The translations under genes were made by a program, and so were the position numbers. Below are positions 1 through 64,000 of a stretch of 64,000 nt of DNA, piece after piece. The stretch's first letter is position 1. Each line of letters begins with the position of its first letter. The stretch is from positions 1 to 64,000 of the forward strand of contig JANXSF010000102.1 in NCBI GenBank assembly GCA_025352795.1. The letters are read 5' to 3'. The notes beneath the pieces are model-generated. The model did no database searches, was not told where the DNA came from, and saw nothing but the letters and a program-made list of their open reading frames with translations. This DNA is from Acidobacteriota bacterium. Its GTDB lineage: Bacteria; Acidobacteriota; Terriglobia; Bryobacterales; Bryobacteraceae.

Positions 1-184
1 CTATGGTTCGCGACCAAACTACGTCTCCGTCAGCCCGTACTTCAAAAACTCCGCCAGTTCCAGGACGGAGTGCTACTTCCGCCAAATCCTGTTCAAAAGT
101 AACCAGTAGTTCCTGCGCCATCCAGGCGGCACGTAACATCCAGCGGCATTGTCTGCAATATTCGATTTCAACTCTACTTCCCAT
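1..184 (-). CDS. SelW/Rdx-family thioredoxin-like protein (partial)
   Basis: Partial gene whose 3' end lies beyond the left edge. Translating the minus strand from the ATG at 184 gives an open frame to the edge (61 codons) beginning MGSRVEIEYCRQCRWMLRAA. The CxxC pair (Cys10, Cys13) after a short beta strand, the following MAQELL helix and a PGTGGVFEVR segment match the selenoprotein W/T/H (Rdx) fold, small thioredoxin-like proteins thought to act in redox reactions. The redox pair is Cys/Cys, so there is no sign of selenocysteine. The start lies 4 bases after the stop of the SGNH gene, so the two are probably co-transcribed. The recognition is from remembered family sequences and the C-terminus is not visible. 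Confidence 0.8.
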   Translation of the reverse strand, partial: MGSRVEIEYCRQCRWMLRAAWMAQELLVTFEQDLAEVALRPGTGGVFEVRADGDVVWSRTI

Positions 185-188
185 ACCG

Positions 189-1454
189 TTACTTTGACAA
201 AGCCTTGCATACGCCCGCACCAATCGCTTCACCAGCCACTCGGTTGCCGGTTTGATTCCAATGCCCCTTGCCCATATTTCCAGGAAAACCATGCAGGAAG
301 ATATTTTCTTTCTGGGCCAGTTCGGCCATATCCGGTGCGATAGTCACTACGGGAATCCCTTCCCGTTCCCCAAATAGACGAATGCGTTCATCGGGGTAGA
401 AAAGCGTATTCACTCCCAGTTGGCGCATAAATTCTTCGCGCACTTTCAGATCGGGATTTACTTGCGGAGAATTGCTCAATGTGGAAATAACTAGCGGCAC
501 ATTGTGACTGGCTACTTCCTGTTTCATCAGCCGTAGAATGCCTTCTGTAACTTTCCAGGCTTCAGCCCAATCACCATCTTTGGGTGGGACATAAACAAAA
601 TCGGTAGGCTGCAGCGTGCCTGTCTTTTCACTTTCATTGATCACGGTATTCTTCGACGCCTTCAGCTTTTGCATCCCAGTGAACATCCATTGCTTGATTT
701 CATTCCGCAGATGAATTACCGCGCCTGCCAGTTGGACTTTGTCCTCAACCTGTTGCTGAATTTTTTTCATCCTTCCCAGTTTCAAATTACGTTTAAAAGA
801 ATCGTCCAACTCCAGACGGTCGTTCTTGTAAACATAATATGGCTCCCCGGCGTGTCCAACCAGGGCGCGGTAATTGTAGTAAACATCGTTCCCGGTTAAG
901 AAGCCCACCAAGATCAGATCTGGTGAATATTTCCAGACATGCTTTTGGAGGGTAATCAGTTCCTGCGCTGTTCCATATCCGCCCACTCCGAAATTGATCA
1001 TCTCCACTTTGTCCAGACCATTGGGTCGACATTTTTCCACTTCCTGCCCGGCAACCCGCCAAAATGTCTGTTCCAAAGGTACGTGGAGTGCTTCGGAATA
1101 GGAATTCCCTAACAACGCGATGCGAAAGGTTCCCGCCGGTTTGGCTAGCTCATGGTCCACGTCACGCAAGCCGTCTTTACTCATTTGGATAAAGACGCCT
1201 TCCTTATTCTCATCGCGGAAAATTCCTTTGGCACCCGGACGTTGAGCCCAGCCCCGGTCGGGATCGCTTTGCGAAAACGAGGGGTAATTCCATCCGGCCA
1301 AACGCGTGACAACCTCTCCTAGTACCAGCAGCGTCGCCACCATGCTAACTAAGATGACAAGAAATGGGCGCAGCACTGCCCACGATGCCGCCGGGCTCAG
1401 ATGAGGCCGATCATGTGAACTGGAAGAGCTAGAACTGGAAGTAGATAAATGCAT
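189..1454 (-). CDS. SGNH/GDSL-like membrane-anchored hydrolase (polysaccharide O-acylation partner)
   Basis: About 421 residues. A short Ser-rich N-terminus (eight serines in a row) is followed by one membrane segment at about residues 30-48 and an extracytoplasmic SGNH-type domain: GNSYS at 116-120 (candidate nucleophile Ser118), a GVGGYGT block, a GND block, and a C-terminal HWNQTGN segment that could supply the catalytic His. I chose the ATG at 1454, which overlaps the end of the MBOAT gene by 26 bases; the longer open frame to 1580 would lie inside that gene. MBOAT plus SGNH pairs, as in AlgI/AlgJ or PatA/PatB, move acyl groups onto exported polysaccharides, which is the inferred role. 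Esterase rather than transferase activity cannot be excluded. Confidence 0.78.
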   Translation of the reverse strand: MHLSTSSSSSSSSHDRPHLSPAASWAVLRPFLVILVSMVATLLVLGEVVTRLAGWNYPSFSQSDPDRGWAQRPGAKGIFRDENKEGVFIQMSKDGLRDVDHELAKPAGTFRIALLGNSYSEALHVPLEQTFWRVAGQEVEKCRPNGLDKVEMINFGVGGYGTAQELITLQKHVWKYSPDLILVGFLTGNDVYYNYRALVGHAGEPYYVYKNDRLELDDSFKRNLKLGRMKKIQQQVEDKVQLAGAVIHLRNEIKQWMFTGMQKLKASKNTVINESEKTGTLQPTDFVYVPPKDGDWAEAWKVTEGILRLMKQEVASHNVPLVISTLSNSPQVNPDLKVREEFMRQLGVNTLFYPDERIRLFGEREGIPVVTIAPDMAELAQKENIFLHGFPGNMGKGHWNQTGNRVAGEAIGAGVCKALSK

Positions 1455-2832
1455 TCGATTCACTAGCCGAGAAAACCAAGGCGAGCACCAGCATAGCCAG
1501 GGCCGCCGAGACGCGTCGCCAATTCCCCTGTAAGGCGAAGGGATATTCTTCCTTCGTTTTTTCCAATAATAGATCCACAAGCAGCATGGTTATGACCAAC
1601 GCCGATAGCAGCATCCAAGGCTGGGCATATTGAGGTTTCCATACAAACGTCCTTAATCCGCCAAGAAAGTTGAACGCCGCAGTGACGGATGAGGCACGGA
1701 AGAAAACCCAGCTTAAACAAACAATGTGGAAAATAAATAATCGTTGGCCGATGCGGCCCAAGGCAGTTGAAGCCTGCTGTGGCTTTCCATTAGTAACAAA
1801 CCGCTCAATTGCCAAACCGACGCCGTGGATTGCGCCCCACACAACAAATGTCCAATTCGCCCCATGCCAAAGTCCGCCAAGCAACATAGTGACCATCAAA
1901 TTGTAATAAGTCCGAGCCGTACCCAAGCGGTTCCCGCCCAGCCCGATGTAAAGATAATCTCTCAGCCAGGTACTTAAGCTGATGTGCCAACGTCGCCAAA
2001 ACTCCTGAAGACTGGTAGAAAGATAGGGCTGCTTGAAGTTCACCATAAAGTGAAAGCCCATCAATTGAGCGCTTCCCCTAGCGAAATCGCTGTAGGAGCT
2101 GAAATCGCCATAAATTTGCCAGGCGAAGGCGTACACACCCAGGAGCATGACCGCAGCATTCGAACCTAAATGTCCGTCAAAAGCGGCATTGGCGATGGCC
2201 CCACAATTATCGGCGATGACCAGTTTGCGAAACAGTCCCGATGCAATGAGCAGCAACCCATCGCAAAACCAGCCCGCATCGAATTGGCGGGGCTTCTGGC
2301 ATTGTGGCAACAGATGGCTGGGACGCTGAATGGGCCCGGCAATCAGGTGGGGAAAAAAGCTGATGAACAGAGCATAGTCCACCAGATTTTCAGCAGGCTC
2401 CAGCTTTTTGTAGTAGACATCCACAATGTAAGCCACCGCCTGAAACGTGTAGAAGGAGATGCCTGGGGGCAGCACAATTTGCAACAGTTGGACTGGTACG
2501 CTGACCCCAGCGGTACTCAAAACCATAGCGGCGGAATCAATGAAAAAATTGAAGTACTTAAAGAAGCCCAGAAATCCGAAATTGAGTAAAAGCGAAAGCG
2601 TGAGCAGGCTTCGACGCTTCACCTGATCGTCAGATTTGGAGATGATTTTGGCGCAAAAGAAGTCCACCAAAGTGGACATCAGCATGAGCGATAAAAAACG
2701 CCAGTCCCAATAGCCGTAAAATACGTAACTGGCCCCCAGCAGAAACAAATTCTGTTGGCGCCACGGCAATCTCCAATACACCAGGACCGCGATTGTTAGG
2801 AAAACAAAGTAGATAACGCTGTTGAACAGCAT
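1429..2832 (-). CDS. MBOAT family membrane O-acyltransferase
   Basis: About 467 residues and polytopic from the first residues (LFNSVIYFVFLTIAVLVYW). The MBOAT signature LWHGANWTF places the conserved His at 323, with a second His at 336 in GAIHG, matching AlgI/DltB-type enzymes that pass acyl groups across the inner membrane to surface polymers. I chose the ATG at 2832 because AGAGGAG lies about 10 bases upstream and the protein then begins at the first membrane helix; an upstream frame would add 14 polar residues. It overlaps the SGNH gene by 26 bases, so the two are probably translationally coupled. The divergent neighbours are asnB-like and GT4 genes, consistent with surface glycan work. 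Confidence 0.9.
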   Translation of the reverse strand: MLFNSVIYFVFLTIAVLVYWRLPWRQQNLFLLGASYVFYGYWDWRFLSLMLMSTLVDFFCAKIISKSDDQVKRRSLLTLSLLLNFGFLGFFKYFNFFIDSAAMVLSTAGVSVPVQLLQIVLPPGISFYTFQAVAYIVDVYYKKLEPAENLVDYALFISFFPHLIAGPIQRPSHLLPQCQKPRQFDAGWFCDGLLLIASGLFRKLVIADNCGAIANAAFDGHLGSNAAVMLLGVYAFAWQIYGDFSSYSDFARGSAQLMGFHFMVNFKQPYLSTSLQEFWRRWHISLSTWLRDYLYIGLGGNRLGTARTYYNLMVTMLLGGLWHGANWTFVVWGAIHGVGLAIERFVTNGKPQQASTALGRIGQRLFIFHIVCLSWVFFRASSVTAAFNFLGGLRTFVWKPQYAQPWMLLSALVITMLLVDLLLEKTKEEYPFALQGNWRRVSAALAMLVLALVFSASESNAFIYFQF

Positions 2833-2840
2833 GAATATAC

Positions 2841-2855
2841 GGCTCCTCTTGAGCC
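2841..2855 (-). promoter_or_regulatory. 5'-UTR hairpin overlapping the MBOAT ribosome-binding site
   Basis: On the minus-strand transcript GGCTC and GAGCC can pair around the loop AAGAG. The Shine-Dalgarno AGAGGAG spans the loop and the 3' arm, so the 5-bp stem would partly hide it. The structure is visible in the sequence; any effect on translation is inference. Confidence 0.35.
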
Positions 2856-2867
2856 TTATTAATGCAA

Positions 2868-2884
2868 TCGGCAAGTCTTGCCGA
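2868..2884. promoter_or_regulatory. 17-bp perfect palindrome in divergent promoter region
   Basis: TCGGCAAGTCTTGCCGA is a perfect dyad of two 8-base arms around one central base. It lies in the 144-base divergent gap between the MBOAT gene (start 2832) and the asparagine synthetase gene (start 2977), the expected place for a dimeric repressor or activator site serving both. The regulator is unknown. Confidence 0.45.
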
Positions 2885-2976
2885 AGTCTATAGCTTACAA
2901 CGTTCCTGCCAACTTTCGCTAGTTACCCACAAGGGCTGGCTCATTTGCCGTTTCGGTTACACTAGGAGAAGAATTT

Positions 2977-4914
2977 ATGTGTGGAATAGCCGGATTTGTG
3001 AGTGCCAAGCCCCTTGATCAGGCTCGCTCCATTGTCGAAAGAATGAGTGGGGAAATCGCCCATCGCGGACCCGATGACTTCGGTTACTTTCAAGATGAAT
3101 TTGTGGCTCTTGGGCATCGCCGATTGAGTATTGTGGACGTTGCAGGCGGGCATCAGCCGATGACCAATGCCGCCCGTAGCCATTGGATTGTCTACAACGG
3201 TGAGGTGTTCAACCACGCCGTCATCCGGCCCGAATTGGAAAGCCTTGGTTACAAATATGCTACCCGTTGCGATACGGAAACTATTCTTCATGCAGCTACC
3301 CAATGGGGTTCCGGTTGCCTGGAAAAGTTTCGTGGCATGTTTGCCTTCACCATTTGGGACACCCGTACCAAAACTCTTTTTTGCGCTCGCGACAGACTAG
3401 GAATTAAACCCTTTTACTATTTCTTCAACGGTCGCATTTTTGCCTTCGCCTCAGAAATTAAAGCGCTGCTGGAACATCCTGAAATCAGTCCCGAATTTGA
3501 AGATTCTACGATCAGCGAATATTTGGCTTTTGGCTATGTCAGCGGTCAACAAACCATGTTCCGCAACATCCGCAAGCTGATGCCCGGCCATTCTGCCAAG
3601 GTCCAGTTAGCCAATGGGAAGCTGGAACTTTCCATAGAACAGTATTGGGATCTGCCGCATCCGACGTCCAGCGGAGAGGAAATTTCCGAATCGGAATGGG
3701 TTGCCGAAACGCGCCGTCGCCTGGAAGAAACCGTTCAGATGCGCCTGATGAGCGACGTCCCGTTGGGATTGTTTCTCAGTGGTGGCGTGGATTCTTCAGC
3801 CATCGCCGCATTGGTCAAACGGATGGCCAACGGTCTCGTAAAGACGTTTTCAGTTGGCTATGCCGAGGAAAAATACAGCGAACTTGGCTATGCGGCGCAA
3901 GTTGCCAAAGCCATTGGAACCGATCACCACCAGATCAAACTGAGTCGTGAAGAGTTCTTTGAATCTCTTCCCCGATTGATTTGGCACGAAGACGAACCCA
4001 TCTGCTGGCCATCCAGCGTTTCCCTGTATTTTGTCTCTAAACTGGCAGCCCAACAAGTGAAGGTGGTTCTTACTGGCGAAGGCAGTGATGAATTGTTTGG
4101 CGGCTATGAACGCTATCACTGGAATCAATTGAACTCCCGATATTTAAGTGCCTATCAGGCCGTTCCTGCTGGGATGCGGCGCTGGGTGCGCGGACAAGTT
4201 GCCACCAGCGGACTACTCAACGCTTCATTGCGGCGGAAATTGGGACACACGTTTATTGGTCGCGAAGAGACCACCGAATCTCTATTTCTGGACAATTTTT
4301 ATTCGGCGTTTTCCGAATCGCAACAGGGGCAACTGCTGCGAGAGAAACCGGCATCCATCTACGACAATTATTTGGGCTATGAAAACAAATGGGGTAACGA
4401 AAGTCATCTGCGCCGCATGCTCTACGCCGATCAAAAGACCTATCTCGTTGAACTTCTCATGAAGCAGGATCAAATGAGCATGGCCTGTTCCATTGAAAGC
4501 CGCGTGCCGTTTCTGGATCATACTTTTGTCGAATTCGCCATGCGCGCCCCGGACAGCCTGAAGATCAAAGGTGCCACCCAAAAGTATCTGTTCAAGAAAT
4601 CCGTGGAGGATCTGCTGCCCCACGATATTGTGCATCGCAAGAAGATGGGCTTCCCTACCCCACTGCGCCAATGGCTGCTCGATCCAGGTGTCGATTCCCT
4701 TTACGATGCTTTGACCGACAAAAATGGATTCGTCGCCGCCTATACCGATCTGGATCAGCTTCGCGGTCTCATCGAACGTCATCGCGGTGGGTTCGAGGAC
4801 GCCACCGATCGTATATGGCGGCTTCTGAATCTGCAACTATGGGGCGACATTTTCATAACCGGACGACGTGAAAAGTGGTGGAACGGCGCAATGTCCGTCC
4901 TGTCCACAAAGTAA
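2977..4914 (+). CDS. asnB: Asparagine synthetase (glutamine-hydrolysing) / glycan-associated amidotransferase
   Basis: 645 residues. It begins MCGIAGF, so Cys2 is the class II glutaminase nucleophile after Met removal. The glutaminase domain fills about residues 1-210 (HRGPDD, LGHRRLSI, YNGEV). The synthetase domain follows, with the PP-loop SGGVDSS at 268-274 and ESRVPFLDH later. AGGAG lies 8 bases before the ATG. The family makes asparagine from aspartate, ATP and glutamine. Homologues beside glycosyltransferases often belong to exopolysaccharide loci and may amidate sugar acids. Here it is 13 bases upstream of a GT4 gene and divergent from an O-acylation pair, so a glycan role is plausible; free asparagine synthesis is equally possible. 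Confidence 0.88.
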   Translation: MCGIAGFVSAKPLDQARSIVERMSGEIAHRGPDDFGYFQDEFVALGHRRLSIVDVAGGHQPMTNAARSHWIVYNGEVFNHAVIRPELESLGYKYATRCDTETILHAATQWGSGCLEKFRGMFAFTIWDTRTKTLFCARDRLGIKPFYYFFNGRIFAFASEIKALLEHPEISPEFEDSTISEYLAFGYVSGQQTMFRNIRKLMPGHSAKVQLANGKLELSIEQYWDLPHPTSSGEEISESEWVAETRRRLEETVQMRLMSDVPLGLFLSGGVDSSAIAALVKRMANGLVKTFSVGYAEEKYSELGYAAQVAKAIGTDHHQIKLSREEFFESLPRLIWHEDEPICWPSSVSLYFVSKLAAQQVKVVLTGEGSDELFGGYERYHWNQLNSRYLSAYQAVPAGMRRWVRGQVATSGLLNASLRRKLGHTFIGREETTESLFLDNFYSAFSESQQGQLLREKPASIYDNYLGYENKWGNESHLRRMLYADQKTYLVELLMKQDQMSMACSIESRVPFLDHTFVEFAMRAPDSLKIKGATQKYLFKKSVEDLLPHDIVHRKKMGFPTPLRQWLLDPGVDSLYDALTDKNGFVAAYTDLDQLRGLIERHRGGFEDATDRIWRLLNLQLWGDIFITGRREKWWNGAMSVLSTK

Positions 4915-4927
4915 CGGCACGTCTACA

Positions 4928-6052
4928 ATGCATCCAATCCCAGTTCTTTTGATGAGCGAACTGCTTGCCGAAGGCGGTACGGAACGACAGTTGGTGGAAA
5001 CAGCTCGAACTTTGGATCGGGACCGCTTTGCCCCTCATGTAGCCACGCTGAAAGGCGGATTTCGGGAAGAAGAGCTGGCTGCAGCGAACGTTCCGGTGTT
5101 CAATTTGCACTTAAAGTCGTTTGCCTCATTGGATGCAGTCAAAGCGGGTTTAAAACTTCGTAGTTACATCCGCCAGCAACAAATCCAGGTATTCCATTCG
5201 TTCGACTACTCGACGTCCTGTTTTGGATTGCCCTTTGCCCGCCTTGCCGCGACCCCTGTAGTGCTTTCAAGCACCCGAGGGCATCGCAGCCTATTCTCGC
5301 CTTTCTATCAGCGCCTGCTTCGCCTAACAGACCCATTGGCCCATGGAGTGGTGGTGAATTGCGAGGCTATGCGCCAGCACTTGATACAGGATGAAAATAT
5401 CTCTCCTGAAAAAATCTATTGCTGCCCCAACGGCATTGATCTCAACAAATTCAATATCGCCCATCGATTCCGCTCAGCTAACCTCCCCGCTGCTCTAAAA
5501 GACGCCAGTTTGATCATTGGAACGATTTGTGTGCTGCGCGAAGAAAAAGGATTGCCGACTCTGTTGGAGTCCTTTGCCCGGATTTTGACAGGGCATCCTG
5601 GGGTGCGTCTGGCCATTGTGGGCAGTGGCGTGCTTCTTCAGGCATTGCAGGCGCAGGCGGCACAGCTTGGAATCACGAATCAGTGCCATTTTGAGCCTGT
5701 CACCAGAGAAGTAGCCAGTTGGTTGGGGAGCATCGACATTTTTGTTCTTCCCAGCCTGTCCGAAGCGTTTTCCAATGCTCTGATGGAAGCCATGGCTTGC
5801 GGATGTGCTGTGGTTGCATCCAACACCGGTGGCAATCCGGAATTGGTTTCTGACCACCAGACTGGTTTGCTATTTCACCCCGGCAATAGCGCAAGTCTCA
5901 CCGTGTGTTTGGAGCAGTTGGTATCGCAACCCGAAACTCGGCTTCGACTGGCAACCAATGGGTCGAATTATGTTGCCGAAAAGCTTTCCGTTCAAACCGC
6001 AGCCCGGCGCATGGGTGAAATTTATACTCAAATGCTTTCTAAGTGTCGCTGA
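4928..6052 (+). CDS. GT4-family glycosyltransferase
   Basis: About 374 residues with the GT-B fold of family GT4. The N-terminal half has LAEGGTERQLVETA. The nucleotide-sugar half has VLREEKGLPTLLESF and the E-x7-E pair (Glu279, Glu287) within PSLSEAFSNALMEAMACG, followed by SNTGGNPELV. Such retaining enzymes transfer a sugar from a nucleotide donor to a growing glycan at the cytoplasmic face. I chose the ATG at 4928, 13 bases after asnB, because the first strand (IPVLLMSELL) follows directly; an earlier in-frame ATG at 4868 would add 20 unrelated residues inside asnB. Acceptor and donor are not predictable. Confidence 0.88.
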   Translation: MHPIPVLLMSELLAEGGTERQLVETARTLDRDRFAPHVATLKGGFREEELAAANVPVFNLHLKSFASLDAVKAGLKLRSYIRQQQIQVFHSFDYSTSCFGLPFARLAATPVVLSSTRGHRSLFSPFYQRLLRLTDPLAHGVVVNCEAMRQHLIQDENISPEKIYCCPNGIDLNKFNIAHRFRSANLPAALKDASLIIGTICVLREEKGLPTLLESFARILTGHPGVRLAIVGSGVLLQALQAQAAQLGITNQCHFEPVTREVASWLGSIDIFVLPSLSEAFSNALMEAMACGCAVVASNTGGNPELVSDHQTGLLFHPGNSASLTVCLEQLVSQPETRLRLATNGSNYVAEKLSVQTAARRMGEIYTQMLSKCR

Positions 6053-6109
6053 AGATATTCAGGCAAACAGCCGATACAAACTCTAGGGTGGAATCGGGGC
6101 AAATTGCAA

Positions 6110-6553
6110 ATGCTTAAATGGAACAGTCGAAAACTCGGGCAGATTGAATACGATTCTGCTGACGTGGTCACCTTCCCTAAGGGGTTGGCGGGCTTTGAGA
6201 TGGAGACTTCTTTTGTTCCCGTTGAAAAGAATGGGTACGAACCGGTGGTATTCCTGCAAAGTCTTCGTTCCCCGGAACTGTGCTTTATTACGGTTCCCAT
6301 GAACGTGGTGGATAAATCCTACGAACTTAGAGTTTTGAACGAGGATCTGCTGGTGATTTCCGGTGCCGGGCTTTCCACAGCCACGGAAGATCTGGCTTGT
6401 CTTGCGATTGTTTGCCTTCCAGAGCGGGGTGAGGCAACGGCAAATCTTTTGGGACCTGTGGTGATGAATCGTAAGAATCGGATAGCTGTTCAAGCGATTC
6501 GGGACGATTGCAAGTACTCAGCATCGCACCCGCTGGAGGTGTCCCAGTGCTGA
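6110..6553 (+). CDS. fliW: Flagellar assembly factor FliW
   Basis: About 147 residues. Recognisable FliW features are the early FPKGLAGFE block, the region ending in ELCFITVPM, and the C-terminal LLGPVVMNRKNRIAVQ segment. FliW binds flagellin and antagonises CsrA. The ATG at 6110 is preferred; an in-frame TTG at 6104 would add two residues. The stop overlaps the csrA start by 7 bases, the usual fliW-csrA coupling. No flagellin or other flagellar gene occurs in this window, so the pair stands alone here, next to glycosyltransferases. Confidence 0.92.
   Translation: MLKWNSRKLGQIEYDSADVVTFPKGLAGFEMETSFVPVEKNGYEPVVFLQSLRSPELCFITVPMNVVDKSYELRVLNEDLLVISGAGLSTATEDLACLAIVCLPERGEATANLLGPVVMNRKNRIAVQAIRDDCKYSASHPLEVSQC
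6535..6539 (+). promoter_or_regulatory. Ribosome-binding site fixing the GTG start of csrA
   Basis: GGAGG lies 7 bases before GTG at 6547 and inside the end of fliW. It fits this start far better than the upstream in-frame ATG-like start at 6508, and it explains coupled translation of the two genes. Confidence 0.75.
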
Positions 6554-6849
6554 TTGTCAGACGTCGCCGCGGAGAAGTGATCGTCATCGGTGACGGGGTG
6601 GAAATTGAGATCCTGGACATCAGCCCGACGCAAGTCAAAGTAGGCATCCGGGCACCCAAAGAAGTTGCCGTATTTCGTAAAGAAATCCGCTTGGCCCGGG
6701 AAGCAAATATGGCATCGGCAAACAGTCCGTCTACCGAAGCGTTGCAATCTTTTGTCGGGAAACTTCGGACTAACGATAGCGGCCCGATAGCTGATACCAG
6801 CGAACTCGCACTAAGTCCAGAAATCCATTCAGCCCACTCATCAAGCTGA
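6547..6849 (+). CDS. csrA: Carbon storage regulator CsrA, long form
   Basis: About 100 residues from a GTG start. The core is a standard CsrA/RsmA RNA-binding protein: RRRRGEVIVIGDGVEIEIL, then VKVGIRAPKEVAVFRKEI, which forms the interlocked beta dimer that binds GGA motifs in mRNA leaders. Typical CsrA is 60-75 residues; here about 40 extra residues follow the core helix. The last 80 bases run antisense through the 3' end of the convergent GT2 gene. FliW encoded just upstream is the expected allosteric antagonist. The extension may be lineage-typical or the result of a moved stop codon. Confidence 0.92.
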   Translation: MLIVRRRRGEVIVIGDGVEIEILDISPTQVKVGIRAPKEVAVFRKEIRLAREANMASANSPSTEALQSFVGKLRTNDSGPIADTSELALSPEIHSAHSSS

Positions 6850-7495
6850 CTTTTGTTCCTTCTACATTGGCCCAACGAACGGGAATTTCAACCACTTTAA
6901 AACCGAGTAGGCGGGCTAAGAAAAGATTTTCCACGTCAAATCCAAACCCTTCAATCACCTGTCTGGAAAAAATGGCTTCCAATGTTCGGCGATGAAATAG
7001 CTTGAAGCCGCATTGGGTATCTTTGAAGGCCAGTCCGGTGATGACGCGCATCACCAGATTGAAGAATCGACCGGAATATTCGCGAAACATCGGCTGCCGA
7101 ACAGAAACCAGGCTTCGATCAATGGCTCGCGAACCAATGGCGATATCCGCTTGCAGGTCCAGCGCACCTTGCAGCAGCTTACCCAAATCGCCAATGGGTG
7201 CGGAAAGATCGGCATCGGTCACCAGCACCCAATCGCCGCGGGAGGCAAGTGCACCGTTCTTGACCGCGAATCCCTTGCCACGGTTGCCTGGGTTGCTCAC
7301 CAATTTGTAAACCGGATTGGTCGCCGCAAGTGCTTTCACTAAAGCAGCAGTCCCATCGCTGGAACCATCATCCACAATCAGGATTTCAACAAAATCCCAG
7401 GGATGGCGCAAGAGATAGGCATCCAATTTTTGAATGGTGGTGGGAAGCCGCATTTCCTCGTTGTAAGCGGGAATAATTATGGAAAGAGAACTCAA
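6770..7495 (-). CDS. GT2 glycosyltransferase, dolichyl/polyprenyl-phosphate sugar synthase-like
   Basis: 241 residues, GT-A fold, soluble. Motifs are SIIIPAYNEE at the N-terminus, VDDGSSDG with Asp42-Asp43, a DAD metal site at 94-96 followed by LSAP, and a late QCGFKLFHR block. This pattern resembles Alg5-like enzymes that load glucose or a similar sugar onto a lipid phosphate carrier. It sits downstream of the CNNM gene on the same strand (gap 68 bases) and its last 80 bases overlap csrA in convergent orientation. The substrate is inferred only from similarity. Confidence 0.85.
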   Translation of the reverse strand: MSSLSIIIPAYNEEMRLPTTIQKLDAYLLRHPWDFVEILIVDDGSSDGTAALVKALAATNPVYKLVSNPGNRGKGFAVKNGALASRGDWVLVTDADLSAPIGDLGKLLQGALDLQADIAIGSRAIDRSLVSVRQPMFREYSGRFFNLVMRVITGLAFKDTQCGFKLFHRRTLEAIFSRQVIEGFGFDVENLFLARLLGFKVVEIPVRWANVEGTKVSLMSGLNGFLDLVRVRWYQLSGRYR

Positions 7496-7563
7496 ACCGG
7501 TAGCTCATAGGATAGACGATCTGAAGGTTGAAATCGAATCGATAGATATTCCGCTGGTTGGCA

Positions 7564-8931
7564 TCAGGAAACAGACATCGGCGATTGCGATTGCAAAGCC
7601 TCAATCCTAATCCGTACAATACGATTTCGCTCCATCTCAATTACCGTGAAGCGGTGATTCATATGCTCTATCAAAACTCCTGGCTTTGGAATGTAGCCCA
7701 AGTGAAATAGAAGGAATCCAGCCAGGGTCTCAAACCCAGCTTCAGCCGGAAGTTCAATATTATATTGAGTCGCCAAGTCTCGAATTGTTATGCTTCCTTC
7801 AACGGTTAACACATCTCCTTCCTTAGGTTTAGTACGCATAACATCATGTTCATCTTCAATTTCGCCGAACACCTGCTCCAGCACATCCTCCAGCGTTACC
7901 AACCCGGTCACTGTCCCGAATTCGTCGACCACTAAAGTCAAATGAGCATGATGAGTTCTGAACTCGTCGATGAGTTCAGAAATATTTTTAGTTTCAGGTA
8001 CTTCCAACGGCTTTCGCATAATTTGCTTTAATCGAAAAGCGGCTACTGGTTTGCGGACATCATGCGCCGCTCGACGTTCCAGCCACACTCTAACCAGATC
8101 TTTCAGGTGAATAATCCCCACAATGTGTTCAGGGCTGTCCTGGTATACCAGCAAGCGCGAAAATTGATGCTCGTTGAAGATTAGTAGAACGTAGTTTAAG
8201 GCTGCATCCATAGGCACCGAAACAAACTGATTGCGAGGCACCATGATCTGTCTCGCGGACAGATCCTTGAGCTCCAGCAGGTGGCGCATGGCCTCTTCTT
8301 CAAACGGGCGAAGGTTGCCCTGCGTTTTCACTGAAGAGATAATGAACTTCAGTTCCTCAACCGAATGGCCTCCGGCATGAGTAGCCCCTTGCACGCCAGC
8401 CAATCGGGAAATGTAGGCTGAAGTCTTCTCAATCACCGCCACGAACGGGGCACACAATCGGCTCAAAAACAAAAGAACTGGGGCGGACAGTGCTGCCAAC
8501 CTTTCGGCCCGTTCCAAGCCCACATTCTTGGGAACCACTTCACCCAGCACAACGTGTGGAAACGCCATCAACAGAAAGGCGGCAAAAAAAGTGCCCTGGT
8601 CAATGAATGCAATTGTCGAAGGGGTGATCCAGGGGTGAAACGCAAGCAACAGAAACTGGTGAATGGTCCCTTCTCCCACCGAACCAAGAATGAGGCTAAG
8701 TAAAGTGACCCCAAACTGGATGACGGATAACAGCCTTTCTGGATTTTCGAGAAGTTGCAACGCTACTTTGGCACCGCTGTTGCCTTCTTCGGCCATGGCC
8801 ACCAGCCGTGGTCTGCGCGATGACAGTAAAGCAACTTCCGCCCCAGCCAGAAATCCATTCAGTCCGATGATGCCGCCCAAAAGCAGAAATCGGTACAGAT
8901 AATTTACTTCGACCACCGCCGCATTTGACAT
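7564..8931 (-). CDS. CNNM/CorC-HlyC family membrane protein with CBS pair
   Basis: 455 residues. About 180 N-terminal residues form a CNNM (DUF21) membrane domain (GGIIGLNGFLAGAEVALLSS, later VVLGEVVPKNVGLERAERLA). Two CBS motifs follow at about 225-345 (MVPRNQFVSVPMD and VVDEFGTVTGLVTLEDVLEQ) and a CorC/HlyC C-terminal domain at about 360-440. The family is linked to Mg2+ export or homeostasis (CorC, YhdP, TlyC); the haemolysin label is historical. It is divergent from the penicillin acylase-like gene across 32 bases. Confidence 0.9.
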   Translation of the reverse strand: MSNAAVVEVNYLYRFLLLGGIIGLNGFLAGAEVALLSSRRPRLVAMAEEGNSGAKVALQLLENPERLLSVIQFGVTLLSLILGSVGEGTIHQFLLLAFHPWITPSTIAFIDQGTFFAAFLLMAFPHVVLGEVVPKNVGLERAERLAALSAPVLLFLSRLCAPFVAVIEKTSAYISRLAGVQGATHAGGHSVEELKFIISSVKTQGNLRPFEEEAMRHLLELKDLSARQIMVPRNQFVSVPMDAALNYVLLIFNEHQFSRLLVYQDSPEHIVGIIHLKDLVRVWLERRAAHDVRKPVAAFRLKQIMRKPLEVPETKNISELIDEFRTHHAHLTLVVDEFGTVTGLVTLEDVLEQVFGEIEDEHDVMRTKPKEGDVLTVEGSITIRDLATQYNIELPAEAGFETLAGFLLFHLGYIPKPGVLIEHMNHRFTVIEMERNRIVRIRIEALQSQSPMSVS

Positions 8932-8955
8932 AGTGTTTTCGATTCGAGCTACAAT
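8925..8955 (+). promoter_or_regulatory. Candidate promoter of the penicillin acylase-like gene
   Basis: TTGACA (8925-8930) and TACAAT (8950-8955) are separated by 19 bases, slightly longer than ideal. The start codon follows the -10 by 8 bases, which would give an almost leaderless mRNA. The -35 overlaps the first codons of the divergent CNNM gene. Confidence 0.4.
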
Positions 8956-8963
8956 GCCGGTTA

Positions 8964-11192
8964 ATGGACCGGTTCCTCAAGTACGTTAATTATGCCATCG
9001 CTGCCAGCTTATTGGTGCTGGCTGCTGCTCTTTATTGGGTTTTGTGGCAACCACTGGCTCAAACCACAGGCACGATTCTTGCCACAACTACAGACCGCGT
9101 CACCGTTCGTCGCGACAAATTGGGCGTTCCGCACATGGAAGCGGCCAACCTTGACGATATCTTTTTTGCCCAAGGTTTTGTCACCGCTCAAGATCGCCTT
9201 TGGCAAATGGATTTTCTACGACGCGCCGCCAACGGTGAACTGGCGGAAGTGGTGGGACCGGCAGCGCTTGAAAATGATCGCGAATCCCGGCAATTCCGTA
9301 TTGCCCGCATTGCCATGGATCAGGCCCTTCAGCTTACCGATTCCGACCGTCGGGCCTTGTCCGTTTATGCCCGCGGTGTTAATTATTTCATAGAAAAGAA
9401 TCAACACAACCTGCCCATTGAATTTACTGTCCTGCGCTACGACCCACGCCCATGGCGCATTACAGATACCTTGGCCATCGGATTGATGATGTATAAATCG
9501 ATGACCAACTCCTATAAATCGGACTTAGCCAAACATGCCATGTTAGACGGCGGAGATCCACTAAAAGTGAACCAGTTGTTCCCCGCACGTACGGGGGACG
9601 AAACCCATCCCGGCTCCAACGCCTGGGCCTTAAGTGGTAGCCACACCGCATCGGGCAAGCCTATTCTGGCCAGCGATCCGCATTTGGAATGGAGCTTTCC
9701 CAGTTTGTGGTACACGGCCCATCTGCAAGCCCCAAATTTGAACGTGATCGGAGCCTCTATCCCCGGTGTGCCTGGAATCATTGTCGGCCATAACGAAAAG
9801 ATCGCCTGGGGCATGGTGAATTTGCATTACGACGTGTTGGACTTATATTCCGAAAAACTCATCGGTCAGAATGCCTATGAGTTCCGGGGAAAGCAGTTAC
9901 CGCTTCGTACGGAAACGGAACTAATCCGGGTGAAGGGTGCTCGAACCTTTGAGTTACTGCAGCAATCTACTGTGCATGGGCCTATTGTTTTGAACGAACC
10001 TAACCGGCAATATTCGCTGCGCTGGATGGCTGGCGAACAGCCTTCGTTCCGACTTTCTTTCCTTCAAATCAATCAAGCTGTCAACTGGACAGATTTTGAA
10101 TCGGCACTGCGGGATTACACCGGTCCTGGCATGAATTTTATTTATGCCGATACGGGGGGAAATATTGGTTTTCAAGTGGCTGGCATGTTGCCTGTGCGCC
10201 GTAGCTTTGATGGAAGCATTCCAGTGGATGGGCCGAGTGGCGAAAATGAATGGGAAGGAATTATCCCATTCGAGGATTTGCCGCAAGCCTTCAACCCCAA
10301 ATCGGGGATGATCGTAAGTTCCAATCAGAACCCTTTTCCCGACGATACGCCCTATCACGTGAACGGAAATTTTGCGCCGTATTACCGCAGTCATCAAATT
10401 GAAATGCGGCTTGGATCAAAGAAAGGATGGAAGCCGGAGGAGATGCTTGGCATTCAGACCGACGTCTATTCTTCGTTCTCCTATTTTCTTGGACAACAAG
10501 CCGTAGCCGCTGTGGAAAAGCGACAGGCCACCAATCCCGCGCTGCAGGATGCGGTGCGGCTTTTGAAGGAGTGGGATGGCCAGATGGTGGAAGGTAAACC
10601 AGCTCCGCTCATTGTCACGTTCCTGTTCCAGCATTTGCGAAAGGCGGTAGCCGAGCGGGCATCGCCGGGCAAAGGCACTGGCTATGAATTTCAGATTGCC
10701 CCGGCTGTAATGGAGCACCTGCTGCGGGAAAGACCCAGCGAATGGTTCCCCGATTGGGACCAGTTGCTGATCCGGGTATTCGTCGACGCAATTGAAGAAG
10801 GTCAGCGGATACAGGGGCCAAATGTGAACAAATGGGATTATGGCCGCTACACCGAAATGGCCATTGTTCACCCTGTGTTAAGCCGTATTCCCATGTTGAA
10901 CCGGTTGGGATTCGCCAATGACTTTATCAACACTTCCACTACGCCTATGCGTGGTTCCAGCACAACGGTGAAGCAGACATCGCGCAGACTGGGTCCGTCC
11001 ATGCGGTTTGTGGCCGATTTGTCAGAATGGGATATTTCGCTGGAAAACATTACCATTGGGCAATCTGGACAGCTATTGTCCCCCCACTACAAAGACCAGT
11101 GGGAAAGCTATTTGGCGGGACGCAGTTTTCTGCTTCCATTCCAGAACTTGAAGGGTGGAGATATTTTAGTTTTGTCGCCCGCTGGCAAGTAG
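8964..11192 (+). CDS. Penicillin acylase family protein (Ntn hydrolase)
   Basis: 742 residues. An N-terminal membrane anchor or signal (about residues 8-28) precedes the alpha-subunit region (DKLGVPHMEAANLDDIFFAQGF, AQDRLWQMDF). The GSNAWA motif at 217-222 marks autocatalytic cleavage, making Ser218 the N-terminal nucleophile of the beta subunit; SDPHLEW and GHNEKIAWG follow as in the family. These enzymes hydrolyse amide bonds of small substrates such as beta-lactams or acyl-homoserine lactones in the periplasm. The true substrate is unknown. No Shine-Dalgarno precedes the ATG. The gene ends 12 bases from the convergent next gene. Confidence 0.92.
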   Translation: MDRFLKYVNYAIAASLLVLAAALYWVLWQPLAQTTGTILATTTDRVTVRRDKLGVPHMEAANLDDIFFAQGFVTAQDRLWQMDFLRRAANGELAEVVGPAALENDRESRQFRIARIAMDQALQLTDSDRRALSVYARGVNYFIEKNQHNLPIEFTVLRYDPRPWRITDTLAIGLMMYKSMTNSYKSDLAKHAMLDGGDPLKVNQLFPARTGDETHPGSNAWALSGSHTASGKPILASDPHLEWSFPSLWYTAHLQAPNLNVIGASIPGVPGIIVGHNEKIAWGMVNLHYDVLDLYSEKLIGQNAYEFRGKQLPLRTETELIRVKGARTFELLQQSTVHGPIVLNEPNRQYSLRWMAGEQPSFRLSFLQINQAVNWTDFESALRDYTGPGMNFIYADTGGNIGFQVAGMLPVRRSFDGSIPVDGPSGENEWEGIIPFEDLPQAFNPKSGMIVSSNQNPFPDDTPYHVNGNFAPYYRSHQIEMRLGSKKGWKPEEMLGIQTDVYSSFSYFLGQQAVAAVEKRQATNPALQDAVRLLKEWDGQMVEGKPAPLIVTFLFQHLRKAVAERASPGKGTGYEFQIAPAVMEHLLRERPSEWFPDWDQLLIRVFVDAIEEGQRIQGPNVNKWDYGRYTEMAIVHPVLSRIPMLNRLGFANDFINTSTTPMRGSSTTVKQTSRRLGPSMRFVADLSEWDISLENITIGQSGQLLSPHYKDQWESYLAGRSFLLPFQNLKGGDILVLSPAGK

Positions 11193-11204
11193 CAGGTCCC
11201 ACAG

Positions 11205-12155
11205 CTATTGTGGATCGCCCAGATCGTATCCGTTGGTTACGCGCAATTCCACACGAAAGCCGCCGATGTTATTTTGCCAGTGTTTGTTGTCGTTCACGGC
11301 AAAGTAGAGCCTTCCGAATGGCAGATTCGTTTTGCTCAAATTGGCACCAGCCAGCCAAATATCACCCCCTGCACCGACACGCCCAACCATCGCACCAAAT
11401 GGGAATCCATCCACCAGATTGGTTTTGTAACTGGGGGCACCGGGAACTTTTATGCCATCGGCGTCCGATGCCCAACTATCCGTTTCCCAACTGAGCCGGA
11501 CCACGCCCAGCGCCTTTGAAGTCACGGTTGACCCGCTGGAGAGCATAACCCCGGAATCCAGATATTCAATTTGCGTGGAATGACGCAGGGAGTGAATATC
11601 GAAATGTTTTATGACCATTTTTTGCTGCACCGCTAATCGGCGAATTTGGACAGTGTCCACTGCCCCGGCTGCTAATTGAATCTTGGCATCGACAAGGCTG
11701 CCTCGCAGCACTTCCCCACCAACCAGCCGGATCACCGATAATGTGCGATCCATGGAGTCAGCACCGGTGGGCATAATGCGGTCAAACAAGCGATACAGTG
11801 GCTTGGGTTCGTGCTGATCGGTGTCTTTGTAAGCTTTCAATAAAGGCGCCATCACAATCATGCCCATATTGCTGAGTGCTTCAACGGCCAGATCGTGCTC
11901 CTTACGGTCACTTCCTTGCAGTGCCTGTATGGATTTGTTGATATGTTCAGTTTCCATGGCCGATGCCGCTGTTGCGTTGTGTATGGACAGAATTCGTTCC
12001 CAGGGCAAGTCCCGCACTTGGCCCCCAACACGGACGCTTATTTTCTTAGACGAGACTTGTCCATCCATCATCCGGTGATCGGTGGTGAGAATAGAGACGG
12101 TGGAGGCTCCCCAAATGGGAAGGGCAAGTGAGCACAACAGAATGGATCGCAACAT
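11205..12155 (-). CDS. Secreted protein of unknown function, possible lectin-like C-terminus
   Basis: 316 residues with a signal peptide (MLRSILLCSLALPIWGAS). I do not recognise the whole protein. Residues about 20-60 form a short beta domain (VSVRVGGQVRDLPWERILSI), then a helical region, then a related strand-rich segment (VIRLVGGEVLRGSL). The last ~100 residues, with FGAMVGRVGAGG, FGRLYFAVNDN and GGFRVELRV, recall the galactose-binding PA-IL/LecA-like beta-sandwich, which often carries the words 'LIGRIG' and 'LYLGVND'. A carbohydrate-binding or periplasmic scaffold role is a guess. AAAGGT precedes the ATG by about 8 bases. Confidence 0.6.
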   Translation of the reverse strand: MLRSILLCSLALPIWGASTVSILTTDHRMMDGQVSSKKISVRVGGQVRDLPWERILSIHNATAASAMETEHINKSIQALQGSDRKEHDLAVEALSNMGMIVMAPLLKAYKDTDQHEPKPLYRLFDRIMPTGADSMDRTLSVIRLVGGEVLRGSLVDAKIQLAAGAVDTVQIRRLAVQQKMVIKHFDIHSLRHSTQIEYLDSGVMLSSGSTVTSKALGVVRLSWETDSWASDADGIKVPGAPSYKTNLVDGFPFGAMVGRVGAGGDIWLAGANLSKTNLPFGRLYFAVNDNKHWQNNIGGFRVELRVTNGYDLGDPQ

Positions 12156-12219
12156 GGTTTGACCTTTATATCATTTGTGAACTGGCGTCAGCACTTGCCG
12201 TCAGCGTATTCTTTTAGAG

Positions 12220-13245
12220 ATGCGGAAAATTAAGATCGGTGTGGCTGGCCTGGGATTTATGGGCAGCATGCATCTAAAGGCGTTGCGAAACATTCCCGGG
12301 GCTGAACTCGCGGCGGTGGTCAGTAGCGATGAAGGGAAGCTTTCCGGTGACCTTAGCGGGATTCAGGGGAATCTGGGTGGTCCTGGTGAAAAGCTGGATT
12401 TTTCGCAAGTGCGCAAGTACCGGTCGGTGGCCGAAGCCATTGCCGATCCAGAACTGGACGCGCTGGATCTTTGTCTTCCCAGCGACCAGCATGCCCCTGT
12501 TGCGATTGCCGCGCTCCGTGTCGGCAAACACGTCTTTGTAGAGAAACCGATGGCGCTGGACGCATCCCAATGCCAAACCATGATCCATGAGGCTAAGACC
12601 AGCAATCGTGTATTGATGGTGGCCCAAGTACTTCGTTTCTTCCCGGCGTACACGGTGCTTCGTGATCAATTGCAAAACGGTGGATTGGGGCAAGTTCGTA
12701 CTGCGCTGTTCCGTCGCCGATGTGCTGCTCCCGCCTGGGGGAAATGGGCCTTTGATCCGGCGAAAAGTGGGGGTGGAGTTTTCGACCTGTTGATCCACGA
12801 TGTGGACATGTGTCTGCACCTGTTTGGTCCCCCGAAATCAGTTTCTGCGCAAGGTTACGTGAACTTGGAAGGGGGCATGGATACGCTAACGGCTTCGCTG
12901 GAATATGACGGCATTAGCGACGTGGTGATTAGCGGCGGATGGCATCATCGTAAGTCCTACCCATTCTCCATGGAATACACAGTTTCAGCGGACGGCGGCA
13001 CTGTGGAATACAGTTCTGCAGGACGTCCACCAACACTCTATAAGGCGGACGGTGAAGTAGAAGTTTTGGCGGAACCTGCCACCGACGGTTATCAGGCGGA
13101 GCTGGAGTACTTCGTCGATTGTTGCCAACACAATCGTTGGCCAGTGGTTTGCGCGCCAGAACAATCGGCAATGGCGGTAGCGCTGGCAAGATTATTGGAA
13201 GTTTCCCGGGCACGTGGCGGAGATCGGCTACCGTTCCGGGTATGA
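12220..13245 (+). CDS. Gfo/Idh/MocA family NAD(P)-dependent oxidoreductase
   Basis: 341 residues. A Rossmann fold starts at once (GVAGLGFMGSMHLKAL), with the family EKP motif (VFVEKPMALDA) at about residue 107 and the C-terminal alpha/beta sheet domain (GGVFDLLIHDVDMCLHLFG). Members oxidise or reduce sugars, inositols and aminosugars using NAD(P). It has no signal peptide, unlike the second family member at 30719. A sugar isomerase-like gene follows after 27 bases, the common arrangement for inositol or uronate-type catabolic pairs. The substrate is not predictable. TATTCT lies 7 bases before the ATG. Confidence 0.9.
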   Translation: MRKIKIGVAGLGFMGSMHLKALRNIPGAELAAVVSSDEGKLSGDLSGIQGNLGGPGEKLDFSQVRKYRSVAEAIADPELDALDLCLPSDQHAPVAIAALRVGKHVFVEKPMALDASQCQTMIHEAKTSNRVLMVAQVLRFFPAYTVLRDQLQNGGLGQVRTALFRRRCAAPAWGKWAFDPAKSGGGVFDLLIHDVDMCLHLFGPPKSVSAQGYVNLEGGMDTLTASLEYDGISDVVISGGWHHRKSYPFSMEYTVSADGGTVEYSSAGRPPTLYKADGEVEVLAEPATDGYQAELEYFVDCCQHNRWPVVCAPEQSAMAVALARLLEVSRARGGDRLPFRV

Positions 13246-13272
13246 CTTGATTCAAGAAGAGGGAAATTGCAA

Positions 13273-14091
13273 ATGAATACTTTAGAAGTTGGCGTTATGA
13301 TGTGGGCCGGTCGCGATTCACTGGCTGAAATGAAAGCTATGGGAGCGCACTGCGGCCAACTGGGCGTTGGTGGTGATTACCCACTTGCTGGCGCGTCATC
13401 AGGCTGGAAAGCCGATCTGGAACAGCAGCTGTTTACTTTGGGTACAGTGTTCTGCGCCTACACTGGCGAGGACTATGCCGATATCCCGACGGTGGAACGT
13501 ACCGTGGGTTTCATCCCCGAAGCAACGCGCGCAGAAAGAGAAGCCCGGACCATTGCGGTAGCTGATTTTGGGGCGGCACTTGGAGTAAAAAGCGTGGGCT
13601 GTCATGCTGGTTTTGTTCCTGAAGATAAAACGAATCCCAACTATATTGCGGTTCGCGAACTGGTTCGGCGCATTTGCGATCATTGTGCCAGCAATGGGCA
13701 GAGTTTTGTTCTGGAAACGGGTCAGGAACCGGCGGCAGTGTTACTGGAATTTTTCAAGGACATTGATCGTCCTAACCTGGGTATCAATTTTGATCCAGCC
13801 AACATGATTCTTTATGGCACCGGAGATCCCATTGAGGCGTTAGGCGTTTTGGGCAAACATGTAATGTCGGTTCACGCGAAAGACGGCGATTGGCCTCCCA
13901 CTGGAAAGCCCGGTGCGTTAGGCACGGAGCGACCTTTGGGCCAAGGTGCAGTGGGAATGCCGCAGTTCGTAGCGAAGTTGAAAGAAATTGGGTTCACTGG
14001 TTCGATGAATGTGGAACGGGAAGTGGAGAATCAGCAGGAACGCCTTGCCGATATGGCCATGGGCGTGCGGCTACTGAAAGGCTTAGTGTAA
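13273..14091 (+). CDS. Sugar phosphate isomerase/epimerase-like TIM-barrel protein
   Basis: About 272 residues of the xylose isomerase-like AP2EC superfamily: an early VGVMMWAGRD strand, VLETGQEPAAVLLEFF near the middle, NFDPANMILYGTGDPIEAL and SVHAKDGDWPP, which carry likely metal ligands (Glu, Asp, His). The likely chemistry is keto-sugar epimerisation or isomerisation. The ATG at 13273 is chosen over an in-frame TTG six bases earlier because GAGGG lies about 9 bases upstream. It is paired with the preceding oxidoreductase, so both probably act on the same sugar. Confidence 0.85.
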   Translation: MNTLEVGVMMWAGRDSLAEMKAMGAHCGQLGVGGDYPLAGASSGWKADLEQQLFTLGTVFCAYTGEDYADIPTVERTVGFIPEATRAEREARTIAVADFGAALGVKSVGCHAGFVPEDKTNPNYIAVRELVRRICDHCASNGQSFVLETGQEPAAVLLEFFKDIDRPNLGINFDPANMILYGTGDPIEALGVLGKHVMSVHAKDGDWPPTGKPGALGTERPLGQGAVGMPQFVAKLKEIGFTGSMNVEREVENQQERLADMAMGVRLLKGLV

Positions 14092-14096
14092 TTGTT

Positions 14097-14161
14097 GTTA
14101 TCAGCGTCCATCGGCGGCCCAGATTAATGGCCGCTGATGGGTGCCGATGCACGCTGATAAC
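14097..14161. repeat. Composite inverted and short tandem repeat between convergent genes
   Basis: The outer arms GTTATCAGCGT (14097-14107) and ACGCTGATAAC (14151-14161) pair perfectly. Inner arms at 14108-14119 and 14129-14140 pair over 12 positions with one G-U. A 10-base bulge lies at 14141-14150. On the minus strand consecutive 10-base units read ATCAGCGTGC, ATCGGCACCC, ATCAGCGGCC. It fills the gap between convergent genes and could terminate both; it may also be a dispersed intergenic repeat. No T-run follows either arm. Confidence 0.65.
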
Positions 14162-14177
14162 ACAAGATCCAGTTATC

Positions 14178-15323
14178 CTACCTGGCTGAGAATTTCCACG
14201 TGGTTTGGGATTGATACTTTTCCCCAGGACGCAAGGTAGTGGTCGGGAACTCCGGCTTGTTTGGGGAATCAGGATAGTGCTGGGTCTCTAAACAAAATGC
14301 GAATCGTTTGTTGTACGCCTTGTTGCCCTTCCCGTAAAGCTTCCCATCCAAAAAGTTACCAGTATAAAATTGGACCCCTGGTTCCGTGGTGAACACTTCC
14401 AGAACTCGACCTGTTTTAGAATCGTAGGCTTCAGCGGCTTTCGTCAACCCGCCGGCACCCTTGTTCAATACAAAATTGTGATCGTACCCGCCACCGAATT
14501 TAATCTGCTCATCGGACTCATCGTAGATATTCTGGCCAATTGGCTTGGGCTTTGTGAAATCGAAAGGAGTGCCTTTTACGGGCCGCATTTCGCCAGTGGG
14601 AATCAACCCTTTATCGACTGGCGTAAATTTATCGGCGTTAATCGTCAGTTCTGTGGAAATGATTTCCCCCTCCCCAGCGCCACGCAAATTGAAATAGGAA
14701 TGGTTGGTAAGATTCACTACTGTTTCTTTATCGGTGGTGGCCAAATAATCGATCTTCACTTCGTTTTGATCGGTAAGGGTGTAAGTCACGGTAACCTGCA
14801 ACGTCCCCGGATATCCTTCTTCCCCATCTGGGCTGGTATGGGTCAGTTCCACGCCTACTCCGGCTGTTGTATCCAATGGTTTAGCGGTCCACAATGCCTT
14901 GTCGAAGCCTTTCAATCCGCCATGCAAATGATTTTCGCCATTGTTCACGGCCAGGGTGTACTGCTTTCCCCCCAGCCTAAACTTGCCCTTTGCAATGCGA
15001 TTTCCATAGCGACCAACCAAGGCTCCAAAAAATGGATTTTCCTTCAAATAGTCTTCAATGCGATCAAAGCCCAACACAATGTCGTCCAACGTTGCCTTGC
15101 GGTCAGGAGTTCGTAGAGAGACAACCACGCCGCCATAAGTCATGATTCTTACTTCCACGCCATTCTTGTTGGACAGGGTGTAGATTTCCACATCCTGGCC
15201 ATCGGGTAGTTTCCCGAAGGATTCCTTAATGATCTTGGGCTTTTCTGGAGGAGGCAGGGTCTTTGAGCAACCAGCCAGCGAAGCTAGCGTTATGGCAACA
15301 GCGGTTCTGCGAGTGAGGGGCAT
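14178..15323 (-). CDS. galM: Aldose 1-epimerase (mutarotase), lipoprotein
   Basis: About 381 residues. The N-terminus PLTRRTAVAITLASLAGCSK has a twin-Arg-like start and a lipobox (SLAGC), so the protein should be lipid-anchored outside the cytoplasm. GalM motifs follow: GALVGRYGNRIAKGKF, NNGENHLHGG, NLTNHSYFNL (catalytic His) and FCLETQHYPDSPN. It interconverts alpha and beta anomers of free hexoses, here probably in the periplasm on hydrolysed polysaccharide. I chose the ATG at 15323 because GGAAGG lies 7 bases upstream; the ATG at 15338 would place that sequence inside the coding region. Confidence 0.93.
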   Translation of the reverse strand: MPLTRRTAVAITLASLAGCSKTLPPPEKPKIIKESFGKLPDGQDVEIYTLSNKNGVEVRIMTYGGVVVSLRTPDRKATLDDIVLGFDRIEDYLKENPFFGALVGRYGNRIAKGKFRLGGKQYTLAVNNGENHLHGGLKGFDKALWTAKPLDTTAGVGVELTHTSPDGEEGYPGTLQVTVTYTLTDQNEVKIDYLATTDKETVVNLTNHSYFNLRGAGEGEIISTELTINADKFTPVDKGLIPTGEMRPVKGTPFDFTKPKPIGQNIYDESDEQIKFGGGYDHNFVLNKGAGGLTKAAEAYDSKTGRVLEVFTTEPGVQFYTGNFLDGKLYGKGNKAYNKRFAFCLETQHYPDSPNKPEFPTTTLRPGEKYQSQTTWKFSAR

Positions 15324-15403
15324 TTTGTTTCCTTCCATTCTTCCTCAACCGGACGTGCTGAGTCCACACTATTTTGAATGAGTTGCGGCGGTTGCTTGCT
15401 CTG

Positions 15404-15432
15404 TTTACCGGAATAGTGTAATCTTTTACACT
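15404..15432 (+). promoter_or_regulatory. Candidate sigma70-type promoter of the DnaE-type polymerase gene
   Basis: TTTACC (15404-15409) and TACACT (15427-15432) are separated by 17 bases. The ATG is 7 bases after the -10, so the mRNA may be leaderless; no Shine-Dalgarno is visible. The -10 lies inside the right arm of the palindrome at 15414-15433. Confidence 0.5.
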
Positions 15433-15433
15433 A
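15414..15433. promoter_or_regulatory. 20-bp palindrome over the -10 region of the polymerase gene
   Basis: TAGTGTAA and TTACACTA form perfect 8-base arms around TCTT, ending 6 bases before the ATG. Position over the presumed -10 is that expected of a repressor operator. Because DnaE2-type polymerases are usually SOS-controlled, a LexA-like site is one possibility, but the sequence matches no LexA box I can name with certainty. Confidence 0.5.
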
Positions 15434-15439
15434 CTGGCC

Positions 15440-18400
15440 ATGTCTGACTATATCGCGCTTCGCAACCACACCGTTTACTCCATTCTTGACGGGACAATGT
15501 CCGTCGATGACCTGGTGGCCACCGCCTTGTCCACCGGAATGCCAGTAGCTGCCATTACAGACCGCGATACCGTGGCTGGTGCTGTGCAATTTTATAAAAA
15601 AGCCCGAGCCGTGGGGGTTCGCCCCATCATTGGCAGCGAAGTGACCATGGCCGGTGGCCGAACCATCGTCTTGCTGGTGGAAAACGAACAGGGGTATGCC
15701 AATCTATGCCAATTACTGTCTACCCGCATTGATTGCCCCGATGGCGTGACGGCGGAAAATATGGGGCGCTATGCCGGTGGATTGATCTGTCTATGGGGAT
15801 CGCGAAGTGGTTATGGCGAACAGTATCTGAAAGATATTCACGAAATCTATGGTCGGAATCTGGCCGTGGAAATTTCGCCACACAACGAAGCAGATCTGGC
15901 CCATTCCCGTTGGGCGGTGGCTGCGGCAAGGCGTATGCGCCTGCCCATTGTCGCCACTAGCGACGCCCATTACCGTCATCGTTCTGATCGGCTGCGGTAC
16001 GACATTCTATCGGCCATGCGCACGCTCACCATGTTGGGTCAGCCGCATTCGGCCAAGTTGCCCGCCGGGCATTATCATTTCCATTCGCCTCAGGAAATGG
16101 TGGCGCAGTTTGGGGCACTGCCACAGGCCTTGGCCAATACGCGACTGATTGCCGAACGCTGCCAATTTGAATTTCCTCTGGGCGATATTATCTTTCCACC
16201 GTTTGACAGTGTGGATGGGGAAACGCCCATGGCCATGCTGCGACGCATGAGCCGCGAAGGGTTGATCAGTCGCTATAAAAATAATCCTCCGTGGGAACGG
16301 CTGGATCGCGAATTAGCCATCATCGAAGAAGTTGGCTACGCGGAATATTTTTTGATTTTTGCCGATATCGTACGCTGGTGCGGCACGCAGGGGATTGCCA
16401 CGCTAGCCCGTGGCAGTGCCGCTGGCAGCCTGGTCTGTTATGCCTTGCGCATTGGGAATGTTTGCCCCATCCGCTTTAATTTATTATTTGAACGGTTTCT
16501 GAACCGCGAGCGCATGTCGTTCCAAAAACTGGCAGATATTGATTTAGACCTGCCCTGGGACCGTCGTGACGATGTGATGGAATACGTTTTCAATCGCTAT
16601 GGCCGTGATAAAGCGGCCATGATTGGAGCGTTCAACACCTTTCAAGGTCGCGCAGCAGTGGCCGATATTGCCAAGGTTTACGGCATTCCGGAACGCGAAG
16701 TGCGGCGCTTTACGGAACATCTGCCCTTGTCCCGATTCACTGGCGAAGGCGGGGGGATGGATGTGATTCGTCAATCGCCCGAATGCCGCCATCTGCCGTA
16801 CGATCAGGAACCCTGGAGAACTATTTTGGCCATGGCCCCGCAGTTCGATGGTGTGCCCCGCCACTTCACCATGCACCCTTGCGGCCTGGTCATCAGTGCC
16901 CGTCCAATTACCCAGATGATGCCCTTGTTCCGCAGCGCCAAAGGGATTCTGACCACCCACTACGCCATGGACGATGTGGAAGAACTGGGTCTGCTGAAAA
17001 TGGATCTGCTGGGGCAGGCGGGCTTAAGCGTACTGCGCGATTCCGTAGCCAACGTGCAAACCAATCGTAGGGAAAAAATCGACCTGGAAACCATTGATGA
17101 AACCGACCAGGCCACCTGGGATTCCATATCCAAAGGCGATGCCCGCGGAGTGTTCCACATTGAATCGCCCAATATGCACGGGCTGTTGGTGATGACGGGT
17201 TGCCATGATATTGATTGCTTAACGGCCCTTGAATCGGTGATTCGTCCAGGTGCGGCTAATGAAGGTCGTAAACGTTCCTACGCCCGTCGGCTGCAAGGGT
17301 TGGAACCAGTGACCTACGCCCATCCTTCGCTGGAACCGGCGCTGCAGGAAACTTTTGGGTTGCTGGTGTATGAGGAACATATTTTGCTGGTGGCCAATGG
17401 CTTTGCCGGATTGCCTTGGGGCAAGGCCGACTTGCTGCGTCGTGCGCTGGTGAAGAACAAAGATCACGCCAAGATCAACGCATTAGGGGAAGAGTTTCGC
17501 CAATGTGGGCTGGCCCGTGGACACACGGCGCAGGAGGTGGAAAAGGTTTGGGAACAACTGCGTGAGTTCGCCGGGTATATGTTCAACAAGGCCCACTCTG
17601 CGGCGTATGCAGTGGAAGCGTTTCAAGCGGCATGGATCAAGGTCCGCTATCCAATTGAGTACCTGGCTTCTGTGCTTTCCAACAGGCGGGGATTTTATTC
17701 GCCCATCGTTTATGTGCTGGAGGCCTTGCGCGCTGGTGCCCAATTTCTGGCACCGGAAGTAGCAACGTCAGACCCGCTTCGGTTTCAGGTGCGTGGGAGA
17801 AAAGTACGGCTGCCACTGGACCAGGTAAAAGGGCTGAATACGGCCACGGTGGAACGGATTGCCGCGGGACGTCCGTTCACCGATGCTGGTGATTTTTTCC
17901 GTCGTGCAAAACCGCAGCGGGATGAATGGGTTGCGTTGTTGAAGATCGGCGCGTTGGATTGTTTTCTGGAACCACGTGGTAGATTGTTCTGGCGTTTATC
18001 GCGGTTAGAAGCCATGCGCGGAGCTGCGCCCACACTGTTTGAACCCGATATGCCAACCATGGAAGATGAAGCTCCTGAGGCCAAGGAAACACTACAGGCG
18101 CGTTGGGAGCAGGAACTGTTTGGATTTCCGGTGAGCTGCCATCCATTAGATTTTTATGCACCGGGGTTGGATTGGTCCCGGTATACCCCGGCTGCGGAAT
18201 TACTGCATCATCCAGATCGTTATTTTTATAGGGAATTTGAGGTGGCTGGCGCTGTTGTGGCGGATCGAATCCATCCCACTCCCGCTGGACCGATGAAGTT
18301 TGTTACGTTGGCAGATCCTACAGGCTTTATGGAAGTGACCATGTTCGCCAATGTGTACCAGGAGTTTGGCCACTTGACGGCTAACCCGGTGATTGCGGCG

Positions 18401-18541
18401 CGATGCATTGCAGACCCCTTCGACAATCGTAAAGGGCTGATGCTCAATGCATCGCGGATTTATAAACCTACTTCAAAGCCGCTTCAATCGCGCTTGTCAA
18501 CTCAGCCGATTCCGGTGCTACGCCAGAATCAAAACGCTTGA
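15440..18541 (+). CDS. DnaE-type DNA polymerase III alpha subunit (error-prone DnaE2/ImuC-like)
   Basis: 1033 residues. An N-terminal PHP domain (LRNHTVYSILDG to about 210) precedes the C-family polymerase core: ARGSAAGSLVCYALRIG, LLFERFLNRERM and the catalytic aspartates in DIDLD (366-370). The helix-hairpin-helix region (VKGLNTATVERIAAGRPFTD) and an OB fold (about 935-1010) follow. It is shorter than replicative DnaE1 (about 1150-1200) and close to DnaE2 or single-domain DnaE lengths. The first PHP motif lacks HxH (Arg8-Asn9-His10), so nuclease activity is doubtful. No imuA/imuB neighbour is present here. The last 74 bases overlap the convergent peroxidase gene. Confidence 0.87.
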   Translation: MSDYIALRNHTVYSILDGTMSVDDLVATALSTGMPVAAITDRDTVAGAVQFYKKARAVGVRPIIGSEVTMAGGRTIVLLVENEQGYANLCQLLSTRIDCPDGVTAENMGRYAGGLICLWGSRSGYGEQYLKDIHEIYGRNLAVEISPHNEADLAHSRWAVAAARRMRLPIVATSDAHYRHRSDRLRYDILSAMRTLTMLGQPHSAKLPAGHYHFHSPQEMVAQFGALPQALANTRLIAERCQFEFPLGDIIFPPFDSVDGETPMAMLRRMSREGLISRYKNNPPWERLDRELAIIEEVGYAEYFLIFADIVRWCGTQGIATLARGSAAGSLVCYALRIGNVCPIRFNLLFERFLNRERMSFQKLADIDLDLPWDRRDDVMEYVFNRYGRDKAAMIGAFNTFQGRAAVADIAKVYGIPEREVRRFTEHLPLSRFTGEGGGMDVIRQSPECRHLPYDQEPWRTILAMAPQFDGVPRHFTMHPCGLVISARPITQMMPLFRSAKGILTTHYAMDDVEELGLLKMDLLGQAGLSVLRDSVANVQTNRREKIDLETIDETDQATWDSISKGDARGVFHIESPNMHGLLVMTGCHDIDCLTALESVIRPGAANEGRKRSYARRLQGLEPVTYAHPSLEPALQETFGLLVYEEHILLVANGFAGLPWGKADLLRRALVKNKDHAKINALGEEFRQCGLARGHTAQEVEKVWEQLREFAGYMFNKAHSAAYAVEAFQAAWIKVRYPIEYLASVLSNRRGFYSPIVYVLEALRAGAQFLAPEVATSDPLRFQVRGRKVRLPLDQVKGLNTATVERIAAGRPFTDAGDFFRRAKPQRDEWVALLKIGALDCFLEPRGRLFWRLSRLEAMRGAAPTLFEPDMPTMEDEAPEAKETLQARWEQELFGFPVSCHPLDFYAPGLDWSRYTPAAELLHHPDRYFYREFEVAGAVVADRIHPTPAGPMKFVTLADPTGFMEVTMFANVYQEFGHLTANPVIAARCIADPFDNRKGLMLNASRIYKPTSKPLQSRLSTQPIPVLRQNQNA

Positions 18542-18989
18542 TCACTTTGCCATCACGGCCCACCAAATACTTGGTGAAGTTCCACTTGGGAGCGCCGGAA
18601 ACCGAGCTCAAATATTTGAACAAAGGTGCTTCATCCCCACCTTTGACAGATACTTTAGATGCCATAGGAAACGTCACTTTGTAATTACGCGTACAGAAAG
18701 TTTTAATCTCTTCGTTGGTACCTGGTTCCTGACCACCAAAGTTGTTGGCCGGGACGCCCAAAACAACCAGACCACGATCCTTAAACTTGTTGGAAACAGC
18801 TTCCAATCCCGTATACTGCGGCGTGTAGCCGCACTGGCTGGCAGTGTTCACTACCAACATCACTTTGCCTTTGTAAGCAGAAAGGGGCATGCCTGACCCG
18901 TCAATCGTTTTTAGAGTAAAATCGTGAACCGATTCGGCTTGGAGCATTGGTGTCATTAATAAGGCTCCCATGAATAAAAGGTTTCTCAT
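18468..18989 (-). CDS. Glutathione peroxidase family protein, secreted
   Basis: 173 residues with a signal peptide ending near AEA-like cleavage at about residue 19 (MRNLLFMGALLMTPMLQA). The thioredoxin-fold core has NTASQCGYTPQY with peroxidatic Cys53 in place of selenocysteine, the Gln of NNFGGQEPG and the Trp of KWNFTKYLV, completing the family triad. It reduces hydroperoxides, probably using thioredoxin-like donors in the envelope. Its 3' end overlaps the polymerase gene by 74 bases in convergent orientation, so each codes on one strand of the same DNA. Confidence 0.92.
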   Translation of the reverse strand: MRNLLFMGALLMTPMLQAESVHDFTLKTIDGSGMPLSAYKGKVMLVVNTASQCGYTPQYTGLEAVSNKFKDRGLVVLGVPANNFGGQEPGTNEEIKTFCTRNYKVTFPMASKVSVKGGDEAPLFKYLSSVSGAPKWNFTKYLVGRDGKVIKRFDSGVAPESAELTSAIEAALK

Positions 18990-19051
18990 AACAGCAATGA
19001 TGCCACAGGAAGGCCAAAAGACTCAAAGAGTTCAGCTATACTTCAAAAGCT

Positions 19052-20032
19052 ATGGAAACTTTTATAGGGCTGCTGATTGGCGCAATGTTGTGGTTTGTGG
19101 TGCGCGTTTTGGTGATGGGTGTTTACACTGTCGATCAAAATGAGCGCGCGGTAAAAACTGTTTTTGGCCGCGCGGAGCGCTTGGATGGACGCACGACACT
19201 GGACGACCCCATTGCCGCTTTTCTACGCGAAGAGGAAAAAGCCCGCTATGCCTATCCCCAAGTACGCGTGATTGGCCCTGGTGGCCCGTATTTCAAAATG
19301 CCATGGGAAAGAATTTACAAAGTTTCCATAGCCACATCCACCACCGATATGGCGCTTGACCCGGAAGATCCCGCTGCCAATAGCAACGGCACCAAGCTCG
19401 ATGCCGTGACTAAAGATCAGTTGAACACCGGGCTAACCGGTCAAATCCGCTTCCGGGTGAGCGAAGCGAATCTTTATGCCTACCTCTTTGGAATTAAGCA
19501 GCCCATTGTTCACGTAATGGGATATTTCGTTTCTGTGCTGCGGCAGCGGATCGCGAACTTTGAAGCCAAACGGGGAACCGATCCGGGGGACTTGCCGGGC
19601 AGTGAAGTGACCGGCGTTTCCATCAACGACCTGCGCAAGAATCTGCGCGATCTGAATGAATATATGGATCTGGAATGCCGGTCCACGTCGGCAAGATATG
19701 GCGTTGTCTTGGACGCTTCGTTGATTACCGGCATTGATCCGCCGCCGGAAGTGGATTCCGCTTTAGCGGCCATCAATACGGCGCATAATCATGTGTCCAG
19801 CGATATCAGCTTGGCCCAGGCCGGTGCTGATCAGAAGATTGTGCAATCCAAGCGGGCGGTGGAAATCGCCACGCTCAAGGCTGAGGCTGAAGTGGAACCA
19901 GTGAAGCTACTGGCTGCAGAACTTACAACGCTTTACGCATCTGGGCCTCATGTGCTGGCAGCTTACTTGCGAACTGTCCGGCTGCGACTTTACGACAAAG
20001 CCAAGGAATTTTACCTGGAGGTGCCGCGATGA
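19052..20032 (+). CDS. SPFH/prohibitin-domain membrane protein 1
   Basis: 326 residues. One N-terminal membrane segment (about 3-24) leads into an SPFH (band 7) domain: VDQNERAVKTVFGRAERL, GGPYFKMPWERIYKV, TGQIRFRVSEANLYAYLFG and a C-terminal coiled region rich in Ala/Glu (AQAGADQKIVQSKRAVEIATLKAEAE). SPFH proteins such as HflK/HflC, stomatin and flotillin assemble into membrane rings that scaffold proteases or microdomains. A second SPFH gene overlaps by 4 bases (ATGA). The pair does not look like standard HflKC and no FtsH or NfeD gene is adjacent. TATACT lies 9 bases before the ATG, with no Shine-Dalgarno. Confidence 0.82.
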   Translation: METFIGLLIGAMLWFVVRVLVMGVYTVDQNERAVKTVFGRAERLDGRTTLDDPIAAFLREEEKARYAYPQVRVIGPGGPYFKMPWERIYKVSIATSTTDMALDPEDPAANSNGTKLDAVTKDQLNTGLTGQIRFRVSEANLYAYLFGIKQPIVHVMGYFVSVLRQRIANFEAKRGTDPGDLPGSEVTGVSINDLRKNLRDLNEYMDLECRSTSARYGVVLDASLITGIDPPPEVDSALAAINTAHNHVSSDISLAQAGADQKIVQSKRAVEIATLKAEAEVEPVKLLAAELTTLYASGPHVLAAYLRTVRLRLYDKAKEFYLEVPR

Positions 20033-20937
20033 TCATGGAACTTCTACCCACCGTTGTAGTCACTTTTCTGATGATGATGTTTGGCATTCCCATTTTTCTG
20101 GGAATCGTAAAATTGTTTGGTTTTTATACGATTGTGGAAGAGCGGCAGTGCCGTGTTTTTGTCCTGTTCGGAAAAGTGCTGAAAGTAATTGATGAACCGG
20201 GCTTGCACTTTCTGCTTTTCGACTTGGGACCAGCCGCGCTGATCGTAAATCTGCTGGGCAAATGTTACGTCATTGACAGGCGCCTTGATCAGGAATACCG
20301 CCGCAGCGAACCGGTGAATTCAGAAGAAGGCGCGCCCATGGGAATTGGCATCTGGTATGAAATGTGGGTCAGTGATCCGGTGGCCTACCTGTTCAAGAAC
20401 ACCGACCCGCGCGGTTCCTTGCGCGCCAACGTCAGCAATGCCACCGTGCGCTGTTTGAGCAATATGCCGCTGGGCGAAATGTTAGGCACGCGGCACAAAA
20501 TGAGCCAGACAGTGCGCGACGAAGTATCGCCACGTTCCAACGAATGGGGCTATCAACTGGGATCGGTCTACATTCGAAAAGTGCATTTCCGAGACAAAGA
20601 CATGATCCGCCAGATTGAGGAAAAAGTGGTCAACCGGCTGCGGCAGGTCACCTCGGCCATTAAACAGGCGGGTGCAAATCAGGTGAGCGTAATTACCAGT
20701 TCAGCAGAGCGCGAAGCGTCCATTGAATTTGGCAGGGCATCGGCCATCCGCCCCAGTACGCTGGGGGCCGCACTGCGGGAAATCGCCAAGCAGCCGGAAG
20801 TGGTGAAGGCTTTGTTCGAAATTCTGGAAACGCAAAAAGTGGTGGATGGATCTGCCAGACTCACATTGATGGGTGGTGGTGGGTTGCTGCAATCGTTATT
20901 AGCTGCCAAAGATAAGCCACCGGATTCGATACTCTAG
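20029..20937 (+). CDS. SPFH/prohibitin-domain membrane protein 2
   Basis: 302 residues. The N-terminal membrane segment (about 5-30) is followed by an SPFH domain (YTIVEERQCRVFVLFGKVLKVIDEPGLHF, then DPVAYLFKNTDPRGSLRANVSNATVRCLS) and the helical region REVKQAG-like segment with REASIEFGRASAIRP. Ends in a Gly-rich stretch (GGGGLLQSLL). Translation is coupled to gene 1 by an ATGA overlap. The two probably form a hetero-oligomer in the membrane, by analogy with HflK/HflC; this is inference. It is shorter than gene 1 at the C-terminus. Confidence 0.82.
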   Translation: MIMELLPTVVVTFLMMMFGIPIFLGIVKLFGFYTIVEERQCRVFVLFGKVLKVIDEPGLHFLLFDLGPAALIVNLLGKCYVIDRRLDQEYRRSEPVNSEEGAPMGIGIWYEMWVSDPVAYLFKNTDPRGSLRANVSNATVRCLSNMPLGEMLGTRHKMSQTVRDEVSPRSNEWGYQLGSVYIRKVHFRDKDMIRQIEEKVVNRLRQVTSAIKQAGANQVSVITSSAEREASIEFGRASAIRPSTLGAALREIAKQPEVVKALFEILETQKVVDGSARLTLMGGGGLLQSLLAAKDKPPDSIL

Positions 20938-20943
20938 TTGGTA

Positions 20944-22047
20944 ATGAATCTGGAAGAAGTTCGCATTCGAGCTGTAGAATTTCACGCCCGTTTACAAGCT
21001 GTGAAGAAGCAACTGCCTGTGGATTTTCCATGGTATCCCTACGATTCGCTGGCGAACATTGAACACATTCACCAACTCCTGGAAGGGGAAACACGGGCTG
21101 TTTTTTCGCTGATTGGGGAAGGCCATCGAGTGCTGGATATTGGTGCTGCCGATGGCGATTGGTCCTTCTTTCTGGAAGAGTTGGGTTGTGAGGTGGCGGC
21201 CATTGACCATGCTCTTACCAACGCCAACGAAATGCGCGGAATCAGGGCTCTGAAAGCTCATTTCAGTTCAAAAGTGGAGATCCGGGATACAGACATCGAC
21301 ACAAACTTTCGTCTGCCCGATGGAAAGTTTGAGCTGGCATTTTTCCTGGGTATTCTCTACCACCTGAAAAATCCATTCTATGCTTTGGAGAAGTTGGCGC
21401 GGCAAGTGAAGTATTTGTTTGTCAGCACACGCGTGGCCCGCATTTCACCTTCGGGAATCCTACTGGAAAACGATGCCCTGGCCTACTTGTTGGGAACGCA
21501 TGAACTGAATCAGGATCGCAGTAACTACTGGATTTTTTCCGAATCAGCATTGCGCCGATTGGTGGAACGCGCTGGCTGGCAGGTATTGGCGTTTCGCACC
21601 TTCGGCAGCACTGAATCCGACCCCAACAGCATGGAGCGCGATGAACGTGCGTTCCTTTTACTTCGCAGCAAGTTTGAGATGAGCAATGTGGAATTGCTGG
21701 AAGGCTGGCACGCCGATGAAGGCAATGGTTGGCGCTGGACTGCCGGGCGATTTAGTGTGGCCATCCCAGTAGAAGCTCGCCGAGCTAAGAAGATCGCTCT
21801 TGAAATTTACGTCCCAACCGTAGTGATGGAAAACGGAAGGCCCGTTACGCTTACGGCTGAAATTGGCGGCGTTGTTTTGGAACCGGAAACATTTTCATAT
21901 GAAGGGGAATTTCAGTATGTCCGTGCGTTACCGATTGGAACAACGGCACAGCCATTGCACTTTCAACTTTCCCGTTGCCTTGCGGCGGGCACGGTTGATC
22001 CCAGGGAACTGGGGATCATCGTCGCATCGATCCAACTGCACTTCTAA
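20944..22047 (+). CDS. SAM-dependent methyltransferase with C-terminal beta-rich domain
   Basis: About 367 residues. A class I methyltransferase domain (VLDIGAADGDWSFFLEELG at 63-81, motif I; FFLGILYHLKNPF, similar to the DUF1698/CmoB type) is followed from about residue 235 by a ~130-residue beta-rich segment (LLEGWHADEGNGWRWTAGRFSV to DPRELGIIVASIQLHF). That segment resembles a beta-sandwich I associate with glycosyltransferases and glycan-modifying proteins. The likely role is methylating a sugar or glycan end, by inference. The ATG at 20944 lies 6 bases after the SPFH stop; a TTG at 20938 is possible. It is probably co-transcribed with the SPFH genes and the next gene. Confidence 0.78.
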   Translation: MNLEEVRIRAVEFHARLQAVKKQLPVDFPWYPYDSLANIEHIHQLLEGETRAVFSLIGEGHRVLDIGAADGDWSFFLEELGCEVAAIDHALTNANEMRGIRALKAHFSSKVEIRDTDIDTNFRLPDGKFELAFFLGILYHLKNPFYALEKLARQVKYLFVSTRVARISPSGILLENDALAYLLGTHELNQDRSNYWIFSESALRRLVERAGWQVLAFRTFGSTESDPNSMERDERAFLLLRSKFEMSNVELLEGWHADEGNGWRWTAGRFSVAIPVEARRAKKIALEIYVPTVVMENGRPVTLTAEIGGVVLEPETFSYEGEFQYVRALPIGTTAQPLHFQLSRCLAAGTVDPRELGIIVASIQLHF

Positions 22048-22050
22048 CTC

Positions 22051-22899
22051 ATGATCACTAGACGGAATCTTTTACTTGGCGCGGCAACTGCCACCACTAA
22101 ACCGGCACTGCAACTGGCCTTCAGCCTGTATGGAATGAAATCTATGCCTCTGAAAGAATCTATTCAGATCTGCAAGGAAATCGGCTATCAGGGTGTGGAA
22201 GTTTGCCTTCTGGATGGTTGTCCAACCGGTCATGGTGCGTTGATCGATGCGCTGGCAGCAACTCGAATGGAAATAGCTTCCTTCATGGAAAAGTTTTCGG
22301 CAGTTGTGACGCCCGAAGAGCAACGCATCCAACTGGGCAGGCTGCGGCAGGCCGCCAATTTGAGCCTGGCCATGAATCCCGCCAACCCTCCGGTTGTGGA
22401 AACAGTGTTGGGTGGCAAGCCTGCTGATTGGGCACTTGGCAAGGAACGCATTGCTGACAGGATCATGGAATGGGCCGGTGTGATGGAACGTCGTAAAGTG
22501 GTGTTGTGCGTGAAAGCGCATGTGGGAGCTGCTGTAGACACGCCAGAAAAACTGTTGTGGCTTTACAAAAAAGTAAACAGCCCTTACTTGAAGTTGACCT
22601 ACGATTACAGTCACTTTCAATTGATGGGTCTGGACCCGCAGTTAACCATGAAACAGCTAATCCCCTTCACCCGATTCGTCCACGTAAAAGACGCTGCAGG
22701 AACCGCTGCGAATCCTCGTTTCTTAATTGTTGGCGATGGACGGCTGGACTACAAAGAGCATTTCCGGATGTTGAAAAAACTGGGATACCGTGGTTGGATA
22801 GTGGTCGAAGTAAGTTCGCAAATCCATTCCAAAACAGATTACAATCCCGTGCGAATCGCGCGGCAATGTTTTGAGCGGTTAAAGCCTGTTTTAGAGTGA
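22051..22899 (+). CDS. Exported sugar isomerase/epimerase-like TIM-barrel protein
   Basis: 282 residues. The N-terminus TRRNLLLGAATA resembles a Tat signal with an RR pair. The barrel begins at about residue 20 (ALQLAFSLYGMKSMPLKESIQICKEIGYQGVEV), with LKLTYDYSHFQLMGLDP, RFVHVKDAAG and WIVVEVSSQIH, typical AP2EC/xylose isomerase-like strands that supply metal ligands. It starts 3 bases after the methyltransferase gene. The substrate is unknown; an exported keto-sugar epimerase acting on degraded glycans is plausible. The end of the gene carries a 20-base imperfect tandem duplication. Confidence 0.82.
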   Translation: MITRRNLLLGAATATTKPALQLAFSLYGMKSMPLKESIQICKEIGYQGVEVCLLDGCPTGHGALIDALAATRMEIASFMEKFSAVVTPEEQRIQLGRLRQAANLSLAMNPANPPVVETVLGGKPADWALGKERIADRIMEWAGVMERRKVVLCVKAHVGAAVDTPEKLLWLYKKVNSPYLKLTYDYSHFQLMGLDPQLTMKQLIPFTRFVHVKDAAGTAANPRFLIVGDGRLDYKEHFRMLKKLGYRGWIVVEVSSQIHSKTDYNPVRIARQCFERLKPVLE

Positions 22900-22920
22900 A
22901 GCCGCCTGTTTTAGATTGAA
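22881..22920. repeat. 20-bp imperfect tandem duplication beside tRNA-Val
   Basis: Two consecutive 20-base units share GCCTGTTTTAGA and TGAA and differ at four positions. The first unit contains the stop codon of the preceding gene; the second abuts the 3' end of tRNA-Val. Visible directly; cause unknown. Confidence 0.7.
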
Positions 22921-22921
22921 A

Positions 22922-22998
22922 TGGTGGACCCGAGTAGACTCGAACTACCGACCTCTTCCGTGTCAGGGAAGCGCTCTAACCAACTGAGCTACGGGTCC
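22922..22998 (-). tRNA. tRNA-Val (GAC)
   Basis: 77 bases on the minus strand including an encoded CCA. The acceptor stem GGACCCG/CGGGTCC, D stem GCTC/GAGC, anticodon stem CTTCC/GGAAG with loop CTGACAC, and T stem GGTAG/CTACT around TTCGAGT all pair (one G-U). The anticodon GAC reads Val codon GUC and, by wobble, GUU. Confidence 0.97.
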
Positions 22999-23002
22999 CA
23001 AA

Positions 23003-23054
23003 GCCGCTAGTGCAGAAGAGCAAGAGCGAAATTTCATTTTAGCACTATAGCGGC
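23003..23054. repeat. Imperfect inverted repeat between tRNA-Val and GT2 gene
   Basis: GCCGCTA-GTGC (23003-23013) pairs with GCAC-TA-TAGCGGC (23042-23054) apart from a two-base bulge, enclosing 28 bases. It lies upstream of both the leftward tRNA and the rightward GT2 gene, so it may shape their divergent promoters. Confidence 0.4.
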
Positions 23055-23069
23055 ATCGGGAGTAAACTA

Positions 23070-24053
23070 ATGGGTAACACCATGTTGTCCATTGTAATTC
23101 CCATCCACAACGAAGAGCCTGCAATTTTGCCCTTGTATGACCGGCTCACAATCGTTATGGAGCAAATTCAGCGACCCTATGAAATTATCTTTGTGGATGA
23201 CGCCTCAACCGACAAGAGTTTTGACTTACTTGCCAATCTGGTAGAGACCGATGCGCGCCTGAAAGTAATCAGGCTGCGTCGTAATTTTGGACAGACGGCA
23301 GCACTTGCCGCCGGGTTTGACGAAGCGGCTGGGACCATTATTATTTCTCTGGATGGTGACCTGCAGCATGAACCGGAAGACATTCCGTTGCTACTGGCGA
23401 AAATCGACGAAGGCTGGGACATCGCCAGTGGCTGGCGCAAGAATCGGATTGACAACGCGGTGACTCGTAAATTTCCCTCACGCATTGCCAATTGGCTGAT
23501 GTCCAAAGTATCCGGGGTTCAGTTGCATGATTTTGGGACAACCTTCAAAGCGTATCGAGCCGAGGTTCTAAAAGATATCAATTTATATGGTGAACTCCAT
23601 CGGTTTATTCCCGCGCTAGCCAGTTTCTACGGTGCACGCATTGTGGAAGTACCCATCAAAAATGTTCCCAGAGGCAGTGGCAAATCGCACTATGGCCTGG
23701 GGCGCACCTTTCGGGTTCTGTTTGACCTTTTGACCATCCGTTTCTTGCTCACCTACTTCACACGGCCCATGCACTTCTTCGGAAAGTTAGGTCTGATAGG
23801 AACTGGATTTGGTGGCATGATTCTCACCTACTTGCTGGGATACAAGCTGATGGGATATGACCTGGTGAATGACCATGGTCCGCTAATGGTGGCAGGCGCT
23901 TTATTGCTGTTAGCCGGTTTGATGATGTTCACCACTGGATTGCTGGGCGAAGTATTGATTCGCGTGTATTTTGAAAGCCAAGGTCGGCGCATTTATGCTG
24001 TCCGCGAATTACGCACCCAGCGTCGTGACCAGGTGCGCAAAGAAGGGGCTTAG
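23070..24053 (+). CDS. Membrane GT2 glycosyltransferase (DPM/GtrB-like)
   Basis: 327 residues. The GT-A domain has SIVIPIHNEE, VDDASTDKS, SLDGDLQHEPEDIP (metal-binding DxD) and GWRKNRIDN, followed by two C-terminal membrane helices (about 230-255 and 270-295). This architecture matches polyisoprenyl-phosphate glycosyltransferases of the GtrB/DPMS group, which charge a lipid carrier with a sugar for transfer on the outer face. A GGGAG lies about 10 bases before the ATG. Its stop codon is directly adjacent to that of the convergent TrmB-type gene, with no base between. Confidence 0.88.
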   Translation: MGNTMLSIVIPIHNEEPAILPLYDRLTIVMEQIQRPYEIIFVDDASTDKSFDLLANLVETDARLKVIRLRRNFGQTAALAAGFDEAAGTIIISLDGDLQHEPEDIPLLLAKIDEGWDIASGWRKNRIDNAVTRKFPSRIANWLMSKVSGVQLHDFGTTFKAYRAEVLKDINLYGELHRFIPALASFYGARIVEVPIKNVPRGSGKSHYGLGRTFRVLFDLLTIRFLLTYFTRPMHFFGKLGLIGTGFGGMILTYLLGYKLMGYDLVNDHGPLMVAGALLLLAGLMMFTTGLLGEVLIRVYFESQGRRIYAVRELRTQRRDQVRKEGA

Positions 24054-24881
24054 TTACCCTCCCTTCAGCACCACTGCCTTGCTCCAATAGTCTTCAAACA
24101 GGCCCACCATCGCTTCCCCCATGCCTTCGTGATCGAACACAACAGCGGTCCAAGTGGGTCTGGTAATCACTGGATCCAGTAGCGCGATCATCCCCTTCAT
24201 TCCATCAAAAACGGCCAGTTTCATGGGCAACGATTTTGCCTGACGCACTTCAATTCCCAACGCAACGTATTCTTCTAACCGTTTGCGATGATCCGTATCC
24301 ACAGTGCCGGACTCAAGCAATAAACGGCAGCGAACTCCACGCGAGCGGGCGGTTTTCACCAATTGTTCGTCCAACGGATCAACAGCATAAGGAGCACGGG
24401 AAAACTCTAAATAATCCCGATGAACTTCCTGAATCATGTCCCGGTAGGACGCAGCGGTTTGTGAAGGCTCGTTGACAATACGAAGAAAGTCCAAAGTGCC
24501 ACGACCACCTTGCCCCTCCGCATACGTCTTCATCAAATCTTCAACCAGGTTGCCGCCCAGTCTGGATTTTTCCGAAAGTTCCTGCTCCGTCGCCTGGCGA
24601 AGCCGTTCGAAGTAGGAAGGAATTGCCAGCGAAGGTTCTACGGCGGAAAACAGTTTCGTCTTTTCCTGCACTACGCGTGCGAAACCTTTATCCACCAAAG
24701 AATCCAGTACTTCATAAATTTTCTGCCGGGGCACATGGGCGCGGGCCGCTAGTTCCAGGGCTTTGAATCGGGCATGCCCAATCAGCACCAAATAGGAACG
24801 AGCTTCATAGGCATTCAATCCAATCTGTTGCAGCCTGCGCCAATAGCGCTGGTATTCCACGTCGGGAAGTTCACGAACCAT
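24054..24881 (-). CDS. TrmB-family transcriptional regulator
   Basis: About 275 residues. An N-terminal winged helix (LQQIGLNAYEARSYLVLIGHARFKALELAARAHVPRQKIYEVLDSL) matches TrmB: the LxxLGLxxYEARxYxxLL opening and the recognition helix before KIYEVLDSLVDKG. The C-terminal part resembles the PLD-like sugar-sensing region of TrmB proteins (SRGVRCRLLLESG, LPMKLAVFDG). TrmB regulators are common in archaea and occur in some bacteria; they usually sense sugars. I chose the ATG at 24881; a longer open frame to 25187 would run through the divergent gene. The next gene starts 48 bases away, so it may control the AAA+/VWA operon and itself. Confidence 0.8.
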   Translation of the reverse strand: MVRELPDVEYQRYWRRLQQIGLNAYEARSYLVLIGHARFKALELAARAHVPRQKIYEVLDSLVDKGFARVVQEKTKLFSAVEPSLAIPSYFERLRQATEQELSEKSRLGGNLVEDLMKTYAEGQGGRGTLDFLRIVNEPSQTAASYRDMIQEVHRDYLEFSRAPYAVDPLDEQLVKTARSRGVRCRLLLESGTVDTDHRKRLEEYVALGIEVRQAKSLPMKLAVFDGMKGMIALLDPVITRPTWTAVVFDHEGMGEAMVGLFEDYWSKAVVLKGG

Positions 24882-24915
24882 TGAGGGAAAACATACCACA
24901 AGCTTGGGGAGCAAC

Positions 24916-24922
24916 GGAGAGG
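24916..24922 (+). promoter_or_regulatory. Ribosome-binding site selecting the GTG start of the AAA+ gene
   Basis: GGAGAGG lies 7 bases before GTG at 24930. The in-frame TTG at 24924 is too close and the ATG at 24945 rather far, so GTG is the best supported start. Confidence 0.65.
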
Positions 24923-24929
24923 TTTGAAA

Positions 24930-26444
24930 GTGGATAATAAAAATATGCCGCTTGCCAATCAAGATTTGCCCAAGACCCTTGGAGAGCTTCGCGCTAGCCC
25001 TTACTGGAATCAATGCGCCGTTGAACGCACAGTGAAGGATGAGATTCGTCAAAACCTGATCGTTAAATTGCAGGCGGGTACGGAACTGTTTCCTGGAATT
25101 ATCGGGTACGAAGATTCTGTCGTACCGCAAGTAGTGAACGCCGTTCTGGCCAAGCACAATTTCATACTGCTGGGACTGCGCGGACAAGCCAAGACGCGTC
25201 TGGTGCGCATGCTCACTTCCTTGTTAGATGAAGTCACCCCCTACGTTGCTGGTTCGGAAATTCATGACCACCCGGTGCGACCCGTATCGAAATACGCAAA
25301 GATGTTGCTTGCCGAAAAGGGTGAGGAAACTCCCATTGCCTGGCTTCGACCTGTCGACCGCTACGTGGAAAAACTAGCCACGCCCGATGTGACGATTGCC
25401 GATATGATCGGCGACATTGATCCTATTAAAGCTGCCCGCAGTGGTCAGGACATTGCCAATGAATTGGTAATGCACTACGGCCTGCTTCCACGTGCCAACC
25501 GTGGCATTTTCGCTATCAATGAACTGCCAGACTTGGCTGGAAAAATCCAGGTAGGCCTGTTCAATATCCTTGAAGAAGGGGATGTACAGATTAAAGGATT
25601 TCCGGTAAGACTTCCCTTGGACCTGCTCATGGTCTTCACCGCCAATCCTGAAGATTACACGGCGCGTGGGAAAATCATCACTCCGCTGAAAGATCGCATT
25701 GGCAGTGAAATTCGCACTCATTACCCGGTGACGGTGGAACAAGGCATGGCCGTTACTACGCAGGAAGCCTGGACGAATCGCACTCTGCCCATGCCTGTGG
25801 AGATCCCTGATTTTATCCGCGAAGTTGTGGAGACCATCGCATTCGTGGCCCGTGACGATAAGCGCATCGACAAGCGCAGTGGTGTTTCCCAGAGATTACC
25901 AATTTCAGTTCTGGAAAGCGTTCTCTCCAATGCGGAGCGCCGCGCACTGGTGTTGGGTGATGGTGAAGCTGTGCCGCGCATCGGCGATATTTATTCCGCC
26001 TTACCAGCGATCACCGGCAAAATTGAACTGGAATACGAAGGGGAATTAAAGGGCGGCGACGTGGTTGCCAAAGATTTGGTGCGCATGGCCGTGGGTCGCG
26101 TTTTCACGAAGTATTTTGAGGATGCCAACCTGAACAGCGTAGTGAAATGGTTTGAACTCGGGGGTACGTTGAAGCTGGATGAAATGACACCGTCTGAAGA
26201 AATGTTCCAACAGTTATCACAAATCAATGGACTGATGGAACGCTTACGACCATTCCGTTTGGGCGAAAATTCATCGTACGGGATGCGTGCATCCTCGGCT
26301 GAATTTGTGTTGGAAGGTTTGTATGCGCATCGGCGTATTAGCCGAAGTGAAGAACAAGGGTTTTTGGTGGAGCAACGCAAGAAACGTGAACGTACCGAAC
26401 CGGAAGATGAAGGGTCAAAGGGTCGGCGGCAGCAGTTCCAGTAG
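24930..26444 (+). CDS. MoxR/magnesium chelatase-like AAA+ ATPase
   Basis: About 504 residues. Walker A is GLRGQAKT at 82-89; a Walker B-like strand reads RGIFAINELPDL; sensor-type motifs and VFTANPEDYTARGKIITPLKDRIGSEI follow, as in BchI/ChlI and MoxR ATPases. The central AAA+ core is followed by a helical region with VEIPDFIREVVETIAFVAR. Family members remodel proteins or metal-enzyme complexes together with a VWA partner, which is encoded 24 bases downstream. No chlorophyll or cobalamin chelatase large subunit is near, so a protein-remodelling function is more likely than chelation. Confidence 0.85.
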   Translation: MDNKNMPLANQDLPKTLGELRASPYWNQCAVERTVKDEIRQNLIVKLQAGTELFPGIIGYEDSVVPQVVNAVLAKHNFILLGLRGQAKTRLVRMLTSLLDEVTPYVAGSEIHDHPVRPVSKYAKMLLAEKGEETPIAWLRPVDRYVEKLATPDVTIADMIGDIDPIKAARSGQDIANELVMHYGLLPRANRGIFAINELPDLAGKIQVGLFNILEEGDVQIKGFPVRLPLDLLMVFTANPEDYTARGKIITPLKDRIGSEIRTHYPVTVEQGMAVTTQEAWTNRTLPMPVEIPDFIREVVETIAFVARDDKRIDKRSGVSQRLPISVLESVLSNAERRALVLGDGEAVPRIGDIYSALPAITGKIELEYEGELKGGDVVAKDLVRMAVGRVFTKYFEDANLNSVVKWFELGGTLKLDEMTPSEEMFQQLSQINGLMERLRPFRLGENSSYGMRASSAEFVLEGLYAHRRISRSEEQGFLVEQRKKRERTEPEDEGSKGRRQQFQ

Positions 26445-26468
26445 GTTCCAGAATCAGGAGACCACACT

Positions 26469-27677
26469 GTGAAATGGATTAAATACGAAAAATATACCGA
26501 TGACGATCTGGGCCTTTCTGGCGAGGACTTGTTGGCCGCGCTTGCCGATTTCTTCCTGGAAAGTGGCTATTCAAAGCAGTTTTATCCAGGCTTTGAAAAC
26601 ACGCTGCTGGATCTGAAAGAAGCGTTGGCCAGAGCGCTGGAATCCCCTAATTGGCCCGATCCGGAAAAGGCCAAGGAAATCGCTGACAGATTGGCCAAGA
26701 TGGATGGCGATCAACTTTCCAAAGTAATTGATCGACTGGTTCAAAAGTTGGTGGATGAAGGCTATTTGAACATGGACGACGCAACGGGCGATGGCACTAT
26801 GGATGAATCGCGCGTTCGAGTGGAGGTGGCCGATAAGGCTGTGGATTTCCTGGGATTCAAAACGCTCAAGGATCTATTGGGCTCCATGGGTAAATCCAGT
26901 TTCGGGGCTCACGATACACGCGAAGTGGCCACTGGTGTGGAAACTTCTGGCACGTCAAAGTTATATGAATTCGGCGACACTCTGAATCTGGATGTAAGTG
27001 CAACTCTGTTTTCCGCCCTGCGAAGAGAAGGGATTAAGTCGAAATTCGACATCGAATATAGCGACCTGCATGTTCACCAGTCGGATTATCAAAGTTCTTG
27101 TGCAACTGTTCTATTGTTGGATTGCAGCCATTCCATGATCCTCTATGGGGAAGATCGGTTTACCCCCGCCAAGCGTGTGGCGCTGGCATTGGCCCATATG
27201 TTGAAAACCCAGTTCCCAGGGGATACGTTGCGCTGTGTTCTGTTCCACGATTCGGCAGAAGAAATTCGGCTCAGCGATTTGGCGCGGATTCAAGTTGGGC
27301 CTTATTACACCAATACACGTGATGGATTGATTCTTGCGCAACGTCTGCTGGCTCGCGAAAAGAAAGACATGCGGCAGATTATTATGATCACCGACGGCAA
27401 GCCATCGGCGTTGACTTTGGATGATGGGCAGATTTACAAAAATCCGTTCGGCATGGACCCTTTGGTGATTTCCCGCACTTTGGAAGAAGTGAATCGTTGT
27501 AAAAGACAGGGAATTATTATCAACACATTCATGCTGGCCACGGATTATAGTTTGGTGCAATTCGTCCAACAGGTGACACAAATCTGCAGGGGCAAAGCTT
27601 ATTTCACTACACCCGATACCTTGGGTCAATATCTCCTAATGGATTACATGAATCGCAAAAGCCGCATGGTGCATTAG
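26469..27677 (+). CDS. VWA-domain protein, partner of the AAA+ ATPase
   Basis: 402 residues. A helical N-terminal half (about 1-200) precedes a von Willebrand factor A domain with a complete MIDAS start, DCSHS at 218-222, and a later ITDGKPSAL strand. Such proteins bind a metal-dependent partner and act with MoxR-like ATPases. The gene follows the ATPase at 24 bases with GGAG upstream. The N-terminal region is not one I recognise and may bind the specific client. RNase J begins 33 bases later but is probably an independent housekeeping gene. Confidence 0.85.
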
Positions 27678-27710
27678 CACAAAGTGTTACCCTAAGAAAT
27701 CACTAAATTT

Positions 27711-29378
27711 ATGCCGTCAGGCAAACTACAAGTAATTCCACTAGGAGGCCTCGGCGAGTTCGGAATGAACTCAATGGCTCTCCGCTACAACGACGAGATC
27801 ATTGTTATCGATGCCGGGATGACTTTCCCCGATGCTGAGTTAATGGGTGTAGACATCGTCACCCCCGACTTCACCTATCTCATCGAAAATAAAGAAAAGG
27901 TTCGAGCACTGTTCTTGACCCACGGCCACGAGGATCACATTGGGGCAATTCCGTTTTTGCTCTCCGATGTGAATATCCCTGTCTATGGGACTGAATTCAC
28001 TCTGGCCCTGGTAGAACGCCGTTTGGAAGAGCATGACATGCTCAAAGAAGCGAAACTTCGTATTGTAAAGGCTGGCGATAAAGTTGAAATCGGCCCCTTC
28101 AAAGTGGAGTTTATTCGCGTCACCCACTCCATTGTTGCGTCTGTTGCTTTGGCGATTGAAACGCCGCTTGGTGTGGTTATCCATACAGGCGATTTCAAAG
28201 TGGACCCGACCCCCACCGATAACGAACTGTTCGACCTGCACACTTTCGCTGAATACGGTAAGCGCGGCGTGCTGCTGCTGCTGTCTGATTCAACCAATGT
28301 GGATCGGCCAGGTTACACGGAAAGTGAACGAGCTGTTCGCCCACGCATAGAAGACATTATGATCCGCGCCGATCGGCGTGTGATCATTTCCTGCTTCTCA
28401 TCCTCAATTCATCGACTGCAAATGATTCTGGACCTAGCCTATGAAAATGGCAAGAAGGTCGGCTTCCTTGGTCGCAGTATGAATAATGTGACGGAGATTG
28501 CTCACGACCTGGGTCTGTTACACATTCCCACCGGCATCCTGCTTCGTCCACAAGACATCATGAACCATCCGCCCAACAAGACGGTGGTGGTGGTGTCTGG
28601 TACGCAGGGCGAACCGATGAGCGCCTTGAGCCGTGTAGCGGTTGATAATCACAAGAGCCTGAAGATTGAGCGTGGCGATGCTGTGGTGCTGAGCGCGCGC
28701 ATTATCCCTGGCAACGAAAAAGCCATTTACCGCATGATCAATCACGTGGCCCGCCGCGGTGCCGATGTGATTTACGGCAGCATGAATCCACCAGTTCACG
28801 TATCGGGCCATGCTTCTTCGGAAGAGCTAAAGCTGATTCTTAACCTGGTTCGTCCCAAGTATTTTATTCCCGTTCATGGCGAATACCGACAGTTATCCAA
28901 GCACGCCAAACTAGCCGAACACCTCCGAAGTTCCGGGCTGGAAGCTTCGTTCATTCTGGACACCGGCGATACCGTCATCATTGACGATAAGGGTGCCCGC
29001 CGTGGTGATCGCGTCACCGTTGGCCGCATCTGTATCGACTCCGGATCGATTGATGAAGTAGTGGAGGATCTGGTAATTCGTGATCGCCGTCACATGTCCG
29101 AAGATGGATTTGTCATTCCCATCATCGCCATTGATAAGCACACCGGAAAGAGTGAAGGGCTGCCGGAAATTGTCAGTCGCGGATTTCTTTCCGACACCAA
29201 CAAAGAAGTGCTGGACGCGGCAAGGCTGGTTGTAGCCAAGACGCTGGAAACATCCACCATGGAAGAACGTACCGATTGGGGCGTGATGCAGGAAAAGATC
29301 CGCGCCGATCTGAAACGCTTCCTTACCAAACAGACTTCCAGGCGTCCGTTGATCATGCCGGTGATCCTAGAGGTCTAG
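27711..29378 (+). CDS. rnj: Ribonuclease J
   Basis: 555 residues. Beta-lactamase fold with the metal motif HGHEDH (71-76), the beta-CASP segment (DSTNVDRPGYTESERAV, CFSSSIHRLQ) and HVSGHASSEELKLILNLVRPKYFIPVHGEYR, ending in the RNase J C-terminal domain. It performs 5'-3' exo- and endonucleolytic RNA decay in the cytoplasm. Length matches the family (about 550). An FAD oxidase gene follows after 3 bases. Confidence 0.96.
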   Translation: MPSGKLQVIPLGGLGEFGMNSMALRYNDEIIVIDAGMTFPDAELMGVDIVTPDFTYLIENKEKVRALFLTHGHEDHIGAIPFLLSDVNIPVYGTEFTLALVERRLEEHDMLKEAKLRIVKAGDKVEIGPFKVEFIRVTHSIVASVALAIETPLGVVIHTGDFKVDPTPTDNELFDLHTFAEYGKRGVLLLLSDSTNVDRPGYTESERAVRPRIEDIMIRADRRVIISCFSSSIHRLQMILDLAYENGKKVGFLGRSMNNVTEIAHDLGLLHIPTGILLRPQDIMNHPPNKTVVVVSGTQGEPMSALSRVAVDNHKSLKIERGDAVVLSARIIPGNEKAIYRMINHVARRGADVIYGSMNPPVHVSGHASSEELKLILNLVRPKYFIPVHGEYRQLSKHAKLAEHLRSSGLEASFILDTGDTVIIDDKGARRGDRVTVGRICIDSGSIDEVVEDLVIRDRRHMSEDGFVIPIIAIDKHTGKSEGLPEIVSRGFLSDTNKEVLDAARLVVAKTLETSTMEERTDWGVMQEKIRADLKRFLTKQTSRRPLIMPVILEV

Positions 29379-29381
29379 CGG

Positions 29382-30722
29382 GTGATTGAGGATGCCAGCG
29401 GTTGGCAGGGTGAGCCCCAACAGCAGCACGCGCCTGCTAATGAGCAGGAATTGTGTAGCCTGTTGCAATCGGCAAGTGCGGCTGGCACGCCCGTTACCAT
29501 TGCCGGATCTTTGACCGGAGTCAATGGCGGCGCCATACCAGATCGCGGATGGTCAATTTCCATGAAGGCGTTCAAACGTCTGGAAATTCAGCCGGGCAAG
29601 GCAATTGTTGGCGCCGGAGTTTCTCTTAAAGATCTACAGCAGGCGGCCCGCAATTCTGGCCAATTCTTTCCACCAGATCCAACAGAGCATTGGGCATCCA
29701 TTGGCGGCATCATCGCCAACAATGCCAGTGGTTCCAGGTCGTTCTATTATGGGTCCACAAGACGCCATATTCTTTCCCTGGACGTTTGTTTCATGGATGG
29801 ATCTTCGCAGACTTTTCACCGTGGGGAGCCAATCCACTTTCCCGTTCCTCAAATAAATATTCCAAAAACTACCAAGCATCAAGTTGGCTATCCACTGAGT
29901 CCGGGCATGGATTGGGTGGACTTGATTTGCGGTTCTGAAGGGACACTAGCCGTAGTCACCGGTGCTGAACTCAGCCTGCTTCCGTTGCCTGAAACAATGA
30001 TCAGCGGGGTTATCTTTTTTCCCAATGATGACAAGGCTCTCAATGCCGTGGAAGCCTGGCGAAAAGTGGACGGGTTGCACATGTTGGAATACTGCGATGC
30101 CAACTCCGTGGACTTGGTGCGCGATCGCTTTGAAGGGATTCCAAAGTTAGCCGCTTGTGTGATCATCGAACAGCAAGGCGACGATCCTGATCCTTGGCTA
30201 ACACGGCTTACAGAGTCTGGCGCATACGAAGAAGCAAGTTGGTTTGCATTGACGCCCAATGACCGAGAACGATTTCGACAATTTCGTCATGCCCTTCCTG
30301 AAGCTGTCAATGATCGCGTACGTCGTAATGGGTTTCAAAAACTGGGGTCTGACTACGCCGTTCCCGTCCATCGCAATCGTGAAATGATGGATTACTATCG
30401 CCGCAAGCTCCACCAATTCCCTGCCCCCAGCGTGATCTTCGGACATATTGGCGATGCCCATGTCCACGTCAATCTACTGCCGGAATCCAGTGCTCATGTT
30501 CAGTTAGGAAAACAGTTGATGCTAGATTTTGCTCGTCAAGCAGTGGCCCTTGGCGGTACAGTGGGAGCGGAGCATGGCTTAGGAAAACGAAAGCGACACC
30601 TGCTGGCATTGCAGTTTACTGCCGACGAAATCCAAGCTATGCGAGAAGTAAAAACTCGGCTCGACCCGCAATGGTTGCTCGGTGTCGGCAATTTATTTGA
30701 AACCCCGGAGTCATCATTATGA
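29382..30722 (+). CDS. FAD-linked oxidase / GlcD-like dehydrogenase
   Basis: 446 residues from a GTG start with AGAGG about 8 bases upstream. It contains the PCMH-type FAD-binding domain (GTPVTIAGSLTGVNGGAIP, PDPTEHWASIGGIIANNASGSRSFYYGSTR) and the C-terminal FAD-linked oxidase domain (FGHIGDAHVHVNLLPES; GTVGAEHGLGKRKRHLL). Members oxidise 2-hydroxyacids such as glycolate or D-lactate. No iron-sulphur GlcF partner is adjacent. The stop overlaps the next gene by 4 bases. Confidence 0.9.
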   Translation: MIEDASGWQGEPQQQHAPANEQELCSLLQSASAAGTPVTIAGSLTGVNGGAIPDRGWSISMKAFKRLEIQPGKAIVGAGVSLKDLQQAARNSGQFFPPDPTEHWASIGGIIANNASGSRSFYYGSTRRHILSLDVCFMDGSSQTFHRGEPIHFPVPQINIPKTTKHQVGYPLSPGMDWVDLICGSEGTLAVVTGAELSLLPLPETMISGVIFFPNDDKALNAVEAWRKVDGLHMLEYCDANSVDLVRDRFEGIPKLAACVIIEQQGDDPDPWLTRLTESGAYEEASWFALTPNDRERFRQFRHALPEAVNDRVRRNGFQKLGSDYAVPVHRNREMMDYYRRKLHQFPAPSVIFGHIGDAHVHVNLLPESSAHVQLGKQLMLDFARQAVALGGTVGAEHGLGKRKRHLLALQFTADEIQAMREVKTRLDPQWLLGVGNLFETPESSL

Positions 30723-31810
30723 ACAGACGTTCCGCAATATTAACAGGAGCCGGCGCACTCGCGTCACAACTTTCCCTGGCACAGGAAGCACCTCTGCGCG
30801 TGGCCATCGCGGGACTGGTCCATGGCCATGCTCGTGGATTTTTTACGCGCAGCCAAGGTCGAAAAGATATGCAGATTGTTGGCGTATCCGAGCCTGATGC
30901 CACAGTGAGGAAGAAGTATTTCGAGAGCCTGAAACTGGACCCCGCACTGGCCTTTGATTCGCTGGAAGCTATGTTGGCAAAGACCAAGCCCGAAGGAGTA
31001 TTGGCGTACACCAACACTTACGATCATTTAGCCGTGGTGAAAACGTGCGCTACAAATAAAATTCCAGTGATGATGGAAAAGCCCCTGGCTGTCAGCAATG
31101 AACATGCCAAGGCCATGGAATTAGTCGCCCGTCAAAGCGGCATTCACGTGCTGGTGAATTATGAGACTACCTGGTATAGAAGCAATCTTGCGGCTTACCA
31201 ACTGATGAAGGAAGGGCGCATTGGGGATGTGCGAAAGTTCGTCATTCACGATGGGCATCAGGGCCCGAAAGAGATCAACGTTCCCGATGAGTTCTTTTCC
31301 TGGCTGACCGATCCTAAGAAAGGTGGCGGCGGAGCTTTATTCGATTTCGGTTGCTACGGAGCCAATCTGATGACCTGGTGCATGGACAATCAACGACCCT
31401 TGTCCGTATCTGCCATCACCCAAACCAACAAGCCTGAAATTTATCCACACACCGATGACGAAGCTACGGTGATTGTTCGCTACCCCAAAGCCCAAGGAAT
31501 TATCCAGGCATCCTGGAATTGGCCCTTTGCCAGAAAGGATATGGAAGTGTATGGACGCACCGGCTATGTCCACACCGTCGCAGCGCAAAGCTTAAAAGTG
31601 CGTCTGGAAAACCAGGAAGAGCAGGCTTCAACAGCACCAGCAATCCCTTCGCCCCAAGACGATTCGCTAACCTATTTTGCAGCCGTAGTTCGTGGAAAGA
31701 TCAAGCCCGCACCGGCGGATCTTTCGGCATTGGCAAACAACATGATTGTGACAGAAATACTGGATGCCGCCAGACGTTCAGCCGCTACTGGACGAACAAT
31801 TACACTGTAG
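30719..31810 (+). CDS. Gfo/Idh/MocA oxidoreductase, exported
   Basis: 363 residues. The N-terminus NRRSAILTGAGALASQLSLAQ looks like a Tat signal. The Rossmann domain (RVAIAGLVHGHARGFF) and the EKP motif (VMMEKPLAVSNEHAK) are followed by GGGALFDFGCYGANLMTWCM, where a His-containing block is usual. Export through Tat would let it fold with its nicotinamide cofactor before transport, as in glycosidase-like periplasmic members. The substrate is unknown. ATGA overlap with the upstream oxidase suggests a shared operon. Its last 11 bases overlap the convergent DUF971 gene. Confidence 0.87.
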   Translation: MNRRSAILTGAGALASQLSLAQEAPLRVAIAGLVHGHARGFFTRSQGRKDMQIVGVSEPDATVRKKYFESLKLDPALAFDSLEAMLAKTKPEGVLAYTNTYDHLAVVKTCATNKIPVMMEKPLAVSNEHAKAMELVARQSGIHVLVNYETTWYRSNLAAYQLMKEGRIGDVRKFVIHDGHQGPKEINVPDEFFSWLTDPKKGGGGALFDFGCYGANLMTWCMDNQRPLSVSAITQTNKPEIYPHTDDEATVIVRYPKAQGIIQASWNWPFARKDMEVYGRTGYVHTVAAQSLKVRLENQEEQASTAPAIPSPQDDSLTYFAAVVRGKIKPAPADLSALANNMIVTEILDAARRSAATGRTITL

Positions 31811-32138
31811 GCGGCTTACAATCCGCACATTCGCAAATGCGCCGCAGGTGATCATACGAATAGATCCCAGTGTTGTGGCCATCGTTCCATAAAATCCGAA
31901 TCGCATAGTTCCCCACCGGTTCCACTTGATCCATTTTTAACCGCGGCTTGAACATCTGAAATGGGTCAGCCACTTGGCGCTGATACTTCTGCGGCTCTGT
32001 CCCATGCGCCCCCGTACAAGTGGCGCAGGGGCACTGCTCCCGCAAATATTCCACATCGTAACTGGAATGATGTCCGTCGTTCCAATCAATTTGGATTCCT
32101 TTGGATTTCGATATCGCGATGTGTTCCGGATCAATCAT
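31800..32138 (-). CDS. DUF971 / GBBH-like N-terminal domain protein
   Basis: 112 residues. The domain has IQIDWNDGHHSSYDVEYLREQCPCATC and a second IRILWNDGHNTGIYSYDHLRRICECADC. Two CxC-x2-C clusters (CPCATC and CECADC) may hold zinc or an Fe-S cluster. The fold is the one found at the start of gamma-butyrobetaine hydroxylase and as stand-alone DUF971 proteins linked to Fe-S cluster assembly. It overlaps rel by 4 bases (ATGA), so translation is coupled to the (p)ppGpp enzyme. Function is uncertain. Confidence 0.87.
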   Translation of the reverse strand: MIDPEHIAISKSKGIQIDWNDGHHSSYDVEYLREQCPCATCTGAHGTEPQKYQRQVADPFQMFKPRLKMDQVEPVGNYAIRILWNDGHNTGIYSYDHLRRICECADCKPPTV

Positions 32139-34366
32139 TTCATACGCTCCACGTCACGAACTCCACCAATGCGACGAATGGCTGTCACCACCCGTTCCAA
32201 TTGCTTTTTTTCCTTCACTTCAACAGTCATGGAAACAATGGCACCCTCGCCATCCCGATCCTCATCGCCCTGCGCTTCAAGCGAACGAATATTGCTGCTT
32301 TCGTGCAATAAAATGCTGGTCAGTTGATTCAGAATTCCAGGGCGGTCATCGGTGAATACCCGAATCTTCACAATGAAAGTTTCACTGGCCCCACGATGCC
32401 ATTCCACTTCAATTTTACGTTCCACTTCATACATCAGGTTCTGCACATTGGGGCAATTCAACGAATGAACAGCAATGCCTTTACCCCGGCTTATGTATCC
32501 AACAATGGATTCCCCGCGAATCGGGTTGCAGCACTTGGCCAGGTAGACCAGGACATCTTCCACACCCTTTACACGGACCACCAAATCTTTGTCTTCAGCG
32601 GAAGGCGCTACTTGCGACGGCGCCCGGGTCGGTTCAACAACTTCAGCTTCCACTTGATCTGGCGCTAATTTAGTTAAAATTTGACGCGCTGAAAACTTGC
32701 CGTAACCGAGCGATGCGTACAGGTCTTCAATCTTCGCCACCCCGTATTCATTGGCCACACGTTCCAGGTCTTCCTTGGCAATCTTGCGCATCTGCACACC
32801 CAGACGGCGCGCTTCCCGTTCCAACTGCTTCTCGCCGATCTCAATGGCCTTCACTCGCTCTGTGGTGTTGATCACGTGTCGGATCTTGTTCCGTGCGCGT
32901 GATGTTTTTACGAACCCTAACCAATCCTTGCTGGGCAGGTGATTATTCTGCGTCAGAATCTCAACCACATCCCCATTCTTCAGTGCGTATTTCAGTGGAA
33001 CAATGCGTCCGTTCACCTTTGATCCAACGCAGCTATTACCGACGTCGCTATGAATGGCGTAGGCGAAATCTACTGGCGATGCATCCTTGGGAAGAACAAC
33101 CACGCGCCCACCTGGGGAGAAGGCATACACTTCTTCCGGATACAGTTCCACCTTCAGGTTAGACATGAACTCGCCCGGATCACGGACGTCCTGCTGCCAT
33201 TCCACCAGTTGTCGCAACCAGGCTATTTGCCGTTCATCTTGTTGTTGACCGCGCTTGCCCTCTTTATATTTCCAATGGGCAGCAATGCCTTCTTCAGCAA
33301 TCCGATGCATCTCTTCAGTGCGAATCTGCACCTCAAAGGCAACGCCGTTAGGACCCATCACCGAAGTATGAAGAGATTGGTAAAGGTTCGGCCGCGGTAC
33401 AGCAATAAAGTCTTTGATCCGCCCAGGAATAGGAATCCATTCGTTATGAATAATCCCCAGCGCCGCATAACAATTTTTCACTGAATCAGTGATGATCCGG
33501 ATGGCCAACAAATCGTACACTTGGTCAATGCTGATTTTTTGCTTACGAAGTTTTTGAAAGACAGAGTACGGTCGCTTCACCCGTCCTTCAACCCTGGCCG
33601 GTATATTCTCTCGGGATAATTTCAGTTTCACCGTGTCGCGAATCTGAACAAGCACTTCTTCACTGGATACGCGCCGGGATTCAATCGAATGCCGGATGTC
33701 GGCAAAGGCACCGGGCTCTAAGTATTCAAAGCCGAGGTCTTCCAGTTCCCCTCGGATCTTACCCATGCCTAAACGATGGGCGATGGGGGCATAAATTTCC
33801 AAAGTCTCTTGCGCAATACGCTGCTGTTTTTCAACCGGCAAAGCACCCAGTGTTTTCATATTGTGCAGCCGGTCAGCCAACTTCACAATCACTACACGGA
33901 TATCCTTGACCATGGCCAAAAGCATTTTACGAACACTTTCCGCCTGCCGGTCTTCCCGCGAATACACCTTGATTTTGGCCAGCTTCGTGACACCATCCAC
34001 GCAGCCCGCTACAGCGTCGCCATAGTCCGCCTTAATTTGGTCAATGGAGACGCCACAATCTTCCACCACATCGTGCAATAGACCGGTTTGGACGCACACC
34101 GAATCCATCTGCATATCGGCAAGGATGTGGGCCACTTCCAGTGGATGGCTCATGTACGCTTCGCCAGATTTACGCAGTTGCCCTTCGTGTTTCTCTGTAG
34201 CGAAAACATAGGCTTTGCGGGTAAGATCCAGCGATTCGTTAGGCCGCAGACGAAGCAGTTTCTCTTCCAGTTCAAAATATCTTGCTGCAAACAAGTTGGC
34301 GGGTACAGGCAGAATTGGCGGCCCGGACAGAGGAATTGGCTGAGGGTTTGGGGTGGGATCACTCAC
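32135..34366 (-). CDS. rel: Bifunctional (p)ppGpp synthetase/hydrolase Rel
   Basis: About 743 residues from the GTG at 34366. The hydrolase HD domain carries HDVVED (His98-Asp99), so degradation activity is expected. The synthetase region has YQSLHTSVMGPNGVAFEVQIRT and AAHWKYKEG. A TGS domain (VVLPKDASPVDFAYAIHSDVG), a zinc-finger/RIS region (YLAKCCNPIRGESIVGYISRGKGI) and a C-terminal ACT domain (IRVFTDDRPGILNQLTSILLH) complete the long-form RSH layout. A longer frame from 34441 is rejected because its first codons lie in the terminator of the upstream gene. It synthesises the stringent-response alarmone on amino-acid starvation. Confidence 0.94.
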   Translation of the reverse strand: MSDPTPNPQPIPLSGPPILPVPANLFAARYFELEEKLLRLRPNESLDLTRKAYVFATEKHEGQLRKSGEAYMSHPLEVAHILADMQMDSVCVQTGLLHDVVEDCGVSIDQIKADYGDAVAGCVDGVTKLAKIKVYSREDRQAESVRKMLLAMVKDIRVVIVKLADRLHNMKTLGALPVEKQQRIAQETLEIYAPIAHRLGMGKIRGELEDLGFEYLEPGAFADIRHSIESRRVSSEEVLVQIRDTVKLKLSRENIPARVEGRVKRPYSVFQKLRKQKISIDQVYDLLAIRIITDSVKNCYAALGIIHNEWIPIPGRIKDFIAVPRPNLYQSLHTSVMGPNGVAFEVQIRTEEMHRIAEEGIAAHWKYKEGKRGQQQDERQIAWLRQLVEWQQDVRDPGEFMSNLKVELYPEEVYAFSPGGRVVVLPKDASPVDFAYAIHSDVGNSCVGSKVNGRIVPLKYALKNGDVVEILTQNNHLPSKDWLGFVKTSRARNKIRHVINTTERVKAIEIGEKQLEREARRLGVQMRKIAKEDLERVANEYGVAKIEDLYASLGYGKFSARQILTKLAPDQVEAEVVEPTRAPSQVAPSAEDKDLVVRVKGVEDVLVYLAKCCNPIRGESIVGYISRGKGIAVHSLNCPNVQNLMYEVERKIEVEWHRGASETFIVKIRVFTDDRPGILNQLTSILLHESSNIRSLEAQGDEDRDGEGAIVSMTVEVKEKKQLERVVTAIRRIGGVRDVERMK

Positions 34367-34403
34367 TAAAGGTTCTAATTTCAAGCTAACACAGATATAA
34401 ACG

Positions 34404-34425
34404 AAAAAAGCCGCACAGGGCGGCT
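34404..34425 (-). terminator. Intrinsic terminator after the tonB-exb-TPR block
   Basis: On the minus strand AGCCGC-CCTGT-GCGGCT forms a 6-bp GC-rich stem followed by a run of six T residues (34409-34404 region), 25 bases after the stop of the TPR lipoprotein. It separates that operon from rel. Confidence 0.85.
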
Positions 34426-34450
34426 CTTTCCAACAACTCAAAAACAGACG

Positions 34451-35278
34451 TTACTTCTTTTCGTCTTCGGGCTTCTTCTCTTCAATGATCACGCCACCTT
34501 GGGTTTTCTGGGCTCGCTCGGTTTTAATCTTCTTTGTCTCAAGGGTTTTATCCACCCAACTCTCTGCCGAGGCAATATCTTTCTTGTAATCCTCACTGGT
34601 ATCCGCTAAGTCAGCTCTTTCGCGGTATAGCAAGTTCAAATAAATCATTGCATCATCGTACTCTTTATCAACATCGATCGCTTTTTGCAGGCTCTTCATG
34701 CCTTCTTCAACAGTTGCCAGATTTTTTTCCCTGATATCTGCACGAACTTTCTTATCTTTCAAAGGGCCCGGATCTTCAGGCTTCATGCTCAAATTGGCAC
34801 GTGCTTCCATTCGCTTGGGAAATGTCTTTGTCCAGGCAATAACACCAATCGTATAGTAAGCAGTTTTGTCGTTGGGATCGACATTCAGCAGTTTGGTGTA
34901 CCACTCCTTTGCTTCATCCAATTTCTTTTGGTTGAAGTACATGGAAGCAATGGAGGCAATGGCCACTGTTTCCTTGGGGTTCTGCTCCAACACTTTCATG
35001 AACTGTTCTTGAGCCTTGGTCGCCATCAGCGTATTCTCATCGGAATTTGCGCCGGGGATCCATTGGCTTAGGTACGACATAGCCAAATAAAGTCGCGATG
35101 TTGGAAAGGTTGGATCGTGATTAATCGCGTTGGTAAAGTGTTCGGCCGCTTCCTGAAACTTAGTACTCTTAAACGCTTGGACGCCTTTATTCAATTCGTC
35201 CCGCGCCTTCAGCCTTTCGCAGGAAGTGCTGCTGAGCAGCAATAAACCAACAGCCAGCGAACAAAACATTTTTCTCAT
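34451..35278 (-). CDS. TPR-repeat lipoprotein
   Basis: 275 residues. A lipoprotein signal (MRKMFCSLAVGLLLLSSTSC, lipobox Cys20) precedes at least three TPR-like units (LNKGVQAFKSTKFQEAAEHFTNAINHDP; AKEWYTKLLNVDPNDKTAYYTIG; and the YDDAMIYLNLLYRE helix region). TPR arrays mediate protein contacts. Its ATG overlaps the stop of exbD by 4 bases, placing it in the TonB/Exb operon, possibly as an envelope accessory. The C-terminus is Lys/Glu rich. A specific partner cannot be named. Confidence 0.8.
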   Translation of the reverse strand: MRKMFCSLAVGLLLLSSTSCERLKARDELNKGVQAFKSTKFQEAAEHFTNAINHDPTFPTSRLYLAMSYLSQWIPGANSDENTLMATKAQEQFMKVLEQNPKETVAIASIASMYFNQKKLDEAKEWYTKLLNVDPNDKTAYYTIGVIAWTKTFPKRMEARANLSMKPEDPGPLKDKKVRADIREKNLATVEEGMKSLQKAIDVDKEYDDAMIYLNLLYRERADLADTSEDYKKDIASAESWVDKTLETKKIKTERAQKTQGGVIIEEKKPEDEKK

Positions 35279-35703
35279 TGGCCTTGCTCCATCTTGGCCG
35301 TCATCAAGCCAATTTTGTCGATTCCTGCACCTTTGGCAATGTCCACAGCTTCAGCAATGTCAATGAATTCGCAGTCAGGATCACCCTTCACAAAAACAAC
35401 CCGTTCTGCACGCGTCTTAAAGATCTGCGCTAGACGATCACCCAGAGCAGACTTCTTCACAGGCTCAGTGTTGATTTTCATACTGCGATCTTTTTCAATG
35501 ATGATCACCACCGTGCGATCCTGATCAGGAGGAGGAGGGGGCGCATTCGGAGGAGGGGGCTGAGGGACTAGCGCTTCCAATCCTTTTGGGGTGAGAGGCG
35601 TGATGACCATGAAGATGATCAGCAGCACCAACAGCACATCAATCAGAGGCGTAACATTGATATTGGCTTGCGCGCCGCCGCCGCCGCCCGTTGACATAGA
35701 CAT
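35275..35703 (-). CDS. exbD: ExbD/TolR-family biopolymer transport protein (copy 2)
   Basis: 142 residues. An N-terminal Gly run leads to the single membrane helix INVTPLIDVLLVLLIIFMV with the essential Asp22. A proline-rich linker (PQPPPPNAPPPPPDQD) precedes a periplasmic domain. ExbD uses the proton motive force with ExbB to energise TonB. It is the second exbD of the cluster and the Pro-rich linker distinguishes it from the first. Both are downstream of exbB. Confidence 0.93.
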   Translation of the reverse strand: MSMSTGGGGGAQANINVTPLIDVLLVLLIIFMVITPLTPKGLEALVPQPPPPNAPPPPPDQDRTVVIIIEKDRSMKINTEPVKKSALGDRLAQIFKTRAERVVFVKGDPDCEFIDIAEAVDIAKGAGIDKIGLMTAKMEQGQ

Positions 35704-35751
35704 AGTAATCGCTCCTTAAAACTGCAAGAAATTAAATTCAATCGTGCTGCG

Positions 35752-36192
35752 TTAAATACCGGTTTTGGTTACTTCGCCGTCTTTGATCTGGTCTGTTAAA
35801 AGGCCAACCTGATCTACCCCAGCGGCTCTCAAATTGTCGATCACTTTCACCACTAAATCATACTTGGCCCGCATATCCGCTTTAATGTAACAAGTCTTGT
35901 CCAAACGGTTGGTCAACAAATCTTTCACTTTGGCTGGAAGATCATCGGGAGTATAAGGCTTGCTTTGAAGGAACACTTTACCGTCACGAGTGATAGACAC
36001 TAACACTGCGTCGTCTTTGTCCGCTGCAGCCATCGCGATGGGGTTCTTGGTCTTTACCAGATTCACGCTGACGCCCTTCGATAACATAGGCGTGATCACC
36101 ATGAAGATGATCAGCATGACAAGCATTACGTCTACCATTGGCGTCACGTTGATTTCTGAAAGTGGTCCCAATACTGTTTTCTTTTTCGACAT
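35752..36192 (-). CDS. exbD: ExbD/TolR-family biopolymer transport protein (copy 1)
   Basis: 146 residues: INVTPMVDVMLVMLIIFMVITPM gives the single membrane helix with conserved Asp21, followed by a periplasmic domain without a proline tract. GAGGAG precedes the ATG. Two ExbD paralogues with one ExbB are common in acidobacterial and related TonB systems; they may form mixed rings. Just upstream is a near-palindrome containing TATACT, a possible internal promoter. Confidence 0.93.
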   Translation of the reverse strand: MSKKKTVLGPLSEINVTPMVDVMLVMLIIFMVITPMLSKGVSVNLVKTKNPIAMAAADKDDAVLVSITRDGKVFLQSKPYTPDDLPAKVKDLLTNRLDKTCYIKADMRAKYDLVVKVIDNLRAAGVDQVGLLTDQIKDGEVTKTGI

Positions 36193-36271
36193 AGATGTCT
36201 CCTCTTCCTAGCACAGGAGCCCGGATTAGCGGACTCCGGCCAGGACTTCAACTCGCTTAACTTATGACAAA

Positions 36272-36287
36272 CGCCAGTATACTGACG
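36272..36287. promoter_or_regulatory. Near-perfect dyad between exbB and exbD
   Basis: CGCCAGTATACTGACG is a 16-bp palindrome with a single pair of mismatched positions, in the 112-base gap between exbB and exbD (copy 1). The minus strand contains TATACT at its centre, so it could be an internal promoter overlapped by an operator. Confidence 0.35.
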
Positions 36288-36304
36288 AGTAACTTACGCC
36301 AGGT

Positions 36305-37036
36305 TTAGTGGCGAGCTCCAGCGACCTTTTGGCTCCGCTTGATAAAATAGTCAATCAGTTCGGAACTTGAATTTGTCATTTCAATGTTGAACGCTTCCAC
36401 CCGATTGGTGAAATAGTTGAACATCATAACTGCCGGGATAGCCACCAAAAGACCGATAGCAGTGGTTACCAGCGCTTCAGAAATACCGCCTGCAACCGCT
36501 GACAAACCAGAAGTCTTTTCGGAAGACATGCCCGCGAACGCGTTGATAATACCAACGACCGTTCCCAGAAGTCCCACGAAAGGTCCAGTGGAACCAATGG
36601 TTGCGAGTGAGCTAACGCCACGTTTCAGTTCGGCGTTAACAATGGCTTCAGAGCGTTCCAAAGCCCGTTTGCTGGCTTCAATTTGTTCACCCGAAAGATC
36701 GGGGGAGTTGTTGTGAGCCTGAAATTCCTGTAAACCGGCAACAACGACTTTGGCAAGGTGACTTTTCTTATAACGATCAGCCACTTTGATTGCTTCGTCC
36801 AATTTGCCTTCACGCAATGCACCAGCTACTGCCGGGGCAAAAGCGCGCGATTGTTGACGAGCGGCGTTGAATGCCATTAAGCGATCAATCATGACGCCAA
36901 TGGACCAGGCTGACATGATGAACAGAACTAATACGACCAATTTAGCCAAGATTCCCATTTGGAAAAACATGCTGCGAAGGTCGAATCCTACTGCTCCTTC
37001 TAGGAACAGTGCCCAAACTTGAAGTTGAAGAACCAT
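36305..37036 (-). CDS. exbB: MotA/TolQ/ExbB proton channel family protein
   Basis: 243 residues. Three membrane segments are visible (about 10-40 after GAVGFDLRSMFF, then near VSSLATIGSTGPFVGLLGTVVGIINAF and ISEALVTTAIGLLVAIPAVMMFNYF). The TGPFVGLLGTVVGI helix and GLLVAIPA are ExbB/TolQ hallmarks. It forms the pentameric proton channel that powers TonB with ExbD. Strong AGGAGAG before the ATG. It lies 157 bases downstream of tonB, with a hairpin between. Confidence 0.94.
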   Translation of the reverse strand: MVLQLQVWALFLEGAVGFDLRSMFFQMGILAKLVVLVLFIMSAWSIGVMIDRLMAFNAARQQSRAFAPAVAGALREGKLDEAIKVADRYKKSHLAKVVVAGLQEFQAHNNSPDLSGEQIEASKRALERSEAIVNAELKRGVSSLATIGSTGPFVGLLGTVVGIINAFAGMSSEKTSGLSAVAGGISEALVTTAIGLLVAIPAVMMFNYFTNRVEAFNIEMTNSSSELIDYFIKRSQKVAGARH

Positions 37037-37158
37037 ATATCTCTCCTGCGAGTTGAATTGAAGTTGAAATTTTTACTGCAAATGGGACAAGCGCATTTCA
37101 GTGCTCATCCACAAACTATCTAAAACATTTATCAAACACTGCGGTCTGTTACCAGAGG

Positions 37159-37183
37159 GCCGCAGGGTTGGTAACCCTGCGGC
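37159..37183. repeat. Perfect 11-bp hairpin between tonB and exbB
   Basis: GCCGCAGGGTT and AACCCTGCGGC pair perfectly around GGT. There is no T-run on either side, so it is probably not a classical terminator; it could attenuate or protect the tonB transcript end, or be a dispersed palindrome. Confidence 0.6.
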
Positions 37184-37193
37184 TCAAGGAACT

Positions 37194-37961
37194 TTAGTTG
37201 CTCAACGTGAAGTTTACGTCAATTGTAGTCTGAACTTCGACTGCATCACCGTTGAGCAGAGTCGGACGATACTTCCAATTCTTAACAGCTTCCTGCGCTG
37301 AAGGAATCAGCAGCGGATGACCGCTGACTACCGACAACTGTTGAATTGTGCCATCTTTTGAGATGATGGCGTTGAACCGTACAACTCCTTGAATTCTGGC
37401 TTGTTTGGCTAGTGGGGGATAAACTGGTTTTTGTTGGGAAATTAAATTTGCCTGCACCACACTGCCACCAATCCGTACCGGGCCAGTTGGCTTCGGCTTT
37501 GGTGCTTCCTTAACTGGAGGAGGCGGAGGAGGGGGTGCCGCTGAAGGCACGCCACCAATAATGCCGCCGATTACGCCGCCAGCGGTTCCACCAGGAACAC
37601 CACCGGGGACACCACCAACCACACCACCAGTAGAAACAGCCGGAGGAAGTTCTTCTTCCTTGATCATGGCAATTTCTTTTGGAATCACTTTGGGAGCCAT
37701 CAGCTTTGAACCATCAAACTGACGCGGAATGATCTTCACAACTTTGATCACAGTGGCAGGTGGTGGTGGAGGAGGCGGAGGGGGCGGTGGCGGTGGTGCC
37801 ACCAGGAATGTGCTGAGCTGCGCGCTCGGTAAAACTTCGGTCCAGATAAGTGGGATAAGAACAAGGATCCCAATCAATAGCATCTGCAACCCGAAGGATA
37901 ATGCAACGGTCCAGGGTTTACTTGTCTTCCCAGTCCCATCAACGAATGTCTGTTCAAACAT
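37194..37961 (-). CDS. tonB: TonB energy transducer
   Basis: About 255 residues. A cytoplasmic start (FEQTFVDGTGKTSKPW) and one membrane helix (about 20-40) precede a spacer with 13 consecutive prolines, a Gly-rich GGVxGG repeat region, another Pro run and a C-terminal TonB domain (about 170-255: VYPPLAKQARIQGVVRFNAIISKDGTIQ). It couples the inner-membrane proton gradient to outer-membrane receptors. The ATG at 37961 is favoured by AAAGGA about 8 bases upstream; the 37997 frame would add 12 residues. It follows secF by 65 bases on the same strand. Confidence 0.92.
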   Translation of the reverse strand: MFEQTFVDGTGKTSKPWTVALSFGLQMLLIGILVLIPLIWTEVLPSAQLSTFLVAPPPPPPPPPPPPPATVIKVVKIIPRQFDGSKLMAPKVIPKEIAMIKEEELPPAVSTGGVVGGVPGGVPGGTAGGVIGGIIGGVPSAAPPPPPPPVKEAPKPKPTGPVRIGGSVVQANLISQQKPVYPPLAKQARIQGVVRFNAIISKDGTIQQLSVVSGHPLLIPSAQEAVKNWKYRPTLLNGDAVEVQTTIDVNFTLSN

Positions 37962-38026
37962 GTCCGTTGTCCTTTCCTGGCGGCCGGTTTCAGGCACCGG
38001 AACCGCGCGTTAAATGTGTTACTAGC

Positions 38027-39193
38027 CTACTTAGCGCCAGCTACTTTTGCAGCACTAACTCTTGCTGCCGACCATTCCTGCCAAGCCACTAAGATTGGGC
38101 TGGCAATGAAAATCGATGAATACGTTCCGACGAGGATACCAAATACAAGAGCAAAAGAGAACCCATGAAGTACTGGTCCACCAAAGAAAAATAAAGAGAG
38201 TGCGGTAAGCAGTGTTAAACCGCTTGTCAGGATGGTCCGGCTCAGTGTTTGGTTAATACTGGCATTAATTATGTTGTACAGACTTTCCTTGCGCATCAAC
38301 TTCAAATTCTCACGGATTCTATCAAAAACCACAATCGTATCGTTCATTGAAAAACCAACCAGCGTCAACAAAGCCGCAATTACTGGAAGATCAATCTGCT
38401 TGTTGAAAATTGAAAACAAGCCAATGGTGATAATGGTGTCATGAAACACAGCAATCACTGCCGCAGCCCCATACACAAATTCAAATCGCAACGCCACGTA
38501 AAGTAACATTCCAGCCAGCGCCAATAGTGTGGCGGTTAACGCCTGTGTCCGCAACTCGCGGCCCACCTTTGGACCCACCAAGTCAAAGTGACGGATGTTG
38601 TACGGTGCCGCAGTCAGCTCATTCTTTAACACGCCAATTACTGCTGGAGTTACACCAGCCACGCCAGTCAATGCATCAAAGCTGGGAATAATTCCATGAC
38701 GGGAATCTCTGAATTGCAAAATGGCCTTGATCAGGTCCTGCAACTGATTCTCCGACAGGTTCACTCCTGCCCGACTCAAACCATCGCGAACCTTGTCCGC
38801 AATTGCTGCTTGTCCGGAATTGTTAATATCCATCTTCGTGCGGTCAGTATTAAACTTCTCAGCCAAGCCGGTATAAATAGCTTCGCGGGCAGAATTCAAT
38901 TGCGTTTCATCCTGCACTTCGCTACCGATCATCACTTCGTTCTGACCCTGAATCTTTTGCACCACAATTTCCCCGGGAATCTTAGCAGATAGCACACGGC
39001 GAATCTCTTCTTCATTCGGATCTGTAGCAAACGCCACAGAGGTGGATGTCCCGCCGTTAAAATCAATGCCGTACCGGGGGCCACCTTTCATCAGAAGGCT
39101 AACTAAGCCAGCGGCTGTCAAAACCAAGCTGGCGATGATGAAGGGCCATTTTTTGCCCAAAAAGTCAAAATTTGTATTCTTAAAAATTTCCAT
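38027..39193 (-). CDS. secF: Protein translocase subunit SecF
   Basis: 388 residues. After the first helix comes RYGIDFNGGTSTSVAF, the periplasmic P1-type domain, then five C-terminal membrane helices with VGPKVGRELRTQAL and SMNDTIVVFDRIREN, family hallmarks. With SecD it uses the proton gradient to complete protein export. It is longer than E. coli SecF (323) because of an enlarged periplasmic segment (about 125-180). It follows secD by 118 bases. Confidence 0.95.
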   Translation of the reverse strand: MEIFKNTNFDFLGKKWPFIIASLVLTAAGLVSLLMKGGPRYGIDFNGGTSTSVAFATDPNEEEIRRVLSAKIPGEIVVQKIQGQNEVMIGSEVQDETQLNSAREAIYTGLAEKFNTDRTKMDINNSGQAAIADKVRDGLSRAGVNLSENQLQDLIKAILQFRDSRHGIIPSFDALTGVAGVTPAVIGVLKNELTAAPYNIRHFDLVGPKVGRELRTQALTATLLALAGMLLYVALRFEFVYGAAAVIAVFHDTIITIGLFSIFNKQIDLPVIAALLTLVGFSMNDTIVVFDRIRENLKLMRKESLYNIINASINQTLSRTILTSGLTLLTALSLFFFGGPVLHGFSFALVFGILVGTYSSIFIASPILVAWQEWSAARVSAAKVAGAK

Positions 39194-39311
39194 CGAGCGT
39201 CTTCTTTTGGGCGCCTACAATTATAGACACCAGTTCATCCTTAAGAGTTCCCGTCGAATCTGGTCAAAATGTTAATTCCGATCTCAAACTCAAACAAGAA
39301 GTAAAAATAGT

Positions 39312-40931
39312 TCAAATGCTCAAACTTTCAACTTGTTTCTTGCCGCCAAGTTCGTAGTCGAAAATTACTTTCGACACAAAAACAGCAGTGAAAATGTTGG
39401 CGATCAACCCGATCACCAAACTGATGGCGAATCCCTTAACCGCCGTTGTCCCAAATACAAACAACAAGGCGCAGGAAACCACGGTTGTAACGTGGGTATC
39501 AATGATGGTCAAGAATGCTTTAGAGAAGCCCGCATCCACTGCCGCCACAACACCTTTGCCGGTTCGCAATTCTTCACGGATACGCTCAAAAATCAGCACA
39601 TTGGAATCAACCGCCATGCCGATAGTCAAAATAATTCCAGCAATGCCCGGCAACGTCAGCACTGCGCCAAAGTAACTCAGGCAAGCAATCAATATCACCG
39701 CGTTCAATATCAGCGCCAACACCGCGTTAATACCAGCTTTCTTGTAGTAGACCAACATGAACAGAACCACCAGCCCCACACCAACCAAGCCTGCGGTTAG
39801 GCCGTGAGTGATGGAATCAGCCCCTAGCGATGGTCCAACTGTCTGTTCCTGCAAGTAGAGAATGCCAGCAGGCAAGGATCCAGAACGAAGGATGAGTGCC
39901 AAATCGCTGGCTTCCGGTTCTGAGAACTGACCCATGATCCGACCGCTGTCTTCAATCTTCCCGTTGATGGTGGCGACGCTACGCGTTTCGTTGTCCAGCA
40001 CTACTGCCAGTTTGTTGTTGATGTTCTGTTCCGTGTAGCGACCAAATCGTTTGCCACCGTCTTGCGATAGTTGAAACGATGTCTCCCACTTGCCCATCTC
40101 ATCCCGGCTGGGGCGCGCGTTGCGCAGATCGCGACCGGTTACAACAGGGGACCGGTCCACCAGCCACCAGGTGTCACCCTGATCGCCAGTACGGCGGCCT
40201 TGCTTCACCAGCTTCGTCCCCAATGGCATGACTCCGCCCATTTTTGCCAGCGCCTGATCCTGAGATGGGAAAGGTCCGTCTTTTACACCGGTAATCTCCA
40301 GCATGGCGGCGGTTTTCAATAAAGCTTTCACGCGGCCCGGATCGTCCACCCCCGGCATCTGCACAATAATTTCGCTCTCCGCATCACGACGGCCCTGCTG
40401 TTGAACCGTGGCTTCGGTAAGTCCAAAGCCGTTCACGCGATTTTCAATCGTGCTCTTCGCCCGGTCAATCGTATCGCGGCGCAAAACCAGAGCTGCCGTA
40501 GGCTTAATGTTTAACCGGTAGTCCATCGCCGAAGTTGAATTTAAGGTCCAATCTGGAAAATTGGTGGCGATCATCTCGCGGAAGGCCGCCAGCTTATCGT
40601 TGGACACAGTCTTGATGTTGATCTGGACCGTCTCCGCTTCTTCCAGCTTCTGCGGATCGTTGCGGTCAATTGACGCATAATCCACATTTGACTTCTTCAT
40701 CTGGTCTTTCAACGAGTCAATAATGCGATCCGCTTCTGCTTTGAAAGCATCTTGTACTTGCACTTGAAGCACTAAATGACTTCCTCCGCGCAAGTCCAAC
40801 CCAAGCTTTATATTCTGATTCCAATTGGCAATCAGCTCATCTTTCGACTTAGGCAAACCGATGATGCCGTAAATGCAAACCAGAATGATGGCAACTATGA
40901 CCATCGTTTTCATTGTTAAATTCTTACCCAT
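39312..40931 (-). CDS. secD: Protein translocase subunit SecD
   Basis: 539 residues. The first helix is followed by LGLDLRGGSHLVLQV, a large periplasmic domain, and a membrane block with MAVDSNVLIFERIREELRTG, the SecD counterpart of the SecF motif. It acts with SecF and YajC in the inner membrane to drive late steps of secretion. The upstream gene is yajC with a 23-base gap. Length is within the family range. Confidence 0.96.
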   Translation of the reverse strand: MGKNLTMKTMVIVAIILVCIYGIIGLPKSKDELIANWNQNIKLGLDLRGGSHLVLQVQVQDAFKAEADRIIDSLKDQMKKSNVDYASIDRNDPQKLEEAETVQINIKTVSNDKLAAFREMIATNFPDWTLNSTSAMDYRLNIKPTAALVLRRDTIDRAKSTIENRVNGFGLTEATVQQQGRRDAESEIIVQMPGVDDPGRVKALLKTAAMLEITGVKDGPFPSQDQALAKMGGVMPLGTKLVKQGRRTGDQGDTWWLVDRSPVVTGRDLRNARPSRDEMGKWETSFQLSQDGGKRFGRYTEQNINNKLAVVLDNETRSVATINGKIEDSGRIMGQFSEPEASDLALILRSGSLPAGILYLQEQTVGPSLGADSITHGLTAGLVGVGLVVLFMLVYYKKAGINAVLALILNAVILIACLSYFGAVLTLPGIAGIILTIGMAVDSNVLIFERIREELRTGKGVVAAVDAGFSKAFLTIIDTHVTTVVSCALLFVFGTTAVKGFAISLVIGLIANIFTAVFVSKVIFDYELGGKKQVESLSI

Positions 40932-40954
40932 AAGAGAACACTTTCCTGCCTTAC

Positions 40955-41272
40955 CTATTTAGCCACCCGATCCGCAAACAAGCTGGCGACGGAACTCCGC
41001 GCAATGTGCAACTTGAGATTGTCGGGCTTGACACGAATGACGAGGGTTTCGTCGTCGTTAATCGATTGAATACTCCCGATGATACCGCCATTGGTGACCA
41101 CCGTGTCACCGTTCTTCAATCCCGCCACCATTTGCTGTAGCTCTTTCTTCTGTTTTTGCATTGGCATGAACAACAGAAAATAGAAAATAGCGAATACCAG
41201 CAGGACCGGAATGTAGCCAAGCATCGCATTTGCGTTTGGCGTTGTGAGTTGTAAGAAAAGACCTAAAATCAA
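40955..41272 (-). CDS. yajC: Preprotein translocase subunit YajC
   Basis: 105 residues. A single N-terminal membrane helix (YIPVLLVFAIFYFLLFMPMQKQKKE) is followed by the small beta domain (LKNGDTVVTNGGIIGSI, DDETLVIRVKPDNLKL). It accompanies SecDF. Its ATG overlaps the tgt stop by 4 bases, the classic tgt-yajC-secD-secF order. Confidence 0.95.
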   Translation of the reverse strand: MILGLFLQLTTPNANAMLGYIPVLLVFAIFYFLLFMPMQKQKKELQQMVAGLKNGDTVVTNGGIIGSIQSINDDETLVIRVKPDNLKLHIARSSVASLFADRVAK

Positions 41273-42426
41273 TCGGTGACTTCCAGTTGCGCTGAGCGCG
41301 TTGTTTGTAAAAATTCGGGAAAGGCCCCAAGGAGAATAGACTGCCTCATCCTGCGCATTATGTCAAGGTAACAATGAATGTTGTGCAATGTGGCTAGTAC
41401 TGAGAACAGAATTTCCTGGGCAAGGAACAGATGGCGCAGGTACGAACGGGTAAAGTTCTTGCACGTGTAGCAATTACAAGTACTGTCAATAGGCTGATGG
41501 TCCTCCCGATACTGGGCGTTTTTGATGAGTACTTTTCCCTGCGATGTGAACAGGCATCCGTTGCGTGCATTGCGGCTGGGAAGCACGCAATCCATCATGT
41601 CCACTCCCCTGGCCACATACTCAGGTAACTCTTCCGGCATGCCCACACCCATCACGTACCGGGGCTTGTCCAGTGGCAACAATGGGGCCGTCAACTCAGC
41701 CATGGCCAGACTTTCCGGACGGGGTTCGCCGACTGATAATCCACCAATGGCGTAACCTTCGGCATCCAGTTCCATCAACTGCTCGGCGCATTGCTTGCGC
41801 AGATCCCCATACATTCCGCCCTGCACAATCGGGAACAGCGCATGGCGAGTCGGCAGACTATCCTGACGCTGGCGGTAATGCTCAAATGCATGTCGAGCCC
41901 AGCGCACGGTTCGTTCTGTCGAAGATTTTACACGATCATGGCTGGCTGGATATTCAATGCATTCGTCCAGCACCATCATGATGTCGCTACCCAAGGCCAC
42001 CTGGACATCAACAGTGGATTGGGGAGTGAACACATGTTTGTCCCCATTCAAATGACTGTGAAAAACTACGCCTTCTTCCGTCACAGTCCTGATCTTGCTC
42101 AAGCTAAACACCTGAAAACCGCCGGAATCGGTGAGAATCGCCCTCGGCCAGCGAATATATTCGTGAAGCCCACCAAATTGAGCCACCAGTTCATGACCAG
42201 GGCGCAGAAACAAGTGATAGGTGTTAGAAAGAATAATTTTCGCATCCAACTCCTCAATCAGTTGTTTTGGCGTCAGGCTTTTGACGGTCCCTTGCGTTCC
42301 AACTGGCATGAACACAGGGGTTTCAATGGTTCCGTGAGGAGTATGGAGCAATCCGGCACGAGCCCCTGTATGCGGGCAAGTGGCTTGGATCTCAAATCGA
42401 AGAGCTTTGTTGGAAGACTGAGGCAT
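41269..42426 (-). CDS. tgt: Queuine tRNA-ribosyltransferase
   Basis: 385 residues. TGT motifs: FMPVGTQGTVK, LSNTYHLFLRPG, ILTDSGGFQVFSL (substrate Asp), VQGGMYGDLRKQCAEQL, GGLSVGEP, and the zinc site CNCYTC with a downstream His. It exchanges guanine at position 34 of GUN-anticodon tRNAs for the queuosine precursor. Its ATG almost touches a possible start of the divergent ABC gene. It heads the long leftward block through secF and probably tonB. Confidence 0.95.
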   Translation of the reverse strand: MPQSSNKALRFEIQATCPHTGARAGLLHTPHGTIETPVFMPVGTQGTVKSLTPKQLIEELDAKIILSNTYHLFLRPGHELVAQFGGLHEYIRWPRAILTDSGGFQVFSLSKIRTVTEEGVVFHSHLNGDKHVFTPQSTVDVQVALGSDIMMVLDECIEYPASHDRVKSSTERTVRWARHAFEHYRQRQDSLPTRHALFPIVQGGMYGDLRKQCAEQLMELDAEGYAIGGLSVGEPRPESLAMAELTAPLLPLDKPRYVMGVGMPEELPEYVARGVDMMDCVLPSRNARNGCLFTSQGKVLIKNAQYREDHQPIDSTCNCYTCKNFTRSYLRHLFLAQEILFSVLATLHNIHCYLDIMRRMRQSILLGAFPEFLQTTRSAQLEVTD

Positions 42427-42472
42427 GAAATTGAGGACCTTTCTATTATCACTGGTTGCTATACTCGAAATC

Positions 42473-43654
42473 TTGGTTTCGATTCAACATGTTTCGAAGA
42501 TTTATCCGCTCTACAAGCGGCCCATCGACAGGCTGATTGAAGCAATTCCCTTGCTGGCCGAAAAGCGCAGCACAGAGTTTTGGGCCCTCCGCGATGTCAA
42601 TATACGTGTCGAAAAAGGTGAGTTTTTCGCATTAGTTGGCCCCAATGGATCAGGAAAAAGTACATTGTTGCAGGTTGCAGCAGGTATTTTGCAGCCATCG
42701 CGAGGTCGCGTCACTACCAAAGGGCGAGTTGCCGCACTGCTCGAACTGGGTGCAGGCTTTAATCCGGAATTCACTGGTCGTGAAAATGTGTACCTTAACG
42801 GCGAGATCATGGGCATCAAACGTGGCGAGATCGACACGATTTTCCCCAATATAGTAGCTTTTGCAGAGATCGGCGAGTTCATGGATCGTCCAGTAAAGGA
42901 ATACTCCAGCGGCATGTATGTTCGCCTTGCCTTCGCCACTGCAATTCACGTTGAACCTGAAATCTTGATTGTGGATGAGGCGCTGGCTGTCGGCGATGCT
43001 GTGTTCGCCAATCGTTGCATTCGGAAATTGGAAGAACTGAAGGAACGCAAAGTTACCATCCTATTTGTTTCACATGATTTAGGAATTGTGAAACGGCTTG
43101 CGGACAGGGCGGCGCTTTTGATTCACGGGGAAGTGGCCGCATTGGGCAAGCCCAGTGATGTGGTGAATCGTTACATTGGCCTGGTTCATGAACTGCAATT
43201 GCGCGAACATACAGAGCCGGACAAGGTTGGAAGCTATCGTCATGGCGATGGCGGAAGTCGCATTACTGCTGTGGATTTGGTCGGCGAACGAACTTCAGTA
43301 ATGAACGGTGAGACGGTGAAGATCCGGGTGCGGGCGGAGATTCTGCGCGACATGGAATCTCCACAAGTTGGATTGTTGATCCGCAATCGGTTAGGCCTGG
43401 ATATTTGGGGTACCAATACAGTTCTGGAAGGCATTGACCTGGGTTGCTGGAAAGCTGGCGAGGTTATGGAAGTGAATTTCAGCTTTGATTGCTTGCTGAC
43501 GCGCGGGGAATATACACTGACAGTTGCCACACAAAATCAAGACGGAAGCAGTCAGGATTGGATTGATGACCGCATGACAATCACCGTGATTGATGCCAAG
43601 GACGTGGCCGGCGTGATCCACTGGCCGGTGCGCATTGAATGGGGAAAGAGTTAA
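42473..43654 (+). CDS. Wzt-like polysaccharide ABC transporter ATP-binding protein
   Basis: About 393 residues from the TTG at 42473. The ATPase domain has Walker A GPNGSGKST (56-64), signature YSSGMYVRLAFA and Walker B ILIVDEALAVGD. After about residue 255 a beta-rich C-terminal domain of the Wzt type (VKIRVRAEILRDMESPQVGLLIRNRLGLDIWGTNT) should bind the glycan end. The family exports undecaprenyl-linked O-antigen or teichoic acid with a Wzm permease. No permease is adjacent in this window. An ATG at 42425 would add 16 hydrophobic residues atypical for the family; TATACT 7 bases before TTG suggests a leaderless start. The start is uncertain. Confidence 0.85.
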   Translation: MVSIQHVSKIYPLYKRPIDRLIEAIPLLAEKRSTEFWALRDVNIRVEKGEFFALVGPNGSGKSTLLQVAAGILQPSRGRVTTKGRVAALLELGAGFNPEFTGRENVYLNGEIMGIKRGEIDTIFPNIVAFAEIGEFMDRPVKEYSSGMYVRLAFATAIHVEPEILIVDEALAVGDAVFANRCIRKLEELKERKVTILFVSHDLGIVKRLADRAALLIHGEVAALGKPSDVVNRYIGLVHELQLREHTEPDKVGSYRHGDGGSRITAVDLVGERTSVMNGETVKIRVRAEILRDMESPQVGLLIRNRLGLDIWGTNTVLEGIDLGCWKAGEVMEVNFSFDCLLTRGEYTLTVATQNQDGSSQDWIDDRMTITVIDAKDVAGVIHWPVRIEWGKS

Positions 43655-45108
43655 TGGCTAATCAAGATACGCAATTTTTTGGACATCCGCGGGGACTGGC
43701 CACGTTGTTTTTCACAGAGATGTGGGAACGCTTCAGCTACTACGGCATGCGGGCGCTGCTGATTTTGTTCATGGTTGCGCCAGTGGCTAGCGGTGGCTTG
43801 GGGTTCGACAAAACCAAAGCAGGGGCCATTTACGGCTTATACACGGGCACCGTTTATCTGGCCTGTCTGCCCGGAGGATGGATTGCAGATCGAATTCTTG
43901 GTGCGAAAAAGGCGGTCCTGATGGGTGGTGTTTTAATTGCACTGGGGCATGTTTGCCTGGCCTTGCCGCTGTTAAATACTTTCTATTTTGGACTGCTGTT
44001 AATCGTTTGTGGAACAGGTTTATTGAAGCCCAACGTCAGCGCTCTAGTGGGCTCGCTGTACGACAAAGGCGACATACGACGGGACTCAGGGTTTTCAATT
44101 TTTTACATGGGCATTAACACCGGGGCGACCATTGCTCCGATCATTTGTGGCTATGTTGGCCAGCGGGTCAACTGGCACTATGGATTCGGTTTGGCGGCCC
44201 TGGGGATGATGGCTGGGGTGATTCAATTCTGGTTTGGGTCCAAACAATTCTCGGAAATAAAACCTTCGGAAACTGTTGTGACAGAAAGCACTGCCACCTT
44301 GCGCAAGTGGCTTGTGGCGGCACTGGGATTGGTTTGTATCGCTGGTGCGCTGCATATATTCGGCATGATAGAGATCACCGCTATTTCCATTTCCAATACT
44401 TTTGGCGTGCTCTTAGTGATCACGGTTGTGGCGTCCTTCGGTGGCCTTTTATTTTTTGGTGATTGGACACGTGAAGAGCGCCAGCGTCTGGGTGTGATCC
44501 TGGTTTTATTTCTTGCCGCCTGTATTTTTTGGTCATCCTTTGAGCAGGCTGGATCAACGCTCAATCTTTTTGCACAAGAACACACCGCAACCCAATTATT
44601 AGGTATCGACTTCCCAGCCAGTGCGCTTCAGTTCGTTCAGCCGGGGGCGTTGATCTTGCTTGCCCCTCTGCTGGCGGGCATTTGGCTGAAATTGGGAAAC
44701 AGCGGTCCCACTACGCCTATGAAGTTTGTGATGGGACTGGCCTTTGTTGGATTGAGTTTTTTCCTGATGGCAGCGGCGGCTAAAACCTTGGCTCCTGGCG
44801 TCAAAGCAAGTGTAATTTGGTTGATTGGTTGTTACGTCCTTCATGCTGTTGGCGAGTTGTGCCTTAGCCCGGTGGGCTTAAGTGCCATGACCAAACTGGC
44901 ACCAAGGAATCTTGTAGGCCTGATGATGGGCTTGTGGTTTATGGCCACTTCAGTGGGAAATTTTATCAGTGGTCGCCTGGCCGGTGCCTACGACGGCATG
45001 CCCATTGCGCAACTGTTCACCATAGTTGGAATGGTGGGCATTGGATCAGCAATTTTCATGCTGTTTCTTACCAGGCCGATAGTAAAAATGATGGGAGGAG
45101 TGCGATGA
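43654..45108 (+). CDS. POT-family proton-coupled oligopeptide transporter
   Basis: About 484 residues. The family ExxER motif appears as EMWERFSYYGMRALL, followed by about 12-14 membrane helices and the second signature region FSIFYMGINTGATIAPIICGYVG. It imports di- and tripeptides with protons. The ATG at 43654 shares its A with the TAA of the ABC gene; GGGGAAAGAG precedes it. An M24 peptidase gene follows in ATGA overlap, which makes functional sense: imported peptides would be cleaved in the cytoplasm. Confidence 0.93.
   Translation: MANQDTQFFGHPRGLATLFFTEMWERFSYYGMRALLILFMVAPVASGGLGFDKTKAGAIYGLYTGTVYLACLPGGWIADRILGAKKAVLMGGVLIALGHVCLALPLLNTFYFGLLLIVCGTGLLKPNVSALVGSLYDKGDIRRDSGFSIFYMGINTGATIAPIICGYVGQRVNWHYGFGLAALGMMAGVIQFWFGSKQFSEIKPSETVVTESTATLRKWLVAALGLVCIAGALHIFGMIEITAISISNTFGVLLVITVVASFGGLLFFGDWTREERQRLGVILVLFLAACIFWSSFEQAGSTLNLFAQEHTATQLLGIDFPASALQFVQPGALILLAPLLAGIWLKLGNSGPTTPMKFVMGLAFVGLSFFLMAAAAKTLAPGVKASVIWLIGCYVLHAVGELCLSPVGLSAMTKLAPRNLVGLMMGLWFMATSVGNFISGRLAGAYDGMPIAQLFTIVGMVGIGSAIFMLFLTRPIVKMMGGVR
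45093..45100 (+). promoter_or_regulatory. Ribosome-binding site for the M24 peptidase gene
   Basis: GGGAGGAG inside the end of the transporter gene, 4 bases before the ATG at 45105. It decides this start over an upstream in-frame ATG at 44934 that would translate antisense-like sequence of the transporter gene in another frame. Confidence 0.75.
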
Positions 45109-46274
45109 ACATTGCAGACATCCAAAGCGCGTTGCGTGCGGAAAAGCTGGATGGTTGGTTGTTTTTTGATCATCATGGGCGCGATCCATTAGCCTATCGC
45201 GTACTGCAATTTGCACCGGAACGAATGACCACGCGGCGCTGGTATTATTTTATTCCGGCAACGGGCGAACCGCGCAAATTGGTGCATCAAATTGAATCAG
45301 GCATGCTCAATGCACTGCCTGGAGAAAAGATTCAGTACTCCGGTTGGGCGGCGCAAGTAGAAGGGATTCGAACCATTACCGGGGGTGCGAAAAAAGTGGC
45401 CATGCAGTATTCAGCCAACTGTGCCATCCCCTATGTGGCCATGGTGGATGCTGGGACCATTGAGCTGGTGCGGAGCCTTGGCCTTGAAATTGTTACTTCG
45501 GCGAATCTGGTCCAAGAATTTGAGGCTACATGGAATCAGGCTAAGCTGGATTCCCATTTGGAAGCTGGCAAACGCGTGGACAAAGTTCGCCGCACCGCCT
45601 TTGAACATATCGGTGATTGCTTGCGCGGTCGCGCCGCCATCACTGAATTTGAGGTGCAACAGTTCATTCTTCGTGCATTTGATGACGAAGGTTTATTGAC
45701 CGATCACGGTCCCATTGTTGGCGTCAATCATAACGCTTCCAATCCGCACTATGAGCCGACGCGGGAAAATTCTTCCCACATTTCGCAGAACGATCTGGTG
45801 CTAATTGACCTATGGGCCAAGCTGAAAACTGCGGGTTCAGTTTATTACGACATCACCTGGATGGGCTACGCCGGCGATCAACCGCCTAGCGAAATGGTGC
45901 GCGTGTTCGACATTGTTTCTGGCGCCAGAAATGCCGCCGTTGCATTCATCAAAAAGTCAGTAGTTGCCGGCGACAAGTTGTGCGGCTATCAGGTAGACGA
46001 CGTGGCCCGTGGGCATATTACGGAACATGGGTTAGCCGAATATTTCTTCCATCGGACAGGGCATTCCATTGGCGAAGAAGTCCATGGTACTGGCGCCAAT
46101 ATGGACAATTTGGAAACTCACGATGATCGCCGAATTATCCCTTGGACCTGCTTTTCCATTGAGCCTGGAATCTATTTGCCAGAGTTCGGTATCCGTTCTG
46201 AAGTGAATGTTTTTGTGGGAGAAGCAGAGGCCCGCGTTACTGGTGAAATTCAAACGGAGCTGTTCCTAATTTGA
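45105..46274 (+). CDS. M24 family metallopeptidase (Xaa-Pro aminopeptidase-like)
   Basis: About 389 residues. An N-terminal creatinase-like domain (about 1-160: IQSALRAEKLDGWLFFDHHGRDPLAYRVL) precedes the pita-bread catalytic domain with metal ligands in NDLVLIDLWAKL, YDITWMGY, RTGHSIGEEVHG and CFSIEPGIYLPEFGIRSEVNVFV. No signal peptide, so cytoplasmic. It probably removes N-terminal residues, perhaps ahead of proline, from peptides taken up by the coupled POT transporter. The stop overlaps the next gene's TTG start. Confidence 0.9.
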   Translation: MNIADIQSALRAEKLDGWLFFDHHGRDPLAYRVLQFAPERMTTRRWYYFIPATGEPRKLVHQIESGMLNALPGEKIQYSGWAAQVEGIRTITGGAKKVAMQYSANCAIPYVAMVDAGTIELVRSLGLEIVTSANLVQEFEATWNQAKLDSHLEAGKRVDKVRRTAFEHIGDCLRGRAAITEFEVQQFILRAFDDEGLLTDHGPIVGVNHNASNPHYEPTRENSSHISQNDLVLIDLWAKLKTAGSVYYDITWMGYAGDQPPSEMVRVFDIVSGARNAAVAFIKKSVVAGDKLCGYQVDDVARGHITEHGLAEYFFHRTGHSIGEEVHGTGANMDNLETHDDRRIIPWTCFSIEPGIYLPEFGIRSEVNVFVGEAEARVTGEIQTELFLI

Positions 46275-47827
46275 AACTAGCCATTGCTTTTTTGCTGGCA
46301 GTGCAGTCGGCAAAAGCCGGTAATACCTATGCCCTTCCCGCTTCTAAAGGTGCTGCGGAAATTGAATGGCTTTCCCATTCCAGTTTCCGATTCCTTCGTA
46401 GTTGGAGTGGACCCATTCCATCTAAACCGGACCGCGTCGCTGAAACGGTGGCCATTACCAGAACGAATAGAACAGGTGTCATTGAATTTCGATCAGAACA
46501 TCTGATAGTGAAGATTGTTGAGTCAACCCTAGCCCTGGAAGTTCGCGATGGTCTGGAAAAACTTTTACTACATGAGTCTTTCGGAGCCGAGCAAAAAGCT
46601 GGTCAAATCACCCTGCATCGGAAAATTCTTTTGAAGGAGGAATTCTTCGGTTTAGGCCCACGCACAGAGAAGATGCTCAGCGCAAAAGGAATGACCATCG
46701 ACTCCCAAAGTCCATATCTGATCTCCACAGCGGGATATGGATTGGATTACGGTTCCCCAGGAAACTTTCGTTTCGACCTGGGAAAGACCAATGATTCCGA
46801 TGCTCGCACGGAAATCACTGGCGTGAATCAGGTGGAGTACACGTTCCACTTCGGACCATCGGTAAAAGATATTTTTGAGGAACGAGCCAAGTGGTTGCCC
46901 CCAGTTGATTATGGCGAGGAAGACGTCAACGTGCGATCAGCACTACGCTTGCCTAAATTCGCACACAAGATGGAAAAGCAATCGGACACATGTATGGCGA
47001 TTTCGGCAATGGTCCACGCGTCTCTTTCGGGAACTCGGATTGCAGCCATCAATTTGGAAGACTATGCAGCGGACCAGAACATGCAGTTGTTGGGTCAACT
47101 GATTCCCATGATCTACCGTAAGGACTGGAGCGTGGCAACCGGCCTCCGTAAACAACTAACTCCGTTTCTGATCACTTATCTGCAAGAGGCCAAGGACAAG
47201 GGTTACCCAATGATTCACCCCTTGCCGATGCAGTTTCCAGACGACCCTGAAAGCTTGAAACGCAGCGATGAATTTATGCTTGGTGACGAAATTCTGGTGG
47301 CACCTTTTTGCGATCAACTGGACCATCGCACCGTTTATTTACCGCGCGGAAATTGGACCAGTTTCCCAGGTGGACAAAAATTCCCAGGACGACAGACTAT
47401 CGAAATCAAAGCGGTGAAAGGCGAAGTCCCGCTGTTTGTGAAGAACGGTGCCGTGTTGCCGCTGGCATCGTTAGCCGATCAAGGTCCCATGGAATTGCAC
47501 TACTATCCCAAACTGGGTGGTGAATTTTTTATCTGGGAACCAGACGCCGATTTTATTTCTCAGCTTCACGCTTCGCCTGCACTGGATTATTATCGTGTTG
47601 AGTCAGAGACCAAAAAGGACAGGGTATACGAATGGGTTTTGCATCACATGGATGCCCCAACCAGAGTCCAAATGGTGGATGGACCGGAGTTCAAAAAAGT
47701 AGATTCCTTTGACGCACAAGGGCTGAACCAGTGGCTGTTCGATTCTATGAAAAGGGAAGTCCGCCTGCGGGTTTACGCAACGGTGGGCGGTCACGAGATT
47801 ATAAATATCTGGTTGGTGAATAGGTGA
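46271..47827 (+). CDS. GH31-like secreted protein with shortened catalytic barrel
   Basis: 518 residues from a TTG start (TTGA overlap). A signal peptide (KLAIAFLLAVQSAKAG) precedes a mutarotase-like N-domain as in family GH31 (FFGLGPRTEKM, SPYLISTAGYGLDYG). After about residue 205 the expected TIM barrel is much shortened: LSGTRIAAINLEDYA, LRKQLTPFLITYLQEAKDKGYPMIHPLPMQFPDD and LGDEILVAPF correspond to the second half only. The usual WxDMNE-type nucleophile segment is absent. The C-terminal beta domains (VYLPRGNWTSF, PLFVKNGAVLPL) are present. Normal GH31 enzymes exceed 650 residues, so this may be an inactive or altered homologue. Confidence 0.75.
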   Translation: MKLAIAFLLAVQSAKAGNTYALPASKGAAEIEWLSHSSFRFLRSWSGPIPSKPDRVAETVAITRTNRTGVIEFRSEHLIVKIVESTLALEVRDGLEKLLLHESFGAEQKAGQITLHRKILLKEEFFGLGPRTEKMLSAKGMTIDSQSPYLISTAGYGLDYGSPGNFRFDLGKTNDSDARTEITGVNQVEYTFHFGPSVKDIFEERAKWLPPVDYGEEDVNVRSALRLPKFAHKMEKQSDTCMAISAMVHASLSGTRIAAINLEDYAADQNMQLLGQLIPMIYRKDWSVATGLRKQLTPFLITYLQEAKDKGYPMIHPLPMQFPDDPESLKRSDEFMLGDEILVAPFCDQLDHRTVYLPRGNWTSFPGGQKFPGRQTIEIKAVKGEVPLFVKNGAVLPLASLADQGPMELHYYPKLGGEFFIWEPDADFISQLHASPALDYYRVESETKKDRVYEWVLHHMDAPTRVQMVDGPEFKKVDSFDAQGLNQWLFDSMKREVRLRVYATVGGHEIINIWLVNR

Positions 47828-47831
47828 TACG

Positions 47832-48821
47832 ATGAACGTCTATTTTTTTCGATTCGTCGGGTGCGCCATCGCACTGATTTTCCTGTGGAACGCCGCCGTT
47901 GGCCAACCACAAACCAAGCATTGGTACAAAGGAAATCTGCATACTCACACCACCATGAGCGATGGCGATTCCACTCCTGATGTGGTGGCGAAGTGGTACA
48001 AGGACAATGGCTATCAATTTCTGATTTTGTCTGATCACAATGTATTAACGCCAGTTGCCGAACTTAACTCCAGGCTTGCCGAAGCGGAAAAATACCTATT
48101 GATACCCGGTGAGGAAGTCACTACGGTTATGGATGCAAAGCCCATCCACATTAACGCCTATGGGCTGGATTCTGTTGTGAAACCGATGCAGGGCGACACC
48201 ATGACACACCACATTCAAGGCAATGTGAATCTGATCCAACAAGCTGGAGCCATTCCATCGTTGAACCATCCTAATTTTGGTTGGGCCATCCAATCTAAAG
48301 ATTTGTTGGCCATTCAGAACCTTCCTATGATTGAAGTCTATAACGGTCATCCCAGCGTGAACAATCGCGGCGGAGGTGGCGCGGAATCATTGGAACAGAT
48401 GTGGGACGCATTGTTGACGGCACGCAAAAAAGTATTTGGAATCGCGGTGGATGACGCACACCACTTCAAGAAATTCAGCAAGGCTGATTCCAACCCAGGG
48501 CGCGGCTGGGTGGTGGTTCGTGCTGCTTCTCTGTCTCGTAGAAACATTATGGATTCCATTGCTGCCGGTGATTTCTATTCGACCTCCGGGGTGGAACTGG
48601 CTGAGCTTGAAACCAGCGCACAAACCATTCGGCTGAGCATTAAACAAGTAGGCACTTTGAAGTACACAACTGATTTCCTTGGATCTAAGGGGAAGCTTCT
48701 CAATCGTATTCATGGGCTGAATGCTGCTTACAAAATCAAAGGTAACGAACCCTATGTAAGGGCTGTGGTGCATTGTTCTAATGGCGACGATGCCTGGGTG
48801 CAGCCAGTGGTCCGACCCTAA
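47832..48821 (+). CDS. Secreted PHP-domain metal-dependent hydrolase (CehA-like)
   Basis: 329 residues. After a signal peptide (CAIALIFLWNAAVGQP) the PHP motif GNLHTHTTMSDGDS supplies His37 and His39; Asp68-His69 lie in LILSDHN; further His occur in HINAYG, SLNHPNFGW and VDDAHHF. The family hydrolyses phosphoesters or carbamate-type esters using two or three metal ions. In the cell it should act in the periplasm. AGGTG precedes the ATG by 5 bases and it follows the GH31-like gene after 4 bases; both may process the same sugar compound, by inference. Confidence 0.87.
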   Translation: MNVYFFRFVGCAIALIFLWNAAVGQPQTKHWYKGNLHTHTTMSDGDSTPDVVAKWYKDNGYQFLILSDHNVLTPVAELNSRLAEAEKYLLIPGEEVTTVMDAKPIHINAYGLDSVVKPMQGDTMTHHIQGNVNLIQQAGAIPSLNHPNFGWAIQSKDLLAIQNLPMIEVYNGHPSVNNRGGGGAESLEQMWDALLTARKKVFGIAVDDAHHFKKFSKADSNPGRGWVVVRAASLSRRNIMDSIAAGDFYSTSGVELAELETSAQTIRLSIKQVGTLKYTTDFLGSKGKLLNRIHGLNAAYKIKGNEPYVRAVVHCSNGDDAWVQPVVRP

Positions 48822-48824
48822 GCC

Positions 48825-49493
48825 ATGGCAAATCGCTACGAACATAAAGACAGCCCGTATTCTAGTCACAGCCACTTACTGGGTCTCTTACCTGATGTGG
48901 GGAAAGGTAAGCGATTGCTGGATGTTGGATGTTGGGATGGGTCAGTAAGCCAGTTGTACTTGGAGCGAGGATTTACTGTGGTTGGGATTGAGCGCACACG
49001 CCACGCAAACCTTCCACAACAACTGCAATTGGTGGAGGCTGATTTGAACATCGGGCTGCCTCCAATACAAGGAACGTTTGAATATATTGTCTGTGCCGAT
49101 GTCCTGGAGCACGTTCTGAATCCAGGCGAGATACTAAAGCAACTTAGACCCTTCGTTAAGCCTGATGGCAGATTACTCGCGTCATTACCGAACAGTGGAC
49201 ACTGGTTTTTTAGGCTGATGGTTTTGATTGGCAGGTTCCCCAAACATGATAACGGACTGTTTGACCGAACCCATTTGCACTTCTTTACCTGGGACGGTTG
49301 GGAAGAACTATTTCGTCATTCGGGCTATACTATCGAAAGCGTTCAGCCGACCGCAATTCCGGTGGCGAGGGCCTTGCCTGGTCGGAACAGATGGCTGACC
49401 GTTGGAATTGGAGAACGTCTGAACTTTTTGCTGGGAAAGCTTTGGTTACGCTTTTTTGCGTATCAGTTTGTGATTCAGGCAAAGGTAATTTAG
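48825..49493 (+). CDS. Class I SAM-dependent methyltransferase
   Basis: 222 residues. Motif I is LLDVGCWDGSVSQLYLERG; VVGIERTRHANLPQ and VCADVLEHVLNPGEILKQLRP complete a Methyltransf_11/23-type fold. The segment SLPNSGHWFFRLMVLIGRFPKHDNGLFDRTHLHFFTW is typical of methyltransferases found with glycosyltransferases. It sits directly before a GT2 gene (9-base gap), so the substrate is probably a glycan or lipid-linked intermediate, by inference. Confidence 0.87.
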   Translation: MANRYEHKDSPYSSHSHLLGLLPDVGKGKRLLDVGCWDGSVSQLYLERGFTVVGIERTRHANLPQQLQLVEADLNIGLPPIQGTFEYIVCADVLEHVLNPGEILKQLRPFVKPDGRLLASLPNSGHWFFRLMVLIGRFPKHDNGLFDRTHLHFFTWDGWEELFRHSGYTIESVQPTAIPVARALPGRNRWLTVGIGERLNFLLGKLWLRFFAYQFVIQAKVI

Positions 49494-49502
49494 GGAATCG
49501 GA

Positions 49503-50294
49503 ATGCATACAAAGGCAAAAGTTGTGGTGGTGATGCCCGCATATAATGCGGCCAAAACGCTGCGTATGACCTATACCGAACTTCCCCACGAAGTAGTTGA
49601 TCTGGTGATTTTAGTGGATGACGGAAGCAAAGATGAAACCATTCAAATTGCCCGTGAATTGGGTTTGGAAATTTTTGTTCATGACCGAAACTACGGTTAT
49701 GGAGCCAACCAAAAAACTTGCTATCGGGAAGCGTTGAAGGCTGGTGCCGACATCATTGTGATGGTCCACCCGGACTATCAATATGACCCCACTCTGTTGC
49801 CGGAGATTATCCTCCCAATACAGGAAGGCAAAGCCGATGTTGTGCTTGGTTCGCGATTGCTGGCCGGGAATGTGATGGCGCAAGGCATGCCCTGGTGGAA
49901 ATATATTTCAAATCGGTTTCTAACCTGGGTTGAGAATGTGACGTTTGGATTGCACTTGGCGGAGTATCATACGGGCTACCGGGCTTATCGGCGCGAGGCG
50001 CTGGAAGCAGTCAATGTGGACATGAATTCCGACAACTTTATTTTTGATCAGGAAATTGTCGCGCAATTTGTGAATGCTGGTATGCGCATTGCTGAAGTTC
50101 CTGTACCCACCAGATATTTTGCGCAGGCATCCTCAGCAAGCTTTCTGCAAAGCACTCGTTACGGACTTTCCATTCTTGCGGTAACCACTCGATATTGGCT
50201 GCATGTGAACAAATTCTGGCGTCAACGAAAATTTGTGAGCCTTAAAGGCCGTTATGTTGCAGAGAACGCCAAAGCTGCACGGGCAAAGGGTTAG
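49503..50294 (+). CDS. GT2 glycosyltransferase (DPM1-like, soluble)
   Basis: 263 residues. GT-A motifs: VVVVMPAYNAAKTL, LVDDGSKDET, and MVHPDYQYDPTLLPE, where the metal-binding DxD is replaced by HPDY, a variant known among DPM-like enzymes; LGSRLLAGN and EYHTGYRAYRREAL follow. It likely transfers a sugar from a nucleotide donor to a lipid carrier. Downstream are two large membrane proteins that may flip or use that lipid-linked sugar. AGGGAATCGGA precedes the ATG. Confidence 0.87.
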   Translation: MHTKAKVVVVMPAYNAAKTLRMTYTELPHEVVDLVILVDDGSKDETIQIARELGLEIFVHDRNYGYGANQKTCYREALKAGADIIVMVHPDYQYDPTLLPEIILPIQEGKADVVLGSRLLAGNVMAQGMPWWKYISNRFLTWVENVTFGLHLAEYHTGYRAYRREALEAVNVDMNSDNFIFDQEIVAQFVNAGMRIAEVPVPTRYFAQASSASFLQSTRYGLSILAVTTRYWLHVNKFWRQRKFVSLKGRYVAENAKAARAKG

Positions 50295-50297
50295 GAC

Positions 50298-52280
50298 TTG
50301 TCACGAGCCCGAACGATCCTACTGGAATGTGTAGTTGTTTTTGCATTAGCGTCGCTGTTGATCGGTCCTAAGTTTCGATTGAAGTACATGCAAAACTGGG
50401 GATCGATTGATTCCACTTTCATCGCTGATGGCCGTATGTTGGCGGAAAACTGGCCCCATCCACAATGGCAACCCCTTTGGTATGGCGGCACCCGATTCGA
50501 TTATGTATACCCTCCGGGATTGCGATACGCTACCGCCGGTTTGACAAAACTGCTGCCGATTATCCCGGCACGGGCCTATCATCTTTACACCGCCATCATG
50601 TTCGCATTCGGTATTGCCGGAATATTTCTGCTGGTGAGATTGGGTTCCGGATCACGCATCGCAGCCTATTTGGCAGCATTTGCCACCGCTTCTATATCGC
50701 CAGCATTTCTATTCCTAAAACATATTCGGGAAGATTCGTACAAGGTGTTTCCGCAACGGTTAGGAGCCTTGGTCCGCTATGGCGAAGGGCCGCATATGTC
50801 CTCCTTGGCGATCCTTGGCCCAACGTTAATCGCCAGTTATTTTGCGTTGCAAGGTGGCAGACCAGTTGCCTTTGGCTTGGCGGCATTGGGGGCCGCCTGG
50901 GCAGTGAGCAATAACTTCTACGGGGCAACGGCACTGGTCATTTTCTTTCCTATATTGTGTTGGGCAATTTTTATCACCACGCGCGATTGGATGGTTTGGG
51001 TAAGGGCTGCTGGTATTGGTTTGCTGGCCTATGGACTCACTGCAGTTTGGTTGACGCCGTCGTTTCTGAAGATCACTGCCCGCAACTTAAAATACGTCGC
51101 GCAGCCGATGACAAACGGGTCCCCTCCCTTGGCGATTGCCTGTCTGTTGATAGTTTGTTTGTTGAGTTGGTGGTGGGCCAAGAACGATTTTTCCAAAGCT
51201 TACGCCGTATTCGTATGGGGAAGCATGGCGATGTTTTCGCTGAATGTTTTAGGGCACTATTATTGGGATTTCCGGATTAGTGGTGAACCTGACCGCCTGG
51301 TTCCAGAACTGGACTTGGTGATCATACTGGGCGTTTTGGAACTGTTCCGGCGCATGTGGACGGCCTCTTCCATCACTTGGTTGAAGCCTGCGTTGACATT
51401 ACTGACGATTGCTGTGACGATCTATTTTGGACGATTTTTCCTGCGACATCCCTGGAAATATTACATCAGGGATGACTATACACAGCGCCAGGAATTTGTA
51501 ATTTCCAAATGGGTGCATGAAAACATTCCGGGCCAGAAATGTCTAGTCACCGGCACGGTGCGATTTTGGTGGAATGCCTGGTATTCCGAAGCTCAGGTTG
51601 GTGGTGGGAGTGAACAGGGTTTGGAAAATCCGAACAACATAGTGATGCAATGGGAAACGCGGATGGGCAACAATGCTGAGCGTGACCTGTTGTGGTATCA
51701 AGCGTTTGCTACGGATTGTGTGATTGTGCATTCGCCTGGATCAACGCAACAATATATAGATTTTGGGTATCCCCAGAAGTATGCTGGCAAACTGCCGGTG
51801 ATCAAGGAATTTACGCCCTTTGACACAATTTACCAAGTGCCACGACGCTATGTTAGCTTGGCCCGCGTTGTGGATCGCACAAAATTTTCGCAACTCACTG
51901 CGGTTCCTCAAGAAGCCAACGACAAAGGGCTGGCGGCCTACGCGGCGATGTTGGAAACCGGCCCTGATCGACCGGTGCAAACGCAATGGGTCACGACGGA
52001 TCATTTAAGGATTGAAGCCCCGGTGGAAGCCAATGAATCGGTGGTAGCCATGGTGACGTATGACGAAGGCTGGCACGCCTATTCAGGGGGCAAGGCACTT
52101 CCGATTCAGGCTGATGTATTGGGTCAAATGCGGATCGACGCTTTGCCCGGCAAACAGACCATAGATTTAATATTTGAAACTCCCATGGAGAATCGTGTGG
52201 GCGGCTGGATCACAATTACTGCGCTGGCAATGTCTTTACTTCTGCTGATTTCGCCGCTGTTTGGAAAAAAGCGAATCTAG
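50298..52280 (+). CDS. Large polytopic membrane protein, YfhO/PTPS-related family (paralogue 1)
   Basis: 660 residues from a TTG 3 bases after the GT2 gene. About ten to twelve membrane helices fill residues 10-390; a C-terminal soluble part (about 400-630) precedes a last helix. Early motif WQPLWYGGTRFDYVYPPGLRYATAGL and the C-terminal DEGWHAYSGGKALPIQADVLGQ resemble the YfhO and '6-pyruvoyl-tetrahydropterin synthase-related' membrane families, which are linked to lipid-carrier sugars in cell-surface glycosylation. It shares R-Y-G-E-G-P-H (160-166), an EPDR..PELDL segment and a VGG..E.GL segment with the next gene. The reaction is unknown. Confidence 0.72.
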   Translation: MSRARTILLECVVVFALASLLIGPKFRLKYMQNWGSIDSTFIADGRMLAENWPHPQWQPLWYGGTRFDYVYPPGLRYATAGLTKLLPIIPARAYHLYTAIMFAFGIAGIFLLVRLGSGSRIAAYLAAFATASISPAFLFLKHIREDSYKVFPQRLGALVRYGEGPHMSSLAILGPTLIASYFALQGGRPVAFGLAALGAAWAVSNNFYGATALVIFFPILCWAIFITTRDWMVWVRAAGIGLLAYGLTAVWLTPSFLKITARNLKYVAQPMTNGSPPLAIACLLIVCLLSWWWAKNDFSKAYAVFVWGSMAMFSLNVLGHYYWDFRISGEPDRLVPELDLVIILGVLELFRRMWTASSITWLKPALTLLTIAVTIYFGRFFLRHPWKYYIRDDYTQRQEFVISKWVHENIPGQKCLVTGTVRFWWNAWYSEAQVGGGSEQGLENPNNIVMQWETRMGNNAERDLLWYQAFATDCVIVHSPGSTQQYIDFGYPQKYAGKLPVIKEFTPFDTIYQVPRRYVSLARVVDRTKFSQLTAVPQEANDKGLAAYAAMLETGPDRPVQTQWVTTDHLRIEAPVEANESVVAMVTYDEGWHAYSGGKALPIQADVLGQMRIDALPGKQTIDLIFETPMENRVGGWITITALAMSLLLLISPLFGKKRI

Positions 52281-52282
52281 CA

Positions 52283-54253
52283 GTGCGACTCAATCTGTTT
52301 CTATCATTTCTGATTACCGTCGCCAACATTGCCCTGAACTTCCCCATGTTTGTACCGGGAATTTCTCCCTACCGCGGGTCCATTGAACCCGGTTACGTGT
52401 TCATGGCGCGGTTTGTTAGCGAACACCCCAACCCTTGGGCTTGGAATCCAATGCAATATTGCGGCTTACCAACGCAGTTCATTTATCTGCCCATCATTCC
52501 ATACGTGACAGCGATAGGAATTTGGGTATTGCCGTGGTTTGAAGCGGCTCAAATCTATCGTGTGTTTGTCTATCTGGCCGCGTGCCTGGGACCTGCCGCC
52601 GCATTTCTATTCGTACGTACTTTTACTGGAACCAGACCCAACGCCGTATTTGCAGCACTGCTGGTTTCCATTCTTTCTCCGTTGTACGAAATGATTGGCA
52701 CCATAGACCGCGACCGTGGATTCATGCAGATTCCTTGGCGTCTGCAGGTGATGGTTAAATACGGCGAAGGTCCGCACACCGTGGGATTGCTGTTCTTACT
52801 GGCATCCCTTTGCGTGTCCTGGCAAGCTTCCAGGCAACGCGACTTCCCTTCCCTTTTTATAGCTGCTTTGCTGATGGCTCTTACCGTTCTAACCAATTGG
52901 GTGGCCGGTTTAGCGTTGGCAATTTGTACGGTATTGCTGATCACCACCATGTGGGATGTTGCCGATTTTCAACCACGAAGAATCCTACAGGCAGGCGTGT
53001 TGGGCTACTTGCTTTCCTGCTTTTGGCTGACACCAACTTTTGTCTATACAATGGCTTTCAACTGGCCGCAGGACGCGTTTGGATACAAAATGCAGACATC
53101 AGAACGTATAATGCTCTGCCTGTGGTTTGGGGGGCTCATCCTTCTACGACTGATGTTCATCAAGTTCCCTAAACAGCGATACTATTGCTTTGTCCTTTCC
53201 TGCCTGTTTGCTTTCGGATTGATGGTGACCAGTTTCTATGCTTACAACATAAACACCATTCCCGAATCACGCCGTTATGCTTTGGAGTTTGAGCTGTTTC
53301 TGATTTTGGCGTTTGTGGAAACAGTAAGGGCGGCAATTTATTCCGGCAGCTGGTGGCTGCGATTTCCTATAGTTTCGGCAATGCTGTTGACGTTACTTTA
53401 CCTGACCCCAAACACCTGGACATTTCTTCACAACCGCTGGGAAAAGTGGACCCCGTCAGCAAAAGAAGAAACAGTTGAATTCGATATGGCCAGACGGTTG
53501 GCCGCTATTCCGCAACCGGGGCGCGTGTTCGTTAGCGGTGGAACCCGTTTTTATTTGAATTCCTGGTTTGACGAACCACAAGTGGGCGGGGTGTTTGAGA
53601 CTGGCCTGCGCAACCGCATGCCAGTGGACATGGTCTATCAAATTCGGACCGACCTGCTTAGCAAACCTGGTGAAGAAGCACACGATACAATTTTGCAGTT
53701 ACGTGCAATGGGGGTGGACCTGGCGGTGATTCACGGCCCGAAATCGACGGAGTATTATCGCGATTTCAAATTTCCGAGTAAGCTGGATGGGCTTTTGAAG
53801 GCTACGCCAATTGGCAATAATGATTTCATTTACGAATTGCCCAGTTCTCCGTTGGCAGTGCTGGTGAAGGATTGGGAACTGCCCGCAGAAACGCCGCGGC
53901 AAGGACGGATGCGAATTCTGGAACCATTCGTGAAGGCTATGGATGACGCATCGCGCCCCAAACTGGCGTGGACCTGGGTCGATAATAACCATCTGCGGAT
54001 TACTGGCGATTTTCCGGAAGGCTATAAATTAGCAGTGTCAGTCAATTACGATTCGGGTTGGACAGCAGTGCAAGGTGTTGGCAAACTGCTGGTCAGCGCA
54101 AACCAAATTGGATTCATTACCCTGCAACCTATGGCACAGCAGCATGGCGAAATCGATTTATACTACAGTGCAGGAGCAGAGCCCAAACTTTTTGCAATGC
54201 TTAGTCTTGCTGTTTGGATGGGCTGTTTCGTACATCTTCGTAAACCTTCATGA
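52283..54253 (+). CDS. Large polytopic membrane protein, YfhO/PTPS-related family (paralogue 2)
   Basis: 656 residues from a GTG start 2 bases after paralogue 1. It has the same plan: an N-terminal helix, WNPMQYCGLPTQFIYLPIIPYVTA, K-Y-G-E-G-P-H at 159-165, many helices, PESRRYALEFEL, and a soluble C-terminal part with RFYLNSWFDEPQVGGVFETGL and YDSGWTAVQG. Corresponding motifs sit at nearly identical positions in paralogue 1, so this is an ancient tandem duplication with strong divergence. The two may form a heterodimer handling a lipid-linked sugar, by inference. Overlaps the YihY gene by 4 bases. Confidence 0.72.
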   Translation: MRLNLFLSFLITVANIALNFPMFVPGISPYRGSIEPGYVFMARFVSEHPNPWAWNPMQYCGLPTQFIYLPIIPYVTAIGIWVLPWFEAAQIYRVFVYLAACLGPAAAFLFVRTFTGTRPNAVFAALLVSILSPLYEMIGTIDRDRGFMQIPWRLQVMVKYGEGPHTVGLLFLLASLCVSWQASRQRDFPSLFIAALLMALTVLTNWVAGLALAICTVLLITTMWDVADFQPRRILQAGVLGYLLSCFWLTPTFVYTMAFNWPQDAFGYKMQTSERIMLCLWFGGLILLRLMFIKFPKQRYYCFVLSCLFAFGLMVTSFYAYNINTIPESRRYALEFELFLILAFVETVRAAIYSGSWWLRFPIVSAMLLTLLYLTPNTWTFLHNRWEKWTPSAKEETVEFDMARRLAAIPQPGRVFVSGGTRFYLNSWFDEPQVGGVFETGLRNRMPVDMVYQIRTDLLSKPGEEAHDTILQLRAMGVDLAVIHGPKSTEYYRDFKFPSKLDGLLKATPIGNNDFIYELPSSPLAVLVKDWELPAETPRQGRMRILEPFVKAMDDASRPKLAWTWVDNNHLRITGDFPEGYKLAVSVNYDSGWTAVQGVGKLLVSANQIGFITLQPMAQQHGEIDLYYSAGAEPKLFAMLSLAVWMGCFVHLRKPS

Positions 54254-55104
54254 AAGTGTTTTTTCTACTTCTGCAACGTGCCTTGATCGCCACTCAAAAT
54301 GATGGATGCCTGGCCACAGCCAAAGCAGCGGCATATTCAGGACTGCTTGGCTTGTTTCCAGTACTCACTTCCATCACCGCAATTCTTGTGCAGGCCAATG
54401 CTACCGCAGTGTCGGCACGTTTAGCTCAATTCCTGTTCGACGTGGTACCGCCTGGGACTGAGGAACTGATTGTGCAGTCGGTAACCGTTCGTGGTGCACG
54501 GCCTACGCTAGTTTTGGTGATCGCAGCACTTCTGTCCATTTGGGGAGCATCCGGTTGGATGTCCAGCCTGATGGAAGGATTTGAAGCTGCGTATAAATTA
54601 CCGTCGGGCAGGTCTATGCTAAACCAGCGATTCGTGGCTGTCATGCTGGTGCTGGGCACACTATTGCCGGCCATTTTCGCATCGACACTTGTCCTGTTCG
54701 GGGATCATACAGAGCGCGAATTGTTCCGTTGGATAGGGGTCCTTGCCAGCGATGCGCAGTTGATAGGTTGGATGCTTCTGATCAGCACAATCATCCGATA
54801 TTTCGTAGAACTGGCCGCTGTGGTGTTGGTGATGGCGGTGATGTATTACTTTGGACCGAATCGGAAACAATCGTGGAATGATGTGTTACCAGGTGCTCTT
54901 CTGGCAACTACTCTGTGGCTACTCACTACCCAAGTCTTCGCCTGGTACGTGCGCAATTTGGCGCAGTACAACTTGCTCTACGGATCGATTGGTGGTGTGA
55001 TCGCCATGCTGGTTTGGATCTATCTTCTTTCGGCAATTGCATTGCTCGGCTGCGAATTTAACGCGGAACGGGAAAAGCTTTTGAAGATTCACTCGGTAGA
55101 CTAG
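54250..55104 (+). CDS. YihY/BrkB-family integral membrane protein
   Basis: 284 residues with about six membrane helices. Family features: [23 protein letters not shown] near the N-terminus, [24 protein letters not shown] in the middle and [34 protein letters not shown] at the end. The family was once annotated as ribonuclease BN in error; its function is unsettled, with transport proposed. ATGA overlap with the preceding gene; uvrB starts 4 bases after its stop. Confidence 0.92.
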
Positions 55105-55108
55105 AAGT

Positions 55109-57088
55109 ATGGGATTTCAGTTAGGCATTCCTTACACGCCCAAGGGCGATCAGGAACAGGCAATTGCACAATTATCGCGGGGCCTTACCACTGGTGAAAA
55201 GCATCAGGTGTTGTTGGGCGTTACCGGATCGGGCAAAACTTTTACGATGGCGAAAATCATTGAAGGCACCGGGCGGCCTGCTTTGATATTGGCCCACAAC
55301 AAGACTTTGGCAGCACAATTGTATGGAGAGTTTCGGACATTCTTTCCTCACAATGCGGTGGAGTATTTTGTAAGTTACTACGATTACTACCAGCCGGAAG
55401 CCTACATGCCTTCCAGCGATACCTACATTGAAAAAGAATCGACAGTTAACGATGAGCTGGATAAGCTTCGCCTATCGGCCACCCGTTCTTTGTTTGAACG
55501 GCGCGACGTAATCATCATCTCTTCGGTGAGTTGCATCTACGGCCTGGGTTCGCCCGAAGCATACTATGGCATGCTGTTGCCGCTGGACAAGGGCAAGACC
55601 ATGGCCCGTCAGGACATTGTCGCAAAGCTGGTGGAAATTCTTTACGAGCGTAACGACGTTGATTTTAAACGCGGCACGTTTCGCGTCCGGGGCGACGTGA
55701 TTGAAGTGTTTCCAACCTACGACGACTTCGCTTATCGCATTGAATTGTGGGGAGACGAAATTGAAAGTTTGTCACAATTCGATTCCCTGACGGGACGCGT
55801 TCGGCAAACTTTTCAGCGCCTGACCATCTACCCGAAGACGCATTATGTGCTGACGCCGGTTCAAAAAGAAAAAGCGTTAGTTTCAATTGACGAAGAGTTG
55901 GAGTGGTGGCTGAAAGAACTGCAAGGCGGTGGGAAGTTGGTGGAGGCGCAAAGGCTGCAACAGCGCACCCGCTTTGATTTGGAAATGATCAAGCAGATTG
56001 GATACTGCCATGGCATTGAAAACTATTCACGACATTTTTCAGGCAGACTGCCGGGAGAAGCTCCACCGACGCTGCTGGATTATTTACCCCCAGATAGCCT
56101 GATCTTTTTGGATGAAAGTCACCAAACGGTTCCACAGATTCGCGGCATGTATGGTGGGGATCGTTCCCGCAAAGAAAATCTTGTAGGCTTTGGTTTTCGT
56201 CTACCTAGCGCACTGGATAATCGTCCCCTGACATTCGAAGAATTTGAGAATCGAGTCCACCAGGTGATTTATGTTTCTGCCACACCTGGCCCCTATGAGC
56301 TGGGTCAAACCAAAGGCGAGTTTGTGGAACAGGTGATCCGGCCCACAGGGTTAGTTGATCCGCCAGTGGAGATCCGGCCAGTCAAAGGCCAAGTGGACGA
56401 TTTGTTGGGCGAAATTCGTAAACGAACGCTGCTCAATGAAAGGGTGTTGATCACCACATTGACCAAGCGTATGTCTGAAGATTTAGCAGATTACTACACG
56501 GAAGTAGGCGTAAAATGCCGTTATTTGCATTCCGAAGTGAGTACGTTGGACAGGGTGAAGATCCTCAGAGATTTACGCAAGGGCGTGTTTGATGCGTTGA
56601 TTGGCGTCAACCTTCTGCGCGAAGGATTAGATTTGCCGGAAGTGTCTTTGGTGGCAATTCTGGACGCCGATAAAGAAGGCTTCTTGCGTTCTACTGGGGC
56701 GTTAATTCAAACCATTGGCCGCGCCGCCCGCAACGTGAATGGCCGTGCCATACTTTACGGCGATGTGTTGACAGACAGCATGAAACGGGCGATAGACGAA
56801 ACCAACCGACGTCGTACCATTCAAGAAGAATACAACCACGCAAACGGGATAACGCCGCAAACAATCATCAAGGCAATTGACCAGAATCTAATTTCCATTG
56901 CGGACATGGATTACGTGACCATTCCCCTTGAAGAGGAAGTTGCCTGGGTGAACCTGAACCGCGATCAAAAGGAAAAACTGATTGTGGATTACGAAGATAA
57001 AATGCGCGAGTCTGCTCGTAACTTTGAGTTTGAAAAGGCTGGTGAGTATCGCGATAAAGCCAAGGAACTCAAATTAGCCATGCTTTGA
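55109..57088 (+). CDS. uvrB: Excinuclease ABC subunit B
   Basis: 659 residues. Walker A GVTGSGKT (37-44), the beta-hairpin region [22 protein letters not shown], the helicase motifs [16 protein letters not shown] and [30 protein letters not shown], and a C-terminal UVR domain ([20 protein letters not shown]) are all present. It verifies DNA damage and hands it to UvrC in nucleotide excision repair. Full length for the family. It is the last gene of the rightward run. Confidence 0.97.
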
Positions 57089-57126
57089 GGCCAGTGCGTA
57101 GTTATAGAAGTGGCCCCCCGTAAACC

Positions 57127-57145
57127 GGCAGGCTGAGTGCCTGCC
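57127..57145. repeat. Hairpin between uvrB and the E1 gene
   Basis: GGCAGGC and GCCTGCC pair over 7 bp around TGAGT, in the 89-base gap between convergent genes. No T-run. It may act as a weak terminator for both directions or be a dispersed palindrome. Confidence 0.5.
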
Positions 57146-57177
57146 CCACATCTGAAACATCGGACTTTCACAACTTT

Positions 57178-59289
57178 CTACCAGGACAGCAGCTTTTCTG
57201 CAGTTGCTACCAAATCTTCCACCTGCGGTAGAATTTCCGATTCCAGTTCGGGATTGTATCCCACCCAGGTATCTAGAGCGGCCACCCTGCGGACCGGGGC
57301 ATCCAGATGTTCGAACAGTTCGTCGGCGATTCTGGCGGCGATCTCTGCACCATAGCCGAAAGACAAAGTATCTTCATGAGCAATCAACACTCGATTGGTT
57401 TTCTTTACGGAATTGGAAATTGCCTGCCAATCGTAAGGCTGTAGCGTTCTTAGATCCAGAATTTCAATGGTCTTTCCGGTGCGGATTTCCAACTGCTGTG
57501 CGGCCAACAGAGATTTCTGCACCAGCGCGCCGTAAGTGACAATAGTCAGATCGGCCCCAGCCTTTACTATGCGAGCTTTGCCGAAGGGAATGGTGAAATC
57601 CAGCCCTGGGTGCGGATTACGATTGGAAGGCTCGCGATACAGCTTCTTGTGTTCCAAAAAAAGCACCGGATCATCGGAGCGAATAGCTGTCCGCAGAAGC
57701 CCACAGGCGTCCACTGCGTTTGACGGCATGACCACGCGCAGCCCTGGGATATGAGTAAATACTACTTCGCCGCATTGGCTGTGATAAATGGCCCCGCCTG
57801 TCAAATATCCGCCAATGGGTACGCGGATTACTACCGGGCAGGAAAATCCGTTATGACTACGCCAACGAATGTTGGCCATCTCATCGCGAATCTGCATCAT
57901 GGCGGGCCAGATGTAATCGAAGAATTGAATTTCCACTACGGGCTTCATGCCCCGAGTGGCCATGCCCGTAGCCCGCCCGACGATGGCTGCTTCAGCGATG
58001 GGCGTATTGAAGCACCGCTTACTTCCAAAGCGACTTTGCAGGCCTAACGTGGTTTTGAAAACTCCGCCTTTTCCTTTCACTTCAGCCAGATTTTCTTCGC
58101 GACTACAATCGGCAACATCTTCCCCAAAAACAACCATCAAGGGATTCTTTTCCATCTCCTCGTGAAGGGTTTGATTAATGGAATCCACCATGGTTCGCGG
58201 TTGGCCGTTGGCTTCTGGTTCGCGTTCAAACTGGTTGGAAGTGGGGTCAATTTTATCGGAATAGAGGAAGCGCAAGGCGGAACCTTTTTCGGGAGGTGCA
58301 GCTAAAAGTGCCTGATCGGCGGCCTGTATGATTTCCTGATCAATTTCTGCGAGCAGCGTTTTCAGACCAGCCTCGTCGATCAAATGCTCCGCCACAAGAT
58401 AGGAGGCGAAGAGTGCAATGGGATCTCGCTGGGCTTCTTCCAACCTTTCACTGGGTGATTTGTAAGACTTTTCATCATCCGATAGGGAATGCGAATAGGG
58501 ACGCGTGACGTGGGCGTGGACCAATGCCGGACCATGGCCAGAGCGACAATAGGCCACGGCCTGGGTCATGGCTTCGTAGGCGGACAGGAAATCGGACCCG
58601 TCTACTTCCAGGCGCATTAAATGGGGCATCCCGGAAAGCACCTGCGATATGTTGCCCCCAGGAGTTTGCACTTCAACCGGAGTGGAAATGGCAAAGCCAT
58701 TGTCTTCTACAAGGAAAATAAGTGGAAGTTTTTCCAGACATGCAGCGTTGATGGCTTCCCAAAATTCGCCTTCACTGGTGGCCCCTTCCCCGGTGCATAC
58801 AAGCGTAACTTCGTCTGAAGAAGGGTTCACGTAGCGAGCCGCGTGAGCGCATCCCACTGCTTGCACGAATTGCGACCCAGTGGGCGACGACCCAGTGACA
58901 ATGTGCAGTTCTGGCGAAGACCAATGGGAAGGCATTTGGCGACCGCCACTTTGACGATCTGACCCAGCGCCGACGGCTTGCAGAAACATTTCCTCTGCCG
59001 TGATGCCCAGGGCCAAAGCCAAGCCTCTGTCCCGATAGTACGGATAAAACCAATCGTAACCAGGACGCATGGCCATAGCTGCAGCTACTTCAATGGCTTC
59101 ATGACCAGCACCACTGACTTGAAAATAGATTTTATTCTGGCGTTTGAGAAGGATTTCCCGATCGTCAATGCGGCGCGAAGCCTGCATAAATCGAAAAGCC
59201 CGCAAAAGCTGCTGTGGTGTGAGGAGGCTAGCGGCGGCGTACGGCGACCGGACCTTGCTTGGGGCTCCCAGTTTCGTTCGAAACGACAT
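57178..59289 (-). CDS. 2-oxoacid dehydrogenase E1, fused alpha and beta subunits
   Basis: 703 residues. Residues about 20-345 are the alpha subunit: [15 protein letters not shown], the thiamine diphosphate motif [34 protein letters not shown], and [12 protein letters not shown]. Residues about 365-703 are the beta subunit: [57 protein letters not shown] and [13 protein letters not shown]. Such fusions decarboxylate pyruvate or branched-chain 2-oxoacids and pass the acyl group to an E2 lipoyl enzyme, not found nearby. Fusion fixes a 1:1 ratio. GAGGG is directly before the ATG; TTGTAA-N16-TAGAAT lies just upstream. Confidence 0.94.
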
Positions 59290-59295
59290 CCCTCG

Positions 59296-59323
59296 ATTCT
59301 ACTCCAGCTCACCCGTCTTACAA
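59296..59323 (-). promoter_or_regulatory. Candidate promoter of the E1 gene
   Basis: On the minus strand TTGTAA (59323-59318) and TAGAAT (59301-59296) are 16 bases apart; the ATG follows the -10 by 6 bases. The plus strand of the same region carries TACAAT 7 bases before the M23 gene's GTG, so two divergent promoters would overlap here. Confidence 0.45.
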
Positions 59324-59331
59324 TAGAGCTT

Positions 59332-60186
59332 GTGAGAAGTCTTCTTTGGTTCATCGCCATTCCCCTTTTGGCTCAATTCCGATTTGAGGTTCCCGAAACT
59401 GTAAAGCAAGGGGAACTGATCAGGATCAAGACCAACGCAACCGGTAAATTACACGCAACCTTGGGGAAAACTTCAGTCCCACTTTTCCCCGATGCGAACG
59501 GTGGAATGGTGGGACTTCTTCCCATTGCCGTAACGGACAAGACCGGCGTGTTTGATTTAGTAATTCGAACGGAAAATGAGCCCGTCTTATTCACCGGAAA
59601 AGTTAATGTGGTGAACGGCCATTATCCCATTCAGAATATCGCCGCCAGCAGCAGCATGAAATCGCTAACTCCGCTGCCCGGCGAAATGGAAGCAATGAGG
59701 GCTTTGAACACAACCGTAACGCCTGAAAAGCTATACCAGAGTCCATTCCAACTTCCCACTTCCGAGTGCCGGAATTCGCCATTCGGAGTGCTTCGTTATT
59801 ACAACGGCAAACCCAGCGGCAACTTTCATCGAGGGCTGGATCTGCGCTCTGCCATGGGCACTCCCATTCATGCGCCCGCTGCGGGTATGGTGAAGGTGGC
59901 CCAAATGTTCCGATTGCATGGTGGCACGGTAGGCCTTGATCATGGCCAGGGTGTGACGTCGCACTATCTGCACATGTCGAAGGTGGCGGCGGTGGAAGGG
60001 CAGCGGGTTCAGCCTGGCGATATTTTGGGCTACGTTGGGTCAACCGGCTTCGCCACGGGTCCGCACCTGCATTGGGGACTTTACGTTCATTCCATCCCGA
60101 CGAATCCTGAACGGTGGGTGGAGAGGTTGCGCTACTGCCCGTCTCCAGCACCTGTTGCGAAAAAAACCATCGCCAAGAAGAAGTAA
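59332..60186 (+). CDS. M23 family metallopeptidase, exported
   Basis: About 284 residues from the GTG at 59332. The N-terminal hydrophobic stretch (RSLLWFIAIPLLAQ) is a likely signal peptide. A beta domain (about 15-110) precedes an M23 (LytM) domain with HRGLDLRSAMGTPIHAPAAG, LDHGQGVTSHYLHMSKV and GPHLHWGLYV, which carry the zinc ligands (HxxxD and HxH). It probably cleaves peptidoglycan cross-links in the periplasm. The long open frame starting at 58978 runs inside the divergent E1 gene and is rejected upstream of the GTG. Ends Lys-rich. Confidence 0.88.
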   Translation: MRSLLWFIAIPLLAQFRFEVPETVKQGELIRIKTNATGKLHATLGKTSVPLFPDANGGMVGLLPIAVTDKTGVFDLVIRTENEPVLFTGKVNVVNGHYPIQNIAASSSMKSLTPLPGEMEAMRALNTTVTPEKLYQSPFQLPTSECRNSPFGVLRYYNGKPSGNFHRGLDLRSAMGTPIHAPAAGMVKVAQMFRLHGGTVGLDHGQGVTSHYLHMSKVAAVEGQRVQPGDILGYVGSTGFATGPHLHWGLYVHSIPTNPERWVERLRYCPSPAPVAKKTIAKKK

Positions 60187-60345
60187 ATCTGCGTTATGCT
60201 GAAGGTTGGTCTAGCCTCTGACTGACATTGTTTAACCGGTTTCGGACTCTTTCGTGGCGCTAATGCGTGCCTTGAGGGTAGGTGTGTCCGAACCCGTAAA
60301 CTTGCCGTTTCTTGCCCTCCTCACCATTTCAGAGGCCATATTTCA

Positions 60346-61425
60346 ATGACAAATTCCGAATTAGGCTGGTCGCAGCCCTTCGATGTATACGAATATTTTC
60401 GCACTGAGTTTCCTAAAAAATGGACACCAGCGCGCGTTTCCGCATCCAGTCACGGGGAGTTTCAACTCCTGTCCGAACAAGGTACCTATCCGGCAACTGT
60501 GTCTGGACGTTTGCGCTTTGAATCCAAGGAGGGCGGCGCCTGGCCAGTAGTCGGGGATTGGGTGGCGGCCATGCCCAAGGAAAATGCCCCCTATGTGATT
60601 CACCGCGTCTTGCCACGAACCAGCACGCTGTATCGTGGATTGGCGGAACGTGGGGAACCAGATCAGATTATGGTGGCCAATGTGGATGTCGCCATGATTC
60701 TTACCGGCTTAGACAACAATTTCAACACCCGGCGTTTGGAACGATTCCTGTATCTCGCTAGTTCCAGTGGAATTCGTCCGGTGATTATTCTGAACAAAGC
60801 CGATCTGCATACCGATCTGGAAGAGGCGCGGGCGACGGTCAGTAAAGTGGCTGCTGGATGTGCGATCCACGTTATTAGCGCGCAAACGGGCCTAGGTGTT
60901 GATGAATTGGCCCAGTCCATACAACCAGGGCAGACTGCGGTTTTGCTTGGTTCATCGGGTGTTGGGAAGTCCACACTGTTGAACCGCTTTTCCGGGGTGG
61001 AACATCAGCGAACTGCCGCCGTCAGGGAAAGTGATAGCAAAGGGCAGCACACCACTACCACTCGAAATTTAATTCCAATGCCAGGTGGGTGGGTGTTGAT
61101 TGATATGCCAGGGATCCGCGCGGTGGGGCTTCCTGGAGGTCATGAAGCAATGGAAGCTGTGTTTCCAGACATTGATGCTTGGAGCATGGAGTGCCGATTC
61201 GCCGATTGTACCCATCAGACGGAGCCAGAGTGTCGGCTGACAGAAGTGCTGCGATCTGGGGAATTGAGTCCAGAGCGATTCGCGAATTATCGGAAGATGC
61301 TCTTAGAAGTTGCCTTTCAGCAAATTCAAGGTGACAAGCAGGCCGAGTTACAGAAGAAGGCGTTCACCAAAGTGGTTCATAAAGCGCAGAAAAAGATGTA
61401 TCGGCAGCGGGACGAAGCAGATTAG
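60346..61425 (+). CDS. rsgA: Ribosome small subunit-dependent GTPase RsgA
   Basis: 359 residues. It shows the circularly permuted GTPase order: an N-terminal OB fold (about 30-90), NKAD (150-153) before the P-loop GSSGVGKS (202-209), then DMPGIRAVG-type switch and the zinc site Cys283, Cys288, His290, Cys296. RsgA helps 30S maturation by releasing factors and checking the decoding centre. AGAGG lies about 10 bases before the ATG. The 160 bases before it contain no gene or clear promoter. Confidence 0.95.
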   Translation: MTNSELGWSQPFDVYEYFRTEFPKKWTPARVSASSHGEFQLLSEQGTYPATVSGRLRFESKEGGAWPVVGDWVAAMPKENAPYVIHRVLPRTSTLYRGLAERGEPDQIMVANVDVAMILTGLDNNFNTRRLERFLYLASSSGIRPVIILNKADLHTDLEEARATVSKVAAGCAIHVISAQTGLGVDELAQSIQPGQTAVLLGSSGVGKSTLLNRFSGVEHQRTAAVRESDSKGQHTTTTRNLIPMPGGWVLIDMPGIRAVGLPGGHEAMEAVFPDIDAWSMECRFADCTHQTEPECRLTEVLRSGELSPERFANYRKMLLEVAFQQIQGDKQAELQKKAFTKVVHKAQKKMYRQRDEAD

Positions 61426-61435
61426 ACGGGTTGCA

Positions 61436-61461
61436 ACCGGGCGGTATTAGAACCGCCCGGT
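61436..61461. terminator. Bidirectional hairpin between rsgA and tpx
   Basis: ACCGGGCGGT (61436-61445) and ACCGCCCGGT (61452-61461) pair perfectly over 10 bp around ATTAGA, 10 bases from both convergent stop codons. No long T-run, but its position suggests shared termination. Confidence 0.6.
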
Positions 61462-61471
61462 AAATTCGTTC

Positions 61472-61984
61472 CTAAGCTACAGCAGCCTTTGCGGCATTCA
61501 AAGCAGCGTCGTAATTGGGATGGTCTCCAACTTCTTTCACATACTCCACGTGGCAAAGATGATTGGCCTTATCCACCACAAAAATTGCCCGACTTTCAAT
61601 GCGCAATTCCTTGATCAAGGTACCGTAGCTTTCGCCGAAGGAACCGGTCTTGTGATCGGACAGCATTTCAATTTTGTCGACGCCCATTGCCCCGCACCAG
61701 CGCTTCATCGCAAATGGCAGATCCATGCTGATGGTGTAGATTTTGACGTTCGGCAACTGAGAGGCTTCTTTGTTGAAGCGCTGTGTTTGCATGTCGCAAA
61801 CCGGAGTATCCAGCGAGGGGACGACGCTAAAAATGCGCACTCCGTCTCCAGTTGAGGCCAAAGTCACTGGCTTCAAGCCGGTATCTACGGCAGCAAAATC
61901 CGGGGCTTTATCGCCCATCTTCAATTCAGGTCCAATTAACGTGAGCGGACCGCCCTTCAGAGTTGTAGCACCAAGTCTTTCCAT
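61472..61984 (-). CDS. tpx: Thiol peroxidase
   Basis: 170 residues. Peroxiredoxin of the Tpx class: VVPSLDTPVCDMQTQRFN with peroxidatic Cys63, and resolving Cys97 in the KRWCG helix, the spacing seen in E. coli Tpx (61/95). It reduces hydroperoxides with thioredoxin in the cytoplasm or periplasm; no signal peptide is seen. GAGGAG precedes the ATG. A TACAAT on the minus strand about 17 bases upstream may be a promoter of its own, overlapping the end of the DUF255 gene. Confidence 0.95.
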   Translation of the reverse strand: MERLGATTLKGGPLTLIGPELKMGDKAPDFAAVDTGLKPVTLASTGDGVRIFSVVPSLDTPVCDMQTQRFNKEASQLPNVKIYTISMDLPFAMKRWCGAMGVDKIEMLSDHKTGSFGESYGTLIKELRIESRAIFVVDKANHLCHVEYVKEVGDHPNYDAALNAAKAAVA

Positions 61985-61998
61985 GAGTTCTCCTCAGA

Positions 61999-64000
61999 CT
62001 ATTGTAGCGAAGCCTCAAGCTCTGCCGGTCCGGTTACTGGCAATTGGCAGGAAAAATTCTGACAAACAAAAGCTGTCGGTTTTCCCTCAATGGGATGCAT
62101 CCCGCTTAATTCGGGATGCAGTCGTGTCCAATAGGCAATGGACTGGGCATCATGCAACGCAAAGATGGTTCGCACTGGCTGGAATTGTTTCCAAACAACA
62201 TTGGCCAGCGGCATTACATCAGCCCCTGCAAGTACAATCTGACGTGGCGCTTGGGCAGCCCATAAAGCAGCCACCACCATTTGGGGCATGCCTGGCGACC
62301 CGGCTTGCATGCGATGGGCGAACGCCCCCAAAGCCCGCTCTGCCGATTGCTGAAAATCTTTTCTGCCAGTATAAGCAGCCAGGCGAAAGAGCGCCAGAAT
62401 CGCCATGGAATTCCCGGAAGGTTCGGCGCCATCGTAATCTTCTTTCACCCGCAGAATCAGGCTGGAATCGCCGTCTGCTGAGGCGAAGAAGCCTCCATCC
62501 ACGCTGTCTTCAAACAATTCGATCAACCGGCTTGCCAGTTGTTCGCCGAATTGAATATGGCGGAAATCGAAGGTGGCTTCGTAAAGGTCAATCAATGCTG
62601 TGGCGAAGAACGCGTAATCGTCCAGAAAGCCAGGGATGCCTGCTTCGCCATCACGAAATCGGCGCAACAAAGTTTTGGTCTCAGGATTGAACATACGATC
62701 GCGGAAGAATGCCGCAGCCCTCTCCGCAGCAACGCGAAATTTATCGTCGCCAAGGCATTGTGCGGCCAATGCGAAGGCAGAGATCATCAAGCCGTTCCAA
62801 GCGGTGAGCCGTTTATCGTCCAGGTAAGGCCGCACATGGAAAGCGCGCAGGGCCAGCATTTTCTTTTTGGAATCGTCTAGCGATGCCGGAACCTCTGCGT
62901 TAACGAAGAGAATGTTCTTGCCTGGGAACTCGCCATGCGGATCATCACGAACGTTGCCCTGCGGTTCCACTCCAAAGTGCTCGTTGAAAGCTGACGCCTG
63001 GGGCTGACCCAGTGCGCCGTCAATTTCAGTTTGCTTCCAGACATAATACGCGCCTTCCCCTTTTTCATGCGGGTTGGCCGGGTCAATTACACTATCCGCA
63101 TCTTCTGCGGAATAGAATGCGCCTTCCGGGCTGGTCATGTCGCGTAGGACGTATTCCAAAGTTTCCCTGGCAATGGTGGCAAAGTGTTGGTCGCCGGTTA
63201 TTTGAAAGGCCTCCAGGTAAGAGACAACCAATTGGCCCTGGTCATACAGCATCTTTTCAAAATGCGGTACAAACCAACGTTCATCCACTGAATAACGATG
63301 GAAGCCGCCGCCCAACTGATCGTACATTCCACCATCGGCCATGGCCCGCAACGTCGCCAGGGTCATATCGCGAGCTTCTTCATTCTTCGTTCGTGCGAAC
63401 CAGCGGAATAAGAAATTCAGCGCAACGGGTCGAGGAAATTTAGGCGAACTTCCAAAACCTCCGTTGGTGGTATCGAAAGATCGACGAAAGTGTGAGTACA
63501 GGCCGGTATAGATTTCATCGGTGATTTGACCAGGCTTTCCAGTGACGGAAGCAAAGCCACGCAACTGCAGCAAAGTGCTTTCTCCCGATTCCAACACTTT
63601 CACCAGATCGTCTCGCCAAACACCGGCAATGTGTTCCAAAATCGCACCGAAGCTGGGACGCCCATAGCGATTGTCAGGGGGAAAATACGTGCCTCCGTAA
63701 AATGGTTTCAAATCGGGGGTGAGCCATACCGACATGGGCCAGCCGCCTCCGCCGGTGGTGGCCTGGACGAACATCATGTAGATCCGGTCCACGTCGGGAC
63801 GCTCCTCACGATCCACCTTGATAGGTACAAAAAAGTTGTTCAGAACTTTGGCAATCTGTTCCGACTCAAACGATTCGCGTTCCATGACGTGGCACCAATG
63901 GCACGTTGAATATCCAATGGAAAGAAAAATGGGTTTATTTTCCAGACGAGCTTTTTCAAAGGCTTCCGGTCCCCAGGCGTACCAATCCACGGGGTTATTG
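61999..64000 (-). CDS. DUF255 thioredoxin-domain protein (YyaL/SPATA20-like), 5' end cut off
   Basis: At least 667 residues; the frame stays open to the right edge and upstream codons read [10 protein letters not shown], where full homologues begin about 15-20 residues earlier (HASPYLLQHANNPVDW-type). A thioredoxin-like domain has the CxxC-like TCHWCHVM, followed by [12 protein letters not shown] and an (alpha/alpha)6 barrel with [17 protein letters not shown] and HFEKMLYDQ. The apparent first codon at 63990 is an internal GTG, not the start. The biochemical function is not settled; a protein-disulphide or sugar-epimerase-like activity has been proposed for the family. It follows tpx's position by 14 bases upstream. 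Confidence 0.9.

Follow-up and report, generated by a model that had tools for sequence, protein, structure and literature searches.

Paralogous, sometimes fused pairs of predicted GT-C glycosyltransferases in an order of Acidobacteriota

Two adjacent genes for membrane proteins of nearly equal length, found in a member of the Bryobacteraceae, raise the question of whether their products act together, and whether they transfer sugars or flip lipid-linked ones. The pair was noticed in a sequence-only reading of the window, the whole 64,000-nucleotide stretch analysed here (contig JANXSF010000102.1, assembly GCA_025352795.1), which proposed a two-component membrane glycosyltransferase or flippase. 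The locus contains the following features.

48825..49493, + strand: SAM-dependent methyltransferase (Methyltransf_23, MetW-like), before the GT2 gene
49503..50294, + strand: GT2 (263 aa), resembling AglJ, PpgS, DPMS and ArnC (dolichyl/polyprenyl-phosphate sugar synthases)
50298..52280, + strand: protein A (660 aa), predicted GT-C membrane glycosyltransferase with a C-terminal beta domain; key residues D38 (S-I-D; first external loop acid), D146, YGEGPH 161-166, E330/R333/E337
52283..54253, + strand: protein B (656 aa), paralogue of A and predicted GT-C membrane glycosyltransferase; key residues E35 (S-I-E; first external loop acid), D144, YGEGPH 160-165, E328/R331/E335
54250..55104, + strand: YihY/BrkB-family membrane protein, overlapping B by 4 bases

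The layout of the locus was as first described. The open reading frames of A and B comprise 660 and 656 codons on the same strand, separated by 2 bases, with start codons TTG (A) and GTG (B); the methyltransferase (48825) and GT2 (49503) genes lie upstream and the YihY-family gene (54250) downstream. The motifs said to be common to both proteins were also found, as R-YGEGPH (A 160-166) and K-YGEGPH (B 159-165) and as a VGG segment at 434-442 in each (VGGGSEQGL in A, VGGVFETGL in B). A third shared segment, given as P-E/D-x-x-R with an acidic tail, is present in the exact form E-x-x-R-x-x-x-E (E330-P-D-R333 in A, E328-S-R-R331 in B). The view that A and B are otherwise dissimilar had to be abandoned. 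They are full-length paralogues of one family, with 28% identity by BLASTP over 627 columns (E 8e-55) and family profiles that align over 639 columns in a profile-profile comparison (E 1.2e-98). The motifs common to both therefore represent the conserved core of one family. We aligned the window or genome copy with near-full-length segments (48 of 62 for A, 46 of 57 for B and 14 of 14 for a third paralogue, C), leaving out 14 A and 11 B segments. G-E-G-P-H was invariant in all 49 aligned A proteins, and the motif's E and H were kept in 47/47 B and 15/15 C proteins. Relative to the nearest relative, pN and pS were 0.16 and 0.77 for B and 0.24 and 0.80 for the last 192 codons of A (dS saturated); pN is well under pS, so both are constrained.

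We examined the fold of the two proteins using AlphaFold2 models (mean pLDDT 92.4 for A and 93.0 for B). In these predicted structures, the polytopic helical core of each protein matches solved GT-C enzymes. The best Foldseek E values were 9.3e-8 (A) and 2.6e-7 (B), and the 20 (A) and 21 (B) matches at E<=0.001 were all OST, PglB, DPY19, AftD or AftA entries; two of them are translocon entries in which we take the matched chain to be STT3A. A compared with CeDPY19 gave a VIA Z of 18.6 (3.7 A, 453 residues), and B compared with OST-A gave a VIA Z of 19.6 (4.8 A, 450 residues). Sequence searches of the PDB with A, B and the A profile returned no match, and the B profile returned two weak, unrelated-looking ones (E 0.045 and 0.35). 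Against the PDB, fold comparison alone was informative and sequence searches were not.

The fold bears directly on whether A and B might instead move a lipid-linked sugar, as a flippase or transporter. Both are polytopic and membrane-embedded, their GT2 neighbour probably makes the donor, and the pathway needs a flippase, none of which was identified in the cassette. However, the leading structural matches of both proteins, including every Foldseek match at E<=0.001, are GT-C glycosyltransferases, and among the best 50 Foldseek rows for each protein transporter folds appeared only at E >0.1, with TM-scores of about 0.1-0.2. The flippase reading is thus very improbable, and we set it aside on the basis of the predicted fold.

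The catalytic base of GT-C enzymes sits in the first external loop. In the models, the helix order assigns D38 of A and E35 of B to the first external loop, following the first helix, and the fold suggests that this loop lies on the outer side. An acid was present at this site in 47/49 A, 42/47 B and 14/15 C aligned proteins, and the Arg at R333 (A) or R331 (B) was invariant (49/49 A, 47/47 B and 15/15 C). Four B proteins left out of the alignment are acid-less (L070, L087, L093 and L113), so the aligned count flatters B. The fuller count across all readable loci, taken from the listing with two rows read by eye, gave 62/64 for A and 53/63 for B. In the CeDPY19 study, Glu71 is interpreted as the catalytic base; exchange for Asp lowers activity by 20% and exchange for Gln abolishes it (PMC10154233), which suits the occurrence of either E or D at the A/B site. 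Position and conservation suggest comparable roles for the A and B residues.

The neighbouring genes are compatible with a glycosylation pathway. The GT2 scores under the curated NCBIfam cut-offs and is typed by its resemblance to DPMS and ArnC; it has no membrane helix by eye and is, on this resemblance, the probable donor maker. Together with the predicted fold and the conserved external acid and Arg, an adjacent GT2 that resembles polyprenyl-phosphate-sugar synthases supports the original description of A and B as membrane glycosyltransferases. Across 41 loci with enough flank, GT2 lay directly upstream of the array in 25, all 25 of which also had the methyltransferase, and in 22 YihY followed the array at a distance of <=3.5 kb. 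Both GT2 and YihY flanked the array in 20 of these loci, GT2 only in 5, YihY only in 2 and neither in 14; the A-B pair is retained with and without them. Eight neighbouring proteins scanned from seven loci lacking GT2 included no gene in common. No GtrA-type flippase was found in the cassette, and one GtrA-domain gene is present elsewhere in the genome. The third paralogue (C71) is flanked by genes for a carboxyltransferase and an ABC ATPase, and the 20 kb examined there contained no GT2 match.

We surveyed 200 genomes of the host's order for the two genes. Among the matches listed, A was present in 78 genomes and B in 57, with 53 carrying both, 25 only A, 4 only B and 118 neither, and A directly preceded B in 47 of the 53. 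The orthogroup boundary was drawn by eye at an identity gap (>=35% vs <=32%), and fragments (e.g. G139, G184) were scored as present. It had been suggested that paralogues usually found singly would speak against a pair. Among the matches listed, this is not so for B, which occurs with A in 53 of 57 genomes, whereas A is single in about a third (25/78). B is therefore not obligatory. One near-complete genome keeps A while B is cleanly missing in place from the cassette, and this absence, together with the A-only genomes, makes A look like the core enzyme and B its partner. In some A-only genomes, which are draft assemblies, A lies at the end of a contig.

Fusions provide a second view of the pairing. 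Our locus set, the best 78 of the 137 matches confirmed for a B-led query, favours B-bearing places. A and B are fused in one frame in four loci (1349, 1321, 1390 and, in a cut sequence, 1070 aa), and the fusions arose at least twice. No A was found before B in 5 of the 59 loci with sequence there. The "two-component" description thus stands as a conserved, sometimes fused gene pair, but not as an obligatory one. The A and B trees correlated with r 0.92 over 24 loci (partial 0.86 given GT2) and r 0.97 over 14 loci (partial 0.56 given UvrB), coefficients that carry no significance value; once UvrB is controlled for, the correlation adds little beyond shared descent.

We propose that A and B are a paralogous GT-C pair in transmembrane glycosylation, a reading to which we assign a probability of about 0.7. 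The GT2 would load a sugar onto polyprenyl phosphate at the cytoplasmic side, a flippase would turn the lipid-linked sugar over, and A together with B would transfer it to an envelope acceptor on the outer side of the membrane. The first external loop acid (D38 or E35) would serve as catalytic base, and the invariant Arg (R333 or R331) may hold the lipid phosphate. A would be the core subunit and B the partner protomer in a pseudo-symmetric dimer, for which Pmt1-Pmt2 and EmbA-EmbB are precedents. B may add a second active site or acceptor specificity, with its acid lost in some lineages. Our data directly cover the paralogy, the predicted fold, the conserved residues, the gene pairing, the fused frames and the neighbouring genes, whereas the donor type, catalysis, residue roles and physical dimer are what we infer here. 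The GT-C fold and the type of pathway are already known, and the novelty lies in the pairing and occasional fusion.

Alternatively, A and B could form no complex and instead catalyse consecutive sugar additions, or serve different acceptors, as two distinct GT-C enzymes of one pathway. Gene order and fusion would then reflect the shared pathway and co-expression. This reading accommodates the retention of the external acid and Arg in most aligned A and B proteins, the existence of A alone, and the C-A-B and A-A-B arrays among the loci, which look like serial duplication. That two or more lineages carry in-frame fusions, and that B occurs mostly with A (among the matches listed), suits a physical partnership instead, and one clade has lost the B acid yet retains nearly all other conserved residues of B. 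We regard separate enzymes as plausible, if a little short of an even chance. Acid loss is also the main argument for a different arrangement, in which one member of the pair (mostly B) lacks catalytic activity and serves to bind the acceptor or to regulate A. The B acid is replaced by Ala, Gly or Ser in 10/63 readable loci, so some B proteins may be non-catalytic, and the A acid is kept in all 7 of these loci with a readable A. Conversely, B has Glu in the 2 loci (of 64 readable for A) where A has Gln. Independence predicts 0.27 double losses in the 51 readable A-B pairs, so this reciprocal pattern is suggestive yet alone proves little. One genus has an acid-less B in sisters of a genome without B, and one review offers the speculation that a second protein for binding the acceptor may be required in smaller GT-C systems (PMC8035078). 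The B acid is nevertheless kept in 53/63 readable loci, including the window's B, and we consider a non-catalytic protomer possible with the odds against it.

The paired-enzyme reading can be extended tentatively. The order may have evolved a dedicated two-module GT-C enzyme, an A-B heterodimer whose protomers merged into one chain in two or more lineages and in which either acid is dispensable if the other is kept. Such an enzyme would be a bacterial counterpart of Pmt1-Pmt2 within a YfhO/PTPS_related branch and would decorate an envelope polymer or protein. Our literature searches, including one for Bryobacter GT-C glycosyltransferases, found no recognisable paper on the A/B proteins. Natural fusions, single-subunit lineages and one-partner acid loss within one order make it testable why some GT-C enzymes pair. 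Proteins that carry no more than a YfhO-like or PTPS_related label in Pfam also gain a suggested function from this family, which in addition points to an acidobacterial envelope glycosylation route, on which the same searches found no paper.

We compared the A/B locus to known GT-C families and systems. The relation to YfhO and PTPS-related proteins proposed at the outset is a weak but real resemblance: relatives match both families, and the two window proteins fall short of the Pfam cut-offs. The YfhO profile (PF09586) matched A at 22.2 bits (cut-off 28.5) over residues 557-630 only and did not match B; at E<=0.1 it matched 40/49 A, 14/47 B and 2/15 C aligned proteins (best 4.9e-10). PTPS_related (PF10131) matched neither window protein and, at E<=0.1, 15/49 A, 23/47 B and 7/15 C aligned proteins (best 3.8e-8); it has been listed as a GT-C clan member (PMC7801869). 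As in the YfhO/CsbB/GtcA systems outlined in the review, a GT2-type polyprenyl-phosphate glycosyltransferase adjoins a polytopic GT-C enzyme (PMC8035078). The C-terminal beta domain, as in YfhO, gives the weak YfhO profile match. Unlike those systems, the A/B locus has two GT-C paralogues rather than one, lacks a GtrA-type flippase gene in the cassette, and has a GT2 without membrane helices (by eye). Acidobacteria are not known to have teichoic acids.

A and B share their predicted fold, over ~320-570 residues, and the acid after the first helix with OST/STT3, DPY19, PMT (Pmt1-Pmt2 and Pmt4), AftD, ArnT and Emb enzymes. They differ from these enzymes in sequence (8-15% identity) and in the C-terminal domain, a partial likeness to AftD excepted. 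Pmt and Emb enzymes (for EmbA-EmbB, PMC7341804) form dimers. The A-B pairing and the natural fusions are consistent with a heterodimeric GT-C enzyme like Pmt1-Pmt2 and EmbA-EmbB.

The genes that encode A and B, two paralogous predicted GT-C membrane glycosyltransferases, and those around them are arranged as follows (position, strand, product).

47832, +, CehA/McbA-like metallohydrolase gene
48825, +, methyltransferase (MT)
49503, +, GT2, a probable donor-making glycosyltransferase
50298-52280, +, protein A, 660 aa
52283-54253, +, protein B, 656 aa
54250, +, YihY/BrkB-family membrane protein gene (YihY)
55109, +, gene that we take to be UvrB

The sequence-only reading had described a YGEGPH motif shared by A and B, with R or K just before it, and the motif lies where it was placed (A 161-166, B 160-165). 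That reading also called the proteins otherwise dissimilar, but BLASTP aligns them across 627 columns with 28% of residues identical (E 8e-55), and their family profiles align across 639 columns. A third paralogue in the same genome (C71:11335-13263) is 26-28% identical to A and to B.

AlphaFold2 modeled both proteins with a mean pLDDT of 92.4 for A (from a 49-sequence alignment) and 93.0 for B (from 47 sequences). Foldseek returned 20 matches for A and 21 for B at E≤0.001, and the entries were OST/STT3, PglB, DPY19, AftD, and AftA; two are translocon structures in which we take the matched chain to be STT3A. When the predicted models were compared using VIA, A aligned with CeDPY19 (Z 18.6, 3.7 Å, 453 residues) and B with human OST-A (Z 19.6, 4.8 Å, 450 residues). 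Pmt4, Pmt1-Pmt2, ArnT, ALG, and Emb enzymes scored lower. The VIA-matched ranges mostly stop near residue 520, and the fold comparison barely covers the C-terminal beta domain. This domain is the source of the YfhO match (A 557-630), and a dextranase domain weakly resembles it (VIA Z 7.1, 79 residues).

In the predicted models, an S-I-E/D motif opens the helix after the first membrane helix, with D38 in A and E35 in B as the external acid. The catalytic acid of GT-C enzymes sits at that first-external-loop position. Among the aligned proteins, the third motif residue is acidic in 47/49 of A (E in 39, D in 8; Q in the other 2), 42/47 of B (Ala in 3, Gly in 1, missing in 1), and 14/15 of C, the third group of paralogues. 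Across 78 loci from relative genomes, the best 78 of 137 matches and a set favoring B-bearing places, the acid is present in 62/64 readable A copies and 53/63 readable B copies; these counts came from the listing, with L097 and L109 read by eye and L090 and L120 unreadable. PMC10154233 identifies Glu71 as the catalytic acid of CeDPY19 and reports that Asp works in its place and Gln does not.

In the models a helix begins at residue 164 of A and 163 of B, and YGEGPH overlaps its start. An Asp upstream of the motif is invariant in B (D144, 47/47) and nearly so in A (D146, 45/49). An E-x-x-R segment stands before a later helix, and its Arg is identical in 111 of 111 aligned proteins. In OST-type enzymes, an Arg before TM10 touches the lipid phosphate (PMC7801869), and we infer that R333/R331 is the counterpart of this residue.

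Relatives were found in 144 of 200 genomes from the order with B as the query and in 145 with A. Match scores split into separate groups of A orthologues, B orthologues, and others (C). A 111-protein tree, built by a quick method with midpoint rooting and with labels assigned beforehand by best BLAST match, has a branch that sets each group apart from the rest: A (49 proteins, SH-aLRT 100), B (47, SH-aLRT 100), and C (15, SH-aLRT 98). Among the best 78 of 137 matches, 77 loci carry acidobacterial record titles (Bryobacterales, Solibacter, Acidobacteria, and similar), which suggests that the order is Bryobacterales, and one is titled Acidimicrobiia. This contig (L128, VFZE01000029.1, 6516-15136, labeled Actinomycetota) carries an MT-GT2-A-B-YihY-UvrB cassette whose A and B cluster within the acidobacterial tree, and it is probably from a mislabeled genome bin. 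A sample of 396 genomes from across the phylum was also searched, with up to three candidates scored in each. Among the matches listed, near-full-length ones came from just two genomes, the window's own and same-family G003. The others listed were short fragments, in most cases of the C-terminal beta domain, and one of them was from a second same-family genome (G006). The A/B/C family therefore looks close to order-specific within this sample.

Among the matches listed for the 200 genomes, with fragments counted as present, A occurs in 78, B in 57, both in 53, and neither in 118 (Fisher p 3e-24, uncorrected for relatedness). In 47 of the 53 genomes with both, B immediately follows A on the same strand, and at most 134 bases separate the aligned ends in 43 of these 47. 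Of the six others, G161 has an A tail directly preceding B at a contig end (L065), G050 and G153 have B at a contig end, and G073, G114, and G118 carry A and B on different contigs. Among the best 78 of 137 matches, 59 loci extend over 600 bases upstream of B, and 54 of these have A there. We examined neighbors at 41 A+B loci whose flanks reach at least 1 kb upstream and 2.5 kb downstream. Of these, 20 have both GT2 immediately upstream and YihY no more than 3.5 kb downstream, 5 have GT2 only, 2 have YihY only, and 14 have neither; thus, the pair persists while its neighbors change. The YihY-UvrB segment 3' of the pair (window 54250-57088) recurs at many loci.

A and B occupy one open frame at four loci: L104 (1349 aa), L109 (1321), L111 (1390), and L117 (1070, cut at both ends). 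Because L104 and L111 are tree sisters with similar junctions and L109 sits elsewhere in the tree, A-B fusion arose at least twice. The B half of L109 has YGERLH in place of YGEGPH. G023 carries a different fusion, joining two C-type modules (L169, 1333 codons, - strand); in place of YGEGPH its first half has YGDSPH and its second half YGDAAY, and the second half keeps S-I-E. Longer arrays were also observed: A-A-B (L068, L071), C-A-B (L076, L088, L091, L105), and C-A-A-B (L116). Copies split over two frames, of A in L078 and L116 and of B in L112, L118, L126, and L127, are either assembly frameshifts or decaying genes.

By the matches listed for the 200 genomes, 25 carry A but no B and 4 carry B but no A. 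In some A-only genomes, A lies at a contig end (G001, G079, G127), and B-only G122 has an A tail at one (L093). G020 (4 contigs, 98% complete) is a clean case of B absence: it reads MT-GT2-A-oxidoreductase-YihY-UvrB, and a search of this genome found no B at E≤1e-62. G018 (L106), from the same genus, reads MT-GT2-A-B-oxidoreductase-YihY-UvrB, and the two oxidoreductases are 74% identical. This FAD-dependent (DAO) gene follows B at L106:11887-13203 and A at L151:9760-11067, with YihY after it in both of these genomes, which belong to the same genus; as called, the L106 gene overlaps the end of B. In G113, YihY and then UvrB directly follow A.

In G018 and three other members of its genus, Ala replaces the external Glu of B (L106, L113, L115, L122). 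The loop was read in five of six A-only stretches (L150-L154), and each of the five retains the acid. Both loops are readable at 51 loci, including L097 with its distant A copy; the acid is missing from B in 7, from A in 2, and from both in none. At three further loci, B lacks the acid and A is unreadable (L093, L117, L126). The asymmetry between A-only and B-only genomes, together with this pattern of acid loss, suggests that A is the core and B a partner that may turn non-catalytic.

On the donor side, GT2 resembles the AglJ, PpgS, and dolichyl-phosphate hexose transferase models at scores below their cut-offs. Among solved structures it is closest to dolichol-phosphate-mannose synthase (E 2.7e-11), followed by chondroitin synthase and ArnC. 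GT2 is far more conserved across loci than A or B (69-82% identity to the window proteins versus mostly 38-50%), as if the donor were constant while the transfer step diverges. The one GtrA-type domain in the genome lies outside the cassette, in a 406-codon frame that also holds a GT2 match.

YihY may have a role in glycosylation. The GT-C fold and the type of pathway predicted for A and B are already known; what is new is that in this order the GT-C step is paired and, at some loci, fused. A and B may act as a dimer.
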